Assembly (NCBI GenBank): GCA_019695035.1 | Contig: JAIBAU010000001.1 | Coordinates: 1 to 64,000, forward strand | Length of the DNA: 64,000 bases | From: Caulobacteraceae bacterium | GTDB taxonomy: Bacteria > Pseudomonadota > Alphaproteobacteria > Caulobacterales > Caulobacteraceae | Reading direction: 5' to 3' | In this document: piece after piece, positions 1 to 64,000 of the stretch | Layout: each line of letters starts with the position of its first letter | Numbering within the stretch: position 1 is the stretch's first letter | The notes under the pieces: generated by a model | What the model was told of the DNA's origin: nothing | Databases searched by the model: none | The model's input: only the letters and a program-made list of their open reading frames with translations | Position numbers and translations under genes: made by a program

Positions 1-158
1 CCCAGAGGGCGCCCGCCGCCTCCAGATCCGCTGCGCAGACCGCCGCGCCGGCCGCCTCGGCTCCCGCCGCTGCGCCTCCGGCGGCCAGCGTCACCGCCCC
101 GCCGGCCCCGCCGCCCCCGCCCGCCCGCGCGCAGCCGCGCGGTGACGGCCCGACCTAG
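1..158 (+). CDS. 3' end of an upstream gene: Ala/Pro-rich C-terminal tail
   Basis: One frame is open from the first base of the window to a TAG at 156-158. It encodes about 51 residues made almost wholly of Ala and Pro with a few Gln, Arg and Ser, ending in Gly-Asp-Gly-Pro-Thr. Such low-complexity tails are common at the C-terminus of alphaproteobacterial envelope proteins. There is no domain from which to name the gene. Because the whole area is GC-rich, an open frame this short can arise by chance, so the call is tentative. A flagellar motor gene such as motB would fit the neighbourhood, but nothing here shows it. Confidence 0.45.
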   Translation, partial: QRAPAASRSAAQTAAPAASAPAAAPPAASVTAPPAPPPPPARAQPRGDGPT

Positions 159-175
159 GCCTGGTCAAGGCCCTG

Positions 176-190
176 TTAACCACGGCCTAA
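176..190 (+). promoter_or_regulatory. CtrA-like box TTAA-N7-CTAA
   Basis: TTAA at 176-179 is followed after exactly seven bases by CTAA at 187-190, one mismatch from the TTAA-N7-TTAA CtrA consensus of Caulobacterales. It lies 25 bp before the ATG of the TPR gene at 216 and could be either an activating or a repressing site. It is a motif match only. Confidence 0.4.
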
Positions 191-215
191 CTTGGCTGCC
201 GCACTTTCCAGCGTG

Positions 216-3146
216 ATGAAAACCGGCAAGCCCGAGTCGCGCGCCCGCGCCGTCCTGATGACGACGGCCGCTGTCGCCTGCGCGGGCTCGATCACCGTCG
301 CTTCGGTAGCCCCCGTCGAGGCCGCGCCGGAGGCCCCGGCCGCCGCCGAATCCGGCAGCCCGGCCACGGTGCGCATCGGCCGCAATCCGGACTTCACGCG
401 GGTCGAGTTCTCCGGCGCCAACGGCTTGCGAACCACCATCCGCCGCTCCGGCCGCACGGTCGTGGTGACCGTGCCCGGCTCGGCTCGCCCGAACATCGCG
501 CAGCTCCGCGTTGATCCGCCGCCGGGGGTGCAGGGCGTCGACGTACGCTCCGGCTCGACCTCGACGACCATCACCATCCTGCTGGCCGAAGGAGCAGACA
601 TCCGCTCGGGCCGTGCGGACGGGGCGGTCTATCTAAACCTGATGAAGCCGGCCGCCTCGCCGACCGCGGCGGCCGCCGAGGCCGAGGCGGCCGCCCCGGC
701 GCCGGGCGTCATCCCCGTTGAGGCCCACGCCGCGGACGGCCGGCTGTCGCTGAAGTTTCCCTTCGCCAGCCCGGTGGGCGCGGCCGTATTCCGCCGCGGC
801 GAGGCGGTGTGGATCGTGTTCGACACCAAGGCCAGCCTGGATGTCGGCGCAGCGCTGAAGAACCTGGGCCCGGCCAAGGGGCTGCGCTGGATATCCGGCG
901 ACGACTGGACGGTGGTGCGCATCGCCGCCCCGCGCGACCTGAACCTGGCCTCCGCGGCCGTCGGCCCGACCTGGACCGTGGATCTGGGCGGACCGGCGAG
1001 GCCGTCTCCAGGCGAGGTGCGGGTCGGACGGGACGAGGAGACCGGTCCGCCGGCCGTGACGGTGGCGCTGGCCGGCGCGACGCGCGTCGTCTGGATCAAG
1101 GATCCGCTGGTCGGCGACCGCTTCGCCGTGGTCACCGCCCGGGCCCCCGCCAAGGGCCTGGGTCGGGCGCGTAGCTTCGTGCAGGCGGCTCTGTTGCAGA
1201 CCCAGCAGGGCCTGGCCGTCGAAACCCCGGCCCAGGACGTGAGCGTGGAGATCGAGGGCGAGCTGGTCCGCATCTCGCGGCCCAAGGGCCTCAGCCTGTC
1301 GCCCGCCGGCGCGGAGTCACGGGCCGCCGCGCCCGAGGACCTGCCCAAGCCGGCGCTGATGTCGGGCCTGATCGACTTCGAGAACTGGTCCCGCACCGGC
1401 CCCGCCGGCTTCCGCGCCCGCTACGATCACCTGCAGGACCTGGCCGCGGCCGAGGCCGCCGGCGGAGCCGACGCGCCGGTCGCCGCGCGTATGGCGCTGG
1501 CCCGCTTCCTGGTCGGATCGGAACTGAACTACGAAGCCATCGGCGTGCTCGATCTGATCGCGCGCCAGAAGGCCTCCATGCTGGCCGATCCGGAGTTCCG
1601 CGGCCTGCGCGGGGCTGCGCGCGCCATGGTGGGACGCTGGGTCGAGGCGCAGACCGACTTTTCCGTGCCGCAGCTCGCGGACGACCCGGCGGCGGCGCTC
1701 TGGCGCGGCTATGTCGACGCGCGCCAGGGGCACAATGAGGACGCCCGCAAGTCCTTCCTGGCGGGCGCCCGGGCCGTCGAGCAGTTCAGCCCCCGGTGGC
1801 GGGCCCGCTTCGCGGCCGCCAACGCCGACGTGGCGATGCAGCTGGGCGATCTGCCCGCGGCCCGCGAACTGATCGGCTTCGCGCTCGACCAGAAGGACCT
1901 CGCGGCTGAGGAGCAACTGGCCGCCCGCCTGGTGCAGGCCCGGGTTCTCGAGGCGCAGGGCCAGTCCGACGTGGCGCTGGCCATCTATGAGGCGGTGGCG
2001 CGCGCGCCCCTGGACGGCCTCGCCACCCCGGCCCGGCTGCGCGCCACGCGCATCCAGCTGGACAAGGGGCAGATCAAGCCCGTGGACGCCGTGAACACGT
2101 TGAACGGCCTGCGTTTCCGGTGGCGGGGCGACGCCACCGAACTGGAGCTGATCCGCACCCTGGGGGACATCTACCTCAGCCAGGGACGCTATCGCGAGGC
2201 GCTGGAGGCGCTGCGCTCGGCGGGCACGCGTCTTCCGAACCTGCCGGCGGCTCTGGAGCTGCAGCAGGACCTGTCGAACGCTTTCCGCACCCTGTTCCTT
2301 GAAGGACAGGCCGATGGCCTGGAGCCCGTGCAGGCCCTGGCTCTGTTCTACGACTTCCGGGAGCTGACTCCGGTCGGCGCGGACGGCGACGACATGGTGC
2401 GCCGCCTGGCCCGGCGGCTCGTCGACGTGGATCTGCTCAGCCAGGCTGCGGAACTGCTGAAATACCAGGTTGAGAACCGCCTCGACGGCGTGGCCAAGGC
2501 GCAGGTGGCCACCGACCTGGCCTCGATCTACCTGATGGACCGCAAGCCCGAGCAGGCGCTGCAGGCGATCTGGGGCTCGCGCACCACCCTGTTGCCCAAC
2601 GCCCTGAACGCCGAGCGGCGGGTCATCGAGGCGAGGGCGCTGACCAACCTCGGCCGCTACGACAATGCGCTGGAGGTGCTCGGCGCGGACAAGGGCGCGG
2701 AGTCGGACGACGTGCGCTCCGAAATCTACTGGCGGCAGAAGAACTGGACCCAGGCGGCGGCCCTCCTGGAGCGGCGGCTCGGCGACCGCTGGAAGGACTC
2801 CACGGCCTTGTCCGGCGACGAGGAGACCCGGCTGATCCGCACAGGCATCGCCTACAGCCTGGCCAATGACGACGCGGCCCTGGCGCGCCTCAACGAGCGT
2901 TGGAGCGGCTTCGTCGCCGGCGCTCGCGCCCCGGACGCCCTGCGCGTGGCGCTGGCCCGCAACCTCGAGAACATCACGCCGGCGCAGTTCGCCGAGGCCT
3001 CAGCCCAGGCCGACACCTTCGCGGGTTGGGTGGCCGCGGCCAAGAAGCGGTTCCGCGAGAAGCCGATCACCACCGCCGCGGCCTCGCCGCCGCCCCGGGC
3101 CGCAACGCCTGCGCAGCCCGCCCGCCCGGCCGCGCGCGCCGCCTGA
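216..3146 (+). CDS. Secreted tetratricopeptide-repeat protein, 976 aa
   Basis: The ATG at 216 is preferred over an upstream in-frame TTG at 192 because it places a basic N-terminus directly before a hydrophobic signal segment, with likely cleavage after VAPVEA near residue 37. Residues 40-360 are Ala/Pro-rich with beta-type stretches. From about residue 400 to 930 the protein is alpha-helical with many degenerate TPR-like helix pairs. The tail (about 950-976) is Ala/Pro-rich. TPR proteins act as scaffolds, so a periplasmic or envelope assembly role is plausible. Being near flagellar genes and behind a CtrA-like box, it may belong to the motility/cell-cycle regulon. This is inference; no catalytic domain is visible. 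Confidence 0.8.
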   Translation: MKTGKPESRARAVLMTTAAVACAGSITVASVAPVEAAPEAPAAAESGSPATVRIGRNPDFTRVEFSGANGLRTTIRRSGRTVVVTVPGSARPNIAQLRVDPPPGVQGVDVRSGSTSTTITILLAEGADIRSGRADGAVYLNLMKPAASPTAAAAEAEAAAPAPGVIPVEAHAADGRLSLKFPFASPVGAAVFRRGEAVWIVFDTKASLDVGAALKNLGPAKGLRWISGDDWTVVRIAAPRDLNLASAAVGPTWTVDLGGPARPSPGEVRVGRDEETGPPAVTVALAGATRVVWIKDPLVGDRFAVVTARAPAKGLGRARSFVQAALLQTQQGLAVETPAQDVSVEIEGELVRISRPKGLSLSPAGAESRAAAPEDLPKPALMSGLIDFENWSRTGPAGFRARYDHLQDLAAAEAAGGADAPVAARMALARFLVGSELNYEAIGVLDLIARQKASMLADPEFRGLRGAARAMVGRWVEAQTDFSVPQLADDPAAALWRGYVDARQGHNEDARKSFLAGARAVEQFSPRWRARFAAANADVAMQLGDLPAARELIGFALDQKDLAAEEQLAARLVQARVLEAQGQSDVALAIYEAVARAPLDGLATPARLRATRIQLDKGQIKPVDAVNTLNGLRFRWRGDATELELIRTLGDIYLSQGRYREALEALRSAGTRLPNLPAALELQQDLSNAFRTLFLEGQADGLEPVQALALFYDFRELTPVGADGDDMVRRLARRLVDVDLLSQAAELLKYQVENRLDGVAKAQVATDLASIYLMDRKPEQALQAIWGSRTTLLPNALNAERRVIEARALTNLGRYDNALEVLGADKGAESDDVRSEIYWRQKNWTQAAALLERRLGDRWKDSTALSGDEETRLIRTGIAYSLANDDAALARLNERWSGFVAGARAPDALRVALARNLENITPAQFAEASAQADTFAGWVAAAKKRFREKPITTAAASPPPRAATPAQPARPAARAA

Positions 3147-3390
3147 GACCTGCGGTCTGCGTCCCGATCCCGTTTCGCCTGCAGCCTTGTGCCTGCGTCA
3201 ACGTATCAACCCGGGCCCGCGGGACGATGCGGAACTTCGAGGCGTCGACTAGCATTCCTACGCAGCGGCAACCAATATGAACCGCGCCTGAAGGGTCCGG
3301 GTAGGGCGAGTTCAGCCTGAATTCCCTAGACCCGGATCGAGGGCCGCCGAAGCGCGGCTCGCATGTCAATCCTTGCGGGAGTACCGGACT

Positions 3391-3999
3391 ATGAAAGCTC
3401 TTCTGATGGCCGCCGTCGCGGCATCCACCCTGGGCATGGCCGCCGTGGCCCAGGCGCAGGTCGACCCGAACGACATCTACCTGGGCGAGCCCGGTTACGG
3501 CGGCACCGGCTGTCCGTCCGGCACGGTTTCGACGACGCTCAGCCCGGACGGCAAGTCGCTGAGCCTGATCTTCGACGAATATTCGGTCTCCACCGGCGGC
3601 GACAGCGGCCGGACCTTCGACCGCAAGAGCTGCAACGTGGCGATTCCGGTGCACGTGCCGGAGGGCTTCAGCGTTTCGGTGCTGGCTGTCGACTACCGCG
3701 GCTTCAACCACCTGCCCCGTGGCGCCAGCTCTCAGTTCAACGTCGAGTACTTCTTCGCCGGCTCGCGGGGCCCCGCGTTCCGCAAGAGCTTCTACGGCGT
3801 GCTGGACCAGGACTACACGATCCACAACGAGCTGGCGGTCTCGGCCAGCAGCTGGTCGCGCTGCGGCGAAGACGTGAACCTGCGCACCAACTCCTCGATT
3901 CGCCTGTCGGGCCCGGCGAGCGCCGAAGCCCTGGCCACGGTCGACTCCGAGGATGTCAGCGCCGCGATCATCTACCAGCTGCAGTGGCGCCGCTGCTGA
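3391..3999 (+). CDS. Secreted DUF4360-type protein, copy 1 (202 aa)
   Basis: The ATG at 3391 follows GGGAG with good spacing and opens a classical signal peptide (MKALLMAAVAAS..., cleavage after AQA). The mature part carries the DUF4360 hallmarks: YGGTGCP near the start, SLSLIFDEY, a KSCNVAIPV strand, an AVDYRGF core and a late Cys (WSRCGED). Several conserved Cys suggest disulfide bonds, hence an extracytoplasmic location. The family is uncharacterised. It is the first of three tandem paralogues and is very similar to copy 3 (4821-5426), with runs such as NHLPRGASSQFNVEYFF identical. An in-frame TTG at 3373 is a less likely start. Confidence 0.8.
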   Translation: MKALLMAAVAASTLGMAAVAQAQVDPNDIYLGEPGYGGTGCPSGTVSTTLSPDGKSLSLIFDEYSVSTGGDSGRTFDRKSCNVAIPVHVPEGFSVSVLAVDYRGFNHLPRGASSQFNVEYFFAGSRGPAFRKSFYGVLDQDYTIHNELAVSASSWSRCGEDVNLRTNSSIRLSGPASAEALATVDSEDVSAAIIYQLQWRRC

Positions 4000-4058
4000 C
4001 GGCGAGCGCCGTCGCCCCGATGGCCGGCCGCGGCCGGTTCCCTCAGAGAGCCAGGAAA

Positions 4059-4703
4059 ATGAAAATGCTTCGCTCGGTCATCGGCGGCGCGGCGGCGGTT
4101 CTTGCAACCGCCGCCGTCGGCGCCTCCGCTATCGCCCAGCCCGCCACCGCACGCGGGGGGCCCAAGGTCCGCCTCGCCGCCGCGGCCACCAACAACGGTT
4201 GCGATGCGGGCGCCTACAACGTCACCGTCTCGCCCGACGGCACGGCGCTCAGCATCCTGTTCGACGACTTCGTGGTCCACGGGGGCCAGGAGATCGCCAA
4301 ACGCTGCACCCTCTCCATTCCGCTGAACCTGCCCGAAGGCTATTCGCTGGGGGTCTACCAGGTCGACTATCGGGGCTACGCCCACCTCGCCGAACGCGAG
4401 GCGGCTCTGTTCACGGTCGATTACGTGGTCGGTCCGCGGGGCAACGGCCGCGGCACCCGCCACCGCCTCCGCGGTCCGACGGACGATTCCTTCACCCTGA
4501 CCGACACCCTGCGCCCGGGCATCCTGCGGCGCATCGGCTGCGGGGAAGCGGCCAAGATCGACTTCAACGCGGTGCTGGGATTCCGCCGCGGCGAAGGCTC
4601 AAGCGAGGCCCTGCTGTCCCTCGACAGCGCCGATGGCACCCGCGCGCCTGGCGGCGTCACCTTCAAGTTCGACCTCAAGCCCTGCCAGGGCTCCCGACCC
4701 TGA
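4059..4703 (+). CDS. Secreted DUF4360-type protein, copy 2, divergent (214 aa)
   Basis: The start is ATG 4059 (MKMLRSVIGG...), opening a signal peptide with cleavage around ASAIA or ATA. The mature domain keeps the family frame (NNGCDAG, ALSILFDDF, RCTLSIPLNLPEGYS, QVDYRGYAHL, a late Cys in RIGCGEAAK) but lacks the YGGTGCP opening and differs at most other positions. It lies 59 bp downstream of copy 1 and in the same direction. The sandwich of two near-identical copies around a divergent one suggests the middle copy has specialised or that copies 1 and 3 are kept alike by gene conversion. Function unknown. Confidence 0.75.
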   Translation: MKMLRSVIGGAAAVLATAAVGASAIAQPATARGGPKVRLAAAATNNGCDAGAYNVTVSPDGTALSILFDDFVVHGGQEIAKRCTLSIPLNLPEGYSLGVYQVDYRGYAHLAEREAALFTVDYVVGPRGNGRGTRHRLRGPTDDSFTLTDTLRPGILRRIGCGEAAKIDFNAVLGFRRGEGSSEALLSLDSADGTRAPGGVTFKFDLKPCQGSRP

Positions 4704-4820
4704 CCGCGCAGATGAACCGTCGCTGACGGTGCGGCTCAGGTTCCATGCAAGGCCGGCCGTCTACACAGTGAGCGTCGACCGATCCCCGGCGACAGAGTGA
4801 GCAAGGAAGAGAGAGCAGCC

Positions 4821-5426
4821 ATGAAAAAGCTTCTGCTTGGAGCTGCGGCCGCCGGCATCGTCGCAACCGCCGGGTCCGCCACCGCCTACGAAGACGACAT
4901 CTACCTGGGCCAGCCGGGCTACGGCGGCACCGGCTGCCCCGGCGGCAGCGTGTCGGCGACCCTCAGCCCGGACAACAAGTCGCTGAGCCTGATCTTCGAC
5001 CAGTACACGGTCGAGGCCGGTGGCGAGACGGGCAAGACCTTCGACCGCAAGAGCTGCAACGTCGCGATCCCGGTGCACGTGCCCGAGGGCTACAGCGTCT
5101 CGGTGCTGGCCGTCGATTACCGCGGCTTCAACCACCTGCCGCGCGGCGCCAGCTCGCAGTTCAACGTCGAGTACTTCTTCGCCGGTTCTCGCGGGCCTGC
5201 CTTCCGCAGGAGCTTCTACGGCGCGCTCGACCAGGACTACATGATCCACAATGAGCTGGGCGTGGAGTCGATGGTCTGGTCGCGCTGCGGCGAGGACGTC
5301 AACCTGCGGACCAACTCGTCGATCCGCCTGACCAACCCGGGCCGGGGCGACGCCATGGCGACGGTCGACTCACAGGATGTGAACGCGGCGATCGTCTACC
5401 GACTGTCGTTCCGCCGCTGTCGCTAG
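4821..5426 (+). CDS. Secreted DUF4360-type protein, copy 3 (201 aa)
   Basis: ATG 4821 (MKKLLLGAAAAG...) sits behind the purine-rich AGGAAGAGAGAG at 4803-4814 and starts a signal peptide ending near ATA. The mature protein matches copy 1 over its whole length, including YGGTGCP, KSCNVAIPVHVPEG and SRCGEDVNLRTNSSIRL. A 117-bp gap after copy 2 may hold its own promoter. A strong hairpin follows the stop. The function is unknown; conserved Cys and a signal peptide point to a periplasmic or secreted role. Confidence 0.8.
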   Translation: MKKLLLGAAAAGIVATAGSATAYEDDIYLGQPGYGGTGCPGGSVSATLSPDNKSLSLIFDQYTVEAGGETGKTFDRKSCNVAIPVHVPEGYSVSVLAVDYRGFNHLPRGASSQFNVEYFFAGSRGPAFRRSFYGALDQDYMIHNELGVESMVWSRCGEDVNLRTNSSIRLTNPGRGDAMATVDSQDVNAAIVYRLSFRRCR

Positions 5427-5449
5427 ACCCCCGTCCCGACGGGAGACTG

Positions 5450-5482
5450 ACCGGCCGTCGCGCTTGTCGCGGCGGCCGGTTT
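5450..5482 (+). terminator. Strong hairpin between convergent genes
   Basis: Bases 5450-5462 pair with 5468-5480 in a 13-bp stem (one T-G wobble) with a five-base CTTGT loop, followed by only a short T run. It lies between the stops of DUF4360 copy 3 and fliP and can fold from either strand, so it probably ends transcription in both directions. Confidence 0.55.
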
Positions 5483-5486
5483 CGCG

Positions 5487-6311
5487 TCAGCCCGGCGGCG
5501 CGTGCTGGAAGCTCTCCACCAGCGAGCCTGCAACCAGCCGCCATCCGTCGACCAGCACGAAGAAGATCAGCTTGAAGGGCAGGCTGACGACCACGGGCGG
5601 CAGCATCATCATGCCCATGCTCATCAGCACGCTGGCCACCACCAGATCGATGACCAGGAAGGGCACGAAGAGCAGGAACCCGATCTCGAAGGCGCGCTTC
5701 AGCTCGGAAATCATGAAGGCTGGGGTGACGATGCGGAGGGGCAGGTCGGCCCGCGCGGTCCCCCGCTCGATCTTCCCCAGCCGCACGAACAAGGCCAGGT
5801 CTCCGGCGTCCACCTGACCCAGCATGAAGGTCTTCACGGGCGCGGCCGCCGCGTCGAAGGCCTGCGGCAACTCGGCCTGCTGGTCGAGCAGCGGACGCAC
5901 CCCCTCGTCGTAGGCCTGCTGGAAGGTCGGCGCCATGACGATGGCGGTGAGGAACAGGGACAGGGACACCAGCACCGCGTTGGGCGGCGACTGCTGCAGG
6001 CCCAGCGCCGTGCGCAGCAAGGACAGCACCACCACGATGCGCACGAAGCTTGTGGTCATGATCACGATCGACGGCGCCAGCGAGAGGACCGTCAGCAGAC
6101 CGACCAGCTGCACCACCCGCTCGGTCAGCCCCGCCCCGGTGCCCAGGTCGACGTTCACCGCCTGGGCGAGGGCGACCGCGGGGAAGATCAAGGCGAAGGC
6201 GGTGACGATCGCCGAGAGGCGCAGGGCGCGTCCGAGTTCGGCCCGGGTCGGCAGATGGAACAGCGGGGGCAGGGCGGTCTTCACCCGGCCGCGGCGGGGG
6301 GCGGCGGTCAT
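5487..6311 (-). CDS. fliP: Flagellar export protein FliP
   Basis: FliP is an inner-membrane subunit of the flagellar type III export gate (FliP5-FliQ4-FliR1). The 274-residue product has a long basic leader, a signal-peptide-like segment ending ALAQA, then the conserved core: LAPSIVIMTTSFVRIVVVLSLLR, PPNAVLVSLSLFLT, and the C-terminal FLLFVPFLVIDLVVASVLMSMGMMMLPP signature with paired membrane segments. The start is the ATG at 6309-6311, which overlaps the fliO stop (ATGA), so the two genes are translationally coupled. A longer upstream frame exists only as a shadow of fliO. Confidence 0.95.
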   Translation of the reverse strand: MTAAPRRGRVKTALPPLFHLPTRAELGRALRLSAIVTAFALIFPAVALAQAVNVDLGTGAGLTERVVQLVGLLTVLSLAPSIVIMTTSFVRIVVVLSLLRTALGLQQSPPNAVLVSLSLFLTAIVMAPTFQQAYDEGVRPLLDQQAELPQAFDAAAAPVKTFMLGQVDAGDLALFVRLGKIERGTARADLPLRIVTPAFMISELKRAFEIGFLLFVPFLVIDLVVASVLMSMGMMMLPPVVVSLPFKLIFFVLVDGWRLVAGSLVESFQHAPPG

Positions 6312-6601
6312 TGGGCCGCCTTGGCGGCGCGACCCGCGGGCTTGCGCGGCTCGATCAGCTCCCGGCCCTCGCCGAGCAGCACCATGCGCTCCTCGTCGTC
6401 CACGGACACGAGGACGATGCGGTGGGCCGGCCCCACCACCAGAGTCTCCAGAACCTTGAGCCGCCGCTCCTTGCCGCCCTTGGCCTGCAGCCTGGCCATC
6501 AGCTCCGGCGCGTATTTGCGCACCACGAAGGCGGCGAGCCCGATCAGGCCCAGCGTCACCGCCAGGGCCAGCACCGCCCGCAGGAATACCAGAAAATCCA
6601 T
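6308..6601 (-). CDS. fliO: Flagellar assembly protein FliO (FliO/MopB family)
   Basis: A small (97 aa) protein with one N-terminal membrane helix (residues about 5-27), then a basic cytoplasmic domain with the family pattern KERRLKVLETLVVGPAHRIVLVSVDDEERMVLLG. FliO helps assemble the FliP ring of the export gate. Position just before fliP and the length fit FliO; in Caulobacter an equivalent gene was called flaN. It is read divergently from flgB and the shared 141-bp gap contains two GTTAAC motifs. Confidence 0.85.
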   Translation of the reverse strand: MDFLVFLRAVLALAVTLGLIGLAAFVVRKYAPELMARLQAKGGKERRLKVLETLVVGPAHRIVLVSVDDEERMVLLGEGRELIEPRKPAGRAAKAAQ

Positions 6602-6667
6602 ACCGCTCCCCGGGAGCCGGCCCGGCTCCGCACACCCGGGAGAAGGTTACCGAGCGTGGTTAACGCC

Positions 6668-6695
6668 GCGTTTCCGAAAGACCCCGTTAACCATG
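6668..6695 (+). promoter_or_regulatory. Flagellar promoter element with TTAACC half-site (flgB)
   Basis: The stretch GCGTTTC-CGAAAG-ACCCC-GTTAACC-ATG is almost identical to one upstream of fliQ (8972-8998). TTAACC is a CtrA half-site. The element lies 47 bp before the flgB GTG; a second palindromic GTTAAC at 6659-6664 could serve fliO. Recurrence in front of two class II-type flagellar operons is the main support. Confidence 0.5.
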
Positions 6696-6742
6696 CAGGC
6701 GGCAAGTTCTGCCCAGACGTCCGACTCGAAGGAGCCGCCCCG

Positions 6743-7171
6743 GTGCGACTCGACGACATCCCGCTCTTCGCCATGCTGAAAGGCCGGCTGGGCTACCTCT
6801 CGGCGCGCGAACGGGTGATCGCCGAGAACGTGGCCAATGCCGACACCGCCGGCTACCAGGCGCGCGACATCGCCGCGCCCAGTTTCGACCAGGCCATGCG
6901 GGCGGCCCGCTCGGGCGCCGCGGCCTCCGGATCCGCGGGCGGGCTGACGCGCACCAACGCCATGCACCTTGCGCCTCCGGGACAGTCGAACACCCCCTAC
7001 GCGCCGCAGGTCTCGCCGGATTCCGAGACCCGGCAGAACGGCAATTCGGTGGTGCTGGAAGAACAGATGCTGAAGATGGCCGAGAGCCGCATGAACTACG
7101 ACGCGGCGATCAGCTTCTACCAGAAGTCGCTGAACCTCCTGCGCATGGCCTCCCGTGCGCCGGGCCGCTGA
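6743..7171 (+). CDS. flgB: Flagellar proximal rod protein FlgB
   Basis: The GTG at 6743 has an excellent Shine-Dalgarno (GAAGGAG at 6728-6734) and gives 142 residues, the usual FlgB size. The N-terminal flagellar basal-body motif (YLSARERVIAENVANADTAGYQARD) and the C-terminal helix (LEEQMLKMAESRMNYDAA...YQKSLNLLRMA) are both present. FlgB forms the base of the rod in the periplasm and is exported without a cleaved signal. The gene starts the flgB-flgC-fliE operon (gaps of 13 and 11 bp). Confidence 0.95.
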   Translation: MRLDDIPLFAMLKGRLGYLSARERVIAENVANADTAGYQARDIAAPSFDQAMRAARSGAAASGSAGGLTRTNAMHLAPPGQSNTPYAPQVSPDSETRQNGNSVVLEEQMLKMAESRMNYDAAISFYQKSLNLLRMASRAPGR

Positions 7172-7184
7172 TCGGAGCCGCTAG

Positions 7185-7604
7185 ATGCCCAACGTGAAGC
7201 CGCCGACCAATTCCGCCATGGCCGTTGCGGCCTCGGCCCTCCGCGCCCAGCAGGCGCGCATGCGGATCATCGCCGAGAACATCGCCAACGCCGATTCGAC
7301 GGCGCGCACGCCGGGCGGCGATCCCTATCGACGACAGCAGCCCGTGTTCGAGGTCAATCGCGTCGACGGCGCGTCGGGGGTCCGCCTCGCGGAAGTTCGG
7401 CCCGACAATTCGGACTTCAAGCTGGAATACGATCCCCAGCACCCGGCGGCCGACGCCAACGGCTACGTGAAACGCCCCAACGTCGACAGCCTCATCGAGG
7501 CCATGGACATGCGCGAGGCGCAGCGGGCCTACGAGGCCAACCTCAATGTCATCGAGACGGCGCGGACCATGGAGTCGCGCACCCTCGACATCCTCAAGAA
7601 GTAG
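7185..7604 (+). CDS. flgC: Flagellar proximal rod protein FlgC
   Basis: A 139-aa rod protein. The N-terminal basal-body rod motif is QARMRIIAENIANADSTA; the middle holds the usual RRQQPVFEV and VRPDNSDFKLEYDPQHP region; the C-terminal coiled segment is MDMREAQRAYEANLNVIETARTMESRTLDILKK. FlgC stacks on FlgB in the rod. It lies 13 bp after flgB, in the same operon. Confidence 0.95.
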   Translation: MPNVKPPTNSAMAVAASALRAQQARMRIIAENIANADSTARTPGGDPYRRQQPVFEVNRVDGASGVRLAEVRPDNSDFKLEYDPQHPAADANGYVKRPNVDSLIEAMDMREAQRAYEANLNVIETARTMESRTLDILKK

Positions 7605-7615
7605 GGCCCTGACGC

Positions 7616-7924
7616 ATGATTTCCCCGATGATCGCCGCCCGCGCCTACGCCCAGGCCCAGGGGGCCGCCTCCGGCGGGCCGGCCGCCGTCGCCGAGCACG
7701 ACGGCGGGCCCAGCTTCCAGCAGCTGGTGAACAACGCCATGACCGACCTGTCGCAGTCGACGCGGGCCGCGGAAACCCAGATGGCGGCGCACGCACAGGG
7801 CCGTGCGGAGCTGGTCGACGTGGTGACCTCGGTGGCCTCTGCGGAGGCTTCGCTGGAGACCGTCATGGCCGTGCGCGACCAGGTGATCCAGGCCTACCAG
7901 GAAATCATGCGGATGCCGATCTAA
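7616..7924 (+). CDS. fliE: Flagellar hook-basal body protein FliE
   Basis: 102 aa. The C-terminal half matches FliE: a helix with SFQQLVNNAMTDLSQSTRAAETQMAAHAQG, then VDVVTSVASAEASLETVMAVRDQVIQAYQEIMRMPI. FliE links the MS ring and export gate to the rod. The N-terminal Gly/Ala-rich region is variable in the family. Last gene of the flgBC-fliE operon, converging on folE with only 24 bp between the stops. Confidence 0.93.
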   Translation: MISPMIAARAYAQAQGAASGGPAAVAEHDGGPSFQQLVNNAMTDLSQSTRAAETQMAAHAQGRAELVDVVTSVASAEASLETVMAVRDQVIQAYQEIMRMPI

Positions 7925-7948
7925 GGCAGGCCGCCGGCGAGGGCTCGG

Positions 7949-8617
7949 TCAGCCCTGGCTTCGGGTCAGGCGCAGGAATTCCTCGCGGGTGCGCGGGTCG
8001 TCCCGGACCACCCCGACCAGATGACTGGTGGTCAGCGAAGCTCCCTCGGCGTGCACCCCGCGCATGGTCATGCAGCTGTGCACCGCCTCGATCACCACGC
8101 CGACGCCCTGGGGCTTGAGCACTTCGTGGATGGCGCGGGCGATCTCGGCGGTCATCTTTTCCTGGATCTGCATGCGCCGGGCGTATCCCCGCACCACGCG
8201 GGCCAGCTTCGAGATCCCCACCACCCGGTCGGTCGGGAGATAGCCCACGTGAGCCTTGCCCACGACCGGCAACATGTGGTGCTCGCAGGTCGAGACGAAC
8301 TTGATGTCCTTAAGGACGATCAGTTCGTCATAGCCGCCGACCTCCTCGAAGGTGCGCTCGAGGTACTTGCGCGGATCGGTTTCGTAGCCTGCGTAGAGCT
8401 CCCGGTAGGAGCGCACCACGCGCCCCGGCGTGTCGAGCAGACCCTCGCGGCCGGGATCCTCTCCGGCCCAGCGGATGAGCGTCCGCACCGCCGCCTCGGC
8501 CTCTTCCTGGCTGGGGCGGTCGCAGGTCTTGGCTGGGTACTCCTCGCCCATCGCCGGGATCGGCGTGCCCGTCTGGCGGGCGAGAGCGGCGCGTTGTTCA
8601 AAGGTGTCGTCGGCCAT
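7949..8617 (-). CDS. folE: GTP cyclohydrolase I (FolE)
   Basis: Catalyses GTP to 7,8-dihydroneopterin triphosphate, the first step of tetrahydrofolate and pterin synthesis, in the cytoplasm. Visible signatures are the zinc/substrate region [20 protein letters not shown], the [21 protein letters not shown] helix and the late zinc Cys/His segment [16 protein letters not shown] 8617 gives 222 aa; a GTG three codons upstream (8626) is also possible. It lies against the flagellar genes on the other strand, so it is an inserted housekeeping gene, not part of their operon. Confidence 0.95.
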
Positions 8618-8664
8618 GCGCGACACATAGCCCCGCGCGCGGCGATGCTAAAACCCCAAAGATT

Positions 8665-8958
8665 TTACGAGCCGAACCCCTGCAGCAGCAGCACGGCGCC
8701 CTCGGTCGCGGCTTCGCGGTCCACCGAGATGGCGCGATAGGCGTCCGAATGCATCCACGCGGTCGCCTGCCCGGCGTCGGGGAAGGCGATCAGGACGGCC
8801 TTCTGGAGGCCCCACGCCCCCTCAAGAACGGCAGGGCTCTCATCGGCGGCCAGCAGCCGGCCGCCAAACGGCGGCAGGGTCGGAAAGAAGGCCGCGGCAT
8901 AGCGGTCGTAGCGCTGCCGGTCATGGATCGAGAACTGGGCCAGCACATAGGCGGTCAT
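8665..8958 (-). CDS. DUF1330 family protein
   Basis: A 97-aa alpha/beta-barrel-like small protein starting at ATG 8958 (MTAYVLAQFSIHDRQRYDRY). Family features: the opening strand, RYDRYAAAFFPTLPPFGG, and the ending with FPDAGQATAWMHSDAYRAIS. DUF1330 belongs to the dimeric alpha/beta barrel group (ABM/EthD-like); biochemical role unknown. An upstream in-frame start at 8997 would run through the fliQ promoter element, so the shorter start is preferred. It lies 47 bp upstream of folE on the same strand and may share its transcript. Confidence 0.8.
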   Translation of the reverse strand: MTAYVLAQFSIHDRQRYDRYAAAFFPTLPPFGGRLLAADESPAVLEGAWGLQKAVLIAFPDAGQATAWMHSDAYRAISVDREAATEGAVLLLQGFGS

Positions 8959-8971
8959 GCGGCGCTCCGCG

Positions 8972-8998
8972 GCGTTTCTAAAGTCCCCATTAACCATG
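8972..8998 (+). promoter_or_regulatory. Flagellar promoter element with TTAACC half-site (fliQ)
   Basis: GCGTTTC-TAAAG-TCCCC-ATTAACC-ATG repeats the element before flgB (6668-6695) with one base fewer and four or so changes. TAAA-N7-TTAAC resembles a degenerate CtrA site. It starts about 97 bp before the fliQ ATG, leaving a leader of roughly 70 bp. A further TTAAC lies directly before the fliQ start at 9060-9064. Confidence 0.5.
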
Positions 8999-9068
8999 AC
9001 CCGGCAGAAATCTCCCAGCGCCGCCCGGCAAGTCGTGCCGAGTCGCGGGTCGGCTGGAGTTAACGGGT

Positions 9069-9332
9069 ATGAACGGCGCTGAAGTCCTCGATGTCGGCCG
9101 CGACGCCATCTGGCTGACCATCCAGCTCAGCCTGCCGATCCTCATCGTCGGCCTGGTGGTCGGCGTGGTCATCGGCCTGATGCAGGCGCTGACCCAGATC
9201 CAGGAAGCCACCCTGATCTACGCGCCCAAGATCATCGCCATCTTCGTCGCCCTGCTGCTCTTCCTGCCCGTCATGGGCGCGTTGCTGGGCGGCTTCATGC
9301 AGCAGATCGCCGGCCGCATCGCGGGCATGTGA
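9069..9332 (+). CDS. fliQ: Flagellar export protein FliQ
   Basis: 87 aa with two membrane helices. The family pattern VLDVGRDAIWLTIQLSLPILIVGLVVGVVIGLMQALTQIQEATLIYAPKIIAI is clear. FliQ is a small export-gate subunit that packs around FliP/FliR. It starts a tightly packed operon: the fliR GTG begins one base after its stop. Confidence 0.95.
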   Translation: MNGAEVLDVGRDAIWLTIQLSLPILIVGLVVGVVIGLMQALTQIQEATLIYAPKIIAIFVALLLFLPVMGALLGGFMQQIAGRIAGM

Positions 9333-9333
9333 G

Positions 9334-10098
9334 GTGGAGGCCTTTTCCGCCCCCGAGCAGCTCTGGGCGGGTTCGCTGGTCTTCGTGCGGGTGGCCTCGA
9401 TCGTGATGCTGCTGCCAGGGCTGGGCGAACAGGCCATTCCGCCGCGCATCCGCCTGAGCTTCGCCCTGCTGCTGTCCATGGCGATGACGCCGGTGGTGGC
9501 CGGAAGCCTGCCGGGCATCCCCGCTACCGTAGGCGGCATGGGCGCCTGGGTGCTGCGCGAGGCGATCGTGGGCCTGCTGATCGGCTCGATCATCCGCACC
9601 ATGATGGCCGCCCTGTCGGTGGCCGGCGAGATCGTCTCGCTGCAGACCACGCTGAGCTTCGCCCAGACCGCCAACCCCCTGCAGGCCCAGCCCGGCTCGA
9701 CCATCGCTTCGTTCCTTGGGCTGGTGGGCGTGACCCTGGTCTTCGCCACCGGCCTGCATCAGATGTTCATCGGCGCGATCGTGCAGTCCTACGAGCTGTT
9801 CGCCCCGGCCCGCCGGCTGCTGGTCGAGGACGCCGGCGCCCTGGCCGTGCAGACCATGGGGCGGGCTTTCGCCGTGGGGGTGCAGCTGTCGGCGCCGGTC
9901 ATGGTCTTCGCCCTTGTGTTCAACGTGGCGACCGGCCTGGTGGGCCGGGTGATGCCGCAGTTCCAGATCTTCTTTGCCGCCACGCCGCTGAACGTGCTGC
10001 TCGGCCTGTCGGTGTTCGCCCTGAGTCTTGGGACGGTCGGCCTGGTGTGGCTGACGCAGTACTCGGACCTGGTCGCGATCTTCGCCAGGGGGGCCTGA
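9334..10098 (+). CDS. fliR: Flagellar export protein FliR
   Basis: 254 aa, multi-pass membrane protein of the export gate. It has the FliR features: early FVRVASIVMLLPGLGEQAIPPRIRLSFALLLS, REAIVGLLIGSIIRTMMAALSVAGEIVSLQ, FAQTANPL and the ISP-like VFNVATGLVGRVMPQFQIFFAATPLNVLLGL. The start is GTG 9334, one base after the fliQ stop; flhB begins one base after its own stop. Confidence 0.95.
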   Translation: MEAFSAPEQLWAGSLVFVRVASIVMLLPGLGEQAIPPRIRLSFALLLSMAMTPVVAGSLPGIPATVGGMGAWVLREAIVGLLIGSIIRTMMAALSVAGEIVSLQTTLSFAQTANPLQAQPGSTIASFLGLVGVTLVFATGLHQMFIGAIVQSYELFAPARRLLVEDAGALAVQTMGRAFAVGVQLSAPVMVFALVFNVATGLVGRVMPQFQIFFAATPLNVLLGLSVFALSLGTVGLVWLTQYSDLVAIFARGA

Positions 10099-10099
10099 C

Positions 10100-11215
10100 T
10101 TGGCCGAGGCGAACGATCCCGAGTCCAGAACAGAAGAGGCGACACCCAGGAAACTGGAGGAAGCCCGCCGCAAGGGCGATGTCGCCAAGTCCCCCGACGT
10201 TCCCCAATGGCTGTCGCTGGCGGCGGCGTGCGGGGTGATCCTGGCCGGGGGCGGCATGTTCTCGACCCAGATGGCCGGCGACCTGCTGCCGTTCATAGCC
10301 GCGCCCCACGAGATGATCGGCGCGCTGGAAAGCGGCGAGGGCGGCTCGATCATGGCCCGGGCGCTGTGGGCCGGGGCGCCCTTCCTTTGCGCAGTCCTGT
10401 TCGCCGCGGCCGCCGCCGGCGCGGCCGGCAACATCGCACAGCACGGGTTCCTCTGGACCACCGACAAGCTGACGCCGGACTTCAGCCGCCTGTCGCCGAT
10501 GAAGGGGTTCCAGCGGGTCTTCGGCATGGACGGCCTGATCGCCTTCCTGAAGACCGTGGCCAAGGTCGTGGCGGTGGGCTTCATCGCCTGGGTGGCCATG
10601 AAGCCCCATGCGCGGGAGTTCGAGAACCTGGCGGCCCTGTCCCCGGCCGCCATCCTGCCCTTCACCCAGAAGCTGATCGTCGGACTGATGGCCGGGATCC
10701 TGGCGTTCCTGGGCGTGACCGCCGCGGCCGACTGGCTGTGGCAGAAGATCCGCTTCGCCGAAAAGATGAAGATGAGCCGCGAGGAGCTGAAGGAGGACTT
10801 CAAGCAGTCCGAAGGCGACCCGCACGTGAAGGCCCGGCTGCGTCAGCTGCGCATCGAGAAGTCGCGCAAGCGCATGATGCAGAACGTGCCCAAGGCGACA
10901 GTGGTGATCACCAACCCGACCCACTACGCGGTGGCGCTGCGCTACGTGCAGGGAGAGACGCCGGCCCCGCTGTGCGTGGCCAAGGGGGTCGACAGCCTGG
11001 CGCTGAAGATCCGCGAGGTGGCCGGCGAACACGAGGTGCCGATCCTCGAGGACCCCCCGCTGGCCCGCGCGCTCTACGCCACCGTCGAGGTCGACGAGGT
11101 CATTCCCCGCGAGCAGTTCGAAGCCGTCGCGCGCATCATCGGCTTCGTCATGAACCCGAAGAACAAGGGCAAGCGGACCATGCCGCCGCCCCCGCCGCCG
11201 GCCGCCGGCCCGTGA
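10100..11215 (+). CDS. flhB: Flagellar export switch protein FlhB
   Basis: 371 aa from a TTG start (10100). N-terminal ESRTEEATPRKLEEARRKGDVAKS, four membrane helices (about residues 37-215), then the cytoplasmic domain. The autocleavage site NPTH is intact at residues 272-275, so the substrate-specificity switch from rod/hook to filament export should work. The tail is Pro-rich. Third gene of fliQ-fliR-flhB; the next gene is cckA after an 85-bp gap with its own promoter signals. Confidence 0.95.
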   Translation: MAEANDPESRTEEATPRKLEEARRKGDVAKSPDVPQWLSLAAACGVILAGGGMFSTQMAGDLLPFIAAPHEMIGALESGEGGSIMARALWAGAPFLCAVLFAAAAAGAAGNIAQHGFLWTTDKLTPDFSRLSPMKGFQRVFGMDGLIAFLKTVAKVVAVGFIAWVAMKPHAREFENLAALSPAAILPFTQKLIVGLMAGILAFLGVTAAADWLWQKIRFAEKMKMSREELKEDFKQSEGDPHVKARLRQLRIEKSRKRMMQNVPKATVVITNPTHYAVALRYVQGETPAPLCVAKGVDSLALKIREVAGEHEVPILEDPPLARALYATVEVDEVIPREQFEAVARIIGFVMNPKNKGKRTMPPPPPPAAGP

Positions 11216-11235
11216 CCCGCGAGTTAGTGAATTTC

Positions 11236-11261
11236 TTGAACTTGTCGGGCGACGCTAACCT
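11236..11261 (+). promoter_or_regulatory. Candidate housekeeping-sigma promoter of cckA
   Basis: TTGAACT at 11236-11242 and GCTAACC at 11254-11260 are separated by 11 bp, close to the Caulobacter sigma-73 pattern TTGACGS-N10-14-GCTANAWC. A CcrM-type GANTC site (GATTC, 11269-11273) lies just at the predicted transcription start. A match by eye only. Confidence 0.45.
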
Positions 11262-11300
11262 CATGTCTGATTCGCAGAAGGGACGGGCGAGGCCCCACCC

Positions 11301-13391
11301 ATGAGCCAGTCCAGTAACGCGTCCGCACCGAAGCGCCGTTTCGACCCCTGGTCGGCGGCCGCCAGCCTGATGTTCATCGCCGCCGTGGGCGCGGCCGCCT
11401 GGCTGGTGTTCCAGAGCAATCCCGAGAGCGCCTCGGCCGTGCTGCTGCTGGGCGGCTTGGCGGGAGTCGTGTTCCTGGCCCTGTTCGCATTCGGGGCGGC
11501 CGAGAACCGCCGGCCCGTTGTGGCCGATCGCGAGGTGCTGGTCGACGCGCTGGAGGAGCCTGCGGCCGTCGCCGCCCCCGACGGACGCCTGCTGGCCGCC
11601 AATGCAGCCTGGAAGGACGCCTCCGGCGGCGCCCGGCGACTGCCGCAGGGCGCCGATGCGCCCGCCCTCTACGCCGCCCTGGCGCAGGCCCGGGGCGGCG
11701 GCGTCGGCCGCGCGCTGGTGCGGCTCGGGGCGCAGGACTTCGAGGCGGTCGTCACGCGGTTCGAGCATGGCAACTTCCTCGTCCGGGCGGCGACCGAAGG
11801 CGTGCTGTCCCAGCCGCTGCTGCTGGCCGACAACCGCAGCGACCGCGCTGTCGCCCAGGTGGCCACGGACGGATCCGGCGGCCGCGACGCCTTTGCCGCC
11901 GCCGCGCCCTTCGGGGCCGCCGCCCTGTCCAGCCCCGACCTGTTCGAGGCCGAGATCGTCGAGATCAATCCGGCGCTGGCCGCCCTGACCGGCGGCGCCG
12001 CCGCACCGGGGATCCGCTTCGCCGACCTGTTCGAGCCCGCCAGCCTGGCGGAAGCCCGGACCCGCGCCGAGACCAGCCCGGGCTCGCCCATCGAGGCGGT
12101 GCTCAAGGGCGAGAAGCCCCGCCAGGCCCGCCTGATCACCGCCGCCGACGACGGCCGGCCGCTGGTCTATGTGTTCGATATCTCGGACCAGAAGCAGCTC
12201 GAACTGCACCTGGGCCAGGCCCAGAAGATGCAGGCCATCGGCCAGCTGGCCGGCGGCGTGGCGCACGACTTCAACAACCTGCTCACGGCCATCCAGCTGC
12301 AGCTGGACGAGCTGCTGGTTCGCCATCCGGCGGGCGACCCGTCCTACCAGGGCCTCACCCAGATAAAGTCGACCTCCAACCGGGCGGCCGATCTGGTGCG
12401 CCAGCTGCTGGCCTTCTCGCGCAAGCAGACGGTCAAGCGCGAGACCCTGGAGCTGGGCGAACTGATCAGCGCCTTCGAGGTCCTGCTGCGGCGCCTGATG
12501 CGCGAGGACGTGGCGCTGGAGACCGACTACGGCCGCGACCTGCCCAATATCCACGCCGACCGCAGCCAGCTGGAAACGGCGGTGATGAACCTGGCGGTCA
12601 ACGCCCGGGACGCGATGCGGGGCCAGGAGGGGGCCCGAGTGCTGATCCGGACCGCGCGCCTGACCCGCGCCCAGGCGCGCGAGCTGGGCTGGGCCCAGGC
12701 GCCCGAGGGCGACGCCGCCCTGATCGAGGTGTCGGACAACGGGCCCGGCATCCCGCCTGAGCTGACCGCCAAGATCTTCGAGCCCTTCTTCACCACCAAG
12801 GCGGTGGGTGAGGGGACCGGCATGGGCCTGGCCATGGTCTACGGCATGGTCGAGCAGTCGGGCGGCCACATTCACGTGGAGTCGCGGCCCGGCGAGGGCG
12901 CCACCTTCCGCATCTTCCTGCCCGAATACATTGCTCCGCCGGTGACGGAGGCGGCGCCCGAGGCGGCCGCGGCCCAGCCGGCCGCCCCCGCCGCGCCCCC
13001 CAGGCCCCGCGACCTTTCGGGGGCCGGCAAGATCCTCTTCGTCGAGGACGAGCGGGAGGTGCGCACCGTCGCCGCCCGCTTGCTGCGCGCCCGCGGTTAC
13101 GAGGTGATCGAGGCCGGCGACGGCGAGGAGGCGCTGATCCTGGCCGAGGAGCACGCCGGCTCGCTCGACATGCTGATCAGCGACGTCATCATGCCCGGCA
13201 TGGACGGCCCGACGCTGCTGAAGAAGGCGCGCGGCTACCTGGGCGACGCCCCGGTGATGTTCATCTCCGGCTACGCCGAGGCCGAGTTCTCGGACCTGTT
13301 GGAAGGCGAGACGGGCGTGTCCTTCCTGCCCAAGCCGGTGGACATCAAGACCCTGGCCGAGCGGGTGAAGCAGGAGCTGCGGGCGGCCTGA
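11301..13391 (+). CDS. cckA: Cell-cycle hybrid histidine kinase/phosphatase CckA
   Basis: CckA feeds phosphate through ChpT to the master regulators CtrA and CpdR. The 696-aa product has two N-terminal membrane helices (about 20-36 and 47-67), two PAS-like regions (about 78-180 and 205-295), HisKA with the phospho-His in [15 protein letters not shown] at residue 322, an ATPase domain (N box [13 protein letters not shown] boxes [10 protein letters not shown] and [10 protein letters not shown]), a Pro/Ala linker (547-570) and a receiver with phospho-Asp 628 ([12 protein letters not shown]). His322 matches the residue number of Caulobacter crescentus CckA. A GAGG Shine-Dalgarno (11290-11293) supports the start. 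Clearly intact. Confidence 0.95.
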
Positions 13392-13395
13392 TCGT

Positions 13396-13869
13396 CTAGC
13401 GCCAGAGGTCGCTCACGGCGGTGTAGGAGACGCCCCACTGGGTCGGTCCGCCTGCGAGCGTCACCTGCCACCCGTCGGCGGTTTCGGGGTAGCGGTAGAA
13501 GAAGAAGCCGTCGTGGCTTTCGTCGTGCGCCGCGCCGTAGCGAGCCCGCAGCCAGCCGTCGATCGAGGCGAGGTCGCCGGTCCACCAGAAGTTTGCGCCC
13601 TTGAGCTGGCCGTTCCGGAACTCGAACCGGGCCTGATCCCAGTGCATGCCGAGCCAGGTCTGCGGGGCGATCTTCAGCATGGCGTAGCCCGCGCCGAGGG
13701 ATGACCATTCCCCCGAAAACGAACAGCGATAGTCGCTCTCCGGCGTTCCGGGGCGAAACTCGATCGCATGGCAGGGCGCGGCCGAGGCTGGAGCCGGCTG
13801 GGCCTGGACGGCCGATGCCGAGGCGCTGAACAGGATCGCAACGGCGACCATCGAGACGGTGCGGGACAT
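13396..13869 (-). CDS. Secreted hypothetical protein, 157 aa
   Basis: A signal peptide (residues 1-24, ending ASAVQAQ) precedes a small domain rich in aromatic residues (TWLGMHWDQARFEF, GANFWWTGDLASIDGWLRARYG, GFFFYRYPE). Two Cys (about 33 and 49) could form a disulfide. I do not recognise the family. It converges on cckA with 4 bp between the stops, so the two transcripts must overlap at their ends. Confidence 0.65.
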   Translation of the reverse strand: MSRTVSMVAVAILFSASASAVQAQPAPASAAPCHAIEFRPGTPESDYRCSFSGEWSSLGAGYAMLKIAPQTWLGMHWDQARFEFRNGQLKGANFWWTGDLASIDGWLRARYGAAHDESHDGFFFYRYPETADGWQVTLAGGPTQWGVSYTAVSDLWR

Positions 13870-13942
13870 GGACTTCCTCCCCGGGGGCCCATCCTATTCG
13901 CCGCCCATTAGTTGTGCAAATGCAAGAAAAGGTTGCGTAGAC

Positions 13943-15352
13943 CTAGCGGGTCCGGCGGTAGACGTAGGTGGCCCCGTCCTGGTGCAGGACGAGATCGCGG
14001 GCCGGTCCGGTATCGGCGCCTTCGAACTCGAGCAGGATTCCCGGTCCCATGATCGAGGCGTACCGCGTGGGCGACACCGGACGGATGACGAACTGGCCGT
14101 TGGCCATGGTCACGATCAGGCCGGTGGCCCCGCGACTGACCCTGAAAGCGTCGCCCGGCTCGTATTCGTAGTCGCCGACCGCCCTCAGCAGCAGGGGCTC
14201 CGGCAGGTCGATGAAGGTCGGACGGGGGATAATGGTCATGTCGACTGTTTGGGCAGGATCGAGCCAGCGGCGTCCGATGTCGTCCAGGCCCGCGCCGCTC
14301 GCGGCGTCGGCCAGTATCACCACGCCCTTCCGTCGGGCCGGGTTGAATCCCATGAAGTTGCGCGACCCGTCACCGCTGCCGTTCGACCAGTAGTAGGTTT
14401 GACCGTGACGGGTGGTCCGGCGCCAGCCGAGGGCCATTCGGGTGGCGTCGTCGTCCCCCGGCCGGTCGACCGACAGCATCAGGCGCGCGGCCGCCTTCAG
14501 GGCGGGAGGGCCACGGTCGTTGAGGAACAGGTCCAGCAGGACCAGCAGGTCGTCCGCCGTCGAACGAAGGCCGTACGCCGGGGCGATGGCGCCGTCGCCC
14601 GCTGGGCCGACCGGATCGAGGTAGAAGTCGTGACCCCTGGCGCGACGGCCCGCGAGGCGCGGCTCATCCGTCATCACCGTGTCCCTGAGCCCCAGGGGCC
14701 CGGTGACCCGCTCTTGCAGCAACTCCCGGTAAGGACGGCCTGCGCGGAAGGCCAGGGCCTGCCCGAGCAGCGCGAAGCCGAGATTGGAATATTCGAACCT
14801 CGAGCCCGGCTCCCGCTCCAGCCGGTAGTTGGGCAGCCCGTCGTAGAGCTGGGTCAGGGTGTAGCCCGCATACTTGTCGGGCGCGTCCGGCGCGGGATTG
14901 GCGAGATTGTTGGGCCGCAGAGGGAGGGCGGCTCCGTGGGTGGCGAGATCGATCAGCCGGATCGGCCGGCCCCTGAACGAGGGCGCCTCCACGCCAGCCG
15001 GGACATGGTCACTGAGTGGATCGTCGAACTTCGCACGTCCCGCGACCACCGCGTCGGCCAGCAGCAGGGCGGTGAAGATCTTGGTCAGGGAGGCGATTTC
15101 GAAGACCGTGTCGCCACCCAGCGGATACTCGGCCGCATAGGCCGCGTCCCGCGCCGACAGGACCCGCCGGCGGCGACGGTCGAGCAAGCCCGCGACGGCC
15201 CCGCGCGCCGCCTGCTGGCGCACGATGCGATGGCTCATCAGGTCGCCTAGCTCGGATACAGGGTCCGCCGCGGCGAGGGCGTCGTGCGAGTTCGCCAACG
15301 ACGTTCCAAGGACCGCGAGAAGCAGGGTGCGACGATCGACGCTGGACGGCAT
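13943..15352 (-). CDS. Serine hydrolase, beta-lactamase/PBP fold (class C-like)
   Basis: 469 aa with an N-terminal export signal that contains a weak twin-arginine motif (VDRRTLLLAV). The catalytic SxxK is S88-L-T-K91 within FEIASLTKIFTALLL and the second motif YSN is at 188-190. The expected third motif (KTG or HxG) is not obvious; WSNGSGDGSRNF near residue 315 may take its place. A C-terminal beta-rich extension of about 100 residues follows. Likely a periplasmic D-Ala-D-Ala carboxypeptidase-like or esterase-like enzyme; a clinically relevant beta-lactamase is less likely. It lies 47 bp downstream of the AraC gene on the same strand and may be co-transcribed. Confidence 0.8.
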   Translation of the reverse strand: MPSSVDRRTLLLAVLGTSLANSHDALAAADPVSELGDLMSHRIVRQQAARGAVAGLLDRRRRRVLSARDAAYAAEYPLGGDTVFEIASLTKIFTALLLADAVVAGRAKFDDPLSDHVPAGVEAPSFRGRPIRLIDLATHGAALPLRPNNLANPAPDAPDKYAGYTLTQLYDGLPNYRLEREPGSRFEYSNLGFALLGQALAFRAGRPYRELLQERVTGPLGLRDTVMTDEPRLAGRRARGHDFYLDPVGPAGDGAIAPAYGLRSTADDLLVLLDLFLNDRGPPALKAAARLMLSVDRPGDDDATRMALGWRRTTRHGQTYYWSNGSGDGSRNFMGFNPARRKGVVILADAASGAGLDDIGRRWLDPAQTVDMTIIPRPTFIDLPEPLLLRAVGDYEYEPGDAFRVSRGATGLIVTMANGQFVIRPVSPTRYASIMGPGILLEFEGADTGPARDLVLHQDGATYVYRRTR

Positions 15353-15399
15353 GCGGATATTCCCGACTGACTGGTGACGCAGCCTTGCCGCCCGCGAGG

Positions 15400-16245
15400 T
15401 CAGGCGTCTTGAAGAATGTTGCAGCGAGCCGGGCTCGTCACCGCATCACGATAGCGCGCGGGCGTGACCCCGAGTTGTCGGGCGAAGGCGCGGGACATGT
15501 GGCTCTGGTCGGCAAACCCGGCTTCCGCAGCGACCCGTGCGAGTGGCGCGCCGCGGGAGATCAAGCGTTGCGCGACACGCACCCGACGCTGCATCAGATA
15601 GGCGTGCGGCGTCACGCCCAGATCGCGAGCGAACCCCCGAACCAGCTGGAACCGGCTGACGCCGGCGGCTTCGGCGAGCTCCCTGAGCGAGGCCGGGGAA
15701 CCCGGGTCGTCGTCCAGGCGCTGGCGCGCCCTGGCCACGCTGGGGGCCGACGCGCCGCGCGGGGGCCCCTCCGCGCTGTGCCGGGCCCGCACCACCATGA
15801 AGACCCGCGCGACGGCCTCCTCGACGGCCAAGGGCTCAGAGCCCTCGCGGGTGACGCGCCCGAAGAGCGTCTCCAGGCCGGCTCTGAGGTCAGGATCGCG
15901 CAGCACCGGGCGAGCAATTTCGAGGGTCTGGCGACCGTCCTCGCCGGCGATGTCCCCCACTAGGTCGGGATCGAAGTAAAGCATCCGCCAGGCCCGCCCG
16001 CCATCGGCCACCGGGGCGCCATCGTGCATCTCCTCGGGATTGACGGTGATGACGTCGCCGGCCACGGCCTCGACCCGTCCGACCGGGCTCCAGGTTCGAT
16101 GCGCGCCGCGGTCCAGGAGTCCGAGCCCGTAGCTGTCGTGGGCGTGCCGGGGAAAGGGCCGGTCAGACGCGATCGACGTGGCCTCGATGCCGCGCGTATT
16201 GCTGGCGTGCTGCCGGGCCCGGTGCTCTGCGCGGTGCTGGGTCAT
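15400..16245 (-). CDS. AraC-family transcriptional regulator
   Basis: 281 aa from ATG 16245. The N-terminal cupin-like sensing domain carries RPFPRHAHDSYGLGLLDRG and NPEEMHDG; the C-terminal double helix-turn-helix (about 185-275) has LRELAEAAGVSRFQLVRGFARDLG and the closing signature AAEAGFADQSHMSRAFARQLGVTPARYR. The cupin layout suggests a small-molecule ligand. It is divergent from the repeat-protein gene at 16403 and upstream of the serine hydrolase, either of which could be its target. A longer frame extends upstream but has no family support. Confidence 0.88.
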   Translation of the reverse strand: MTQHRAEHRARQHASNTRGIEATSIASDRPFPRHAHDSYGLGLLDRGAHRTWSPVGRVEAVAGDVITVNPEEMHDGAPVADGGRAWRMLYFDPDLVGDIAGEDGRQTLEIARPVLRDPDLRAGLETLFGRVTREGSEPLAVEEAVARVFMVVRARHSAEGPPRGASAPSVARARQRLDDDPGSPASLRELAEAAGVSRFQLVRGFARDLGVTPHAYLMQRRVRVAQRLISRGAPLARVAAEAGFADQSHMSRAFARQLGVTPARYRDAVTSPARCNILQDA

Positions 16246-16402
16246 CGCGCGAGAATAGCGTTGGCGGCTGCGCCGCGGAACGGGGCCGATGCGCGACGAG
16301 AGCGAACGGCCGAACAGAACCCCCCGGGCGCCACTCGCCCGCCGGTAGTTTGACCGAACATTGGTTTTCCTGTCCTCTCCGGGCCGGGCATGGGGGCGGG
16401 TG

Positions 16403-19231
16403 ATGAATTGGCGCGGTCTTTTCGCGGCCACCGTCGCGCTCGTGCTTTCGGCCGCCGGTGCGGTCGCCCAGGTTTCCATGGATGGGCCCCGGGTCGACAT
16501 CCCCGACAGGCGTCCCAATCCCGGCGTGCGGGTTGATCTGCAAGATCTCGTGGCGGGAGCGCTTGCCCTTCGGGACGGCTACGACCGGTCCCGGCGCGGC
16601 TTCATCTGCGCCCAGGCCTACAACGACGCCAATGCAAACGGTCGTCGCGACAGAGGCGAGGCCGCGTCGCCCGGGGGCGCGTTCGCCATCTCCAACGTGC
16701 AGGGTCAGACCCTTGCGGAGGGGACTCCGGATGCCAACGGCCGCTTCTGCAACGATCAACCGCTCGCGTCCGGGCTCTACACCGTGCGCCACATGCCGGC
16801 CGGCGGTTGGCGCAACACCGAGCCGGGTGGGGTGGCGGCCCTGAAGTCGGTCACCCTCCCGCCGGAGAAGTCGGGGACCGTCCTGTTCGGCGACTGCCGC
16901 ACGGATCGCTGCGGCGAACATGATCGCGAGACCCGCTCGACCGCGGCGGCCACACAGCCCGACAGCACGGTCTGCGTCGTCAAGTTCAACGACCTGAACG
17001 GTGACGGCTTCCGCCAGCCGAACGAAGCCTATCTTACAGGATGGGCGTTCACCCTGAACTGGCCCAATGGAAGCGTCTCGCCGATGGGATCGACGGGCCC
17101 CGGCGGCGCCCTCTGCTTCTCGGGGGTGATGCCGCCTGGCGTCTACAGCGTGACGGAAACGGGTCAGACGGGCTGGGTCCAGACCACCAGCGCAGGCGCG
17201 CCCCAAACCTTCACCCTCACGCCGGGGGCAACTGTCACCCGTCTGGTCGGCAACCGAATGGTCCCGACCAGCACGGCCAAAGTCTGCATCGTCAAATACA
17301 ACGATCAGGACGGCGACGGAGTCCGCGATCCTGGCGAGCCGACGCTGCCGGGTTGGCTGTTTGCGGTCAGGTCCACCAGCGGCGCCATGCTCGCGTTCGG
17401 CACAACCGGCCCCCAGGGCGAATGGTGCAGCGGGGCGAACCTGCCGGTCGGCGCGGTCGACCTGCAGGAAACGCCCAAGCCCGGCTGGGTCAGCACCGAT
17501 CCCGGCAATGTTCCGGCTGGCACCTCCCCGTCGCGGACGGTGACATTGTCGCCGGGTCAGACCGTGCACGTCGTCTTCGGGAACCGGCAGCCGCCTCCTC
17601 TGGCGCAGGTCTGCGTCACGAAGTTCGAGGACCTGGACGGCGATGGGATCGTCGATCCGGGTGAGCCTTTCCTGTCTGGATGGGGATTCAACGTCTCGGC
17701 CGCCGGCGGCGTCTATAGCGGCACTACGGACAGCAACGGAAACTGGTGCTCGCCGCAGGCGCTGCCGCCGGGGACCTATACGGTCAGCGAACAGCTGCAG
17801 CCGGGCTGGTACAGCACGACCCCGGGCGGGGCGTCGCAGCAGTTTCAGATCAACAGCCAGGGGGCTCAGGCGAACCGGACGTTCGGCAACTGGCGGGTTC
17901 CGCCCGGCCAGATCTGCGTCACCAAGTATCGCGACGACAATCACGACCATCAGCCCTCAGCCGGTGAACCACCGCTGCCCGGTTGGACCTTCGAGGTCCG
18001 GAACGCTGCGGGGACGGTGGTGGGGAGCGGAGTCACCGACGCTCACGGCCGATGGTGCACATCCGCCAGCCCGCTCCCACCCGGCAGCTACAAGGTCGTG
18101 GAAACGCCGAAGCCCGGCTGGTCCAGCACGGCGCCCTTTGGCCCTCTGCCGTGGTTCCGCCAGGTCACCCTTCCACCCCGGGGAGCGCAGGTGTGGTTTG
18201 GCAATGTTCGCTCCGGATCGGTCTGCCTGACCAAGTACGAAGATGTGAATGGCAACGGCTCCCGGGATTCGGGAGAGCCGGCCCTGGCCGGCTGGAATTT
18301 CGGGCTTCAGGGGTTCGGGACCCCGTTCGGGACGCTGACGACGAACGCCGCCGGCCAGGCCTGCTTTGCCGATCTCGTCCCGGGTCCCTATCAGATTTTC
18401 GAGCTGGCCGTTCCGAGCGGCTGGGTGGCGACAGATCCGGTCCCCGACTATCCCGGTCATTCGCCGACCAAGTTCTTCGATGTGGTCCAGGGTCAGACCA
18501 GTCAGGTCCAGATCGGCAACCATCGGCTCGCGGGCCGGCTGTGCGTTACCAAGTACGCCGACAGCGATGGCGACGGTGTTCGAGATCCTGGCGAGCCGAC
18601 CCTGCCCGGCTGGAGTTTCACACGGCAGGGCGCGGGGTCCAGTCAGACCGACCCGACCGGGCCCGATGGCCGGATTTGCTGGACAGTGCCCCCGGGCGCC
18701 TGGCAGGTCGCCGAAGTCGCGCAGCCCGGCTGGATCAACACCGACCCAGGCGGAGCCAACCCGGTTCGAACCGCGCAGGTCGTCGATAACCAGACCGTCG
18801 AACTGTCCTTCGGCAATCGGCAGACGCCGCCCAAGCCGGCCAATCTGCAGATCAGCAAATCGAAGCTGACTCCGGGATCGTGCCACGGCTCACAGCCGGG
18901 AGCGGACAACTGCACCTTCCGGCTTACCGTGACCAACTCGGGCGGCGTCGCCTACGTCGGGCCGCTGTCGATCAGCGACACAGTAGACTGGTATGGTCAG
19001 GCCTTTCCGGTTTCCGTGGTCACGCCGCCGCCCGGCTGGGCTTGCCCGAGCGGCCCGGCCGCCCCGATCGTCTGCAACGTCGCTGCAGTGACCGTCGCTC
19101 CCGGCGCTTCCGTCAACTTCGACATCACGCTGAACCTCAATGGGCCCGCACCCGCGTCCCGCAACTGCGTGGTGCTCACGTGGTCGGGCGGGCCGCCGAC
19201 TCCTCCGGCCTGCGCGCAAATCTTTCCCTAG
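16403..19231 (+). CDS. Secreted SdrD-B-like repeat protein with C-terminal DUF11-like domain
   Basis: 942 aa from ATG 16403; signal peptide ends near AVAQ (residue 23). Seven tandem repeats of about 100-120 residues begin at about 67, 190, 294, 403, 504, 607 and 713. Each opens with a strand plus a calcium-loop-like DxDGDGxxDPGEP and LPGWxF, typical of SdrD B/Cna-B-type domains. From about residue 813 a DUF11-like beta domain follows (LQISKSKLTPGSC, TVTNSGGVAYVGPLSISDTV). No LPXTG, anchor helix or barrel is visible, so surface attachment is unclear. Such domains are adhesin or spacer units in Gram-positives; here a calcium-stabilised extracellular stalk is inferred. Divergent from the AraC regulator; its stop overlaps that of the LysR gene by 4 bp. 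Confidence 0.8.
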   Translation: MNWRGLFAATVALVLSAAGAVAQVSMDGPRVDIPDRRPNPGVRVDLQDLVAGALALRDGYDRSRRGFICAQAYNDANANGRRDRGEAASPGGAFAISNVQGQTLAEGTPDANGRFCNDQPLASGLYTVRHMPAGGWRNTEPGGVAALKSVTLPPEKSGTVLFGDCRTDRCGEHDRETRSTAAATQPDSTVCVVKFNDLNGDGFRQPNEAYLTGWAFTLNWPNGSVSPMGSTGPGGALCFSGVMPPGVYSVTETGQTGWVQTTSAGAPQTFTLTPGATVTRLVGNRMVPTSTAKVCIVKYNDQDGDGVRDPGEPTLPGWLFAVRSTSGAMLAFGTTGPQGEWCSGANLPVGAVDLQETPKPGWVSTDPGNVPAGTSPSRTVTLSPGQTVHVVFGNRQPPPLAQVCVTKFEDLDGDGIVDPGEPFLSGWGFNVSAAGGVYSGTTDSNGNWCSPQALPPGTYTVSEQLQPGWYSTTPGGASQQFQINSQGAQANRTFGNWRVPPGQICVTKYRDDNHDHQPSAGEPPLPGWTFEVRNAAGTVVGSGVTDAHGRWCTSASPLPPGSYKVVETPKPGWSSTAPFGPLPWFRQVTLPPRGAQVWFGNVRSGSVCLTKYEDVNGNGSRDSGEPALAGWNFGLQGFGTPFGTLTTNAAGQACFADLVPGPYQIFELAVPSGWVATDPVPDYPGHSPTKFFDVVQGQTSQVQIGNHRLAGRLCVTKYADSDGDGVRDPGEPTLPGWSFTRQGAGSSQTDPTGPDGRICWTVPPGAWQVAEVAQPGWINTDPGGANPVRTAQVVDNQTVELSFGNRQTPPKPANLQISKSKLTPGSCHGSQPGADNCTFRLTVTNSGGVAYVGPLSISDTVDWYGQAFPVSVVTPPPGWACPSGPAAPIVCNVAAVTVAPGASVNFDITLNLNGPAPASRNCVVLTWSGGPPTPPACAQIFP
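16601..18830 (+). repeat. Seven tandem SdrD-B-like coding repeats
   Basis: Repeat units start near 16601, 16970, 17282, 17609, 17912, 18221 and 18539, with spacing of 303-369 bp. Units 2 to 7 share the block (V/I/L)C(V/I/L)xK(F/Y) followed by a D-rich loop, GEP and GW. Unit 1 is the most divergent (ICAQAYNDANANGRRDRGEA). Units 3 and 7 are closest in the loop (GDGVRDPGEPTLPGW in both). Confidence 0.75.
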
Positions 19232-20166
19232 GAGGGCGCGGCTGGCTGACCCCGCACACCCAGCTTTCGCACCATGGGGTCCGCCTGCGCCTCGGCGAGC
19301 AGCCAGTCCCGGAACAGGGTGATCTTGGGGGAGCGGCGGCGCTCCTCGGGGTAGACGACGTAGTGGCCCGAGGTGTTGTGGGCGACGATGTCGAACGGCT
19401 GGACCAGCAGACCCGCGCCGATCTCGCGCTGGAAAAAGATCGGCGAGCCCATGGCCACGCCCTGGCCGCTCATCGCCGAGGCCATCTCGTAGACCTGCAC
19501 GTCGGCGGTGAAGACGAGGTCGCTCTCCTCCTCAAGAGTGGACTCCACCCCGGCGAGATCGAACCAGCGACCCCACCATTCCGGTTCGCCGATGCGCGGC
19601 GCGTTCAGCAGGTCGCCCGGCTCGCGGATGTTGTGGTTGAGCAGGAAGGCGGGAGCGCACAGGGGCGTGTAGACCGAGGGCATCATCCAGACCGCCTCCA
19701 TGCCCTCCCACTGGCCGGCCCCAGAGCGGATCGCCACGTCGAGGTTCTCGCGCACGAGGTCCCGCAGGCCCGGCCAGGTATCCAGACGCAGGGCGATCTC
19801 GGGGTGGCTCAGCTGGAATCGGCCCAGCCGGGGCGCCAGCCACTGGCCGGCCAGGGTCTGGATGGTGGTGATGGCGAGCACGCCCGAGGCGGTTTCCGAT
19901 AGATCCGCCACCGCGCCCCGCAGCACCGTCATCGCCTCGGTGGCGGCGCGGGCCAGCCGCTCGCCCGCCGCTGTGGGCGAGACTTCACGCGGCAGCCGGC
20001 GAAACAGCGTTTGGCCGAGGCGGCGCTCGAGCGCCTTGACCTGCCAGCTCACCGCCGCCTGGGTCATGCCCAGCTCCGCCGCCGCGCGCGTGAACGAGCG
20101 CAGGCGCGCCGCCGCCTCGAAGACGCGGAAGGCCGACAGCGGCAGGCTTGCGAGCGGGTCTGACAT
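19228..20166 (-). CDS. LysR-family transcriptional regulator (GcvA-like)
   Basis: 312 aa. The N-terminal winged helix-turn-helix reads LPLSAFRVFEAAARLRSFTRAAAELGMTQAAVSWQVKALE, the GcvA-type arrangement; the C-terminal substrate-binding domain contains IAIRSGAGQWEGMEAVWMM and VAMGSPIFFQREIGAGLLVQPF. Its ATG (20164-20166) lies within a perfect palindrome CATAAG-N5-CTTATG and has no Shine-Dalgarno, so it may be leaderless and autorepressed. It is divergent from three microprotein genes, the normal place for LysR targets. Confidence 0.9.
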   Translation of the reverse strand: MSDPLASLPLSAFRVFEAAARLRSFTRAAAELGMTQAAVSWQVKALERRLGQTLFRRLPREVSPTAAGERLARAATEAMTVLRGAVADLSETASGVLAITTIQTLAGQWLAPRLGRFQLSHPEIALRLDTWPGLRDLVRENLDVAIRSGAGQWEGMEAVWMMPSVYTPLCAPAFLLNHNIREPGDLLNAPRIGEPEWWGRWFDLAGVESTLEEESDLVFTADVQVYEMASAMSGQGVAMGSPIFFQREIGAGLLVQPFDIVAHNTSGHYVVYPEERRRSPKITLFRDWLLAEAQADPMVRKLGVRGQPAAPS

Positions 20167-20180
20167 AAGCGTGACTTATG
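20164..20180. promoter_or_regulatory. LysR-type operator palindrome CATAAG-N5-CTTATG
   Basis: Two perfect 6-bp arms (20164-20169 and 20175-20180) around CGTGA. It contains the LTTR T-N11-A core and includes the LysR start codon. A second small inverted repeat, ACCGC-TTT-GCGGT, lies at 20195-20207 in the same gap. Likely sites for self-repression and for control of the divergent genes. Confidence 0.6.
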
Positions 20181-20281
20181 GATACAGCAGGAGAACCGCT
20201 TTGCGGTCAAGCTCGGAAACGACGATGTTACGCCTACACCGAAGCCAACAACGACTTCGGGATGAAGATGGAGCGACTCTC

Positions 20282-20398
20282 ATGAACACTTTCAAGACCT
20301 CGAACCGCATGGGCGTGATCGGCATGAGCCTGATCAATGCCGTCCTGCTGGCGGGCCTGCCGCTGGCGGTCATCGCGATCATCGTCCAGGCGCTCTGA
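20282..20398 (+). CDS. Microprotein 1, single membrane helix (38 aa)
   Basis: ATG 20282 has GGAG at 20270-20273, eight bases away. The product is MNTFKTSNRMGVIGMSLINA followed by a strongly hydrophobic stretch ending AIIVQAL, so one membrane helix fills residues about 11-36. Not recognised. First of three short genes with good ribosome sites (gaps of 44 and 38 bp), divergent from the LysR gene. The run of three well-spaced ribosome sites argues that they are real. Confidence 0.6.
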   Translation: MNTFKTSNRMGVIGMSLINAVLLAGLPLAVIAIIVQAL

Positions 20399-20442
20399 GC
20401 CCTGGACGACCGCACCCCATTCACACTCCGAGGATGACGACC

Positions 20443-20574
20443 ATGTCCCGCAATCTCCATACCCCCGCCTTCATGGGGGAAGCTTTCCGCGCCGGCTACG
20501 ACTTCGCCCGCATCATGCTGATCGGGGCGGTCCTGCCCATCGCCGCTGTGGCGCTGCTCAGCCTGCTGGGCTGA
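20443..20574 (+). CDS. Microprotein 2, single membrane helix (43 aa)
   Basis: ATG 20443, with GAGG at 20430-20433 upstream; an in-frame ATG at 20434 sits too close to that site. The product has a polar N-terminal half (SRNLHTPAFMGEAFRAGYDF) and a hydrophobic C-terminal helix (MLIGAVLPIAAVALLSLLG), giving a tail-anchored look. Not recognised. Confidence 0.6.
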   Translation: MSRNLHTPAFMGEAFRAGYDFARIMLIGAVLPIAAVALLSLLG

Positions 20575-20612
20575 CCGCACCTGCTTTCCAGCCCCGGCCA
20601 GGAGGACCCGCA

Positions 20613-20765
20613 ATGGAATACCTGCACCGCGACAGCCGAGACGTTCCGTTCGGCTGGTTCGAACTGATCCGCGCCGCCCTGGCTCCCGCCGAGGCGACGC
20701 CGCGCCGTGAACCCTTGCGCCTGCCGGCCCCGCCGGCCGGCCTGCCGACCGCACAGGCCCGCTAG
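20613..20765 (+). CDS. Microprotein 3, soluble Pro-rich (50 aa)
   Basis: ATG 20613 is preceded by a strong AGGAGG (20600-20605). The N-terminal half is amphipathic (MEYLHRDSRDVPFGWFELIR), the C-terminal half is Pro/Ala/Arg-rich. No membrane segment. Not recognised. Its stop overlaps by 4 bp the stop of the convergent gene at 20762. Confidence 0.55.
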   Translation: MEYLHRDSRDVPFGWFELIRAALAPAEATPRREPLRLPAPPAGLPTAQAR

Positions 20766-21376
20766 GGTTTGCAGATCTCCTTCACGTCGATGCGGCGCGC
20801 CTCGACGTGGCAGATCACCTCGCCCTCGAAGCCGCAATTGCGGCCCGCCGGTCCGCCCTCGCACTTCCAGGTGCGGGGCGCGGGCTCGGCCGAGGCCAGC
20901 CGGAACTCCTCGCTGGAATAGGCCACGCAAAGGCCTTCGCCCGACCGCCGGGCCCGGGCCAGGGCCTCGGCCCGCGCGGCCGCTTCGCCGGGGGACGGAT
21001 TGGCGGAGAAGCCGACGTACATCGGAAGGCGCTTGTCCTCCCTGGCCCAGATCTCGACCTCGCCCGTGCGGCAACCCGCCAGCCGCGCCTGGGCCTCCTG
21101 GGCGTAAGCACCGCGGGGGAAGCGGCGCAGGTAGGTGCGAAGGCCTTCGCCGTCCTCGCGCTTCAGGGCCGCCTGCCAGACCCGATCCTGCTCTTCGCTG
21201 GGCACGCCGCCCCAGCCGTTGGCCCCGCACAGGCTGTTGAGGCCGGGCGCCTTGCAGAGCAGCTTCTGGAATCCGGAGACATCGTTCACGAACGCCACCG
21301 AGCCTGACATGAAGGCGAGGACGGCGGCGAAGGGCGCCAGCAGTTTTCTGAAGGTGACGCGGTCGAGCTTGATCAT
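20762..21376 (-). CDS. Membrane-anchored hypothetical protein, 204 aa
   Basis: An N-terminal membrane helix (residues about 12-30) is followed by a short region with the pattern EEQDRVWQAALKREDGEGLRTYLRRFPRGAYAQEAQARL, a helical repeat often found beside caspase-like or SPOR-type bacterial proteins. The C-terminal domain has six or so Cys (CRTGE, GLCVAYSS, WKCEGG, NCGFEG, VICHVE, EICKP), suggesting disulfides and a periplasmic location. Its ATG overlaps the stop of the TPR gene at 21373 (ATGA), so the two are co-translated and probably act together. Function unknown. Confidence 0.7.
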   Translation of the reverse strand: MIKLDRVTFRKLLAPFAAVLAFMSGSVAFVNDVSGFQKLLCKAPGLNSLCGANGWGGVPSEEQDRVWQAALKREDGEGLRTYLRRFPRGAYAQEAQARLAGCRTGEVEIWAREDKRLPMYVGFSANPSPGEAAARAEALARARRSGEGLCVAYSSEEFRLASAEPAPRTWKCEGGPAGRNCGFEGEVICHVEARRIDVKEICKP

Positions 21377-23667
21377 CGGTCCTGGCCCTGGCTGGGAGAC
21401 GGTGCCGCGGCGGGAGCGGTCGTGGCGGTCGGGGGCGGCGCCGGGTGCGCGGCGAGCTGCTTGCGCGCCTCGATCAGGAACTTCTCGTCCGCGGGATCCA
21501 GCAGCCCGTCGGACCTGGCGCGCTCGAGCTCATTGGTCACCTGACTCCAGGCGTCGTGGTCGTCCGCCATGCGGGCGAACTTGAACAGCAGCACCCAGAG
21601 GTCGCGCCGCGCTTCGGGATCGCTGGGACGCGCCTTGATGAGCTGGTCGAAGATCGCCTCGGCGTATCTGAACTCGCGGAACACCTCGGCGTCCTCGCGC
21701 AGGTAGTAGGCGGCCAGGCCGAGGCCCTGGTGCGCCATGCCCAGATCGCGGAAGGCCGCGGAGTCCGTCTTGTCGATCTCGAAGGCCTTCTCGAGGATTT
21801 CCTGCGCCTCCCGGTAGGAGGCGCGGGCGGCCGTCCAGTCGGCGGCGTCACCCTGGGCGTCGCCCAACTGGATGAGAGCGGCGCCGAGGTCCTTCAGAGG
21901 CAGGATATTGCCCAGGTTCTCGGCGACCAGCTTGCGACGGAGCGTCAGCATCTCGTCGTAGTAGGGCTTGGCCGCGGCCAGGCCGGACTGACGCTCGACC
22001 ACCAGCGCCAGGGCCGCGAGTGACCCCGCGACGCGGCGGTAGTCGTGGCCATAGGCGGTCTGGGAGGCGGCCGCCTGGCGATAAAGACCAAGCTGCTCCT
22101 CCAGGGCGACACGCGCGCCGGCGTAGTCCTCACGCGCTCCCAGCGCCTGGGAGTAGTCATAGAGGCGCAGCGCCAGATCCTGGCGGGCCGCCTCGTTGGA
22201 CGGGTCCGACGCGACCAGTTCACGGTGCAGCTTCAAGGACTCCTGCATCAACGCCTTGTAGGCGTCGAACTGCCCTTGCTCGCGCCAGACGAGCCCGGCC
22301 TGCAGTCCGACAGCGACGGCGACGTCGCGCTTGGCCTGGGCGCTGGTCGGGTCGGCGGCGGCGATCCGCCGGGCGATGGCCAGGCCGTCGGCGATCAGCG
22401 TACGGGCGCGGGGACGATCGCGCGTGATCAGGAAGTCGGCCAGCTTTAGCTCGGCCATGGAGTAGTCGCGGAGATAAGCCAGGTTGCCGGGAGAGGTGGC
22501 CAGGACCCGGGCGCTCACCGCCAACAGCTCCTCAAGGGCCTTCTTCTGCTCGACGGGGTTTTCGGCGGCGCCGTAGGCGTCGGCCATCTTGGCGAGGGCG
22601 ACCAGAAGATCGCGTTGCCGGCCGATCGCGTCCGAGGCGGCTGCGCGGCTGCGGGCGATGCCGATCTCGCGGGTATAGACCCCGGCGGCCGCTGCGTAGT
22701 CGTACTCGTCCGAATAGAGGTCTCCCAGTCGATCGAGGATGGCCATGGTGGCTTCCTCGGCCTTGTCGTGGTCCGGCGAGGCGGCCGGGACGGCGTCGAG
22801 CGCCAGGACGCCGTCGGCCCAACGTTTGCGCGCGCCGTTGACGTCTCCGGCGGCGAGCATCACGTCGCCGATCAGACCCGAGGAAATGGCCTTGTCCACC
22901 TCGGTCTCGGCCGTGCGCAGGGCCTCTTCCGCCGACCTGCGCGCGTCGCCGACCCGTCCGGCTTCCATCTGCAGGTTGGTGAGGTCGATCCAGCCGCGGT
23001 GGTATTCGGGGTCGGCGGCCTGGGCGCGGGCCCAGGCGTCGATGACCTGGGCGGTCGTCATCTCGCCGCGGTCCTTGCGGTCCATCGACAGCACGGCGGG
23101 GCGGCGCATCAGGGCGCCGGCGCGGATCTCGCCGGCGCGTTTGGCGGCGGCGGCCTCGGCCTGGGACAGGCGGTCGATGACCTCATAGGCGGTGTCCCGG
23201 TCGCCCTGGGCGTAGAGCTCGTAGGCCGCGGCGACCTCGGGACTGGCGTTCTCGACCGCGTCGGTGATCTGACGCTGGTATTCGCGCAACTGGGCCTTCA
23301 GCTCGTCGCCGGCCTGCTGGGTTGCAAGCAGGCGGGCGTTCACCTCTTTCAGCTGAGCGTCGAGCTGGGCCAGCTGGGCCTTGGCGGCGTCCCGCTGGGC
23401 GGCGGTTGCGCGAGCGTCGCGCAGCACGGCGGCGATGCGCCGGCGCTGGGCCTCGTTCTGCGCCAGCAGCTGCCGGGTCGTCTCGTCGCCGATCTGGGCG
23501 GCGCGGAACTGCTCGGCGGCATACTGGGCGGCGATGGATTCGGCGGTGGCGCGGCGGTCGGCGCGGATGTCACGGCTTGGCTGGGGCGCGGCGAGAACCG
23601 GCGCCGCGGCGACCACCGATCCGGTCATGGCCGTGGCCAGCAGCGCCGCCAGCGTAACCCGTCTCAT
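21373..23667 (-). CDS. Secreted coiled-coil/TPR protein, 764 aa
   Basis: A signal peptide (residues 1-27, ending APVLA) leads to a coiled coil (about 35-135; AQNEAQRRRIAAVLRDARA, DAQLKEVNARLLATQQAGDELKAQL) and then a long array of TPR-type helix pairs up to about 720. The tail is Pro/Ala-rich. Similar N-terminal pieces occur in effector-scaffold proteins of Caulobacterales. No enzyme domain is seen. It is coupled to the 204-aa Cys-rich gene downstream. Two imperfect direct repeats lie just upstream of the start (23682-23707). Confidence 0.75.
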   Translation of the reverse strand: MRRVTLAALLATAMTGSVVAAAPVLAAPQPSRDIRADRRATAESIAAQYAAEQFRAAQIGDETTRQLLAQNEAQRRRIAAVLRDARATAAQRDAAKAQLAQLDAQLKEVNARLLATQQAGDELKAQLREYQRQITDAVENASPEVAAAYELYAQGDRDTAYEVIDRLSQAEAAAAKRAGEIRAGALMRRPAVLSMDRKDRGEMTTAQVIDAWARAQAADPEYHRGWIDLTNLQMEAGRVGDARRSAEEALRTAETEVDKAISSGLIGDVMLAAGDVNGARKRWADGVLALDAVPAASPDHDKAEEATMAILDRLGDLYSDEYDYAAAAGVYTREIGIARSRAAASDAIGRQRDLLVALAKMADAYGAAENPVEQKKALEELLAVSARVLATSPGNLAYLRDYSMAELKLADFLITRDRPRARTLIADGLAIARRIAAADPTSAQAKRDVAVAVGLQAGLVWREQGQFDAYKALMQESLKLHRELVASDPSNEAARQDLALRLYDYSQALGAREDYAGARVALEEQLGLYRQAAASQTAYGHDYRRVAGSLAALALVVERQSGLAAAKPYYDEMLTLRRKLVAENLGNILPLKDLGAALIQLGDAQGDAADWTAARASYREAQEILEKAFEIDKTDSAAFRDLGMAHQGLGLAAYYLREDAEVFREFRYAEAIFDQLIKARPSDPEARRDLWVLLFKFARMADDHDAWSQVTNELERARSDGLLDPADEKFLIEARKQLAAHPAPPPTATTAPAAAPSPSQGQDR

Positions 23668-23681
23668 GACGTCCCCTCGTC

Positions 23682-23707
23682 GTTACGACGGTATAGGTAA
23701 CGACGGT
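23682..23707. repeat. Two 11-bp direct repeats upstream of the TPR gene
   Basis: GTTACGACGGT (23682-23692) and GTAACGACGGT (23697-23707) differ by one base and begin 15 bp apart, about 15 bp upstream of the TPR start on the opposite strand. They could be an operator or part of a promoter. The rest of the 187-bp gap to the DUF885 gene shows nothing certain. Confidence 0.35.
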
Positions 23708-23853
23708 CGCTCAACCGTCAATCGCCCGCGCCGGCACCCCGGGAGTCGGCCCTCGCGCCGCAAGCGCCGGATTAAAAAGGCGTAAGGCGGAGCCTTGGCG
23801 CTTGCCGCTCCCGCCGCCCGCGCTTACCGCTGTCGCCCGACAGAATAAACGCA

Positions 23854-25695
23854 ATGTCCGGGGACCCCGTCATGCTCGATCGCCGCCGCTTCCTGATGTC
23901 CGCCGCTGCGGGCGCCGCTCTCGCCGGCGCCGCCGGCGTCGCCCACGCCCGCGCCGATGCGCCGGCGAATGGCGAAGCCGCCAAACTGAACGCTCTCTTC
24001 GACAAGATCTTCAAGACCGAACTGGCCGAGAGCCCCGAATTCCAGACCGGGATAGGCATGGTCGTAGTCCCCGGCTCCAACGCCAAGCTCGACGACCGTT
24101 CCCCGGCGGCCGAGGCGGCGAGCTGGGAGCGCCAGCGCTCCTACGACCGCGATCTGAAGGCCATCGACCGCTCCAAGCTGTCGGGGATGGATCTGGTGAA
24201 CTACGACACGGTCAAGTACCAGGGCGAAAGCAGCCTTGAGGGCGCCCGTTTCGGATATGGCGTGCCGGGCTACCCGGCCCCCTACCGCATCAGCCAGCTG
24301 ACGGGCGCCTACCAGGGCATCCCGGATTTCCTCGACAGCCAGCACCAGATCGAAAAGGGCGAGGACGCCGAAGCCTACCTGTCGCGCATGAACGACTTCG
24401 CCACCGCGCTCGACGCCGAGACGGGCAAGGCGCGGGCCGACGGCGCCAAGGGCGTGGTCCCGCCCGACTTCATCCTGAAGACGGCGCTGACCCAGCTGCG
24501 CGCCCTGCGCGGCACGCCCACCGCCCAGACCACCCTTGTCGCCTCGGTGACCAATCGCGCCAAGGCGAAGAACCTGGCGGGCGACTGGCAGGGCCGCGCC
24601 TCCGCCATCGTCGACCAGAAGATTTTCCCGGCGCTCGATCGCCAGATCGCCCTGCTGGAAGGCTGGCAGGCCAGCGCCACCCATGACGCCGGCGTGTGGC
24701 GGCTGCCGATGGGCGAAGACTACTACCGATGGGGCGCCAAGTTCTCGACCACGACGAACATGACGCCGGACGAGATCCACCAGATGGGCCTGCAGCAGGT
24801 GGCCGAAATCTCGGCCCGCGCCGACGCCATCCTGAAGGCCCAGGGCATGAGCCAGGGAACCGTCGGCCAGCGCATCTCGGCGGCGATGCAGAAGCCCGAG
24901 TTCATCTATCCGAACACCGATGAGGGCAAGGAGCAGCTGCTCAAGGACCTGAACGCCCAGGTCGCCGCCATGCAGGCCCGCCTGCCGCAGCACTTCGGCA
25001 CCCTGCCCAAAGCCAAGCTGGATATCCGCCGCGTTCCCGTCGCCATCGAGGCGGGTGCTCCGGGCGGCTACTACAACGGCGCGGCCCTGGATGGGTCCCG
25101 TCCGGGCGCCTACTACATCAACCTGCGCAACACCAAGGAATGGCCCAAGCCGACCCTGCCGACCCTGACCTACCACGAGGGGATTCCGGGTCACCACCTG
25201 CAGATCTCGCTCAGCCAGGAGGCTCAGGGCATTCCGATCCTGCGCCGCATCGTCGGCTTCTCGTCCTACTCCGAAGGCTGGGCGCTCTACTCCGAGCAGC
25301 TGGCCGACGAAATGGGCGTCTACGAGAACGATCCGTGGGGCCGGCTGGGCTATCTGCAGTCGCTCATGTTCCGGGCCACCCGCCTGGTGGTCGACTCCGG
25401 CCTGCACGCCAAGCGCTGGAGCCGCGAACAGGCCATCAAGTACATGGTCGACACCCTGGGCGACGAAGAGTCGAACCTGACCACCGAGGTTGAACGCTAC
25501 TGCGTCTGGCCGGGTCAGGCCTCGTCCTACAAGGTCGGTCACGCGAAGTGGGAAGCCGTCCGCGCCAAGGCCAAGCAACGCCTCGGCTCCCGGTTCGACA
25601 TCCGGCAGTTCCATGACGCCGCGCTGCTGGCCGGCGGCATGCCGCTGGAAGTGCTTGAGAACCGTATCGACGCCTGGGTCGCCAGCCAGGCCTGA
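23854..25695 (+). CDS. Tat-exported DUF885 metallopeptidase-like protein, copy A
   Basis: 613 aa. The N-terminus LDRRRFLMSAAAGAALAG is a clear twin-arginine signal. The DUF885 hallmark HExPGHH-type motif is at residues 441-448 (YHEGIPGHHLQ), followed by SYSEGWALYSEQLADEMG and a C-terminal YCVWPGQASSYKVGH. Such features put the family near the zinc metallopeptidases (gluzincin-like), probably with a periplasmic peptidase role; the substrate is unknown. A close paralogue in the same direction lies at 27827-29674. Confidence 0.85.
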   Translation: MSGDPVMLDRRRFLMSAAAGAALAGAAGVAHARADAPANGEAAKLNALFDKIFKTELAESPEFQTGIGMVVVPGSNAKLDDRSPAAEAASWERQRSYDRDLKAIDRSKLSGMDLVNYDTVKYQGESSLEGARFGYGVPGYPAPYRISQLTGAYQGIPDFLDSQHQIEKGEDAEAYLSRMNDFATALDAETGKARADGAKGVVPPDFILKTALTQLRALRGTPTAQTTLVASVTNRAKAKNLAGDWQGRASAIVDQKIFPALDRQIALLEGWQASATHDAGVWRLPMGEDYYRWGAKFSTTTNMTPDEIHQMGLQQVAEISARADAILKAQGMSQGTVGQRISAAMQKPEFIYPNTDEGKEQLLKDLNAQVAAMQARLPQHFGTLPKAKLDIRRVPVAIEAGAPGGYYNGAALDGSRPGAYYINLRNTKEWPKPTLPTLTYHEGIPGHHLQISLSQEAQGIPILRRIVGFSSYSEGWALYSEQLADEMGVYENDPWGRLGYLQSLMFRATRLVVDSGLHAKRWSREQAIKYMVDTLGDEESNLTTEVERYCVWPGQASSYKVGHAKWEAVRAKAKQRLGSRFDIRQFHDAALLAGGMPLEVLENRIDAWVASQA

Positions 25696-25760
25696 TCCGG
25701 CTCGCCCGAGCCCTGCGCGCCGCCTCCGCCCTCCGGCGGGGCGGCGCCTCCGTTCCGGCG

Positions 25761-26297
25761 TCAGCGCATCGGTTCGGGGTGGAAGATCACCGGTTCGCGC
25801 GCCGCCAGGCCTCCCTTGCGGGCGCGGCGCATCGCCTCCTCCATGGCCGCGGCGAAGCGGCTGCGGTCGATCGGCGAGAGCATCTGGCCGATCACCATGT
25901 CGCGGCCGCGGTGGCTCAGCCGCACGGCCTGGCAGCCGAAGTCCGGATCGTCCTCGCGGTCGAGGCGGGTCCAGAGCGTGGGCCAGCGCCGTTCCAGCGG
26001 CCGCATTCCGGGACGACGCCGGCGCACGATGATTTCCGACGCTCCCACGGTGACGTCCTCGTAGGTCCGCCGCCGGCCGATGATCCAGAAGCCCAGCGCA
26101 AGCCCCGCCACATCCAGACCCAGGAATGGCGCCACCGGCCAGAAGCCCTGCGCCGCGAGGATCACCGCGAAGACCGCCGACACGAGGGCGTAACCGCCGA
26201 CCACAGCGATCCCGGCCGCACGGCTCAGGGAGCGGTTCGACGTCATGCTGACGTCCAGCAGGGGCGGGGAGTCGTCGAGGTCGATCGCTGGAGTCAT
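25761..26297 (-). CDS. DUF2244 membrane protein
   Basis: 178 aa with two membrane helices (about 28-50 and 53-72) carrying the family core GFWPVAPFLGLDVAGLALGFWI, then a soluble domain (VGASEIIVRRRRPGMRPLERRWPTLWTRL). DUF2244 genes are often found beside respiratory oxidase genes but none is seen here. An internal ATG at codon 18 (MTSNRSLSRAAG) is an alternative start. Divergent neighbours give no functional clue. Confidence 0.75.
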   Translation of the reverse strand: MTPAIDLDDSPPLLDVSMTSNRSLSRAAGIAVVGGYALVSAVFAVILAAQGFWPVAPFLGLDVAGLALGFWIIGRRRTYEDVTVGASEIIVRRRRPGMRPLERRWPTLWTRLDREDDPDFGCQAVRLSHRGRDMVIGQMLSPIDRSRFAAAMEEAMRRARKGGLAAREPVIFHPEPMR

Positions 26298-26362
26298 GGG
26301 ACGCTCACCGGGAACAGCTCACGATAGCGTCTCTCCCCGGCCCGCCAAGACCGGAGACTCCG

Positions 26363-27628
26363 TCAGGCGAGCTCGGGCTTGGGGTCCTCGGGTTCCTCGC
26401 CCGGCCGGTGGAGCAGGGCCGTGGCCCCCACGTCGGCGGTGACGTTGCCGATAGTGCGGAAGATGTCCGGGATGATCTCCACCGCCAGGAAGATCGGCAG
26501 CAGGCCGACCGGCACGCCCAGCGTCAGGCAGATCGGCACGATGCTGGCCATGAAGGAGACCTGACCGGGCAGGCCGACCGAACTCACCGCCACCGCCCAG
26601 GCCACGAAGATGGCGGCGATCATGTGCGGCAGCGTCGGGGTCACGCCCATCACATGGGCGCAGAAGTAGGCGACTCCCAGGTTGGCCACGGGGCTGGTGA
26701 TCCGGAACACCGCCACGGCCAGCGGGAGCACCAGGCCGGTCGTTCGCGGCGGAATTTTCAGGTTGTCCTGGGCGCGCTCGACCATCGCCGGGAGGCAGGC
26801 GAGGGACGACTGGGTGCTGAACGCCAGGGCCTGCACGGGGGCGACCGCGCGGGCGAAAGCGCCAACGCCGACGCCGCGCTTCACCAGCAACGCCAGGTAG
26901 GGCCAGAGGGTGACTGAGGCCGTGACAAGGGAGACGACGAGGACGTAGTGGGCGATGGATCCCGCCGCCCCGAGGCCCGCCCGCAGCCCCACGCCGAGGC
27001 TCAGCGCGAAGACCCCGAGGGGGGCGGCCCAGAGCACCCAGCGAACGATGGTGATCATGGTGTCGGCGATGGCGCTGAAGAGTTCGACCACCGCCGCCTT
27101 GCGCGCCGACGCCAGCCGGGTCGCGGCGAGGCCGAAGAACATGGCAAACACCACCAGGGGCAACATGGCGCTCTCGGCCGCGGCCTGCACGGGGTTGGTC
27201 GGGGCGAGGGACTTCAGCCATTCGCCGAGGTCCGGTGAGGGCAGGGCGGCCACGTCGACCTCGCCCGCGCCAGCGCGCAGCGCCGTCATGCCGCCGGCGT
27301 CGACCGGCCACACCGCGAGAACCCCCTGGATGGCGAGGGAGCCGTAGATCGCCGCCGCCAGGGTCGCGACGGCGAAGAGGATCAGCGCCCGCGTCGCCAG
27401 CCGCCCGGTGGCTGCCGCGTCCGCGCTCGCCACCACGCCGGTGACCAGCAGGCAGAACACCAGCGGCACAATGGTCATGCGCAGGAGGTTGAGCCACAGC
27501 CCGCCGACAGCTTCGACCGTTCCCGCCACGGCCGTCAGCGACGCATCGCCGACTGCACCGCACGCCGCTCCCGCCGCCAGACCGAGCGCCAGGGCGGCAA
27601 GCACGCGTACGGCCAATGATCGAAGCAT
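26363..27628 (-). CDS. Dicarboxylate/amino acid:cation symporter (DAACS family)
   Basis: 421 aa, multi-pass inner-membrane transporter. Family features: N-terminal LWLNLLRMTIVPLVFCLLVTGV, the Ser-rich re-entrant loop AFSTQSSLACLPAMVE, and C-terminal helical hairpin regions (FVAWAVAVSSVGLPGQVSF). The usual NMDG motif is replaced by a variant (RITSPVANLGVAYF), so cation/substrate specificity may differ from GltP/DctA. It transports C4-dicarboxylates or acidic amino acids in family members; the substrate here cannot be named. Confidence 0.85.
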   Translation of the reverse strand: MLRSLAVRVLAALALGLAAGAACGAVGDASLTAVAGTVEAVGGLWLNLLRMTIVPLVFCLLVTGVVASADAAATGRLATRALILFAVATLAAAIYGSLAIQGVLAVWPVDAGGMTALRAGAGEVDVAALPSPDLGEWLKSLAPTNPVQAAAESAMLPLVVFAMFFGLAATRLASARKAAVVELFSAIADTMITIVRWVLWAAPLGVFALSLGVGLRAGLGAAGSIAHYVLVVSLVTASVTLWPYLALLVKRGVGVGAFARAVAPVQALAFSTQSSLACLPAMVERAQDNLKIPPRTTGLVLPLAVAVFRITSPVANLGVAYFCAHVMGVTPTLPHMIAAIFVAWAVAVSSVGLPGQVSFMASIVPICLTLGVPVGLLPIFLAVEIIPDIFRTIGNVTADVGATALLHRPGEEPEDPKPELA

Positions 27629-27826
27629 GTCCGGATCCCTGTGAACCGGACGATCCTAGTAGCCTCCTAGGGATTTGGAAGGGCCGACGGCCAATCGATT
27701 CATGCCCGGCGCCGGCGGTGGAGGTTCGCCCGCGTCGACAGGTCGTTCGTCGCGCGCCCCCCTTGCTCCCCGCCGCCCTCGGGCTAGGGTTCACGGCCGC
27801 ATTGTTCGGGAAGGGGTCTCTGTCTC

Positions 27827-29674
27827 ATGTTGAACCGCCGTCATCTGCTCGCCACCGCCGGCGCCGCTGCGCTCGCGCCGACCGTGTCCTGGGCCCGGGC
27901 CGGAAGTCCGGGGCCCCTGGCGATGTTGCAGCCCGACGCCAGCCTGACCGGCGAGGACGCCCGGCTGGACCGGCTGATGATGGGCAACTTCGTCGAGAAC
28001 CTCGACCGCAGCCCCGAGAGCGCCACCAGCCTTGGGGTCGACGTCGGCCCGCGCGCGGCGCAGCGCTCGCAGCTCAACGACCGTTCCAAGGAATTTGTCG
28101 AGGCTCGCCGCGCCGAGGCGCCCGGCAAGCTGGCCGAGCTGCGCCGCATCAATCGTGACGCCCTCTCGCCGGCCTTCAAGGTCACCTACGATGTGGCCGA
28201 GTTCCAGGGCGTCGGCGCCGTTGAGCGCGGCAAGCTCGGCTATGGCGCGGGCTTCGGCATCTATGTCGTGAGCCAGCAGGGCGGGGCGTACCAGTCGCTT
28301 CCCGACTGGCTCGACACCCAGCACCCCGTCAAATCGAAGGACGACGCCGACGCCTACCTGTCGCGCCTGGGCCAGCTCGGTCGCGCGCTCGACCAGGAAA
28401 GCGAGCGGGTCGAGATCGACGCCGGCAAGGGCGTGCTGCCGCCGGACTTCGTGGTCGACAAGATCATCGCCCAGCTGGCGCCCCTGAAGGATACGCCTGG
28501 TGTGTCGGCGCACCTGTCCACGGCCTTCGAGGCCAAGGCGGCGGGTCTGGGGCTCAGCGGCTACGGCGCCAAGGCCGCCGAGCTGATCGACCAGTCGGTT
28601 CGGCCGGCCGCCGAGCGGCAATCGGCGCTGTTCAAGCGCCTGCGCGCGAAGGCGACCCATGACGCGGGCATCTGGAAGCTGCCCAACGGAGAGGAGGCCT
28701 ACCGCCAGGCGTTGCGCAACTTCGTGACCACCGACGACACCGCCGAAGAAATCCACAACATCGGCCTTGAGCAGGTGCGCGAACTGCAGGGCCGCCTCGA
28801 CCCCATGCTGCGCGCCCAGGGGCTGACCCAGGGCAGCGTGGGGGAGCGCCTGAAGGCCTTCGGCGAGGATCCGAAATACCTCTGGGCCAATACCGATGAG
28901 GCCAAGGTGCAGCTGGTGGAGTCGCTGAACGACCAGATTCGCGACATCGCCACCCGTCTGCCGCGCGTGTTCACCCGGGTGCCCCGCACCCCGCTGGAGA
29001 TCCGGCGCGTGCCGCCCTCGATCGAAATCGGCGCGCCGGGCGGCTACTATCAGCGCGGTTCGCTGGACGGCTCCCGGCCGGGCGCCTACTACATCAACCT
29101 GAAGGACACGGCGGATTGGCCGAAGTGGGGCCTGCCTACCCTCAGCTACCATGAAGGCATGCCGGGCCATCACTTCCAGGGCTCGATCCTGCAGGAGGCC
29201 GGCTCGCTCCCGCTCTACCGGCGTTCGGGCGGCGGGTTCTCGGCCTACTCCGAGGGCTGGGCGCTCTACGCCGAGCGCGTCGCCGCCGACCTCGGCGTCT
29301 ACGATGACGACGAGGCGGGCAAGATCGGCTACCTCCAGTCCTACCTGTTCCGCGCCACGCGGCTGGTCGTCGACACCGGGCTGCACCACAAGCGCTGGAG
29401 CCGCGAGCAGGCGATCCGGTTCATGATGGACAACGCCGCCGAACCCGCCGGTTCGGCCGAGCGGGAGATCGATCGCTACTGCGTCAACCCGGGCCAGGCC
29501 TGCAGCTACAAGATGGGTCAGACCGTTATCGCCGCCCTGCGCGAGGAGGCGGAACACGACCTGGGTGCGAAGTTCGACATCAAGGCCTTCCACGACACCG
29601 TCCTGCTGTCGGGCGCGGTGCCGCTGGAGGTGCTGAAGAGGATGGTCCGCGACTGGAAGGCCTCGCGGAGATGA
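27827..29674 (+). CDS. Tat-exported DUF885 metallopeptidase-like protein, copy B
   Basis: 615 aa, paralogue of 23854-25695. The signal is NRRHLLATAGAAALAPTVSWA (twin-arginine). The metal-site-like motif SYHEGMPGHHFQG is at residues 440-452, followed by AYSEGWALYAERVAADLG and YCVNPGQACSYKMGQ. Long stretches match copy A (SRPGAYYIN, FRATRLVVD, KRWSREQAI). The two copies read in the same direction and flank two minus-strand genes, suggesting old duplication followed by insertion or rearrangement. Confidence 0.85.
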   Translation: MLNRRHLLATAGAAALAPTVSWARAGSPGPLAMLQPDASLTGEDARLDRLMMGNFVENLDRSPESATSLGVDVGPRAAQRSQLNDRSKEFVEARRAEAPGKLAELRRINRDALSPAFKVTYDVAEFQGVGAVERGKLGYGAGFGIYVVSQQGGAYQSLPDWLDTQHPVKSKDDADAYLSRLGQLGRALDQESERVEIDAGKGVLPPDFVVDKIIAQLAPLKDTPGVSAHLSTAFEAKAAGLGLSGYGAKAAELIDQSVRPAAERQSALFKRLRAKATHDAGIWKLPNGEEAYRQALRNFVTTDDTAEEIHNIGLEQVRELQGRLDPMLRAQGLTQGSVGERLKAFGEDPKYLWANTDEAKVQLVESLNDQIRDIATRLPRVFTRVPRTPLEIRRVPPSIEIGAPGGYYQRGSLDGSRPGAYYINLKDTADWPKWGLPTLSYHEGMPGHHFQGSILQEAGSLPLYRRSGGGFSAYSEGWALYAERVAADLGVYDDDEAGKIGYLQSYLFRATRLVVDTGLHHKRWSREQAIRFMMDNAAEPAGSAEREIDRYCVNPGQACSYKMGQTVIAALREEAEHDLGAKFDIKAFHDTVLLSGAVPLEVLKRMVRDWKASRR

Positions 29675-29769
29675 ACTCTCTGTAATCACGAATATTGACG
29701 AGGGGCGGCGCGGACTTTTTCGCGTATCAGGAGGTGGCAGCAACTGTCGCTCGCCTCGAGGCCGTCACC

Positions 29770-30186
29770 ATGGTTCGACCGCTTCTCGTCCTGTCCCTCG
29801 GTTTGGCGCTGGCCGCCTGCTCGCAGGCGGCTCCGGGCTCCGCCGCGTCCCGGCGTGACCCGCGCGGCCAGGATGCGGATGGCGACGGGCAGGTGACCTT
29901 GGCGGAGGCGCGGGCCAGCCATGAACGGATGTACGCCCGCTTCGACACCAATAGGGACGGCAGGCTGGACCGGGCCGAAATCCGCGCCATGCCCGAGCGG
30001 ATGGCTGGCCGGGCCGAGGGGATGGACGCCGACGGCGACGGCGCGGTTTCGGCCGCCGAGATCGCCCGGGCCTGCGAAACCCGTTTCCGGCGGCGCGACC
30101 TGAACGGCGACGGCGTCCTCAGCGGGGAAGAACTGCGTCTGGGGCGGATGCGCGAACCGGGATCGAACGCCTCCACGCCGCTCTAG
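29770..30186 (+). CDS. EF-hand calcium-binding lipoprotein
   Basis: 138 aa from ATG 29770. The lipobox LALAAC at the end of the signal peptide predicts a lipid-anchored Cys near residue 17. Four EF-hand loops are visible: DADGDGQVTLAE, DTNRDGRLDRAE, DADGDGAVSAAE and DLNGDGVLSGEE, each with acidic residues at the 1-3-5-12 positions. A periplasmic calcium-binding or calcium-sensing role is likely. Upstream in-frame sequence to 29695 is not conserved-looking and is left out. Confidence 0.8.
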   Translation: MVRPLLVLSLGLALAACSQAAPGSAASRRDPRGQDADGDGQVTLAEARASHERMYARFDTNRDGRLDRAEIRAMPERMAGRAEGMDADGDGAVSAAEIARACETRFRRRDLNGDGVLSGEELRLGRMREPGSNASTPL

Positions 30187-30270
30187 TCCACGGCCGTACA
30201 AGGCGGCCCTAACCGTTGTCCTTGCAGGGCTCCGGGAGGGATACGACCAATTCTGTCGCATTCCGGAAAA

Positions 30271-30291
30271 GAACATATTGCGAACGAGAAC
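30271..30291. promoter_or_regulatory. LexA SOS box of recA (GAAC-N7-GAAC)
   Basis: GAAC at 30271-30274 and 30282-30285 with exactly seven bases between is the reverse complement of the alphaproteobacterial SOS consensus GTTC-N7-GTTC. A third GAAC follows at 30288-30291. It lies 90-110 bp before the recA start. Confidence 0.75.
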
Positions 30292-30380
30292 AAAGCATGA
30301 TCATTTGCCGGCGTCGGTCGGAACGAAAGCCCTCTGGGCTCCGGTTCCCGGCGTTGGAATCGTGCGATAGGGAGGCACAA

Positions 30381-31454
30381 GTGGCGCAGGCGGCTCTGAA
30401 GTTGGTGGAAAAGAAAGACGATCCCGAGAAGGCCAAGGCGCTGGAGGCGGCGCTGGCCCAGATCGATCGCGCGTTCGGCAAGGGCTCGGTGATGAAGCTC
30501 GGCTCGGCCGGCAAGGTCGTCGAGATCGAGTCGGTGTCGACCGGGTCGCTCGGTCTCGACATGGCTCTGGGTATCGGCGGCCTGCCGCGCGGCCGGGTCA
30601 TCGAGATCTACGGGCCGGAAAGCTCGGGCAAGACGACGCTGGCGCTGCATACGGTGGCAGAGGTCCAGAAAATGGGCGGCACCGCCGCGTTTGTGGACGC
30701 CGAGCACGCGCTTGATCCGGTCTACGCCCAGAAGCTGGGCGTGAATCTGGACGACCTGCTGGTGTCGCAGCCCGACACGGGGGAACAGGCGCTCGAGATC
30801 ACCGACACCCTGGTGCGCTCCAACGCCATCGACGTAATCGTGATCGACTCGGTGGCCGCCCTGACTCCGCGGGCCGAAATCGAGGGCGAGATGGGCGACA
30901 GCCTGCCCGGCCTCCAGGCCCGCCTGATGAGCCAGGCGCTGCGCAAGCTGACCGGCTCGATTTCCAAGTCGAAGTGCCTCGTCATCTTCATCAACCAGAT
31001 CCGCATGAAGATCGGGGTGATGTACGGGTCCCCGGAGACCACGACGGGCGGCAATGCGCTCAAGTTCTACGCCTCGGTGCGCCTCGACATCCGTCGCACC
31101 GGTTCGATCAAGAACCGTGACGAGATCGTGGGCAACAACGTTCGGGTGAAGGTGGTCAAGAACAAGGTGGCTCCGCCGTTCCGCGAGGTCGAGTTCGACA
31201 TCATGTACGGCGAGGGCATCTCCAAGATCGGCGAGATCATCGATCTGGGTGTGAAGGCCAACATCATCGAAAAGTCGGGCAGCTGGTTCTCCTACGACAG
31301 CCAGCGCATCGGCCAGGGTCGTGAGAACGTGCGCGAGTTCCTGAAGCAGAACCCGGATATCGCCCGGGACATCGAGATGAAGGTGCGCGGCAACGCCACC
31401 AAGATCGCTGAAGAACTCCTGACGTCGCCAGTCACCGAGGCCGACGAAGACTGA
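30381..31454 (+). CDS. recA: Recombinase RecA
   Basis: RecA forms the strand-exchange filament in homologous repair and triggers LexA self-cleavage. The GTG at 30381 has GGAGG at 30371-30375, giving 357 aa, the usual alphaproteobacterial size. Visible parts: Walker [10 protein letters not shown] (about 78-86), [59 protein letters not shown], and the C-terminal domain. The LexA box upstream indicates SOS induction. A longer frame upstream (from 30216) is not part of the protein. Confidence 0.97.
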
Positions 31455-31466
31455 CATCCGCGGCTA

Positions 31467-31557
31467 CCGTGGGCGGAAGCGGCGCGACCCGCCGACCGAC
31501 CCCGCGTCGTCCCGCCGCCCACGGTTTCGAGGCGCCCGTCTTCCCAGCGGGCGCCTC
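31467..31557 (+). terminator. Two inverted repeats downstream of recA
   Basis: CCGTGGGCGG (31467-31476) pairs perfectly with 31515-31524 over a 38-base loop, and a second 10-bp stem is formed by 31529-31538 and 31548-31557. No long T run follows either, so the termination role is probable but not typical. The remainder of the 223-bp gap before 31678 is unremarkable. Confidence 0.45.
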
Positions 31558-31677
31558 GTTCGCGTTCGGAGGCCGGGCTCGGTCGCCGGTCGCATCATCC
31601 CGGCGCTCCATCTCAAGCCGGTTCGGATCGGTCGGCGCCCGCGCACAGTCCGTGCCGGACAACGGAGAGCCCCCGCC

Positions 31678-32175
31678 ATGACTGCCGCCCTGCCCGTCGC
31701 CAGCCGCGCACGCTGGACACCCCTGAAGGCCGTCCTCGTCGGCGGGCTGGCCGCATCCCTCGGCGATTTTCTCGCCGCCATGGCGATCTGGCGGGTGTCC
31801 TGGGAGGTGATCGGCCACGCCATCGCCGCCGGCTGGCTGGGCAGGGAGGCTGCGCGGGTTTCGGGAACGGCGGGAGCGCTTCTCGGCGCCGCTTCTCACA
31901 CGGCGATCCTGCTGATCGCGGCAGCTCTCTTCGTGGTCGCCAGCCGGCGCTACCCCGCGCTCGTTCGCGCGCCCTGGCTAACCGGGCCGCTCTATGGGCT
32001 GGCCATCTTCCTGATCATGACCTTTGTGGTGGTCCCCCTGTCGGCGGCGGCCCGGCCCGACGGCCCCGCCGGTCGGCTCGCACCGACCCTGGCCAACGCC
32101 CTGGATCTCGGCTCGCACCTGTTCCTGGTCGGTCTGCCCATCGCCCTGGCCGCCTGGAAGGCCCGCCGCCGTTAG
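31678..32175 (+). CDS. Hypothetical membrane protein, 165 aa
   Basis: Four hydrophobic helices (about 17-38, 64-86, 97-119, 140-160) and short polar loops. GGAGAG at 31665-31670 supports the ATG. The [10 protein letters not shown] start of helix 1 and late helix with [18 protein letters not shown] are reminiscent of small DUF1440/YagU-like membrane proteins, but I would not assign a family with confidence. Between recA and alaS. Confidence 0.65.
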
Positions 32176-32279
32176 CGGGTCTGCCCGGGATTTGCTGCGC
32201 TGCGGCGAAAGCCTTGGCCGAACGGCGTCGGGGCCTCTATATGGGCGCCTTCCGAAATCGCCCACACGCCCAGGCCTCG

Positions 32280-34928
32280 ATGTCCACGCTCAACCAAGTC
32301 CGCACCGGCTTCCTCGACTACTTCGGCAAGAATGGCCACGAGATCGTGCCTTCGGCTCCGCTGGTGCCGCAGAACGACCCGACCCTGCTGTTCGTCAACG
32401 CCGGTATGGTGCCGTTCAAGAACGTGTTCACGGGCCAGGAGACCCGCGCCATCCCGCGCGCGACCTCCTCGCAGAAGTGCGTCCGCGCGGGCGGCAAGCA
32501 CAACGACCTGGACAACGTCGGCTATACCGCGCGCCACCACACCTTCTTCGAGATGCTCGGCAACTTCTCGTTCGGCGACTACTTCAAGGAGCGCGCGATC
32601 GAGCTGGCCTGGAACCTGGTCACCAAGGAATTCGGCATTCCCGTCGATCGCCTGATGACTACCGTCTACATCGACGACGACGAGGCTTTCGACCTCTGGA
32701 AGAAGATCGCGGGGCTGCCGGACTCGAAGATCGTCCGCATCGCGGGCAGCGATAACTTCTGGTCGATGGGCGACACGGGCCCCTGTGGCCCCTGCACGGA
32801 GATCTTCTACGACCACGGCGACAAGGTCGCGGGCGGTCCTCCCGGCAGCGATGACGCCGACGGCGACCGCTGGGTCGAAATCTGGAACCTGGTGTTCATG
32901 CAGTTCGAGCAGCAGGCCGACGGCTCGCGCATCAACCTGCCGAAGCCTTCAATCGACACCGGCGCGGGTCTCGAGCGCGTGGGCGCGGTGATGCAGGGCG
33001 TGACCTCCAACTATGATACCGACCTGTTCCGCTCGCTAATCGAGGCGTCGGTCGAGCTGACCGGCGTGGCGGCCGAGGGCGACAACGCCCCGAGCCACCG
33101 CGTCATCGCCGACCACCTGCGCTCCTCCAGCTTCCTGCTGGCCGACGGCGTAACCCCCTCGAACGAGGGCCGGGGCTATGTGCTGCGCCGGATCATGCGT
33201 CGCGCCATGCGCCACGCCTACCTGCTAGGCGCCAAGGAGCCGCTGATGCACCGGCTGGTGCCGGCGCTGACCGCCCAGATGGGCGACGCCTATCCCGAAC
33301 TGAAGCGCGCCCAGGCTTCCATCATCGACAACCTGCGCCAGGAAGAGGAGCGTTTCCGCGCCACCCTGGGCCGCGGCATGAGCCTGTTCGAGGACGCGGC
33401 AAAGGATCTGCCCGAGGGCGGCGCCATCCCGGGCGACACGGCCTTCACCCTCTACGACACCTATGGCTTCCCGCTGGACCTGACGCAGGATGAGGCCCGC
33501 CGCCGCGGCCTGACCGTCGACGTCGAGGGTTACGACGCGGCCATGGCGCGGCAGAAGGAGATGGGCAAGGCCAACTGGAAGGGTTCGGGCCAGGCGGCGA
33601 CGGCCGGCGAATGGCTGAAGCTCCGCGATCGTCTCGGCCAGACCCGGTTCACCGGCTACGACTCCGTCGACGGCGACGGCGACGTGCTGGCGCTAATGGT
33701 CGACGGGCAGGTCGCGGACCGCGCCGAGGCCGGTCAGACTGTCGAACTGCTGGCGGATCGCACCCCCTTCTACGCCGAGAGCGGCGGCCAGGCCGGCGAC
33801 ACCGGCGAGGTCGAGTGGTCCGGCGGCAGGGGCCGGGTGGTCGACACCCTGAAACAGGCCGGCGATCTGCATGTCCACCGCGTTGAGATCACGAGCGGCG
33901 CGCTGAAGATCGGGAACACGGTCCGCTTCAGCGTCGACGCGGGGCGTCGGCTCGCGACCCGCGCCAACCACTCCGCCACCCATCTGCTGCACGCCGCCCT
34001 GCGCAATGTGTTGGGCGAGCACGTCGCTCAGAAGGGTCAGATGGTGGACGGCGAGCGCATCCGTTTCGACTTCAGCCATGGCCAGCCGGTGACGCAGGAG
34101 CAGATCGCCCGTATCGAGGACGAGGTGAACGCCGTCGTCCGCCAGAACCTGCCGGCGGAGATCAGAACCATGGCTCCCCAGCAGGCCATCGAGGCCGGGG
34201 CCATGGCGCTGTTTGGCGAAAAGTATGGCGACGAGGTGCGCGTGCTCACGCTCGGCCAGGCGCTGGACGGCGGCGGCAAGGCCTATTCGGTCGAGCTTTG
34301 CGGCGGCACCCACGTGACGCGAACCGGCGATATCGCCCTGTTCAAGATTGTTTCCGAGGGCGGCATCGCCGCCGGGATCCGCCGTATCGAAGCGCTCACC
34401 GGCGAGGCCGCCCGCCAGTACCTGCTGGAGCGCGATCGCCTCGCCCGTGAGCTGGCTGACCGCTTCAAGGTCCAGCCGGCCGAGGTTCTGGCGCGCATCG
34501 ACGCCCTGGCCAACGAACGCAAGGCGCTGGAGAAGCAGCTGGCGGACGCCAAGCGCCAACTCGCCCTCGGCGGCGGTGCCGGCGGCGCGGCCGCCGGCCC
34601 GGAGGACGTGGGCGGGGTCAAGTTCATCGGCCGGGTCCTCGAAGGTGTCGACGGCAAGGGCCTGCGCCCGGTCACCGAGGACTTCCGCAAGCAGGTCGGC
34701 TCGGGCGTTGTCGCCCTGGTCGGAGTCACTGATGGCAAGGCGGCCGTGACGGTCGCCGTCACGCCGGATCTGGTCGGCCGCTTCAGCGCGGCCGAACTGG
34801 CGCGGGCGGCGGTGCTCGCCATGGGCGGCCAGGGGGCCGGGGGGAAACCCGACTTCGCGCAGGGCGGCGCGCCCGATGGATCGATGGCGCAGGCGGGCGT
34901 CGACGCGGTGAGGGCGGCGCTGGCCTAG
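32280..34928 (+). CDS. alaS: Alanyl-tRNA synthetase
   Basis: 882 aa from ATG 32280 ([20 protein letters not shown]). Catalytic class II core with [15 protein letters not shown] and [15 protein letters not shown]; editing domain with the zinc motifs [12 protein letters not shown] and [16 protein letters not shown]-terminal oligomerisation domain with the Gly-rich [15 protein letters not shown]. It charges tRNA-Ala and clears mischarged Ser/Gly. Length and motifs are complete. The channel-like gene follows one base after its stop. Confidence 0.97.
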
Positions 34929-34929
34929 G

Positions 34930-35349
34930 ATGTTCCGGGAACTGGCCCTCAGCACCCTGATGGTGCTCGCGACCGTGTCGATCCACGGTCTGGGCCTGCA
35001 TTTCCTTCGTGGAGGCATCGATGAACTGGCGCGGCGGCGGCCCCACGGGGCGCTGCACTTCTCGCGCAAGGGCCTGATGGTGGCGGGCCTCGTGGTCGGG
35101 TTCTACGCCCTTCACGGGCTCGAGATCTGGCTCTACGCCGTGGTCTACCTGGCCATCGGAGCGGTGGAGAGCCTGCGGGAAGGCGTCTACTTCTCGACCA
35201 TCACCTACGGCGCGATCGGTTACTCCGACATCCACATTGCGCCGGACTGGAAGCTCGTGGGCGCCATCGAGGGCATCAACGGCGTCCTGCTGCTGGGCTG
35301 GTCGACAGCCTTCTTCGTCACCACCATGGTGCGCATCCGCCGCTGGTAG
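34930..35349 (+). CDS. Ion-channel-like membrane protein with atypical filter
   Basis: 139 aa. Membrane helices around 5-25, 48-80 and 108-132; between the last two lies a pore-loop-like segment STITYGAIGYSD (about 89-100). In potassium channels the corresponding filter is TVGYG; here it reads AIGYS, so selectivity is doubtful. It starts one base after alaS, with no visible promoter of its own, and is presumably co-transcribed. Best described as a two-pore-channel-family (Ion_trans_2) homologue. Confidence 0.7.
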   Translation: MFRELALSTLMVLATVSIHGLGLHFLRGGIDELARRRPHGALHFSRKGLMVAGLVVGFYALHGLEIWLYAVVYLAIGAVESLREGVYFSTITYGAIGYSDIHIAPDWKLVGAIEGINGVLLLGWSTAFFVTTMVRIRRW

Positions 35350-35354
35350 CCGGC

Positions 35355-35930
35355 TCAGGCCGCCGCTCGCCCCGCGATCGCCTGCACCGCCTCGGCCGTC
35401 CGCATCACCTGGCAGAACTCCGCGCCGAGCGTCGCCACGTGGGCGGCGTGCACATCCTCCGCGCGAAGGGTCCCTCCACGCGGGTCGGGCAGGTCGAAGC
35501 AGTCGCAGGCGTCTTCCACCAGCGTCACCTGCCAGCCCAGGTTCGAGGCCACCCGCGAGGAGGTCGAAACGCACATGTCGGTCGAGATCCCGAACAGCAC
35601 GAGCCGGGACGCCCCCATCCGGCGGAGCCGCAGGTCGAGGTCGGTGCCGATGAAGGCTGCGTTCACCGACTTGGAGACCAGCGGCTCGCCTTCGCGTGGC
35701 TCGAACCCCGGGCGCAGCGCATTTCCGGGTGCGCCGAGCGCCAGCGTCGACCCCGGCTCCACCGAGTCGTGGCGGACGTGGATGATCGGGGCTCCCGCCC
35801 GCCGCCAGGCCGCCAGCAGGGCCTGGCCGTTTTCGTCCACGGCGGGATTCCAGCGCCGGGGCCAGGGCGGCGCGTCGAACGCCCGCTGCATGTCGATCGG
35901 AATGAGGACCGTGCTGGAGGGATCGAACAT
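35355..35930 (-). CDS. Cysteine hydrolase, isochorismatase family
   Basis: 191 aa from ATG 35930, behind a GGAG ribosome site. The Asp-Lys-Cys triad is visible: VLIPIDMQRAF (Asp near 13), LVSKSVNAAF (Lys), and GISTDMCVSTSSRVA (Cys). Family enzymes hydrolyse nicotinamide, isochorismate, or carbamoyl groups; the substrate is not identifiable. Converges with the channel gene (5-bp gap). Confidence 0.85.
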   Translation of the reverse strand: MFDPSSTVLIPIDMQRAFDAPPWPRRWNPAVDENGQALLAAWRRAGAPIIHVRHDSVEPGSTLALGAPGNALRPGFEPREGEPLVSKSVNAAFIGTDLDLRLRRMGASRLVLFGISTDMCVSTSSRVASNLGWQVTLVEDACDCFDLPDPRGGTLRAEDVHAAHVATLGAEFCQVMRTAEAVQAIAGRAAA

Positions 35931-36045
35931 GGGAGACTCCGGGGGACCCACGAGGAGATAGGCCGCCGGGATGCGAGAGCCAAGCCTTGGGGCGCGCCGC
36001 GCCGTTCGCCTGGCCCTATCGTCGCGCGGCGGCTCAGCGGAAGGC

Positions 36046-36630
36046 TCAGCGTCCCGCAGGGGATCCCGGGGCGGGCCGAGGCACTACGGTGCCGTCATTG
36101 GCCGGCGGCAGGCCGATGTGGCTCAATTTCCAGCTCACGCCCTTGCGGGTGAAGGTGAAGGTCGTCTCGCCCTGTTCGTCATCCGTCACTGTCAGGCGGG
36201 CCAGGTTGGGTCCCCAGTAGCTGTAGGCCGGATAGGGACGGGCCAGCACGCGGTGCTCGCCCGGGTCCTCGGCGGGGGAGGGGGTCCGGCGCGCGTCCCG
36301 GCCGTCGCCCATGGTCAGGGCCGCCAGGGCCTGCGGCGTCAGGTAGACGTCTGCGGTGGGTGACGGCTGCATGGGCTCGAGTGAGCGCCGGAGGGCGCCG
36401 ATCGGGTCCTCCCAGACATTGGGAGGCGGGCCTGCCGGGTGCCCCGGATCGATTTGCTCGCGCAGTGCGGCCTTCACCTTCGGATAGTCCACGAGGTCCG
36501 CCAGGGCGGCCGCGTCGCTGGACTGCGCCGCCGAACGAAGCGCGAAGAAGGCGTAGTAGGGCGCGAAGCCGAACCAGATGATGACGAGGCCGATGACGGC
36601 CCCAACGATCTTGGACAGGGCGTTGCCCAT
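36046..36630 (-). CDS. DUF2939-type membrane-anchored protein
   Basis: 194 aa from ATG 36630, which has GGAGG ten bases upstream. An N-terminal membrane helix (about 7-28) is followed by the DUF2939 pattern YYAFFALRSAAQSSDAAALADLVDYPKVKAALREQI and a C-terminal beta-rich domain (LTVTDDEQGETTFTFTRKGVSWKLSHI). Function unknown. It is downstream of icd on the same strand but separated by a strong terminator. Confidence 0.75.
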   Translation of the reverse strand: MGNALSKIVGAVIGLVIIWFGFAPYYAFFALRSAAQSSDAAALADLVDYPKVKAALREQIDPGHPAGPPPNVWEDPIGALRRSLEPMQPSPTADVYLTPQALAALTMGDGRDARRTPSPAEDPGEHRVLARPYPAYSYWGPNLARLTVTDDEQGETTFTFTRKGVSWKLSHIGLPPANDGTVVPRPAPGSPAGR

Positions 36631-36705
36631 GCAATCCTCCGAGCGCCGCTCAGTCGCCAGACCTTGGCACGGCTCGCCGGTCACGGGAACCGGGTTCGCC
36701 TGGCC

Positions 36706-36738
36706 AAAGAAAAAGGCCCCGCCGTCGCCGACGGGGCC
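36706..36738 (-). terminator. Rho-independent terminator of icd
   Basis: On the minus strand a 10-bp stem GGCCCCG-TCG / CGG-CGGGGCC closes a GCGA tetraloop (36715-36738) and is followed by TTTTTCTTT (complement of 36706-36714). It lies about 20 bp past the icd stop. Confidence 0.85.
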
Positions 36739-36759
36739 CTTCATGCAATCCGACCGACG

Positions 36760-37971
36760 TCAGGCCATGGCCTTGGTCAGGTTTTCGGAGACCTTGTCGA
36801 GGAAGCCCTCGGTGGTCAGCCAGGCCTGCTGATCGCCGACCAGCAGGGCGAGGTCCTTGGTCATGAAGCCGCTCTCGACGGTGGCTACGGTGACCTGCTC
36901 GAGCGTGTCCGCGAACCGCGCCAAATCGGCGTTGCCGTCCAGCTTGGCGCGATGCTTCAGGCCGCGCGTCCAAGCGTAGATCGAGGCGATCGAGTTGGTC
37001 GAGGTGGGTTCGCCGCGCTGGTGTTGACGATAGTGTCGGGTGACAGTCCCGTGTGCGGCTTCGGACTCGACGATCTTGCCGTCGGGCGTCATCAGCACCG
37101 AGGTCATCAGGCCCAGGGAGCCGAAGCCCTGAGCCACCACGTCGGACTGCACGTCGCCGTCGTAGTTCTTGCAGGCCCAGACGAAGCCGCCCGACCATTT
37201 GATGGCGGCGGCGACCATGTCGTCGATCAGCCGGTGTTCATAGGTCAGGCCGCGCTCCTTGAATTGGGCGGCGTAGTCCTTGTCGAACACCTCCTGGAAG
37301 ATGTCCTTGAAGCGCCCGTCATAGGCCTTGAGGATGGTGTTCTTGGTCGACAGGTAGACCGGGTAGTTCCGCTGCAGCCCGAACGAGAAGCTGGCGTGTG
37401 CGAACTCGGTGATGGAGTCGTCGAGGTTGTACATGCCCATGGCGACGCCCGCCGAAGGGAACTCGAACACCTCGTGCTCGATCGCCTGACCGTCGGCGCC
37501 TTCGAACTTGATGGTCAGCTTGCCGGGGCCGGGAATGCGGAAGTCGGTGGCCTTGTACTGATCGGCGAAGGCGTGGCGGCCGACCACGATGGGCTGGGTC
37601 CACCCGGGCACCAGACGGGGAACGTTCGAGCAGATGATCGGCTCCCGGAACACGACCCCGCCGAGGATGTTGCGGATCGTGCCGTTGGGCGACTTCCACA
37701 TCTTCTTGAGATTGAATTCCTTCACCCGGGCCTCGTCCGGGGTGATCGTGGCGCACTTCACGCCGACGCCGTGCTTCTGGATGGCCTTGGCCGCATCGAC
37801 GGTGACCTGGTCGTCGGTAGCGTCGCGGTTCTCGATCGACAGGTCGTAGTAGTCGAGTTCGAGATCGAGGTACGGGAAGATCAGCTTGTCCTTGATGAGC
37901 TTCCAGATGATGCGGGTCATCTCGTCGCCGTCGATGTCGACGACGGGGTTGGCGACTTTGATCTTGGCCAT
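36760..37971 (-). CDS. icd: NADP-dependent isocitrate dehydrogenase
   Basis: 403 aa, the length of eukaryote-type/alphaproteobacterial dimeric IDH. Converts isocitrate to 2-oxoglutarate in the TCA cycle, making NADPH. Features: [52 protein letters not shown] with the substrate Ser/Asn loop, [28 protein letters not shown] with catalytic Asp residues, and [34 protein letters not shown]. Single gene with a strong terminator. Confidence 0.96.
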
Positions 37972-38132
37972 ATCGGGGTCTTGCTTCCTGAGTGCGAGAG
38001 CGCGGCGCGGGGGCGCACAGGGCCATCCGGCGCGCGGGTGGCAGGGCTATAAACCCTTCCACGGGGGTCGCAAAGGGCCGCCGCTATACTGCTCAGCTAG
38101 ACAATGCGAATGGCCTGCCGCAGAGCGGGCTG

Positions 38133-39644
38133 ATGAGCTTCTCAGCCTTACTGGAGTTCCTGAAAGGCAACTCGCTGGGCCGATCCATCGTCGTCCTGCT
38201 GGGGGTGGCGTTCTTCGCCCTGCTGGCGACGAACATCGGCACCTACGCGATGATCAGCGCGACGCGAAACGATACGGCCTGGGTGGAACACACCTATCAG
38301 GTCCGGCGCCTCATCATGGGCCTGTCCAACGCCAGCCTGGAGGCCGAAAGCGCCGGTCGCGGCTACGTCATCACCGGCCGGCAGACCTTTCTCGACGAGC
38401 GTTCGGGCGCGATTGGGCGGGCGGAAATACTGATCGATGCGCTGGACAAGCAGACCCGCGACAATGCTGACCAGCAACGGCGGCTCCACCTGCTGAGGGC
38501 GCTCTTCAAGGCCCGCTTCGAGGCGCAGGACGAGGTCATTGAGGCCCGCCGGCGAGGCGACGAAGCGGCGGTCGGACGGCTGATGCGCGCCGGACGTACA
38601 ACCGGACTATCGATCGAACTCAGGCGACTCCTGTCCGAGATCGACCGCAGCGAGGAGCGCCTGCTGCGCGACCGGCAGGAGCAGACCCGACGGTCGGCGG
38701 GGGTCAGCGCGCTCGTGAACACGGTAGGCGGTCTGTTGATCCTCGTGGCGGCGGCGACGTCCATCCTGCTGTTCCGGCGCTCCCTGCGTGCGGTCCAGGC
38801 CTCCCGCGACGAGGTCGAACGCCTGAACACCGGGCTCGAACAGACGGTCCGCGACCGGACCGACGACCTCGTGCGCGCCAACGCCGAAATCCAGCGGTTC
38901 GCCTACATCGTCAGCCATGACCTACGCGCGCCTCTGGTGAACGTCATGGGCTACACCAGTGAACTCCAGGCCGCCGGACAGGCGTTGGAGCGCCAGATCG
39001 AAGCCATCGAGGCCGGCGCGCCGGCGCTGGCCGACGCCGAGGCCGTGCAAGCCATTCGCGAGGATGTCCCCGAGGCCATCGGTTTCATCCGCGCCTCCAC
39101 GGCCAAGATGGACAGCCTGATCAACGCCATCCTGCGGCTGTCGCGGGAGGGCCGGCGCAATCTGAGCGTCGAGAAGATCGACATGAACCAGGCCGTCGCG
39201 GCCATGACGGACGCCGTCAACCATCAGGTCCAGGAGGTTGGGGCGGTCATCAAGCTGGCGCCCCTACCCACGCTGGAGAGCGATCGGGTCGGCATCGAGC
39301 AGGTATTCGGCAATCTTGTCGACAACGCCATCAAGTACCTGGATCGCAGCCGCAAGGGCGAGATCTCCATCTGGGGGCGCGATCTGGGCAATGGCTACGT
39401 GGAATACGCCGTGTCCGACAACGGCCGCGGGATCGCGCCACGGGACCACGAACGCGTCTTCGAACTGTTCCGTCGCGCGGGAGTCCAGGACCGGGCCGGC
39501 GAGGGGCTCGGACTGGCCTTCGTCAAGAACACCGTGCTGCGCCTGGGCGGCTCTATCACGGTGGAATCCGAACTGGGCAAGGGCTCGACCTTTCGAGTCA
39601 GGTTGCCGAAACGGCTGATCGCCGAGCTGGGAGAAGCGGCATGA
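38133..39644 (+). CDS. CHASE3-domain sensor histidine kinase
   Basis: 503 aa from ATG 38133. Membrane helices at about 18-40 and 193-214 frame a periplasmic four-helix CHASE3-type domain (SLEAESAGRGYVITGR is typical). Then a coiled linker (220-250), HisKA with phospho-His 262 (FAYIVSHDLRAPLVNVMGY), and HATPase (N box VFGNLVDNAIKYLD, SDNGRGIAPRDHERVFELF, GEGLGLAFVKN). It overlaps the next gene (lone receiver) by 4 bp (ATGA). Its periplasmic input resembles that of the third kinase (41150-42526). The periplasmic ligand is unknown. Confidence 0.88.
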   Translation: MSFSALLEFLKGNSLGRSIVVLLGVAFFALLATNIGTYAMISATRNDTAWVEHTYQVRRLIMGLSNASLEAESAGRGYVITGRQTFLDERSGAIGRAEILIDALDKQTRDNADQQRRLHLLRALFKARFEAQDEVIEARRRGDEAAVGRLMRAGRTTGLSIELRRLLSEIDRSEERLLRDRQEQTRRSAGVSALVNTVGGLLILVAAATSILLFRRSLRAVQASRDEVERLNTGLEQTVRDRTDDLVRANAEIQRFAYIVSHDLRAPLVNVMGYTSELQAAGQALERQIEAIEAGAPALADAEAVQAIREDVPEAIGFIRASTAKMDSLINAILRLSREGRRNLSVEKIDMNQAVAAMTDAVNHQVQEVGAVIKLAPLPTLESDRVGIEQVFGNLVDNAIKYLDRSRKGEISIWGRDLGNGYVEYAVSDNGRGIAPRDHERVFELFRRAGVQDRAGEGLGLAFVKNTVLRLGGSITVESELGKGSTFRVRLPKRLIAELGEAA

Positions 39645-40066
39645 CTGAAGCAGTGACAATCGTCATGGTCGAGGACGACCACGGTCACGCCAAGCTGATC
39701 GAGAAGAACATCAGGCGGGCCAATATCAATAACGAGATCCGCCACTTCGCGGACGGCAACTCGGCGCTCGACTACATGTTCGAGGCAGAGGTTCGGGGGA
39801 ACGGTCCCCTGCTCGTACTGCTCGATCTCAACCTGCCCGACATGCAGGGCACCGATATCCTGCAGCGGCTGAAGGCCGATGAGACGCTCAAGCGCGCACC
39901 GGTGGTGGTGCTGACGACCACCGACGACAAGGTCGAGATCCAGCGCTGCTACGATCTGGGCTGCAGCGTCTACATCACCAAGCCGGTCGACTATGAGAAC
40001 TTCGCGGCCGCGATCCGGCAGCTGGGGCTATTCCTGTCCGTGATCAAGGCCCCGGAGCTCGAATAG
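39641..40066 (+). CDS. Single-domain response regulator (Rcp1-like)
   Basis: 141 aa receiver only. Acidic pocket EDD (11-13), phospho-Asp 62 (VLLDLNLPDMQG), Thr in VVVLTTTDD and Lys in YITKPVDYENF. No output domain, so it acts as a phosphate shuttle or by protein binding. Translationally coupled to the CHASE3 kinase upstream and followed with no gap by the receiver-kinase fusion. Confidence 0.88.
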   Translation: MTEAVTIVMVEDDHGHAKLIEKNIRRANINNEIRHFADGNSALDYMFEAEVRGNGPLLVLLDLNLPDMQGTDILQRLKADETLKRAPVVVLTTTDDKVEIQRCYDLGCSVYITKPVDYENFAAAIRQLGLFLSVIKAPELE

Positions 40067-41107
40067 ATGGAGGCCGCGCGCCAGCCGGTCCGGCTGCTCT
40101 ACATCGATGACGACCGAGCGCTCTGCCGGCTGGTCCAGAAGGACCTCGAACGGAATGGCTTCGAGGTGACCTGCATCCATTCCGCCGACGAGGGCCTCGC
40201 GGCGGCGCGGGCGGGGGGGTTCGACGTCGTGGCTCTCGATCACTTCATGCCGGCCCGGGAGGGGCTGGACGTTCTGCCCGAGCTGGCGGCCCTGCCGGAT
40301 GCGCCACCCGTGGTCTATGTCACTGGCGCGCAGGAAGGCCGTATCGCGGTGGCCGCGCTGCGGGCCGGCGCGGTGGACTACGTGATCAAGGATGTGGACG
40401 AGGGCTTCAATTCCCTCCTCCGGTCGGCGCTGGAAGCCGCGGTCGAACAGGGGGCGCTGCGAAGGGCCAAGGAGGCGGCGGAACAGGAGGTTCGCGCCGC
40501 CCGAGACCGCGCCGAGGCCCTCCTGCGCGAGGTCAACCACCGGGTCGGCAATTCGCTGCAACTGGTGTCCAGCCTGATTTCCCTGCAGTCCAAGCAGCTG
40601 ACCGACCCCGCCGCGCGGGACGCCCTGCGCGACGCCCAGGCTCGCATTGAAGCCGTGGCGCAGGTGCACCGGCGCCTGTACACCTCGGCCAAGGTCGAGG
40701 CGGTGGCCCTGGACGACTACCTGGCCGGATTGGTCGACGAGCTGCGCCAGACCTTCGCCGCTGAGAAGGGTAATGCCAGGATCGCCCTGTCGACCCAGCG
40801 GATCGAGGTCCCTACGGACCATGCGGTTTCACTCGGCGTCATTGTCGCCGAGCTGGTCACGAATGCGGTGAAGTACGCTTATCCGCAGGGCAGGAAAGGA
40901 GAAATTCGCGTCACCCTGGCTCCGGAGGGGGCGGCCGGCGCGTTGTTGATCGTGGAGGACGACGGCGTCGGCATGCCCGACGGTCCGCCGCAGGGCACCG
41001 GCCTGGGCGGCAAGATCCTCAGCGCCATGGCCTCCAGTCTGAAGACCCGCGTCGAGTTCGACGCCGCTCACAGAGGCGTGCGCGCCAAGCTCAGCTTCAG
41101 CCGCTAA
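40067..41107 (+). CDS. Receiver-HRXXN histidine kinase fusion
   Basis: 346 aa without membrane helices. Receiver (1-125; DDD at 14-16, phospho-Asp 58 in [10 protein letters not shown], Lys in YVIKDVD), a short coiled coil (128-150), then a HisKA_2-type domain with phospho-His 158 in [18 protein letters not shown] and a compact ATPase domain ([31 protein letters not shown]). HRXXN kinases of alphaproteobacteria commonly feed the PhyR general stress response; that target is inference here. The first codon follows directly on the stop of the lone receiver. Confidence 0.85.
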
Positions 41108-41149
41108 TGGGCCTTCCAGCCCAGGCTTCGCCGTCCTAAGACCGACGGC

Positions 41150-42526
41150 ATGACTCCACCGCAGTTCGAACGGCCGCTGCGTACGCCTGCCGGTCGCGCC
41201 GTGCTCGCCTTGCTGGTGCTGGCGTTCCTCGCCCTCTTGGGCACGAACGCCGTGACCTATCTGATGATCAACCGGGTCGCCGACACCAACGCCCAGATCG
41301 ACCGCATCTACGAGGTGCGCGGCGACGTGCGCGACCTGCTGGCCGCGGCCCTGGAGGCCGAGGCTGGACAGCGCGGCTTTCTCCTGACCGGTCGGGTTGC
41401 TTACCTCAGCGTTCACGACCAGGCGGTGGAGCGGACGCCGGCGTTGCTGGACGCGCTGGAGCGCCAGACCGCCTCGGATCCTGACCAGCAGAGGCGCATC
41501 GCGCAGCTTCGCCAGATGTTCGCCGAGCGGTTCGGCACCATTCGTCAGGCGCTTGATCTATACATCGCGCACAAGCCGACTGAGGCCCGCGCGTTTCTCG
41601 AGGAAGCCGATCAGCGAGGCATGACGGCGCGCATCCGCGTGATCCTGAACAAGCTGGAGAACGCAGAGTCCCAGAGGCTGCACCGCCGCACCGAGCGCCA
41701 GGCGCGGGAGGTGCAGCGGACGGTCTGGATAAACGGACTGGCCGGGACGCTCATCCTCGTCGCCGGTGCGGCCAGCCTGATCTTGATCCTGCGTTACCTG
41801 AGCGCACTGGAGGCCTCCCGGCAGGAACTCGACCGCGTCAACCGGGGCCTTGAGGAGACCGTCCTCGAGCGGACCGAGGACTTGCTGCGGGCCAATGACG
41901 AGATTGCGGTCGCCCGCGATCGCGCCGAAGCCCTGCTGCGTGAAGTGAACCACCGCGTCGGCAACTCCCTGCAACTGGTCTCCTCCATGATCTCTCTGCA
42001 GTCGAAGGCCCTGAAGGACCGCACGACCCGGGAGGCGCTGGGCGCCGCTCAGGCCCGCATTGAGGCCGTCGCCCAGGTCCACCGGCGGCTCTACACCTCA
42101 GCGCACGTCGGGGTGGTGGCTCTGGACGACTATCTGGAGGGGTTGATCGAGGAACTGCGGCAATCGTTGCCGTCTGGCTTCCACGACAAGATTGAGCTCA
42201 AGGCCGACCCGCTCGAGGCCGAGACCGACCAGGCAGTCTCGCTGGGCGTCATCGCCGCCGAGCTGATCACCAATGCGGTGAAGTATGCCTATGGCGGAAA
42301 GCCCGGACCGATCCGGGTGCGTCTTCTGGCCGACGGCGAGGGACACGCCGTTCTGATCGTGGAGGATGACGGGGTCGGCATGGACGGTGGTCCTCCCAAA
42401 GGCACGGGGCTGGGCGCCAAGATCCTCAAGTCGATGGCGACCAGCCTGGGTTCCCGGGTCGAATATGAGCGGCGTTCTCGGGGGGTTCGCGCCCTGCTGC
42501 GGATCGAATACGACGCCGACGCCTAG
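41150..42526 (+). CDS. CHASE3-HRXXN sensor kinase
   Basis: 458 aa. Membrane helices at about 16-40 and 194-216 frame a CHASE3-type domain (ALEAEAGQRGFLLTGRVAYL). The cytoplasmic part (from about 255) is a HisKA_2 module with phospho-His 268 ([19 protein letters not shown]) and ATPase ([40 protein letters not shown]). It looks like the input of the first kinase joined to the catalytic module of the receiver-kinase fusion, so the cluster has grown by duplication and module swapping. Confidence 0.87.
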   Translation: MTPPQFERPLRTPAGRAVLALLVLAFLALLGTNAVTYLMINRVADTNAQIDRIYEVRGDVRDLLAAALEAEAGQRGFLLTGRVAYLSVHDQAVERTPALLDALERQTASDPDQQRRIAQLRQMFAERFGTIRQALDLYIAHKPTEARAFLEEADQRGMTARIRVILNKLENAESQRLHRRTERQAREVQRTVWINGLAGTLILVAGAASLILILRYLSALEASRQELDRVNRGLEETVLERTEDLLRANDEIAVARDRAEALLREVNHRVGNSLQLVSSMISLQSKALKDRTTREALGAAQARIEAVAQVHRRLYTSAHVGVVALDDYLEGLIEELRQSLPSGFHDKIELKADPLEAETDQAVSLGVIAAELITNAVKYAYGGKPGPIRVRLLADGEGHAVLIVEDDGVGMDGGPPKGTGLGAKILKSMATSLGSRVEYERRSRGVRALLRIEYDADA

Positions 42527-42597
42527 CGCGGGCCAATCCGGCGATTGGAATAACAGGTGTCTCAATATTGAAGCGCGAATGTAGCGCGGTAATATGA

Positions 42598-42618
42598 ACA
42601 AGGTTCACTCAACCTTGT
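42598..42618. promoter_or_regulatory. Palindrome ACAAGGTT-N5-AACCTTGT in an AT-rich gap
   Basis: Perfect 8-bp arms around CACTC in the 249-bp gap between the kinase gene and the TonB receptor. This gap is much richer in A and T than anything else in the window. The palindrome could be a repressor operator for the receptor or a terminator for the kinase operon; no T run follows. Confidence 0.4.
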
Positions 42619-42775
42619 CGCAAATAAAGCCTGATGCGCGACAGCAGGTCGGCTATTTGGCCTCACAAAATCAGAAAGTTCTTATAAAACATCGGTTTGT
42701 CTTTGATCCCGACTGAACACCGCTGACAAACGCGGCTTCTGGAAAGACCTCCTGTTCAAGTTGGGGATTCAAATA

Positions 42776-45760
42776 GTGCGTAACGGAACCAAGCTTACGT
42801 TGTTCTGCGGGTCGGCGCTCGGCCTCGCCCTCGCCATTGCGGCGCCGGCGACCTCCGCCTTCGCGCAGGATGCGGCGGTTGTCGCGGACACCGCCACCGC
42901 CGCCGAGGCGGACGAGACCCAGGCCACCAATGATGGCGAAGGCCAGGACGCCAGCGAAGTCGAGGGCATCGTCGTCGTCGGCTCCCGCATCCGCCGTGAC
43001 ACCTACAATACTCCTGCGCCCGTGACCGTGATCACGCGCGAAGAGACCACGCTCGCGGGATTCGCCTCGACCACCGAAGCACTTCAACAGTCCACCTCGG
43101 TCACCGGGGGATCGTCCCAGATCAACAACGCCTATGGCGGCTACGTCACCGAAGGCGGTCCCGGGGCCAACACCATCGGCCTGCGTGGTCTGGGCGCGGG
43201 CCGGACGCTGGTCTTGATGAACGGGCGTCGCGTGTCCCCCGCGGGGTCGCGAGGCTCGGTCGGCACCGCCGACCTCAACGTGCTGCCGTCGGCCATGCTG
43301 GAACGGGTTGAAATCCTTCGCGACGGCGCCTCGTCCGTCTACGGCTCCGACGCGATCGGGGGCGTGGTCAACCTGATCACGCGCAGGAACATCGACGGCG
43401 TCGAGGTCGAGGGTCAATACACCGGCACCCAGGACGGCGGCGGCGAACAGACCCGCCTGTCGATTGTGGCGGGCCGCTCGTTCCTGGACGATCGCCTGAC
43501 TCTGAACGGTTCGCTCGAGTACTACGAGCGGGAAGCCCTGACGCTGCGCGACCGCGACTGGACCCGCTGCAATCAGGACTACTTCTTCAATCCGGACGGC
43601 ACGCGCGCCGACTACATCGACCCGACCACCGGCAAGCCCAAGTGCTATCCGATTACGGCGACGGGCTCGAACGGCGTGACCATCAACACGATCGGCACCC
43701 AGCCCATCGGCGGGCGTAACCGCTTCCGCCCGGATCCGTTCTTCACCGGCGGCCCGCTGCCGGGCTTCCAGCCCGTCACCCTGGCCAGCCGCGACACCTT
43801 CGAAGACCGGATGCTCAATGAGGACCTGATCTCGCCGGTGAAGATCTACACCGGCTACCTGAACGGGACCTATGAGCTGAACGCACTGGGCGACGCCGAG
43901 GTCTATTTCGAGGTGCTGGCGAACCGCCGCGAGTCCGAACAGACCGGGTACCGCCAGCTGTCCCTCGACTACGCCACCGGATCGCCGCTGCTGCCGGCCG
44001 GCTTCCTGCGGGACTCGGACCAGGGCGCACCCACTGACATCACCAACGGCCAGAATCTCGGCGTCCGGGCCTTCATCGGCTTCGGCAACGACCTGTCGAC
44101 CCAGGACGTCGACTTCTACCGTACGACGGCGGGAATCCGGGGCGACCTCAGCCTTCTCGGTGACTGGAAATACGACGCCTACGTCAGCTACTCGCGCTCG
44201 GAAGCGGACTATATGTTCCAGGCGTTCCTCATCGATCGCCTGTCGCAGTCGCTCGATGTGGTTCCGGACGGCGCGGGTGGGTTCCAGTGCCGCGATCTCT
44301 CCGGCGGCTGCGTCGCCGCGCCGGCGCTCAGCGCCCAGGTGGTCGGCGGCCAGTTGCCGCGGGACTGGGTCGACTACGTGTGGCGGGACGTGGACGGCTC
44401 CACGATCTACGACGAGACGGTGGTCTCGGCGTCGATCGACGGCCCCTTGTTCGAACTGCCCGCGGGCAAGGTCTCGGGCGTCTTCGGCGTCGAATACCGC
44501 CACGCCAGCATCGACGACACGCCCGGTCTCGACAGCCAGAACGGCAACCTGCTGAACTTCACCTCCTCCGCCATCACCCGTGGCTCGGATTCGGTGATGG
44601 AAGCCTTCGGCGAGATCGAGGCGCCGATCCTGCGGGACATGCCCTTCGCCCATTCGCTGACGGTCAACGCCTCGGCCCGCTACACCAACTACGACTCCTA
44701 CGGCGACGACTGGACCTACAAGATCGGAGCGGTCTACGCCCCGACCGACTGGCTTTCCTTCCGCACCACCTATGGCACGTCGTTCCGCGCGCCCGCGCTG
44801 TTCGAGCAGTTCCAGGGCGGGTCGACCGGCTTCTATGACGCTTCGGCCGATCCCTGCTCGACCGACAACATCGGTCCGGCGGGCGGAATCCGGGCGGCCA
44901 ACTGCGCCTCCGAAGGCATTCCGGCTGGAGGGTTCCAACCCACCAGCGGCATCACCGTCGTCACGGCGGGTGGCGCGGCGCAGGGCCTGGAGGCCGAAAC
45001 GTCCACCAACTTCACGGCCGGCGTCATTCTGCGTCCGGATCTCCCCGAGGGTTTCGGAAAGCTCGCCCTGGCGGTCGACTACTACGACATCCAGATCGAC
45101 AACGGCGTGAGCCGCGTCGGCGCCGGCGCCATCATCGACCTCTGCTACGATGACCCGCAATTCCGCTCGGGCGGCGGCTACTGCCGCTTCATCGATCCGC
45201 GCGAGGCTGGCTCGAACGCGCTGACGGTCTATGACAGCTACACCAACATCGCCACGCAGGTGGTGGAGGGCATCGACTACAACATCCGCTGGACGGGCGA
45301 AGTTGGCCCCGGCGACCTGCGCATCAACGCCGGCGTCACCCAGTACCTGTCGCAGAAGAGCCGCCTGTTCTCGAGCGATCCTTTCGACGAGGTCAACGGC
45401 ACACTCACGTCGCCGGAATACACCGCCAACCTCGACGCGGTGTACAGCTGGGACAAGTGGAACTTCCGCTACGGCCTCGACTGGATCGCCGGACAGGACT
45501 CCAGCGCCTACCTCGGCGTGCCCGGCGGCCGCAACGCCTCCGGATATGACTTCAAGGTGCCGTCCTACTACCTGCACTCGGCGTCGGTTCAGTACCGCGC
45601 GGAGGATTGGACCGCGACGGCAGGCGTCCGCAACCTGTTCGACGAGACGCCTCCGGTCATCTCTGCCGGCGCCTACAACCGGGTCGGCAACGCCCCGCTC
45701 TACTCGGGCTATGACTACTTCGGCCGTTCGTTCTTCGTGAACGTGTCGAAGCGGTTCTGA
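42776..45760 (+). CDS. TonB-dependent receptor
   Basis: 994 aa from GTG 42776, which has GGGGA (42763-42767) about eight bases upstream; a TTG at 42761 is the alternative. The signal peptide reads NGTKLTLFCGSALGLALAIA, cleaved near AFAQ. The plug domain has the TonB-box-like region EGIVVVGSRI, APVTVITREE, IGLRGLGAGRTLVLMNGRR and EILRDGASSVYGSDAIGGVVN. The barrel ends in the typical C-terminal Phe (FVNVSKRF). Such large receptors take up oligosaccharides, siderophores or peptides; the substrate is not known. No TonB/ExbB gene is nearby. Confidence 0.93.
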   Translation: MRNGTKLTLFCGSALGLALAIAAPATSAFAQDAAVVADTATAAEADETQATNDGEGQDASEVEGIVVVGSRIRRDTYNTPAPVTVITREETTLAGFASTTEALQQSTSVTGGSSQINNAYGGYVTEGGPGANTIGLRGLGAGRTLVLMNGRRVSPAGSRGSVGTADLNVLPSAMLERVEILRDGASSVYGSDAIGGVVNLITRRNIDGVEVEGQYTGTQDGGGEQTRLSIVAGRSFLDDRLTLNGSLEYYEREALTLRDRDWTRCNQDYFFNPDGTRADYIDPTTGKPKCYPITATGSNGVTINTIGTQPIGGRNRFRPDPFFTGGPLPGFQPVTLASRDTFEDRMLNEDLISPVKIYTGYLNGTYELNALGDAEVYFEVLANRRESEQTGYRQLSLDYATGSPLLPAGFLRDSDQGAPTDITNGQNLGVRAFIGFGNDLSTQDVDFYRTTAGIRGDLSLLGDWKYDAYVSYSRSEADYMFQAFLIDRLSQSLDVVPDGAGGFQCRDLSGGCVAAPALSAQVVGGQLPRDWVDYVWRDVDGSTIYDETVVSASIDGPLFELPAGKVSGVFGVEYRHASIDDTPGLDSQNGNLLNFTSSAITRGSDSVMEAFGEIEAPILRDMPFAHSLTVNASARYTNYDSYGDDWTYKIGAVYAPTDWLSFRTTYGTSFRAPALFEQFQGGSTGFYDASADPCSTDNIGPAGGIRAANCASEGIPAGGFQPTSGITVVTAGGAAQGLEAETSTNFTAGVILRPDLPEGFGKLALAVDYYDIQIDNGVSRVGAGAIIDLCYDDPQFRSGGGYCRFIDPREAGSNALTVYDSYTNIATQVVEGIDYNIRWTGEVGPGDLRINAGVTQYLSQKSRLFSSDPFDEVNGTLTSPEYTANLDAVYSWDKWNFRYGLDWIAGQDSSAYLGVPGGRNASGYDFKVPSYYLHSASVQYRAEDWTATAGVRNLFDETPPVISAGAYNRVGNAPLYSGYDYFGRSFFVNVSKRF

Positions 45761-45815
45761 ACCCGCGCAGGTTCTGAACCCCGGTTCCTCCTCCTCCTGC
45801 CGGGGCGAAGATGTG

Positions 45816-45849
45816 AACGGCGGCGGCCCCAAAGGGCCGTCGCCGTTTC
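45816..45849 (+). terminator. Terminator of the TonB receptor gene
   Basis: A 14-bp stem (45816-45829 with 45834-45847; one G-T wobble) with a CAAA loop, followed by a short T run. It lies between the convergent receptor and GreA-like genes. Confidence 0.75.
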
Positions 45850-45864
45850 GCGTTTCGGCCGCCG

Positions 45865-46344
45865 CTAGCGGATGGCGATGATTTCCACCTCGGCCCCGGC
45901 GACGATGGCCTCGTCCCCGACTGACTTGCCGAGCAGGGCGCGCGCCAGGGGCGAGACATAGGACACCGACCCCTGCGAGGGGTCGGCCTCGTCCTCGCCG
46001 ACAATCCGGTAGGTCTGGCGCCGGCCGCCCTGCCGGTCGATGACCACGGTCGAACCGAACACCACGCGGCCTTCGGAGACCGGCTCGGTGAGCTGGGCGG
46101 ACGCTCGCCGCGACGACCAGTAGCGCAGGTCCCGCGTCGCCCGCGCCATCGCAGTCCGGTCGCCGGCTTCGACGCCGCCTGCAGCCTGCGCGGCGGCATA
46201 GGCTTCACGCGCCGCGGCCAGCGCCCGCTCGATGGCGTCCAGCCCCGAGCGAGTCACGAGGTTCGGGCGCCCGGAAATCGGGCGGTCCACCAGGTCGGCG
46301 GCGGTGGCCTCGAGATCGGTTTCCTTGGTGAAGGCGACAGACAT
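45865..46344 (-). CDS. GreA/GreB-family elongation-factor-like protein
   Basis: 159 aa, the size of GreA. N-terminal helical hairpin starts at LVTRSGLDAIERALAAAREAY and the C-terminal FKBP-like domain has VVFGSTVVIDRQGGRRQTYRIVGEDEADPSQG and VSPLARALLGKSVGDEAIV. The acidic hairpin tip of true GreA (DLSEN-type) is not present; GGVEAGDRTAMARATRDL stands in its place, so transcript-cleavage activity is uncertain. It would bind the RNA polymerase secondary channel; an anti-pausing or Rnk-like competitor role is possible. Confidence 0.8.
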   Translation of the reverse strand: MSVAFTKETDLEATAADLVDRPISGRPNLVTRSGLDAIERALAAAREAYAAAQAAGGVEAGDRTAMARATRDLRYWSSRRASAQLTEPVSEGRVVFGSTVVIDRQGGRRQTYRIVGEDEADPSQGSVSYVSPLARALLGKSVGDEAIVAGAEVEIIAIR

Positions 46345-46376
46345 GACGCGAGCATAACGCGCCGGCCCGATTTTCG

Positions 46377-47045
46377 TCAGCGCACGACCTTGTCCCGGCC
46401 CGGCTGGGGTTCGGTAGGCTGGTCCAGGGAGAAGTCGCCCGTCTTCACGGCGCCAGCGCGTTCGTAGGTCGAGATCACGACGCCTGTGCTGGAGCTGACC
46501 GACTTAATCAGCTTGAACTCCCGGGCCAGCGAACGCCCGTCAAACAACCGCTTGCCCGGGCCCAGCACGACCGGGAAGGCCAGGGTGCGGATCTCGTCGA
46601 CGACGTCGGCGGCCAGCAGCTGATGAACCAGTTCCGTCGAGCCCTGCGTGACCAGGGTGCGTTCGGATCCATCGCCTTTCAGGCGCCTGACACCGTCGAT
46701 GACATCGCTTCCGAGGCTGTGGCTGCCGGCCCAGCCGAGGCTGTCGGGCCGATGGGTGGCGACATACTTCGAGACGCCGTTCAGGACGTCGGCCAGCGCG
46801 CGATCCGGGTGGCCTTCGGGCACGTGGGGCCAGTGGGCCGCAAAGATGTCCCAAGTCCGCCGTCCGAGCAGCAGGTCGAACGGTCCGGACATGAATTCCC
46901 CGACCGCGGCGCCCACGGTCTCGTCGAAATAGGGGGCGACCCAGCCGCCGTAACGGAAGCCGCCGTCGTTATCCTCCTGGGGTCCCCCGGGAGCCTGCAT
47001 GACGCCATCCAGGCTGACGAAGGCGGCCACGATCAGTTTGCGCAT
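46377..47045 (-). CDS. Dihydrofolate reductase-like (RibD C-terminal) protein
   Basis: 222 aa with the RibD/DHFR fold signature: MRKLIVAAFVSLDGVMQAPGG, LLGRRTWDIFAAHWP, TLVTQGSTELVHQLLAADVVDEIRTLAFPVVLGPGKRLF. NADPH-dependent reductase by family; substrate unknown. 32 bp downstream of the GreA-like stop side and divergent from trmJ. Confidence 0.85.
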   Translation of the reverse strand: MRKLIVAAFVSLDGVMQAPGGPQEDNDGGFRYGGWVAPYFDETVGAAVGEFMSGPFDLLLGRRTWDIFAAHWPHVPEGHPDRALADVLNGVSKYVATHRPDSLGWAGSHSLGSDVIDGVRRLKGDGSERTLVTQGSTELVHQLLAADVVDEIRTLAFPVVLGPGKRLFDGRSLAREFKLIKSVSSSTGVVISTYERAGAVKTGDFSLDQPTEPQPGRDKVVR

Positions 47046-47165
47046 GGGATTCCTCGCGTTTCGCTTGCATAACCCGACGAACAGGCCGTGGGGAAATCGA
47101 CAGCCTCCATCGAGGAAATCGGGGCAGGCTTTCTTTCCGGCGAGGCCTCGCGTAACCCGGCGTGC

Positions 47166-47957
47166 ATGCCCCAGATTGCGCCGCCCGCCGTCATCCTCAT
47201 GGACCCCCAGCTGGCCGAGAACATCGGCGCCGCGGCACGGGTCATGGCCAACTTCGGGCTCGACGACCTGCGGATCGTGCGGCCTCGGGACGGCTGGCCG
47301 CAGGAGCGCGCCTGGGCCGCGGCGTCCGGCGCTGACTGGCCGCTGGACAACGCACGCATCTGCGGGACGGTCGACGAGGCGGTGGCGGACCTACAGTACA
47401 TCCTCGCGGCCACGGCCCGGCCGCGGGAGACGCAACTGCCGGTCTACACCCCCCGACAGGCCATGCCCGAGCTGCGCAAGGCATCGGGCGAGGGCCTCAA
47501 GACCGCGATCATGTTCGGACCGGAGCGGGCGGGGCTTGAGACCTCGGACATCGCCCTGACGCACGGCATTTTGACCGTCCCGGTGGACGAGCGATTCCGC
47601 TCGCTGAACCTCGCCCAGAGCGTGGCGGTCTGCGCCTACGAGTGGCGGGCGCAACTGCTGGACGCGCCTCGCGAGGCCTTCCACCACAACATCGATCCGC
47701 CGGTCGACGGCCAGGCGATGCTGGGGCTCTATGAGCAGTTGGAAGCCGAGCTGGATGACGCTGGCTTTTTCCATCCGCCGGAGAAGAAGCCGTCGATGCA
47801 GAGGAACCTGCGCATTGCGCTGGGCCGGGCGCGTTTCACCGACCAGGAACTGCGCACCTTCCGCGGGGTGGTGACGGCGCTGTCGAAGGGCCGGGGGCGC
47901 GTGCTGGCCAAGCGCGCGGCTGCGCTGGCGGCGGAAGCCGCAAAGGCGGGGGAGTAG
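47166..47957 (+). CDS. trmJ: tRNA (Cm32/Um32) 2'-O-methyltransferase TrmJ-like
   Basis: 263 aa from ATG 47166; an in-frame GTG at 47088 would add 26 unconserved residues. SPOUT-fold motifs: MDPQLAENIGAAARVMANFGLDDLRIVRPRD (motif 1), MFGPERAGL (motif 2) and RSLNLAQSVAVCAYEW (motif 3, knot). It uses S-adenosylmethionine to methylate the 2'-OH at position 32 of tRNAs. The C-terminal helical extension is about 80 residues, longer than the minimal SPOUT. Confidence 0.87.
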   Translation: MPQIAPPAVILMDPQLAENIGAAARVMANFGLDDLRIVRPRDGWPQERAWAAASGADWPLDNARICGTVDEAVADLQYILAATARPRETQLPVYTPRQAMPELRKASGEGLKTAIMFGPERAGLETSDIALTHGILTVPVDERFRSLNLAQSVAVCAYEWRAQLLDAPREAFHHNIDPPVDGQAMLGLYEQLEAELDDAGFFHPPEKKPSMQRNLRIALGRARFTDQELRTFRGVVTALSKGRGRVLAKRAAALAAEAAKAGE

Positions 47958-48055
47958 ACACGCCGTCCCGACCGTCGAGCGGCATGCGACAAGCCCGCTG
48001 TTGGAAACGCGTGCGGCGCACCCTAAAAGGTCCGCTTCGTTTGAGGGGCAATCGA

Positions 48056-49474
48056 ATGGACTCCACCAAGCTCAAGGCCTTCGTGCACGCCATGTGGAAC
48101 GACGAGATCGTTCCCGAGCTGGTTGAATATGTGAAGATTCCCAACAAGAGCCCCCACTTCGACCCCCAGTGGGCCGAGCACGGCTACATGGACCAGGCGG
48201 TCGAGCACATGGCCGGCTGGGCGCGTCGCAAGCTGGAAGCTGTGCCGGGCGCGACGCTGGAGGTGGTGCGCCTCGAGGGCCGCACGCCGCTGATCTACAT
48301 CGAGGTCCCCGGCAAGGGCGCCGACACCGTCGTGCTCTACGGTCACCTCGACAAACAGCCCGAAATGAGCGGCTGGGACGAAGGCCTGGGACCGTGGATT
48401 CCGGTGCTTCGCGACGACAAGCTCTACGGGCGGGGCGGCGCGGATGACGGCTACGCCATCTATGGATCGCTGTGCGCGGTGCTGGCCCTGGCCGAACAGG
48501 GGATCGACCACGCGCGCTGCGTCATGCTGATCGAGGCCTGCGAGGAGTCGGGCTCCTACGACCTCCCGGCCTATGTCGATCACCTCAAGGACCGGATCGG
48601 CAACCCTTCCCTTGTTGTCTGCCTGGACTCCGGCTGCGGTAATTACGACCAGCTCTGGCTGACGACCTCGCTGCGCGGGTTGATGGGTGGCGTGCTGAAG
48701 GTGCAGGTGCTCAACGAGGGAGTGCACTCGGGCGACGCGTCCGGCGTCGTACCGTCCAGCTTCCGCATCGCCCGGCAGCTGATCTCGCGGATCGAGGACC
48801 AGGACACCGGAAGAGTGCTGGTCGAGGAAGCCTATATCGACATTCCGCAGGAACGGATCGAACAGGCCAGGGCTGTCGCCGAGATCCTGGGTGACGAGGT
48901 CTATTCCAAGTTCCCCTGGTCGGGGACGACGCAGCCGGTCACGGATGACCTTGCCGAACTGGTGCTGAACCGGACCTGGCGACCGCAGCTGGCGGTGGTC
49001 GGCGCCGACGGCCTGACGGCGACGGCGAACGCGGGCAACGTGTTGCGGCCCTTTACGGCGCTGAAGATCAGCCTGCGACTGCCGCCGGGAGTCGACGGCT
49101 CGAAGGCGGAGGCGGCGGTCAAGGCGCTGCTGACCACCGACGTGCCCTATGACGCCGTCGTGTCCTTCGAGGCTGAGCAGGCCTCCCAAGGGTGGAATGC
49201 GCCGCAACTCGCGCCGTGGCTGGCCGACTCGGTCCAGCGCGCGTCGCAGGCGGCGTTCGGGCGCCCGGCGGCCTACATGGGGGAGGGGGGCACCATCCCC
49301 TTCATGACCATGCTGGGCGACAAGTTCCCCAAGGCGCAGTTCCTGATCACGGGCGTACTGGGACCGCATTCGAACGCTCACGGTCCGAATGAATTCCTGC
49401 ACATTCCGACGGGTGAGAAGGTGACCCAGGTCGTGGCGATGGTGCTGGCGGACCACTTCGGCCAAAGCGCCTGA
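48056..49474 (+). CDS. M20-family metallopeptidase (dipeptidase-like)
   Basis: 472 aa from ATG 48056 with GAGGGG upstream. Metal-site motifs: YGHLDKQPEMSGWDEG, GRGGADDGYAIYG and EACEESGSYDL; the dimerisation/lid domain has NEGVHSGDASGVVPSSFRIARQL; late His in GPHSNAHGPNEFLHI. Likely a cytoplasmic di- or tripeptidase (CNDP/PepV-like) with two zinc ions. Stand-alone gene before the formaldehyde operon. Confidence 0.9.
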   Translation: MDSTKLKAFVHAMWNDEIVPELVEYVKIPNKSPHFDPQWAEHGYMDQAVEHMAGWARRKLEAVPGATLEVVRLEGRTPLIYIEVPGKGADTVVLYGHLDKQPEMSGWDEGLGPWIPVLRDDKLYGRGGADDGYAIYGSLCAVLALAEQGIDHARCVMLIEACEESGSYDLPAYVDHLKDRIGNPSLVVCLDSGCGNYDQLWLTTSLRGLMGGVLKVQVLNEGVHSGDASGVVPSSFRIARQLISRIEDQDTGRVLVEEAYIDIPQERIEQARAVAEILGDEVYSKFPWSGTTQPVTDDLAELVLNRTWRPQLAVVGADGLTATANAGNVLRPFTALKISLRLPPGVDGSKAEAAVKALLTTDVPYDAVVSFEAEQASQGWNAPQLAPWLADSVQRASQAAFGRPAAYMGEGGTIPFMTMLGDKFPKAQFLITGVLGPHSNAHGPNEFLHIPTGEKVTQVVAMVLADHFGQSA

Positions 49475-49527
49475 TGACGAACCGCCACGGCGACGCTAAA
49501 GGCTGACCGACCAACCGGAGCCCCGCC

Positions 49528-50637
<1,110 letters not shown>

Positions 50638-50666
50638 GTTCGGCCGGACCGGAAGGCGCGACGAGC

Positions 50667-51503
50667 ATGGAAGTCCTGGCTGAACACAAGGTCCATGGCG
50701 GAACGCTGAAATACATCCGTCACGACAGCGCCGCGACGGGCACGCCAATGAGGTTTTCGGCGTTTGTCCCGCCGGGGAAAGGGCCATTTCCGGTGGTGAT
50801 CTGGCTGTCCGGCCTGACCTGCACCGAGGACAACTTCACCACCAAGGCGGGGGCCTACGCGGCGGCGGCGCGGCTCGGACTGATCGTGGTGGCTCCGGAC
50901 ACCAGTCCTCGCGGCGACGGCGTGGCCAACGACGAGGCCTATGACCTCGGCCAGGGCGCCGGCTTCTACCTCGACGCCACCCAGGGTCCCTGGGCGCCGC
51001 ACTTCCAGATGGAGACCTACGTCACGCGCGACCTGATCGGCCTGATCGAGGCGGAGCTGCCGTCCAGCGGGCGGTACGGGATCAGCGGCCATTCGATGGG
51101 CGGGCACGGAGCGCTCACGCTAGGACTGCGTCATCCCAAGCGGTTCGAGAGCATGACGGCCTTCTCGCCAATCGCCTCGCCGGCGCGTTGTCCCTGGGGC
51201 GAAAAGGCCCTGCGCGCCTACCTCGGCGACGACCACGCCCTCTGGGAGGAACACGACGCCACCTATCTGCTCGCCAACGGCACGGTCGAGGAGTTCGAAT
51301 TCGATGACATCCTCATCGACCAGGGGGCGGCGGACCCGTTCCTGGAGGGCCAACTGAAACCGGATCTGCTTGCGGAAGCGGCGCAGTTCATCGGCCAGCC
51401 CCTCACCTTGCGGATGCACGACGGCTACGACCACTCCTACTTCTTCATCGCCAGCTTCATCGAGGACCACCTTGAATGGCACGCGAAGCGGTTGAAGCGG
51501 TGA
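50667..51503 (+). CDS. fghA: S-formylglutathione hydrolase
   Basis: 278 aa from ATG 50667, with GGAAGG ten bases upstream; the TTG at 50634 inside the adhC stop is rejected. Hydrolyses S-formylglutathione to formate and glutathione. Esterase-D-type motifs: WLSGLTCTEDNF, nucleophile Ser143 in GHSMGGHGAL, Asp in LIDQGAADPFL and His in HDGYDHSYFFI. Second gene of the adhC-fghA pair; its stop overlaps the next start (GTGA). Confidence 0.95.
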   Translation: MEVLAEHKVHGGTLKYIRHDSAATGTPMRFSAFVPPGKGPFPVVIWLSGLTCTEDNFTTKAGAYAAAARLGLIVVAPDTSPRGDGVANDEAYDLGQGAGFYLDATQGPWAPHFQMETYVTRDLIGLIEAELPSSGRYGISGHSMGGHGALTLGLRHPKRFESMTAFSPIASPARCPWGEKALRAYLGDDHALWEEHDATYLLANGTVEEFEFDDILIDQGAADPFLEGQLKPDLLAEAAQFIGQPLTLRMHDGYDHSYFFIASFIEDHLEWHAKRLKR

Positions 51504-51733
51504 GCGACCCGGAACCGCCGGACCCGCGCACGGCCAGACCAACGCGGCTGCTGTTGATCGCCGGCGTGCTCGCCCCGTGCGTGGTATTCGTAGTCGCCAT
51601 GGCCGGCTGGATCGCCGCCCACGGCCTTGCCGACAGCGGAGGGGGCGCACTGGGAGGGCTGCTGACCTTCGCGGGCATCGCGGTGATCGGCGTCGGCTAC
51701 TGGCTGGCCGAGCGCTACTGGATCCGCAAGTGA
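51500..51733 (+). CDS. Small membrane protein, 77 aa
   Basis: GTG 51500 overlaps the fghA stop (GTGA), indicating translational coupling. Two membrane helices (about 16-40 and 47-68), no known domain. It ends with a further GTGA overlap into the next gene, so fghA and the two genes after it are one transcript. Function unknown; a link to formaldehyde handling is only suggested by position. Confidence 0.6.
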   Translation: MSDPEPPDPRTARPTRLLLIAGVLAPCVVFVVAMAGWIAAHGLADSGGGALGGLLTFAGIAVIGVGYWLAERYWIRK

Positions 51734-52185
51734 GCGCTTGGGCCAGGGGCAGGGGGCTGCTGGGCCCGTTGAAGCCGCTGCTAGGCCAGTGGGAGACCGT
51801 TCGGGCGGAGGGCTCGACGGGGGCTGCGGCGATGCGGTGTACGCGAACGTTCCGGCCCTTCGGCAAGGACTGGATCGAGCTTGACGCGCGCTGGGAGACC
51901 GGTCCCGACAGAAGCTACCGCGAGATCGCCCTGTTCGGGCGCGGCGAGGATGGCCAGCTTGCGGTGTTCTCCTTCACCAGCGACGGCAAGCGCTCGCGGG
52001 GTCGACTGGCGGAGGCGACTGACGTCCATTCCGAGGCGGTCGCCTTCGAGGCGGAGATGCCCGCGGGGTTGGCGCGCTTCGTCTACTGGCCGGCAGAAGG
52101 GGGCTTCGACTTCGCGGTAGAGAGCCGGACCCGGAAGGGCTGGAATCGGTTCCTTGAGCAGCGCTTCCAGAGGCTCGCCGCCTGA
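51730..52185 (+). CDS. Hypothetical protein, 151 aa (DUF1579-like fold?)
   Basis: GTG 51730 overlaps the stop of the small membrane gene. Predicted soluble beta-rich domain (LLGQWETVRAEGSTGAAAMRC, WIELDARWETGPDRSYREIALFGRG). The run GxW...A.M.C resembles lipocalin-like DUF1579-type folds but I am not sure. A longer upstream frame is a shadow of the membrane gene. Confidence 0.6.
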   Translation: MSAWARGRGLLGPLKPLLGQWETVRAEGSTGAAAMRCTRTFRPFGKDWIELDARWETGPDRSYREIALFGRGEDGQLAVFSFTSDGKRSRGRLAEATDVHSEAVAFEAEMPAGLARFVYWPAEGGFDFAVESRTRKGWNRFLEQRFQRLAA

Positions 52186-52202
52186 GACAGACCAGGGCGG
52201 AG

Positions 52203-52232
52203 TTGACTCTGCAGGCCGCGTTCGCCATACAC
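52203..52232 (+). promoter_or_regulatory. Candidate promoter of rpsD
   Basis: TTGACTC (52203-52209) and GCCATACA (52224-52231) are 14 bp apart and near the Caulobacter sigma-73 pattern. An 8-bp hairpin CGCCCCGG/CCGGGGCG (52243-52250 with 52258-52265) follows in the leader, which runs about 118 bp to the start and could hold a control site such as S4 autoregulation (inference). Confidence 0.4.
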
Positions 52233-52350
52233 CGCCCCTTCGCGCCCCGGCCGCAAACCGGGGCGTGATGCATGACGGATGACGCGAAACCGCCGTTGAG
52301 ATCGTGGTCCCACTAGGGGGACCGCCGGGACGCGTCGAGAAGAGAGACAG

Positions 52351-52968
52351 ATGTCCAAGCGCCACAGCGCCAAGTACAAGCTCGACCGCGCCATGGGTGA
52401 AAACCTGTGGGGCCGTCCCAAGTCCCCGGTCAACCAGCGCGCCTACGGCCCCGGCCAGCATGGCCAGCGCCGCAAGTCCAAGGTTTCCGACTTTGGCCTG
52501 CAGCTGAAGGCCAAGCAGAAGCTCAAGGGCTACTACGCCAACATCACCGAGAAGCAGTTCCGTCGCACCTACGACGAGGCCTCGCGCCGCAAGGGCAACA
52601 CCTCGGAGAACCTGATCGGCCTGCTGGAATCGCGCCTGGACGCCGTCGTCTACCGCGCCAAGTTCGTGCCCACCCCCTTCGCCGCCCGCCAGTTCGTCAA
52701 CCACGGTCACGTGACGGTGAACGGCAAGCGCGTGAACATCGCCTCGTACCGCTGCAAGGTCGGCGACGTCGTCGAGGTGCGTGAGCGTTCGCGCAACATG
52801 GCCCTGGTGCTGGAAGCCCAGCAGTCCAGCGAGCGCGACATCCCGGACTACCTGGAACTGGGTGACCGCGGTTTCTCGATCCGCTACGTGCGCGTGCCGG
52901 AACTGGCCGAGGTGCCGTACCCGGTGAAGATGGAACCCAACCTCGTGGTCGAGTTCTACGCTTCGTAA
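52351..52968 (+). CDS. rpsD: 30S ribosomal protein S4
   Basis: 205 aa, the expected size. S4 binds 16S rRNA early in 30S assembly. It starts [20 protein letters not shown], contains [49 protein letters not shown] and the S4 RNA-binding motif [31 protein letters not shown]. Single gene ending at a strong terminator, unlike the usual alpha operon location. Confidence 0.97.
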
Positions 52969-52999
52969 TCACGAAGCCGGATCGACGCAGATGCGAAGT

Positions 53000-53026
53000 G
53001 GCCCCGCAGCGATGCGGGGCCTTTTT
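53000..53026 (+). terminator. Rho-independent terminator of rpsD
   Basis: A 9-bp perfect stem GGCCCCGCA/TGCGGGGCC with a GCGA tetraloop followed by TTTTT (53022-53026). The stem and loop style is the same as in the icd terminator. Confidence 0.9.
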
Positions 53027-53027
53027 G

Positions 53028-54236
53028 CTATTGGGACGCCGGCCGGGCCTGGTCGTAGGGGACGTAGCTCTCCCAGCTCCATGGCATGCCCGGATCGCCG
53101 ACCGTGGCCTCGGTGAGGCGCTGGAACAGGCTCTCGGCGCGCACGTCGTTGGACAGGTAGATGACGCAGCGCTTCGTGCGCTCGACACAGATGGAGATGT
53201 TGCCGGTCCATTCGTTGTGGCCGCCCTTGAAGAAGGCGAGGCCGTACTTCGAGCGGAAGGTCACGACGCTGAGCGCCGCCGACAGCCGGTAGCGCGCCAG
53301 CTCGGGAGCGACCGCCTCGGACAGGACCGGAAACTGGCTGGGCGTGCGGATGGGCAACTGCGGCCGCAGCATCTCGGTCCGGGTCTCTGGGCTTAGGCCC
53401 TCGCCCCGCATGAAGCCGGCGTAAAACCGGGCCAGGTCCTCGATGGTCGTGTCCATGGAGCCTGCCGCGCGGACATTGGAGCGTTCGTCGTGCGGTTCGA
53501 AGGAGCCGTCGAGCGCGTAGCCGTCCGCCAGGTTGCCGTTCCACTCGGGCCGCCAGCGCAGCGAGGTGCGCGTCATGCCGAACCGGTCCCAGACCCGGCG
53601 CTGCATCTCGGCCTCGACATCAAGCCCCAGGCCCCACTCCAGGACCCGCTGCGCCAGGATGACGCCCTCCCCGGAATAGGAGTAGCGGCTGCCCGGCTCG
53701 AAGTGGATGTGCACCTTCTCGTCCGGCTCGAAGAAACCGAAGTTGTGGAAGCCGGTCGAGTGCTGCAGCAGGATGCGCAGGGTCAGCTTCTCCCAGCGCG
53801 GGTCGTCCTTGAGCAGGGCGTAGTAGCCGTCGTCGTACATCCACAGCGGCTGCGGCAGGTAATCCTTGATGGGCTTGTCCAGATCCAGCCGGCCCTCGTC
53901 CACCAGCTGCATGACCATGTAGCCGAAGACGAACTTGGTGATCGACGCGCCGTACATGATGGTGTCGCGCTGCAGCGGGAGGTCCTTCTCGACGTTGCGT
54001 CGGCCCCAGCTGTTCACATAGACGACGCGGCCGCCGTCGATCACGGCCATGGCCAGTCCGTTGACGTGGGCGGCGGCCATCAGGCGGCGGGCCTCATGGT
54101 CGATGGCGGCGGCTTCCAGCGGCCTGCCGTCGAACCGGCGGATCACGGGCGCGCCGCCCGGATCAGGCGCCGCCCGGGTCGGAGTGGCGGCCAGCAGGGC
54201 CAGGGCGGCGAAGGCGGCGAGGCGCAGGGTCGGCAT
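53028..54236 (-). CDS. Secreted serine hydrolase, beta-lactamase fold
   Basis: 402 aa from ATG 54236 with GGAG upstream. Signal peptide ends TRAA (residue 22). SxxK is S98-I-T-K101 (YGASITKFVF); the YxN-like motif is YSG at 187-189; a later loop AFFKGGHNEWTGN could stand in for the HxG motif. A periplasmic peptidase/esterase of the class C group (family S12) is likely. Distinct from the serine hydrolase at 13943. Confidence 0.82.
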   Translation of the reverse strand: MPTLRLAAFAALALLAATPTRAAPDPGGAPVIRRFDGRPLEAAAIDHEARRLMAAAHVNGLAMAVIDGGRVVYVNSWGRRNVEKDLPLQRDTIMYGASITKFVFGYMVMQLVDEGRLDLDKPIKDYLPQPLWMYDDGYYALLKDDPRWEKLTLRILLQHSTGFHNFGFFEPDEKVHIHFEPGSRYSYSGEGVILAQRVLEWGLGLDVEAEMQRRVWDRFGMTRTSLRWRPEWNGNLADGYALDGSFEPHDERSNVRAAGSMDTTIEDLARFYAGFMRGEGLSPETRTEMLRPQLPIRTPSQFPVLSEAVAPELARYRLSAALSVVTFRSKYGLAFFKGGHNEWTGNISICVERTKRCVIYLSNDVRAESLFQRLTEATVGDPGMPWSWESYVPYDQARPASQ

Positions 54237-54304
54237 GGCGAACTCCCGTTGCCCGCGCAGGCTGGCGGTGCGGCCGCCTTCTGGCAAGAGGCGTGGAAGC
54301 GCCT

Positions 54305-54766
54305 TCAAGCGTCGTGGGGCTGGAAGGCGACGATCATCTCGGGCGGAATGCGGTGCGGCCGCATGCTGGCCGCGTCGACCAGCGCCCACTCGGAGAGTCC
54401 CTGAGCCGCGATGCCGCCGGGGCCTTCGATGAGGACAAAGCGGGCGAAGCGCGGGCCCTGGGGCACGCCCACCCAGGTGCGGGCCTGCACGGCGTCGCCC
54501 AGTTCCAGCGGACGGCGGTAGTCGACCTCGTGGCGCAGGCAGACCCAGGACCAGCGGGCGCGCGTGGCCGCGTCGAAGCGGGCGTTCCAGTGGGCGGTGC
54601 CGACGTCCTGCAGCCAGCGGACGTAGACGACATTGTTGACGTGGCGGTTGTCGTCGATGTCCTCCGGCGCGATGACCAGGGGGACCACGAAGACCTCACG
54701 ATCCTGCGGCGGCTCAAAGGCGCGCCGGCGGTCGCGGCCGGACGGTTCGCCCATCGGCCCGCTCAC
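54305..54766 (-). CDS. Acyl-CoA thioesterase, hot-dog fold (4HBT)
   Basis: 153 aa. The hot-dog thioesterase start is PLVIAPEDIDDNRHVNNVVYVRWLQDVG with the DxNxHVNN-type active-site segment, then RHEVDYRRPLELGDAVQARTWVG. ATG 54754 (codon 5) is an alternative start. Its start overlaps the grxD stop by 4 bp (54763-54766). Substrate unknown. Confidence 0.85.
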   Translation of the reverse strand: MSGPMGEPSGRDRRRAFEPPQDREVFVVPLVIAPEDIDDNRHVNNVVYVRWLQDVGTAHWNARFDAATRARWSWVCLRHEVDYRRPLELGDAVQARTWVGVPQGPRFARFVLIEGPGGIAAQGLSEWALVDAASMRPHRIPPEMIVAFQPHDA

Positions 54767-55119
54767 GCCCCGGCGGCGGTGCCCAGGACGCCCTTCTCGG
54801 CCATCAGGGTCTGCAGTTCGCCGGCCTGGAGCATCTCGCGCAGGATGTCCGATCCGCCCACGAACTCGCCCTTCACATAGAGCTGCGGGATGGTCGGCCA
54901 GTCCGAGAATTCCTTGATCCCCTGGCGCAGCGCCTCGTCCTGCAGGACGTCGACGCCGACGAAGTCGACCGCGAGGTGATCGAGGATCTGCACCGCCAGG
55001 GAGGAGAAGCCGCAGCGGGGGCTATCGGGCGTGCCCTTCATGAACAGCACCACGGGGTTCTGCTCGACCGCCTGGGCGATGAAATCGCGAATGGGGTCGG
55101 CGACGGGGGTTTCAGTCAC
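54763..55119 (-). CDS. grxD: Monothiol glutaredoxin Grx4
   Basis: 118 aa with the CGFS active site (residues 36-39 in GTPDSPRCGFSS), preceded by FMKG and followed by the glutathione-binding WPTIPQLYVKGEFVGGSDILREM. Monothiol Grx carries a [2Fe-2S] cluster and pairs with BolA-type proteins in iron-sulfur trafficking. A BolA gene is found 1 kb away on the same strand, with an odd aldo/keto reductase between them. Confidence 0.95.
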   Translation of the reverse strand: MTETPVADPIRDFIAQAVEQNPVVLFMKGTPDSPRCGFSSLAVQILDHLAVDFVGVDVLQDEALRQGIKEFSDWPTIPQLYVKGEFVGGSDILREMLQAGELQTLMAEKGVLGTAAGA

Positions 55120-55197
55120 GGCGCGGCTCCTTGAACGGCCCCTGAGCTAGGGACCGGTGCGGGCCGGGTCAAGCCGGGGCGTCGTCGCAGATCGGCC

Positions 55198-56118
55198 TCA
55201 GCCGGCCTTCTGCTCGCGCGCGGTGAAGCGGGCCATCTCGATCTGGGCGCCCAGACCGGGCGGCAGGTCGCGGTCCGGCACCTCGGCCAGGGCGTCGAGG
55301 TGGTTCAGGTCGCCCGGGGTGATCCAGGCCGAGCTGACCGAGGGCTCGGTGAGGGTGAAGCCCAGGCAGATCTCCTCGGCCGTCCAGTTCGAGGTCCGGT
55401 GCAGGAAGGCGTAGCCGCCGATGCCCTCGAAGGGATCGGGCTCCTGGAACACCTTGCCGAACAGGCCCCGACGCACGGTCGGCGCGGTGCGGTCGGCCTT
55501 CTTTGGGGTGTCGAGATTATCCGGCAGCCAGTCGTAGGCGAGGATGGCCATGTCCTGCTCGACGGCGGCGCGCATGCGATTGCGCTCCTTCCAGCCCGAG
55601 GTGATGCCGTAGGGGGTCGCCAGAACGTCGAAGGCGCCGGTCGAAAGATAGGCGTCCATGGCGTCGTCGACGCCGGCCACGCCCAGCAGGTTGATGCGCC
55701 CGGCCGAGCGCAGGGATTTCAGCGCGGCCAGGGAGCGCTGCGGCAGTTCCTCCTCGCCCGGATCGTCCAGTACGACGAGGTCGAGGTAGCCGAGGCCCGA
55801 GATGCGGAGCGTCTGCTCGATGGCCGCCGACAGGGCTTCGGCCGAGAAGTCGCGCACCATGCCGGTGCGGCCCCGGCCCAGGCCCAACCGCATGGAGACG
55901 AAGGCGAGGTTGCGCTCCAGCACCCGCACCGCCTGGCCGAGCGCGATGGCGGCGTCGGGCTGGGCGGTTTCGATGTGAAAGGCGTTGATGCCGTGGTCGA
56001 GGGCGGCGCTGATCATCTCGGAGCAGCGCTGCTGGCCGCGGCGGATGATGTCGTCGCCGATCACCAGGGTGACGGCCGAGACCACGACGCCGGATCTTCC
56101 GAAGGGACGGTAACGCAC
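55198..56118 (-). CDS. Aldo/keto reductase-fold protein lacking the catalytic tetrad
   Basis: 306 aa from GTG 56118. The barrel opens with YRPFGRSGVVVSAVTLVIG and reads like an AKR throughout (ALDHGINAFHIETAQ, TLRISGLGYLDLVVLDDPGEE, LGVAGVDDAMDAYL). At the four catalytic positions, however, the Asp of DTAxxYG is Glu50, the Tyr is Asp55, the Lys strand reads VSMRLG (Met/Arg at 76-77), and the His of LxxxLH is Asp118. The enzyme chemistry is therefore probably lost; a NADPH-binding sensor or scaffold role is possible. Lies 5 bp after bolA and 78 bp before grxD. Confidence 0.8.
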   Translation of the reverse strand: MRYRPFGRSGVVVSAVTLVIGDDIIRRGQQRCSEMISAALDHGINAFHIETAQPDAAIALGQAVRVLERNLAFVSMRLGLGRGRTGMVRDFSAEALSAAIEQTLRISGLGYLDLVVLDDPGEEELPQRSLAALKSLRSAGRINLLGVAGVDDAMDAYLSTGAFDVLATPYGITSGWKERNRMRAAVEQDMAILAYDWLPDNLDTPKKADRTAPTVRRGLFGKVFQEPDPFEGIGGYAFLHRTSNWTAEEICLGFTLTEPSVSSAWITPGDLNHLDALAEVPDRDLPPGLGAQIEMARFTAREQKAG

Positions 56119-56123
56119 GGGGA

Positions 56124-56360
56124 CTATTCCTCTTTCGGCGTTGTTTCGAGGGCCAGGGCGTGCAGCTCGCCGCCCATGCCGCCCTTCAGGGCGGCGTAGA
56201 CGAGCTGGTGCTGGCGCACGCGGGGTAGACCGCGGAAGGCGGCGGAGGCGACGCGGGCGCGATAGTGGTCGCCGTCGCCGGCGAGGTCCTGGATTTCGAT
56301 ATCCGCGTCCGGAAAGGCGTCCCGCAGGCGCGTCTCCAGCTCTTCGGCGGACATGGGCAT
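56124..56360 (-). CDS. BolA-family protein
   Basis: 78 aa from ATG 56360 (MPMSAEELETRLRDAF; ATG 56354 also possible). BolA fold with the conserved His region FRGLPRVRQHQLVYAALKGGMGGELHALAL. BolA proteins bind Grx4 through a shared Fe-S cluster. Same strand and close to grxD, so the pair is plausibly co-regulated. An upstream extension to 56414 is not conserved. Confidence 0.88.
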   Translation of the reverse strand: MPMSAEELETRLRDAFPDADIEIQDLAGDGDHYRARVASAAFRGLPRVRQHQLVYAALKGGMGGELHALALETTPKEE

Positions 56361-56491
56361 TGGGCTTCGGCTCCCGGACCCGGCGCACGCATGCACGGGG
56401 GTTGCGCCCTGCATGCGCCAAGCTGGTTAACATTGGACTGACAAGCGGGCCCGTCCTGTGCTGTAAGGCAGAAAACTGGAGGGGTTTTCCG

Positions 56492-57106
56492 ATGCGCCTG
56501 CCCGTCGTCTTCGCCGTCCTGGCCATGGCCGCCGCCTGTTCGCCGCAGGGCGCGCCCGGCAAGGCCGATTCGGCTGATGGCGCCGCCACCGCGACGGCGG
56601 GACCGGCTGATCCGACCGGCTTCTCCCATCCCGCGGACGCCGACCTGTACGGCTTCTACACCGCCGCCACGCCGCCCAAGGTCGGCAACTGGCAGCTGAG
56701 CAATTTCCACATCGGCGACGAGGTCGCGTTCAAGGCCTGGGAGAAGGGCGAGCGGCTGCCCACCTACGCCCCGGTCATGCTCGAGTTCGACGACCTGACC
56801 AGCCCGACCCAGACCAATGAACTGGGCGCGGAATTCCACACCGGATCCGAGCGCATCCTCCCCACCGCGTATCTCATCGCGCCGGACGGACGGATCGACT
56901 TCGTCGGAACCGGGGCCAAGCTGGGCAAGGTGACCTTCCATGGCCGGCTCGATCTCGCGCGGCTGAAGACCATTACCGACGCCCAGAGCTCGCCCAATTC
57001 GCCCCCCGAGGGCTTCGACGCCGACGCGACGGTGATGACCGGCGCCCTGACGGTGGGCGGCCAGACGTTCGAGAACGTGACCTTCTCCTGGTACGGCGGC
57101 GACTGA
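56492..57106 (+). CDS. Hypothetical lipoprotein, 204 aa
   Basis: ATG 56492 follows GGAGGGG. The signal peptide ends with the lipobox AMAAAC (Cys16), so the protein should be lipid-anchored. The mature region has a beta-rich domain (WQLSNFHIGDEVAFKAWEKGERLPTYAPVMLEFDD, GAEFHTGSERILPTAYLIAPDGRIDFVG). No family recognised. The M28 peptidase gene starts 4 bp later, so they form an operon. Confidence 0.7.
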   Translation: MRLPVVFAVLAMAAACSPQGAPGKADSADGAATATAGPADPTGFSHPADADLYGFYTAATPPKVGNWQLSNFHIGDEVAFKAWEKGERLPTYAPVMLEFDDLTSPTQTNELGAEFHTGSERILPTAYLIAPDGRIDFVGTGAKLGKVTFHGRLDLARLKTITDAQSSPNSPPEGFDADATVMTGALTVGGQTFENVTFSWYGGD

Positions 57107-57110
57107 GTCC

Positions 57111-58073
57111 ATGACGTTCCGGACCGCGGTCGTCTCGACCGCCCTTTGCCTGGCCGTTCTGGCGGGCGGCTGCGGGCACATCCCGATGCCGTCGCCCGAC
57201 CGGCCGCGCGGCGGCCGGCTGATGGACGACTTGCGCGTCCTGTCGGCCGACGACATGGAGGGGCGCCTGGCGGGCAGCCGCGGCTCGATCCGGGCGCGGG
57301 CCTACATCCTGAACCGGTTCAAGCAGGAAGGCCTGCGCCCCTTGCCGGGCGGCTGGCTGCAGACCTTCGAGTTCAGCACCCGTCGGGCGCCGGACGACGT
57401 GGTGCGCGGGACCAACATCATCGGCTGGGTCGAGGGCCGGCGGCATCCGGACCAGTTCATCGTGGTCTCCGCCCACTACGACCACGTCGGCCTGCGCGAC
57501 GGCCAGATCTACAATGGGGCGGACGACAACGCCTCGGGCGTGGCGGCGCTGTTCGAGATCGCCCGGCGCCTGCGCGGTCACGCGCCGGACCATTCGGTGA
57601 TCTTCGTCGCCTTCGACGCCGAGGAGGCCGGGCTGAAGGGGGCCGAGGCCTTCGTGAAAAAGCCTCCGGCGCCCTTGGACCAGATCGTGTTCAACCTGAA
57701 CCTGGACATGGTCTCGCGCCTCGACAAGGGCGAGATCTATGCGGTCGGGACCTACCAGTATCCGGAGCTGCGCAGCCCGCTGGAACAGGTCGCGCAAGGG
57801 GCCAAGGTGACGCTGCGTTTCGGACGGGACACGCCGCAGGACGCCGAGCGCAACCACTGGGTCGAGCTCTCCGACCAGGAGCCGTTTTACAGGGCGGGCG
57901 TGCCGTTTCTGTTCTTCAGCGTGGACGACCACGCCGACTACCACGAGCCCACGGATGACGCCGAGCGGATCCCGGTGTCCCTGTTCGAGGCTGCGGTGGA
58001 TCTGATCGCGCGGTCGTTCCACGCGGTGGACACCATGGATCTGGCGACGCTGAAGACCCAGTCGCACCGCTGA
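57111..58073 (+). CDS. M28-family metallopeptidase lipoprotein
   Basis: 320 aa. A lipobox (VLAGGC) ends the signal. Zinc-site motifs of M28 peptidases: VSAHYDHVG (His, Asp), GADDNASGVAALFEIARRL (Asp), FVAFDAEEAGLKGAEAFV (two Glu) and a late His (FSVDDHADYHEPTDD). An aminopeptidase on the periplasmic face is likely. It follows the 204-aa lipoprotein with a 4-bp gap; a parS-like palindrome starts 3 bp after its stop. Confidence 0.9.
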   Translation: MTFRTAVVSTALCLAVLAGGCGHIPMPSPDRPRGGRLMDDLRVLSADDMEGRLAGSRGSIRARAYILNRFKQEGLRPLPGGWLQTFEFSTRRAPDDVVRGTNIIGWVEGRRHPDQFIVVSAHYDHVGLRDGQIYNGADDNASGVAALFEIARRLRGHAPDHSVIFVAFDAEEAGLKGAEAFVKKPPAPLDQIVFNLNLDMVSRLDKGEIYAVGTYQYPELRSPLEQVAQGAKVTLRFGRDTPQDAERNHWVELSDQEPFYRAGVPFLFFSVDDHADYHEPTDDAERIPVSLFEAAVDLIARSFHAVDTMDLATLKTQSHR

Positions 58074-58076
58074 GTG

Positions 58077-58092
58077 CGTTTCACGTGAAACA
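58077..58092. other. parS-like ParB-binding palindrome
   Basis: The 16-mer CGTTTCACGTGAAACA matches the parS consensus TGTTTCACGTGAAACA at 15 of 16 bases, and the central 14 bp (58078-58091) are a perfect palindrome. It starts 3 bp after the M28 stop and is followed by a small hairpin CACGAC-N7-GTCGTG (58091-58096 with 58104-58109). No parA or parB gene is in the window. Confidence 0.75.
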
Positions 58093-58151
58093 CGACCGCT
58101 TTCGTCGTGCTTCATGAGGAATTACTTCGGTAAGACAAGACGATAGAGCGG

Positions 58152-58190
58152 CCTGTTGAACACATTTCTCGTTCAGCAGGCACGCTTTTT
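58152..58190 (+). terminator. Terminator of the M28 peptidase operon
   Basis: A 10-bp stem CCTGTTGAAC/GTTCAGCAGG (58152-58161 with 58171-58180; one T-G wobble) with a nine-base loop, followed after five bases by TTTTT (58186-58190). Confidence 0.65.
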
Positions 58191-58248
58191 CGGCCTGTTG
58201 GCTCCGATTCCCGGCGCCCGGGCGGATTCGCCCGGCGCGCGCCCGGAG

Positions 58249-58713
58249 TCAGGCGTCGGCGGCGATCCGCGCGCTGACGATCTTGCCGGGGTGGGCGGGA
58301 GGCTCGCCCTTGGGCAGGGCGTCGACATTGTCCATGCCCTCGGTGACCTCGCCCCAGACCGTGTACTGGCGGTCGAGGAAGCGGGCGTCATCGAAGCAGA
58401 TGAAGAACTGGCTGTTGGCGCTGTTCGGGTCCGACGAGCGGGCCATGGAGCAGACGCCCCGGACGTGCGGCTCGGCCGAGAACTCGGCCTTCAGGTTCGG
58501 CTTGTCCGAGCCCGAGTAGCCGGTGCCGGTGGGATCGCCGCCCTGGGCCATGAAGCCCGGGATGACGCGGTGGAAGACCACGCCGTCGTAGAAGCCCTCG
58601 CGCGCCAGCTCCTTGATGCGCGCGACGTGGCCGGGGGCCAGGTCCGGGCGCAGGCGGATGGTCACGGGACCCGTGTCGAGGGTCAGGATGAGGGTGTTTT
58701 CGGCGTCGGCCAT
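58249..58713 (-). CDS. Peptidyl-prolyl cis-trans isomerase, cyclophilin type
   Basis: 154 aa from ATG 58713 (MADAENTLILTLDTG). Cyclophilin core: FYDGVVFHRVIPGFMAQGGDPTGTGYSG, with the active-site Arg and Phe/Met, and SQFFICFDDARFLDRQYTVWGEVTEGM. No signal peptide, so cytoplasmic (PpiB-like). Diverges from ohr. Confidence 0.95.
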   Translation of the reverse strand: MADAENTLILTLDTGPVTIRLRPDLAPGHVARIKELAREGFYDGVVFHRVIPGFMAQGGDPTGTGYSGSDKPNLKAEFSAEPHVRGVCSMARSSDPNSANSQFFICFDDARFLDRQYTVWGEVTEGMDNVDALPKGEPPAHPGKIVSARIAADA

Positions 58714-58781
58714 TTTCGGGGGGCTCCGCATTCTGGGGTTGGCGCCTACATAGAGGGCGCACGCCGCAGGAGAAAGCGCCA

Positions 58782-59207
58782 ATGACCCCGCTCTACACCG
58801 CCGAAGCCACCGTCACGGGATCCGGCCGCGCCGGCGGCCGCGGACAGACCTCGGACGGCCGCCTCAAGGCCGAGTTCTCCATGCCGCGCGAGCTGGGCGG
58901 GCCGGGCGGCGAGGGGACCAACCCCGAACAGCTCGTCAGCCTGGGCTATGCGGCCTGTTTCGAGAGCGCGCTGCACTTCGTGGCCGGCAAGCATGGCCGC
59001 AAGCTGGACAATCCCTCGGTTACGGTTCGGACAGGGATCGGCCGCGGCGAGGGCGGCGGATTCCAGTTCGTCTTCGACATCGAGGCCGAGCTGCCCGGAG
59101 TCGATCGCGCCGATGCCGAGGCCCTGGTCGCCGAGGCGCACGCGGTTTGCCCCTACTCGAACGCGTTCCGCGACGGGGCGCCCGCCAGCGCGCGGCTGAA
59201 GGACTAG
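58782..59207 (+). CDS. ohr: Organic hydroperoxide resistance protein (Ohr/OsmC family)
   Basis: 141 aa. The two reactive cysteines are present: Cys59 (GYAACFESALHFVAG) and Cys123 (AHAVCPYSNAF); the Arg-containing N-terminal strand is MPLYTAEATVTGSGRAGGRG-like. Ohr reduces fatty and organic hydroperoxides using lipoyl partners. No OhrR regulator is seen alongside. Divergent from the cyclophilin gene with a 68-bp gap. Confidence 0.9.
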   Translation: MTPLYTAEATVTGSGRAGGRGQTSDGRLKAEFSMPRELGGPGGEGTNPEQLVSLGYAACFESALHFVAGKHGRKLDNPSVTVRTGIGRGEGGGFQFVFDIEAELPGVDRADAEALVAEAHAVCPYSNAFRDGAPASARLKD

Positions 59208-59308
59208 CGGCCGGGGGGCGTGGCCGGCCCGCAACATTGCAAAAGCTTAAGGCTGGGCGGGGTTTCGAACCCGCGCGGGCGACCTATCTGGAGATCAGAA
59301 AGGCCCCG

Positions 59309-59392
59309 ATGATGTACCGCTTCCTCCGTCCCCTGTTCGCCGCGCTCACGCTGATCGCCGCCGCCTTCGAGGCGACGCCCGAAAACGCCTGA
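59309..59392 (+). CDS. Possible 27-aa hydrophobic peptide
   Basis: ATG at 59309 preceded by GGAG and AAAGG (59290-59303) opens MMYRFLRPLFAALTLIAAAF, then a short charged tail. Looks like a small membrane peptide. It may be translated, but its short length and isolation make it doubtful. Confidence 0.3.
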   Translation: MMYRFLRPLFAALTLIAAAFEATPENA

Positions 59393-59435
59393 CGACGGCT
59401 GCCGCCGCCGCCGCGGGGCGTGCTACACCCGCGCC

Positions 59436-60143
59436 ATGAGCGACGAAGAACCCCGCAAGCGCATGGTCCGGCCGCCGACGCGCGGCGACGCGGCCGGCCG
59501 CAAGCAGGGCGTGAAGATGAAGACTGCGGCCGACAAGACCATGTCGAGCCAGCAGTGGATCAAGCGCCAGATCGCCGACCCCTATTCCGAGCGCGCCCGT
59601 GCGGAGGGCTGGCGCTCGCGGGCCGCCTTCAAGCTCATGGAGATGGACGACAAGCTCGGCCTGATCCGCAAGGGCGCGCGCGTCGTCGACCTGGGCGCCG
59701 CGCCGGGCGGCTGGGTGCAGGTGGCGCTCAGGCGCGGCGCGGCGGCCGTGGTCGGGGTGGACCTGCTCGAGATCGAGCCCATCCCCGGCGCGGTCCTGAT
59801 CCAGGCCGACTTCACCGACGAGGGCGTAGACGACCGGCTGATCGAGGCGCTGGGCGGCGCGCCCGACCTCGTGCTGTCGGACATGGCGCACAACACCGTC
59901 GGCCACCGCGCGACTGACCACCTGAAGATCATCGCCCTGATCGAGATCGCCGCCGAATTCGCCATCCGCACCCTCAAGCCGGGCGGCGCCTTCGTGACCA
60001 AGAACTTCCAGGGCGGCTCGGCCGGGGACGTGCTGAACCAGTTGCGCGCCAATTTCGCCGAGGTCCGCTACGTGAAGCCGAAGGCCAGCCGGGTCGACAG
60101 CTCGGAAGTCTATCTGGTGGCGACGGGGTTCAAGGGGCGCTGA
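59436..60143 (+). CDS. rlmE: 23S rRNA (Um2552) 2'-O-methyltransferase RlmE (FtsJ/RrmJ)
   Basis: 235 aa. Rossmann methyltransferase with VVDLGAAPGGWVQVALRRG (AdoMet motif), DLLEIEPIPGAVLIQADF, VLSDMAHNTVGHRATDH, GGAFVTKNFQGG, and RVDSSEVYLVATGFKG; the K-D-K-E catalytic set (Lys in AFKLMEMDDK, Asp in LSDM, Lys in FVTKNF, Glu in SSEVYL) is intact. N-terminal basic extension of about 45 residues is typical of alphaproteobacteria. Confidence 0.95.
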   Translation: MSDEEPRKRMVRPPTRGDAAGRKQGVKMKTAADKTMSSQQWIKRQIADPYSERARAEGWRSRAAFKLMEMDDKLGLIRKGARVVDLGAAPGGWVQVALRRGAAAVVGVDLLEIEPIPGAVLIQADFTDEGVDDRLIEALGGAPDLVLSDMAHNTVGHRATDHLKIIALIEIAAEFAIRTLKPGGAFVTKNFQGGSAGDVLNQLRANFAEVRYVKPKASRVDSSEVYLVATGFKGR

Positions 60144-60229
60144 GCGCCTTCGAGGCCCGGCCGGGCTTGCGACCGATAAGCCTTTGCAATTGCTCGTCCC
60201 GGCTGAAAGTGAACGGTGATCGGTTGTAT

Positions 60230-60243
60230 TTGATCCAGATCAG
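60230..60243 (+). promoter_or_regulatory. FixK/FNR-type box TTGAT-CCAG-ATCAG
   Basis: TTGAT (60230-60234), a four-base CCAG spacer, and ATCAG (60239-60243) match the FNR/FixK consensus TTGAT-N4-ATCAA at nine of ten bases. It lies about 60 bp before the RTX gene start, a usual activator position. Confidence 0.6.
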
Positions 60244-60301
60244 GTGAGGCTCGCCGGATTGGGTGTCGTCTCAGGAGTGTAATCATTCCGGAGCCTCCCC
60301 C

Positions 60302-63300
60302 GTGCAATCCGAAAACGTCCTGGCCGAAACCCAGATCGCCGTCGTCGAGACCCCTGCCCCGCAGGCGCTGAGCACTGCGGCCACCCAGCTGCCGGCCGAG
60401 CCGATCACCGTCGCCGACCAGGGCCAGCCCGGTGCGATCGTGAACGCCATCATGGGCTCGACGCCCGGACTGACGGTGGACGCCAACTCCATCGTCATCA
60501 CCGGCGGCGCGACCTCGGTCGGCTACTATGACGGAAGCCTGAGCGGCCTCGGCATCGGGGCGGGGCTGCTGATCACCTCGGGCACCATGCCCGGCTACTC
60601 GAACACCGTCGGCTGGTTCGGACAGGACAATGGCCTGAACGGCGACCCGGCCCTGGATGCGGTGATCAACCCGATCTTCCAGACCACGTCCTACGACGCC
60701 ACCACCATCACCTTCGATTTCACGGTCACCGACCCGACCATCACCGGCATCAGCTTCAACATCGTCTTCGGCACCGATGAATACCCCGAGTGGGTGGACC
60801 AGTTCGTCGACATCGCGGTGATCCTGGTGAACGGTGTCAATGTCGCCTACTTCGGCAACGACCCCAACGCGCCGCTCAGCGTGATCAGCCAGAACCTGGC
60901 GGCGGGCTATTTCATCGACAACAGCAACAGCAACCTGCCGATCGAGTACGACGGCGTGTCCAACGTGTTGACCGTCTTCGCGCCGGTGCACCAGGGCGTG
61001 AACACCATCACCATCGGCATCGCCGACACCGGCGACCACATCTACGACAGCGGCCTGTTCATCTCGGGCCTCACCGGCACCACGATCCCCGGCAGCGGCG
61101 TCAGCCAGGATGTGCCGTGCACCGAGGGGAACGACGACAAGACGGGCGGCGACGCCAGCGACAGCATCAACGGCCTCGGCGGCGACGACCACCTCTCGGG
61201 AGGCGGAGGCAACGACATCATCCAGGGCGGGACGGGCGCCGACATCCTCGACGGCGGGACCGGCAACGACAGCCTGGATGGCGGCGACGGCGCCGACAGC
61301 ATCTCTGCCGGAGCCGGTGACGACCTGATCAAGTTCTCGGGCATGGACGCCATCGACGGCGGCGACGGGCAGGACGAGGTGATCTTCGACCTGTCGGCCT
61401 CGCAGGACGGGGAGACCCTGGACTTCAGCAATCCCTCGGCGGTGCAGACCCTGGTCGACGGCTCGACCGTGGTGAACGTCGAGACCATCGTCTTCACCGG
61501 CGGCCTTGGGGCGGACGTGATCACCGGCGGCGCCAACGCCGACCTGATCGCCGGCGGCGGAGGCGATGACGTGCTGGCCGGCGGCGGCGGGGGCGACACC
61601 CTGGACGGCGGCGACGGCTTCGACACCGCCGTCTTCACCGGAGCTGCGGCCGACTACCTGATCACCACGGGGGCCGGAGGCGAGCTGATCGTCGAGGATC
61701 TGCGTCCGGGAAGCCCGGACGGGATCACCACCCTGATCAACATCGAACAGGTGCAGTTCGCCGACGGCCTGCAGGATCCGGCTCCGCTGGTGAGCCACGG
61801 CGAAACGATCCTCGGGACCAGCGACGACGATGTCATCAGCGGCTCGCAGACCGTTCCCGGCCAGGGCTTCGCCACCGACTTCGCCGATATCATCACGGCC
61901 GGCGACGGCGACGACATCGTCTACGGCCTCGGCGGCGACGACACCATCGACCTCGGGGCCAACAACGATATCGCCGACGGCGGCGACGGCGACGACTCGA
62001 TCACCGGCGGCGACGGCGATGACGAAATCGACGGCGGGGCCGGCGTGGACATCGCGGTCTTCTCCGGTAACCGCGCCGACTACCTGGTCGTCGAGCAGGG
62101 CGATGGCTACCTCATCACCGACCTGCGGGGCGGTTCGCCGGATGGCCAGGACCAGCTGGTCAATGTCGAGTTCGCCCAGTTCGCCGACGGCTTGGTCAAG
62201 CTGACCATCGGCAGCGCGCCGGAAATCGGCGTGGGCGACACGGTGGCCGAGGTTATCGAGCCCGAGGCGGCGTCGGGACTGACCAGCGTCAACGGCTCGT
62301 TCGAGTTCAGCGACGCCGACCACGACGACACCCACACCGTCAGCGTGGTGGGCGTGTCCGGGGACCAGACCGGGGTGACCTTCCAGGCCACCCTGGATCA
62401 TGACACGGACGGCGAGAACCCGGGCGCGGTCAGCTGGACCGTTCAGGTCGACACGGCGGTGATCCAGTCGCTTGCTCAGGGCCAGGTACGGACGATCCTC
62501 TACACCGTGGCCGTGACAGACAGCGCGGGCAATGAGACCGATCAGGTCGTGGCCGTGGAGATCATCGGCACCAACGATGCGCCCATCGTCAATGCGACCG
62601 CGGCCATCGGGGTGCCCTCCGACGGCGGTCCGGTCACGGTCTCGGCGATGACCGGCGTGAGCGACGGCGACCTTGGCGGCAAGCCGCACGTGGGCTCGGT
62701 GGGCGACCTCCCGGCCGGCGTGGTCTTCGACCCGGTCACCCAGACCTTCACCGTCGATCCGCTCGACGCCGCCCTGGTCACCCAGACCGGCGGCTCCGAC
62801 TCGGTCATCGTGGTGAACTACACGATCACCGACGGCTTCACCTCGACGCCCGCCAGCCTGACCTTCAACGTGGCCGGGTCGGGGGTCGACATCATCGGCA
62901 CCGCCGGCAACGACATGATCGACGGGGTGCAGGCTCCGGCCGGCCAGCCGCACGCCTCGGGCGGCGCCGACGTCATCAACGGCCGCGCCGGCGACGACAC
63001 TCTCTTCGGCCTGAATGGCGACGACTATCTCATCGGCGAGAGCGGCACGGACACGCTCTGGGGCGGCAACGGCGCCGACACCCTGGATGGCGGCTCGCGC
63101 ATCGACTACCTGCACGGCGGCTCGGGCGACGACGTGTTCGTGGTGCGCGGCCTCGAGGCGCTGCAGGACGTGTTCGACGGGGGTTCGACCGGCGAGACCC
63201 TGGGCGACGCCATCCAGGTGGACGGCGTCGGCGATGTGACCATCCAGGGCTTCAACGCGACGGCCAGCGGTATCGAGCGCTGGGTCGGCAACGGCGCCGG

Positions 63301-64000
63301 TCTGCTGGGCCGGGCAGGGTCGGAGACCTTTGACCTCAGCGGTCTCGACGCGATCACCGGCCTCGCCTGGGTCGACGCCGACGGCGGCAACGATACCCTG
63401 ATCGGCTCCCAATTCGACGACGACCTGCGCGGCGGGACGGGCAACGACAGCCTCGACGGCGGCCTGGGGGCCGACCACCTGACCGGCGGCGCGGGCAACG
63501 ACATCTTCCATGTCGACGACGCGGGCGACGTGGTGACCGAGCTGGACGGCGAGGGGACCGACAAGGTCTTCACCCGCGTCGACTTCAGCCTGGCCGGCAC
63601 GGCGGTGGAGAACCTGGCGGCGGTGGGCGCGCTCGGCCTGCAGCTGACGGGCAACGTACTGAACAACATCATCACCGGGGGGGCCGGTGGAGACCGGCTC
63701 GACGGCGGGGCCGGGAACGACACCCTCGACGGGGGTGACGGCGACGACACCCTGATCGGCGGGCTGGGCAGCGACATCATCACCGGCGGCGCCGGCCTCG
63801 ACACCGTCGACTATTCGGGCGCGGCCTCGGCGGTTTCGGTCAGCCTGAACACGGCCAGCAACCAGAATACCCTGGGCGGCGGCATCGACCGCATCTCGGG
63901 CGTCGAGAACGTCACGGGCTCAGCCTTCGACGACACCCTCACCGGCTCCAGCGCCGCCAACGTGCTGGACGGCGGGGCCGGGGCCGACGTGCTCAACGGC
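60302..64000 (+). CDS. RTX/choice-of-anchor L giant secreted protein (5' part)
   Basis: GTG 60302 (GGAG at 60290-60293) opens a frame that stays open for 1233 codons to the window end. There is no signal peptide, as for type I secretion substrates. Domains in order: choice-of-anchor L-like region (about 58-260; FGTDEYPEWVDQFVDIAVILVNG), RTX nonapeptide blocks (GGxGxDxLx; about 276-343, 400-446, 500-586, 860-946, 1033-1066, 1120-1166 and the end), and a VCBS/cadherin-like stretch ending GTNDAPIV (about 633-760). A 50-residue unit with FADG and ADYL is repeated twice (from about 440 and 580). Calcium-dependent folding outside the cell is expected. Probably an adhesin or surface-layer-type protein. 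Confidence 0.88.
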   Translation, partial: MQSENVLAETQIAVVETPAPQALSTAATQLPAEPITVADQGQPGAIVNAIMGSTPGLTVDANSIVITGGATSVGYYDGSLSGLGIGAGLLITSGTMPGYSNTVGWFGQDNGLNGDPALDAVINPIFQTTSYDATTITFDFTVTDPTITGISFNIVFGTDEYPEWVDQFVDIAVILVNGVNVAYFGNDPNAPLSVISQNLAAGYFIDNSNSNLPIEYDGVSNVLTVFAPVHQGVNTITIGIADTGDHIYDSGLFISGLTGTTIPGSGVSQDVPCTEGNDDKTGGDASDSINGLGGDDHLSGGGGNDIIQGGTGADILDGGTGNDSLDGGDGADSISAGAGDDLIKFSGMDAIDGGDGQDEVIFDLSASQDGETLDFSNPSAVQTLVDGSTVVNVETIVFTGGLGADVITGGANADLIAGGGGDDVLAGGGGGDTLDGGDGFDTAVFTGAAADYLITTGAGGELIVEDLRPGSPDGITTLINIEQVQFADGLQDPAPLVSHGETILGTSDDDVISGSQTVPGQGFATDFADIITAGDGDDIVYGLGGDDTIDLGANNDIADGGDGDDSITGGDGDDEIDGGAGVDIAVFSGNRADYLVVEQGDGYLITDLRGGSPDGQDQLVNVEFAQFADGLVKLTIGSAPEIGVGDTVAEVIEPEAASGLTSVNGSFEFSDADHDDTHTVSVVGVSGDQTGVTFQATLDHDTDGENPGAVSWTVQVDTAVIQSLAQGQVRTILYTVAVTDSAGNETDQVVAVEIIGTNDAPIVNATAAIGVPSDGGPVTVSAMTGVSDGDLGGKPHVGSVGDLPAGVVFDPVTQTFTVDPLDAALVTQTGGSDSVIVVNYTITDGFTSTPASLTFNVAGSGVDIIGTAGNDMIDGVQAPAGQPHASGGADVINGRAGDDTLFGLNGDDYLIGESGTDTLWGGNGADTLDGGSRIDYLHGGSGDDVFVVRGLEALQDVFDGGSTGETLGDAIQVDGVGDVTIQGFNATASGIERWVGNGAGLLGRAGSETFDLSGLDAITGLAWVDADGGNDTLIGSQFDDDLRGGTGNDSLDGGLGADHLTGGAGNDIFHVDDAGDVVTELDGEGTDKVFTRVDFSLAGTAVENLAAVGALGLQLTGNVLNNIITGGAGGDRLDGGAGNDTLDGGDGDDTLIGGLGSDIITGGAGLDTVDYSGAASAVSVSLNTASNQNTLGGGIDRISGVENVTGSAFDDTLTGSSAANVLDGGAGADVLNG
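61129..64000 (+). repeat. RTX calcium-binding nonapeptide repeats
   Basis: Gly/Asp-rich GGxGxDxUx units occur in six or more clusters through the RTX gene (for example 61129-61330, 61500-61640, 61800-62060, 62880-63140 and 63660-63800). The repeats are degenerate at DNA level. They also create long spurious open frames on the other strand. Confidence 0.85.

Follow-up and report, generated by a model that had tools for sequence, protein, structure and literature searches.

The window considered here, i.e. the whole 64,000-nucleotide stretch that was analysed, forms the first 64 kb of a 305,570-bp contig (C19) in a draft genome of 2,907,029 bp, which is 99.98% complete and divided into 64 contigs. 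In it, an M28-family peptidase gene and a gene for a cyclophilin-type prolyl isomerase converge on a short intergenic region (Table 1). Four bases separate the stop codon of the peptidase gene from a perfect 14-bp palindrome, GTTTCACGTGAAAC, and the 16-mer that encloses it at 58077-58092, CGTTTCACGTGAAACA, agrees in 15 of its 16 bases with TGTTTCACGTGAAACA, which we take to be the 16-bp consensus of parS. The palindrome is followed by a dyad, a spacer and a pair of 21-bp repeat units. Further along, RTX calcium-binding repeats (PF00353; 27-base period) are encoded by a long ORF that occupies 60263-64000 and continues past the end of the window. The ParB of the genome and its gene content suggest that the organism belongs with Caulobacter and its relatives.

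Table 1. Features around the parS palindrome (window coordinates) and contigs bearing scattered copies
Feature	Position	Strand	Remarks
M28-family peptidase gene	57111..58073	+	Pfam PF04389, 1.1e-42
parS palindrome	58078..58091	.	14-bp exact; 16-mer 58077-58092 with 1 mismatch
17-bp dyad ACGAC-CGCTTTC-GTCGT	58092..58108	+	abuts parS directly; conserved in all 11 copies
AT-richer spacer	58109..58182	+	G+C 45% over 58109-58172 vs 71% over next 65 bases
Two 21-bp repeat units, second degenerate	58183..58224	+	weight-matrix scores 25.5 and -2.3
Cyclophilin-type prolyl isomerase gene	58249..58782	-	convergent neighbour; Pfam PF00160, 9.3e-41
Scattered parS	C7, C11, C19, C27, C47, C51, C57, C62		one exact 14-mer on each contig

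A search that tolerates up to three mismatches to parS recovers one match in the window against 1.03 expected from shuffles, and a loose match alone therefore means nothing. For the exact 14-mer, Markov models (orders 0-4), for which 226 kb of the same genome, parS sites included, served as training data, give an expectation of 4e-5 to 8e-5 occurrences per 64 kb and of 0.002 to 0.004 (about 0.003) per genome. The genome contains 11 exact copies, none at one mismatch and one at two mismatches (on C13), and a reversed control pattern has no match in it; the full 16-mer is present in eight of the 11 copies. Thus, both claims from which the sequence-only reading had started, namely that the site is a near-perfect parS and that such a palindrome is unlikely to arise by chance, are borne out.

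Distribution of the palindrome and its cognate ParB

Three of the 11 copies, termed canonical here, lie within about 2.5 kb on contig C42 beside the genes parA, parB, gidB, gidA, mnmE and rho, and the remaining eight are scattered over as many contigs. The 14-mer of the window is identical to that of the three canonical sites. The checks that had been proposed along with the claims, a scan for all copies and the location of parAB, show that the window site is not isolated, and that the parAB cluster with its three sites lies on C42 and the window on C19. The absence of partition genes from the neighborhood had likewise been read correctly, as the window has no ParB gene and the only one in the genome is on C42. 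From the contig ends alone, the window site is at least 67.7 kb (58.1 + 9.6) from the nearest canonical copy, and consequently lies outside the range of about 20 kb from parAB and the usual cluster in which it would count as an ordinary parS; origin-proximal clustering, a usual but not defining property of parS, is not seen for it. An origin shift, which the sequence-only reading had entertained, is not supported, given the normal gene order of the cluster and its three sites on another contig.

By simple ORF picking, none of the eight scattered copies falls inside a gene; four lie between convergent and four between tandem genes, with none between divergent genes. In seven of them (the exception being C51) parS starts 4-94 bases past a stop codon, and the dyad comes after it. 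Orientation relative to the genes fits in three of the four copies between tandem genes, the only informative ones, which is not significant. On four of the eight contigs, core genes lie right beside the scattered site, namely rplT-pheS (C11), etfA (C62), a gene of the dihydrolipoamide-dehydrogenase type (C51) and pmbA (C47).

The genome encodes one ParB, with ParB_N, HTH_ParB and ParB_C domains, and the single matches to ParB_N and HTH_ParB found genome-wide both fall in this chromosomal protein. No second ParB-type protein was found, and hence no ParB paralogue by which a Noc-type second regulon would be recognized, nor any candidate for the ParB-like regulator that had been suggested as an alternative reader of the site. 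The recognition helix of the protein, GKSRSHV-NT, is the same as that of the solved ParB 6t1f/7bm8, presumably the Caulobacter ParB; a cognate ParB with a matching recognition helix, as expected for a chromosomal parS, is therefore present. A search for the SMC hinge matched none of five genomes, the Caulobacter vibrioides control being silent as well. Caulobacter ParB in E. coli nucleates at single introduced sites, from which its spreading does not exceed about 2 kb (PMC5815017). The proposal of an outlying ParB nucleation site is strengthened by the 14-mer shared with the canonical sites and by the one ParB with its conserved helix; binding of this ParB to a perfect parS we infer from the literature.

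A composite element at the palindrome

In all 11 copies, those on C42 included, parS is accompanied by a 17-bp dyad of the form ACGAC-N7-GTCGT, with columns 15, 17, 18, 19, 29 and 30, counted from the first parS base, being invariant. Its strict form, AYGACCRNNNNYGTCGY, is matched exactly by eight of the 11. The copies were oriented by the dyad itself, which biases them toward the motif; when both sides of every site are scored alike, however, all 11 copies reach 8-10 out of 10 (nine score 10, and the weakest of the canonical ones, C42:62265, scores 8), as against 7 or less at the 84 parS sites examined in 25 other genomes of the family. These 84 comprise 45 sites in 20 genomes from three genera and 39 in the genomes G102, G060, G042, G122 and G015.

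Genome-wide, the strict dyad has 20 matches, eight of them beside parS, and the reversed control has none. The notion that it marks a genome-wide regulon was rejected, as the 12 parS-free matches are by eye mostly coding, with one in the recA promoter and one seemingly intergenic (C19:104099). The former, ACGACCAATTCTGTCGC, lies at 30243-30259 of the window (recA being identified by eye), and a LexA-type box, GAACATATTGCGAAC (30271-30285), starts 11 bases after it; both the dyad and its proximity to the box may be due to chance.

The spacer has a G+C content of 36-50% in six of the eight scattered copies versus 62-71% further on, the exceptions being C27 and C57 (67% and 70%). Pairs of 21-bp units score above the cut-off in six scattered copies (C19, C7, C11, C27, C47 and C62), with a single unit at C57 and a doubtful case at C51, using a weight matrix trained on these same units, the window copy partly included. 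The spacer-bearing six and the repeat-bearing six coincide only in part. The pair in the window is weak, and better ones are found at C11, C62, C47, C27 and C7; similar arrays also occur without parS at three places (C19:102239, C35:16131 and C40:71297). The repeat core CGMTTTTCCGG is found 14 times in the genome, seven times within scattered elements (at five sites) and seven times elsewhere, the window copy having no exact match; since the reversed control gives 15 matches against these 14, the core has no genome-wide significance by itself. In 226 kb of sequence that was mostly chosen around parS, a somewhat wider version of the core has seven matches, every one of them 42-125 bp away from a scattered copy, and no repeat core was found near the canonical copies on C42.

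Past the dyad, the eight scattered copies are 35-60% identical, with several pairs above shuffled controls, and the parS is the same in all of them. The core therefore looks held by selection, and the kinship of the sequence past the dyad reads as old rather than as recent jumping. In a collection of bacterial genome contigs from which close relatives are possibly excluded, the strict 30-base composite matched two loci, on a Ramlibacter and a Streptomyces contig, which we take as chance, and in viral contigs it had no match.

Scattered parS sites across the family and their inferred positions

At least one exact copy of the 14-mer is carried by 365 of the 390 genomes of the family, most of which have one to three, normally close together, and a single genome exceeds the one studied here. 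The genomes with more than five copies, read by eye from the table, are G060 (15), the present genome (11), G102 (8) and G015 (7). The exact 14-mer is absent from all members examined of the genera g10 (G009, G026 and G039) and g17 (G016 and G030), and parS may therefore have drifted or been lost in them. In G015, a 2.0-Mb genome, the seven copies fall within 3.4 kb (C6:176312-179702), along with one at one mismatch; this is an ordinary cluster made denser. G102, a single contig of 3,471,236 bp, has a cluster of three copies next to mnmE and parAB, at 242.6-246.8 kb, and its five scattered copies are at 893.8, 986.2, 2695.4, 3433.0 and 3453.3 kb. Eight copies of G060 (91% complete, 7% contamination, 400 contigs) are on the parB contig and seven on others, and in G042 two are on the parB contig and three elsewhere, one of the latter inside an ORF. 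As scattered perfect parS sites are present in these three genomes too, scatter has arisen in more than one genus. Other peculiarities include an unusually dense stretch in G060 (C138, 4777-5116), where five exact parS sites form two groups (4777, 4815; 5026, 5065, 5103) with a spacing of 38-39 bases, and a sequence, TTTCAACACATT, that lies some 15 bases downstream of both the C55 and the C59 scattered sites of G042 and may be another lineage-specific tail, the third of its kind. Mobile-type genes, namely FitA-like/PIN, TacA/acetyltransferase and ParE toxin-antitoxin genes and one for a DUF6538 protein resembling an integrase, are found near four scattered sites (2695 and 3453 kb in G102; C328 and C250 in G060), and these sites may mark island edges.

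The scattered copies of these genomes show an extension of their own, GTTC-N7-GTTTCACGTGAAAC, at 5/5 sites in G102, 6/7 in G060 and 1/3 in G042. It occurs at none of the cluster copies of G102 (0/3) and G060 (0/8), at none of the 11 copies described here, and at none of the 45 sites in 20 genomes. The extension resembles what we take to be the alphaproteobacterial LexA box; the second half-box in G102 and G060 is GTTT rather than GTTC, and the LexA reading is kept as a lead only. The neighbors of the scattered sites in these two genomes include no evident SOS genes (judged by eye, and by Pfam for ten). An order-wide scan of 398 genomes with one GTTC-type pattern returned G102 (four sites) and one site in G167. 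In viral contigs, a narrow form of parS with GTTC gave three stretches and GTTC-N7-parS gave 70, against 37 and 48 for the offset controls N6 and N8, so that the lead toward phages is dismissed as mostly chance. As the viral excess over neighboring spacings is mild, the weight of the extension rests on G102, G060 and G042.

To place the unordered contigs of the present genome, genes neighboring the scattered sites were mapped onto G102, taken as closed and circular and as sharing their gene order. The distances to its parS cluster would then be about 466 kb for C62, 590 kb for C47, 688 kb for C11, 766 kb for C7, 884 kb for C57, about 1375 kb for C19 and about 1677 kb, out of a possible 1735 kb, for C51. 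C27 has no counterpart in G102; in G041, G118, G098, G108 and G059 its distance from parA is about 290-640 kb. Gene order is not fully kept: the two mapped neighbors of the window are separated by 22 kb in G102, and pheT, the marker for C11, is some 690 kb away from parA/mnmE in that genome but roughly 1650 kb away in G041 and 1800 kb in G108. The window site would lie about 1.4 Mb from the cluster if the gene order of G102 holds. In G102 the GC skew is noisy, and the AT skew switches sign around 1.8-2.0 Mb and is noisy elsewhere.

Alternative explanations and the candidate role of the element

Taking these observations together, we think it probable that the eight scattered parS sites are the heads of a conserved intergenic element, in which the 14-bp parS and the abutting 17-bp dyad are mostly followed by the spacer and the 21-bp repeats. 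With similar confidence, the sequence favors the window site being an origin-distal ParB nucleation site within this scattered set. The scattered copies are taken as controlled points of ParB nucleation because a lineage-specific dyad abuts canonical and scattered copies alike.

Some likelihood, though clearly a minor one, attaches to the scattered copies being relics of an intergenic repeat that dispersed long ago and happened to have parS at its head, in which case ParB may bind them to no cellular end. The relatedness of the sequence past parS and the dyad among C47, C62, C19, C11 and C7, above shuffled controls, and the parS-free arrays of similar 21-bp repeats are consistent with such an origin. 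However, there are no near-identical copies, divergence spares parS in all eight, no terminal repeats of the MITE or REP type are apparent by eye, and the canonical copies carry the dyad even though no repeat core adjoins them. That the palindrome is instead the operator of some other DNA-binding protein would account for the second motif at its side, and for the LexA-like half-box GTTC-N7 that overlaps scattered copies in G102 and G060 (and one of three in G042). We regard this as improbable, as the palindrome is identical to the canonical parS in a genome with one ParB-type protein, seven of the eight copies follow a stop codon rather than occupying a promoter position, and no sigma-70-like promoter match is found at the site.

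Division of the assembly into 64 unordered contigs leaves room for a second replicon or a moved origin that would turn the sites into ordinary origin-proximal ones; the core genes beside the sites on C11, C62, C51 and C47, the intact parAB-gidA-mnmE cluster on C42, and the scatter within the one molecule of G102 make this very improbable. The location of seven scattered copies 4-94 bases past a stop codon might also point to an element that acts as RNA, either terminating transcription of the upstream gene or structuring its 3' end. This seems least credible of all, as the sole terminator-like call in 57800-58500 lies inside the peptidase gene and not at the site, and six of the eight scattered copies, when folded as RNA, show no clear advantage over shuffles (z -1.65 to +0.17).

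Most bacteria cluster their parS, and a Bacillus study describes wide scatter as limited to a few lineages such as the Bacilli and as apparently counterproductive for SMC (PMC8357415). In Bacillus subtilis, eight parS sites span about 0.75 Mb (PMC8357415); work on origin-distal Spo0J sites of this organism is cited in a review (PMC7022226). Both B. subtilis and the present genome have parS beyond the immediate origin cluster, but here copies appear to reach mid-arm and ter-proximal positions, as judged from G102, and share a composite motif. Pseudomonas aeruginosa has ten parS sites, four near oriC and six dispersed, which resembles the present case in number and partial dispersal; however, the dispersed six are more than one base off the perfect palindrome and bind ParB more weakly, whereas all eight here are perfect 14-mers (PMC4368675). 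Caulobacter crescentus has the same palindrome class, the same ParB type and canonical copies beside parAB/gidA, but its sites are close to ori (PMC5815017), whereas eight of 11 lie elsewhere here, with the dyad and often with repeats. Scattered parS is thus already known in a few lineages, and the new feature is that all eight scattered copies are perfect and share one composite. We found no description of a scattered composite parS set in titles and abstract openings of an open-access library, which is not proof of absence. The composite centromere of plasmid P1 contains ParB boxes A and B, and is similar in that another conserved motif adjoins a ParB site; it differs in sequence and family, and reading of the second motif by ParB is only a candidate role here.

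The set is notable because, in the published Caulobacter tests, parS has to remain near its native cluster and extra mid-arm sites are harmful: cells tolerate an added parS cluster up to about 500 kb from the native one and, less well, near ter, and ectopic chromosomal parS are viable, with a ter-located one recruiting SMC (PMC5815017). As several of our copies map about 470-900 kb away on G102, either tolerance has evolved or the copies are controlled or weak. In the mechanism we propose, the single chromosomal ParB would load as a CTP clamp at each copy and slide one to two kilobases into the DNA on either side; the scattered copies would offer local points for SMC loading and for contact with ParA/MipZ, besides the main parAB cluster. 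The likeliest binder of the dyad is another protein, acting as a dimer, or else a second DNA-binding surface of ParB, and the bound factor may set, limit or time ParB loading. As canonical copies also carry the dyad (one weakly, with 8 of 10), one factor plausibly acts at both kinds of site, and such control might let the cell tolerate parS along its arms.

More broadly, it is conceivable, if rather unlikely, that several lineages of the Caulobacter family independently scattered parS as a gated element, each copy being fused to a lineage-specific site for a second protein, with ParB/SMC loading on the arms depending on the state of the cell. On this speculative view, the dyad ACGAC-N7-GTCGT here and the LexA-like half-box overlapping parS in G102 and G060 would be the sites of the second proteins, and loading on the arms would be switched on only in certain states, e.g. 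after DNA damage or at a stage of the cell cycle. The interest of the favored reading, that of scattered ParB nucleation sites under a shared composite, rests on the whole parS set and not on the single site in the window. The abutting dyad is a concrete candidate for the control of ParB/SMC entry, and a genome with eight perfect scattered parS sites represents a natural experiment on living with many ParB/SMC entry points.
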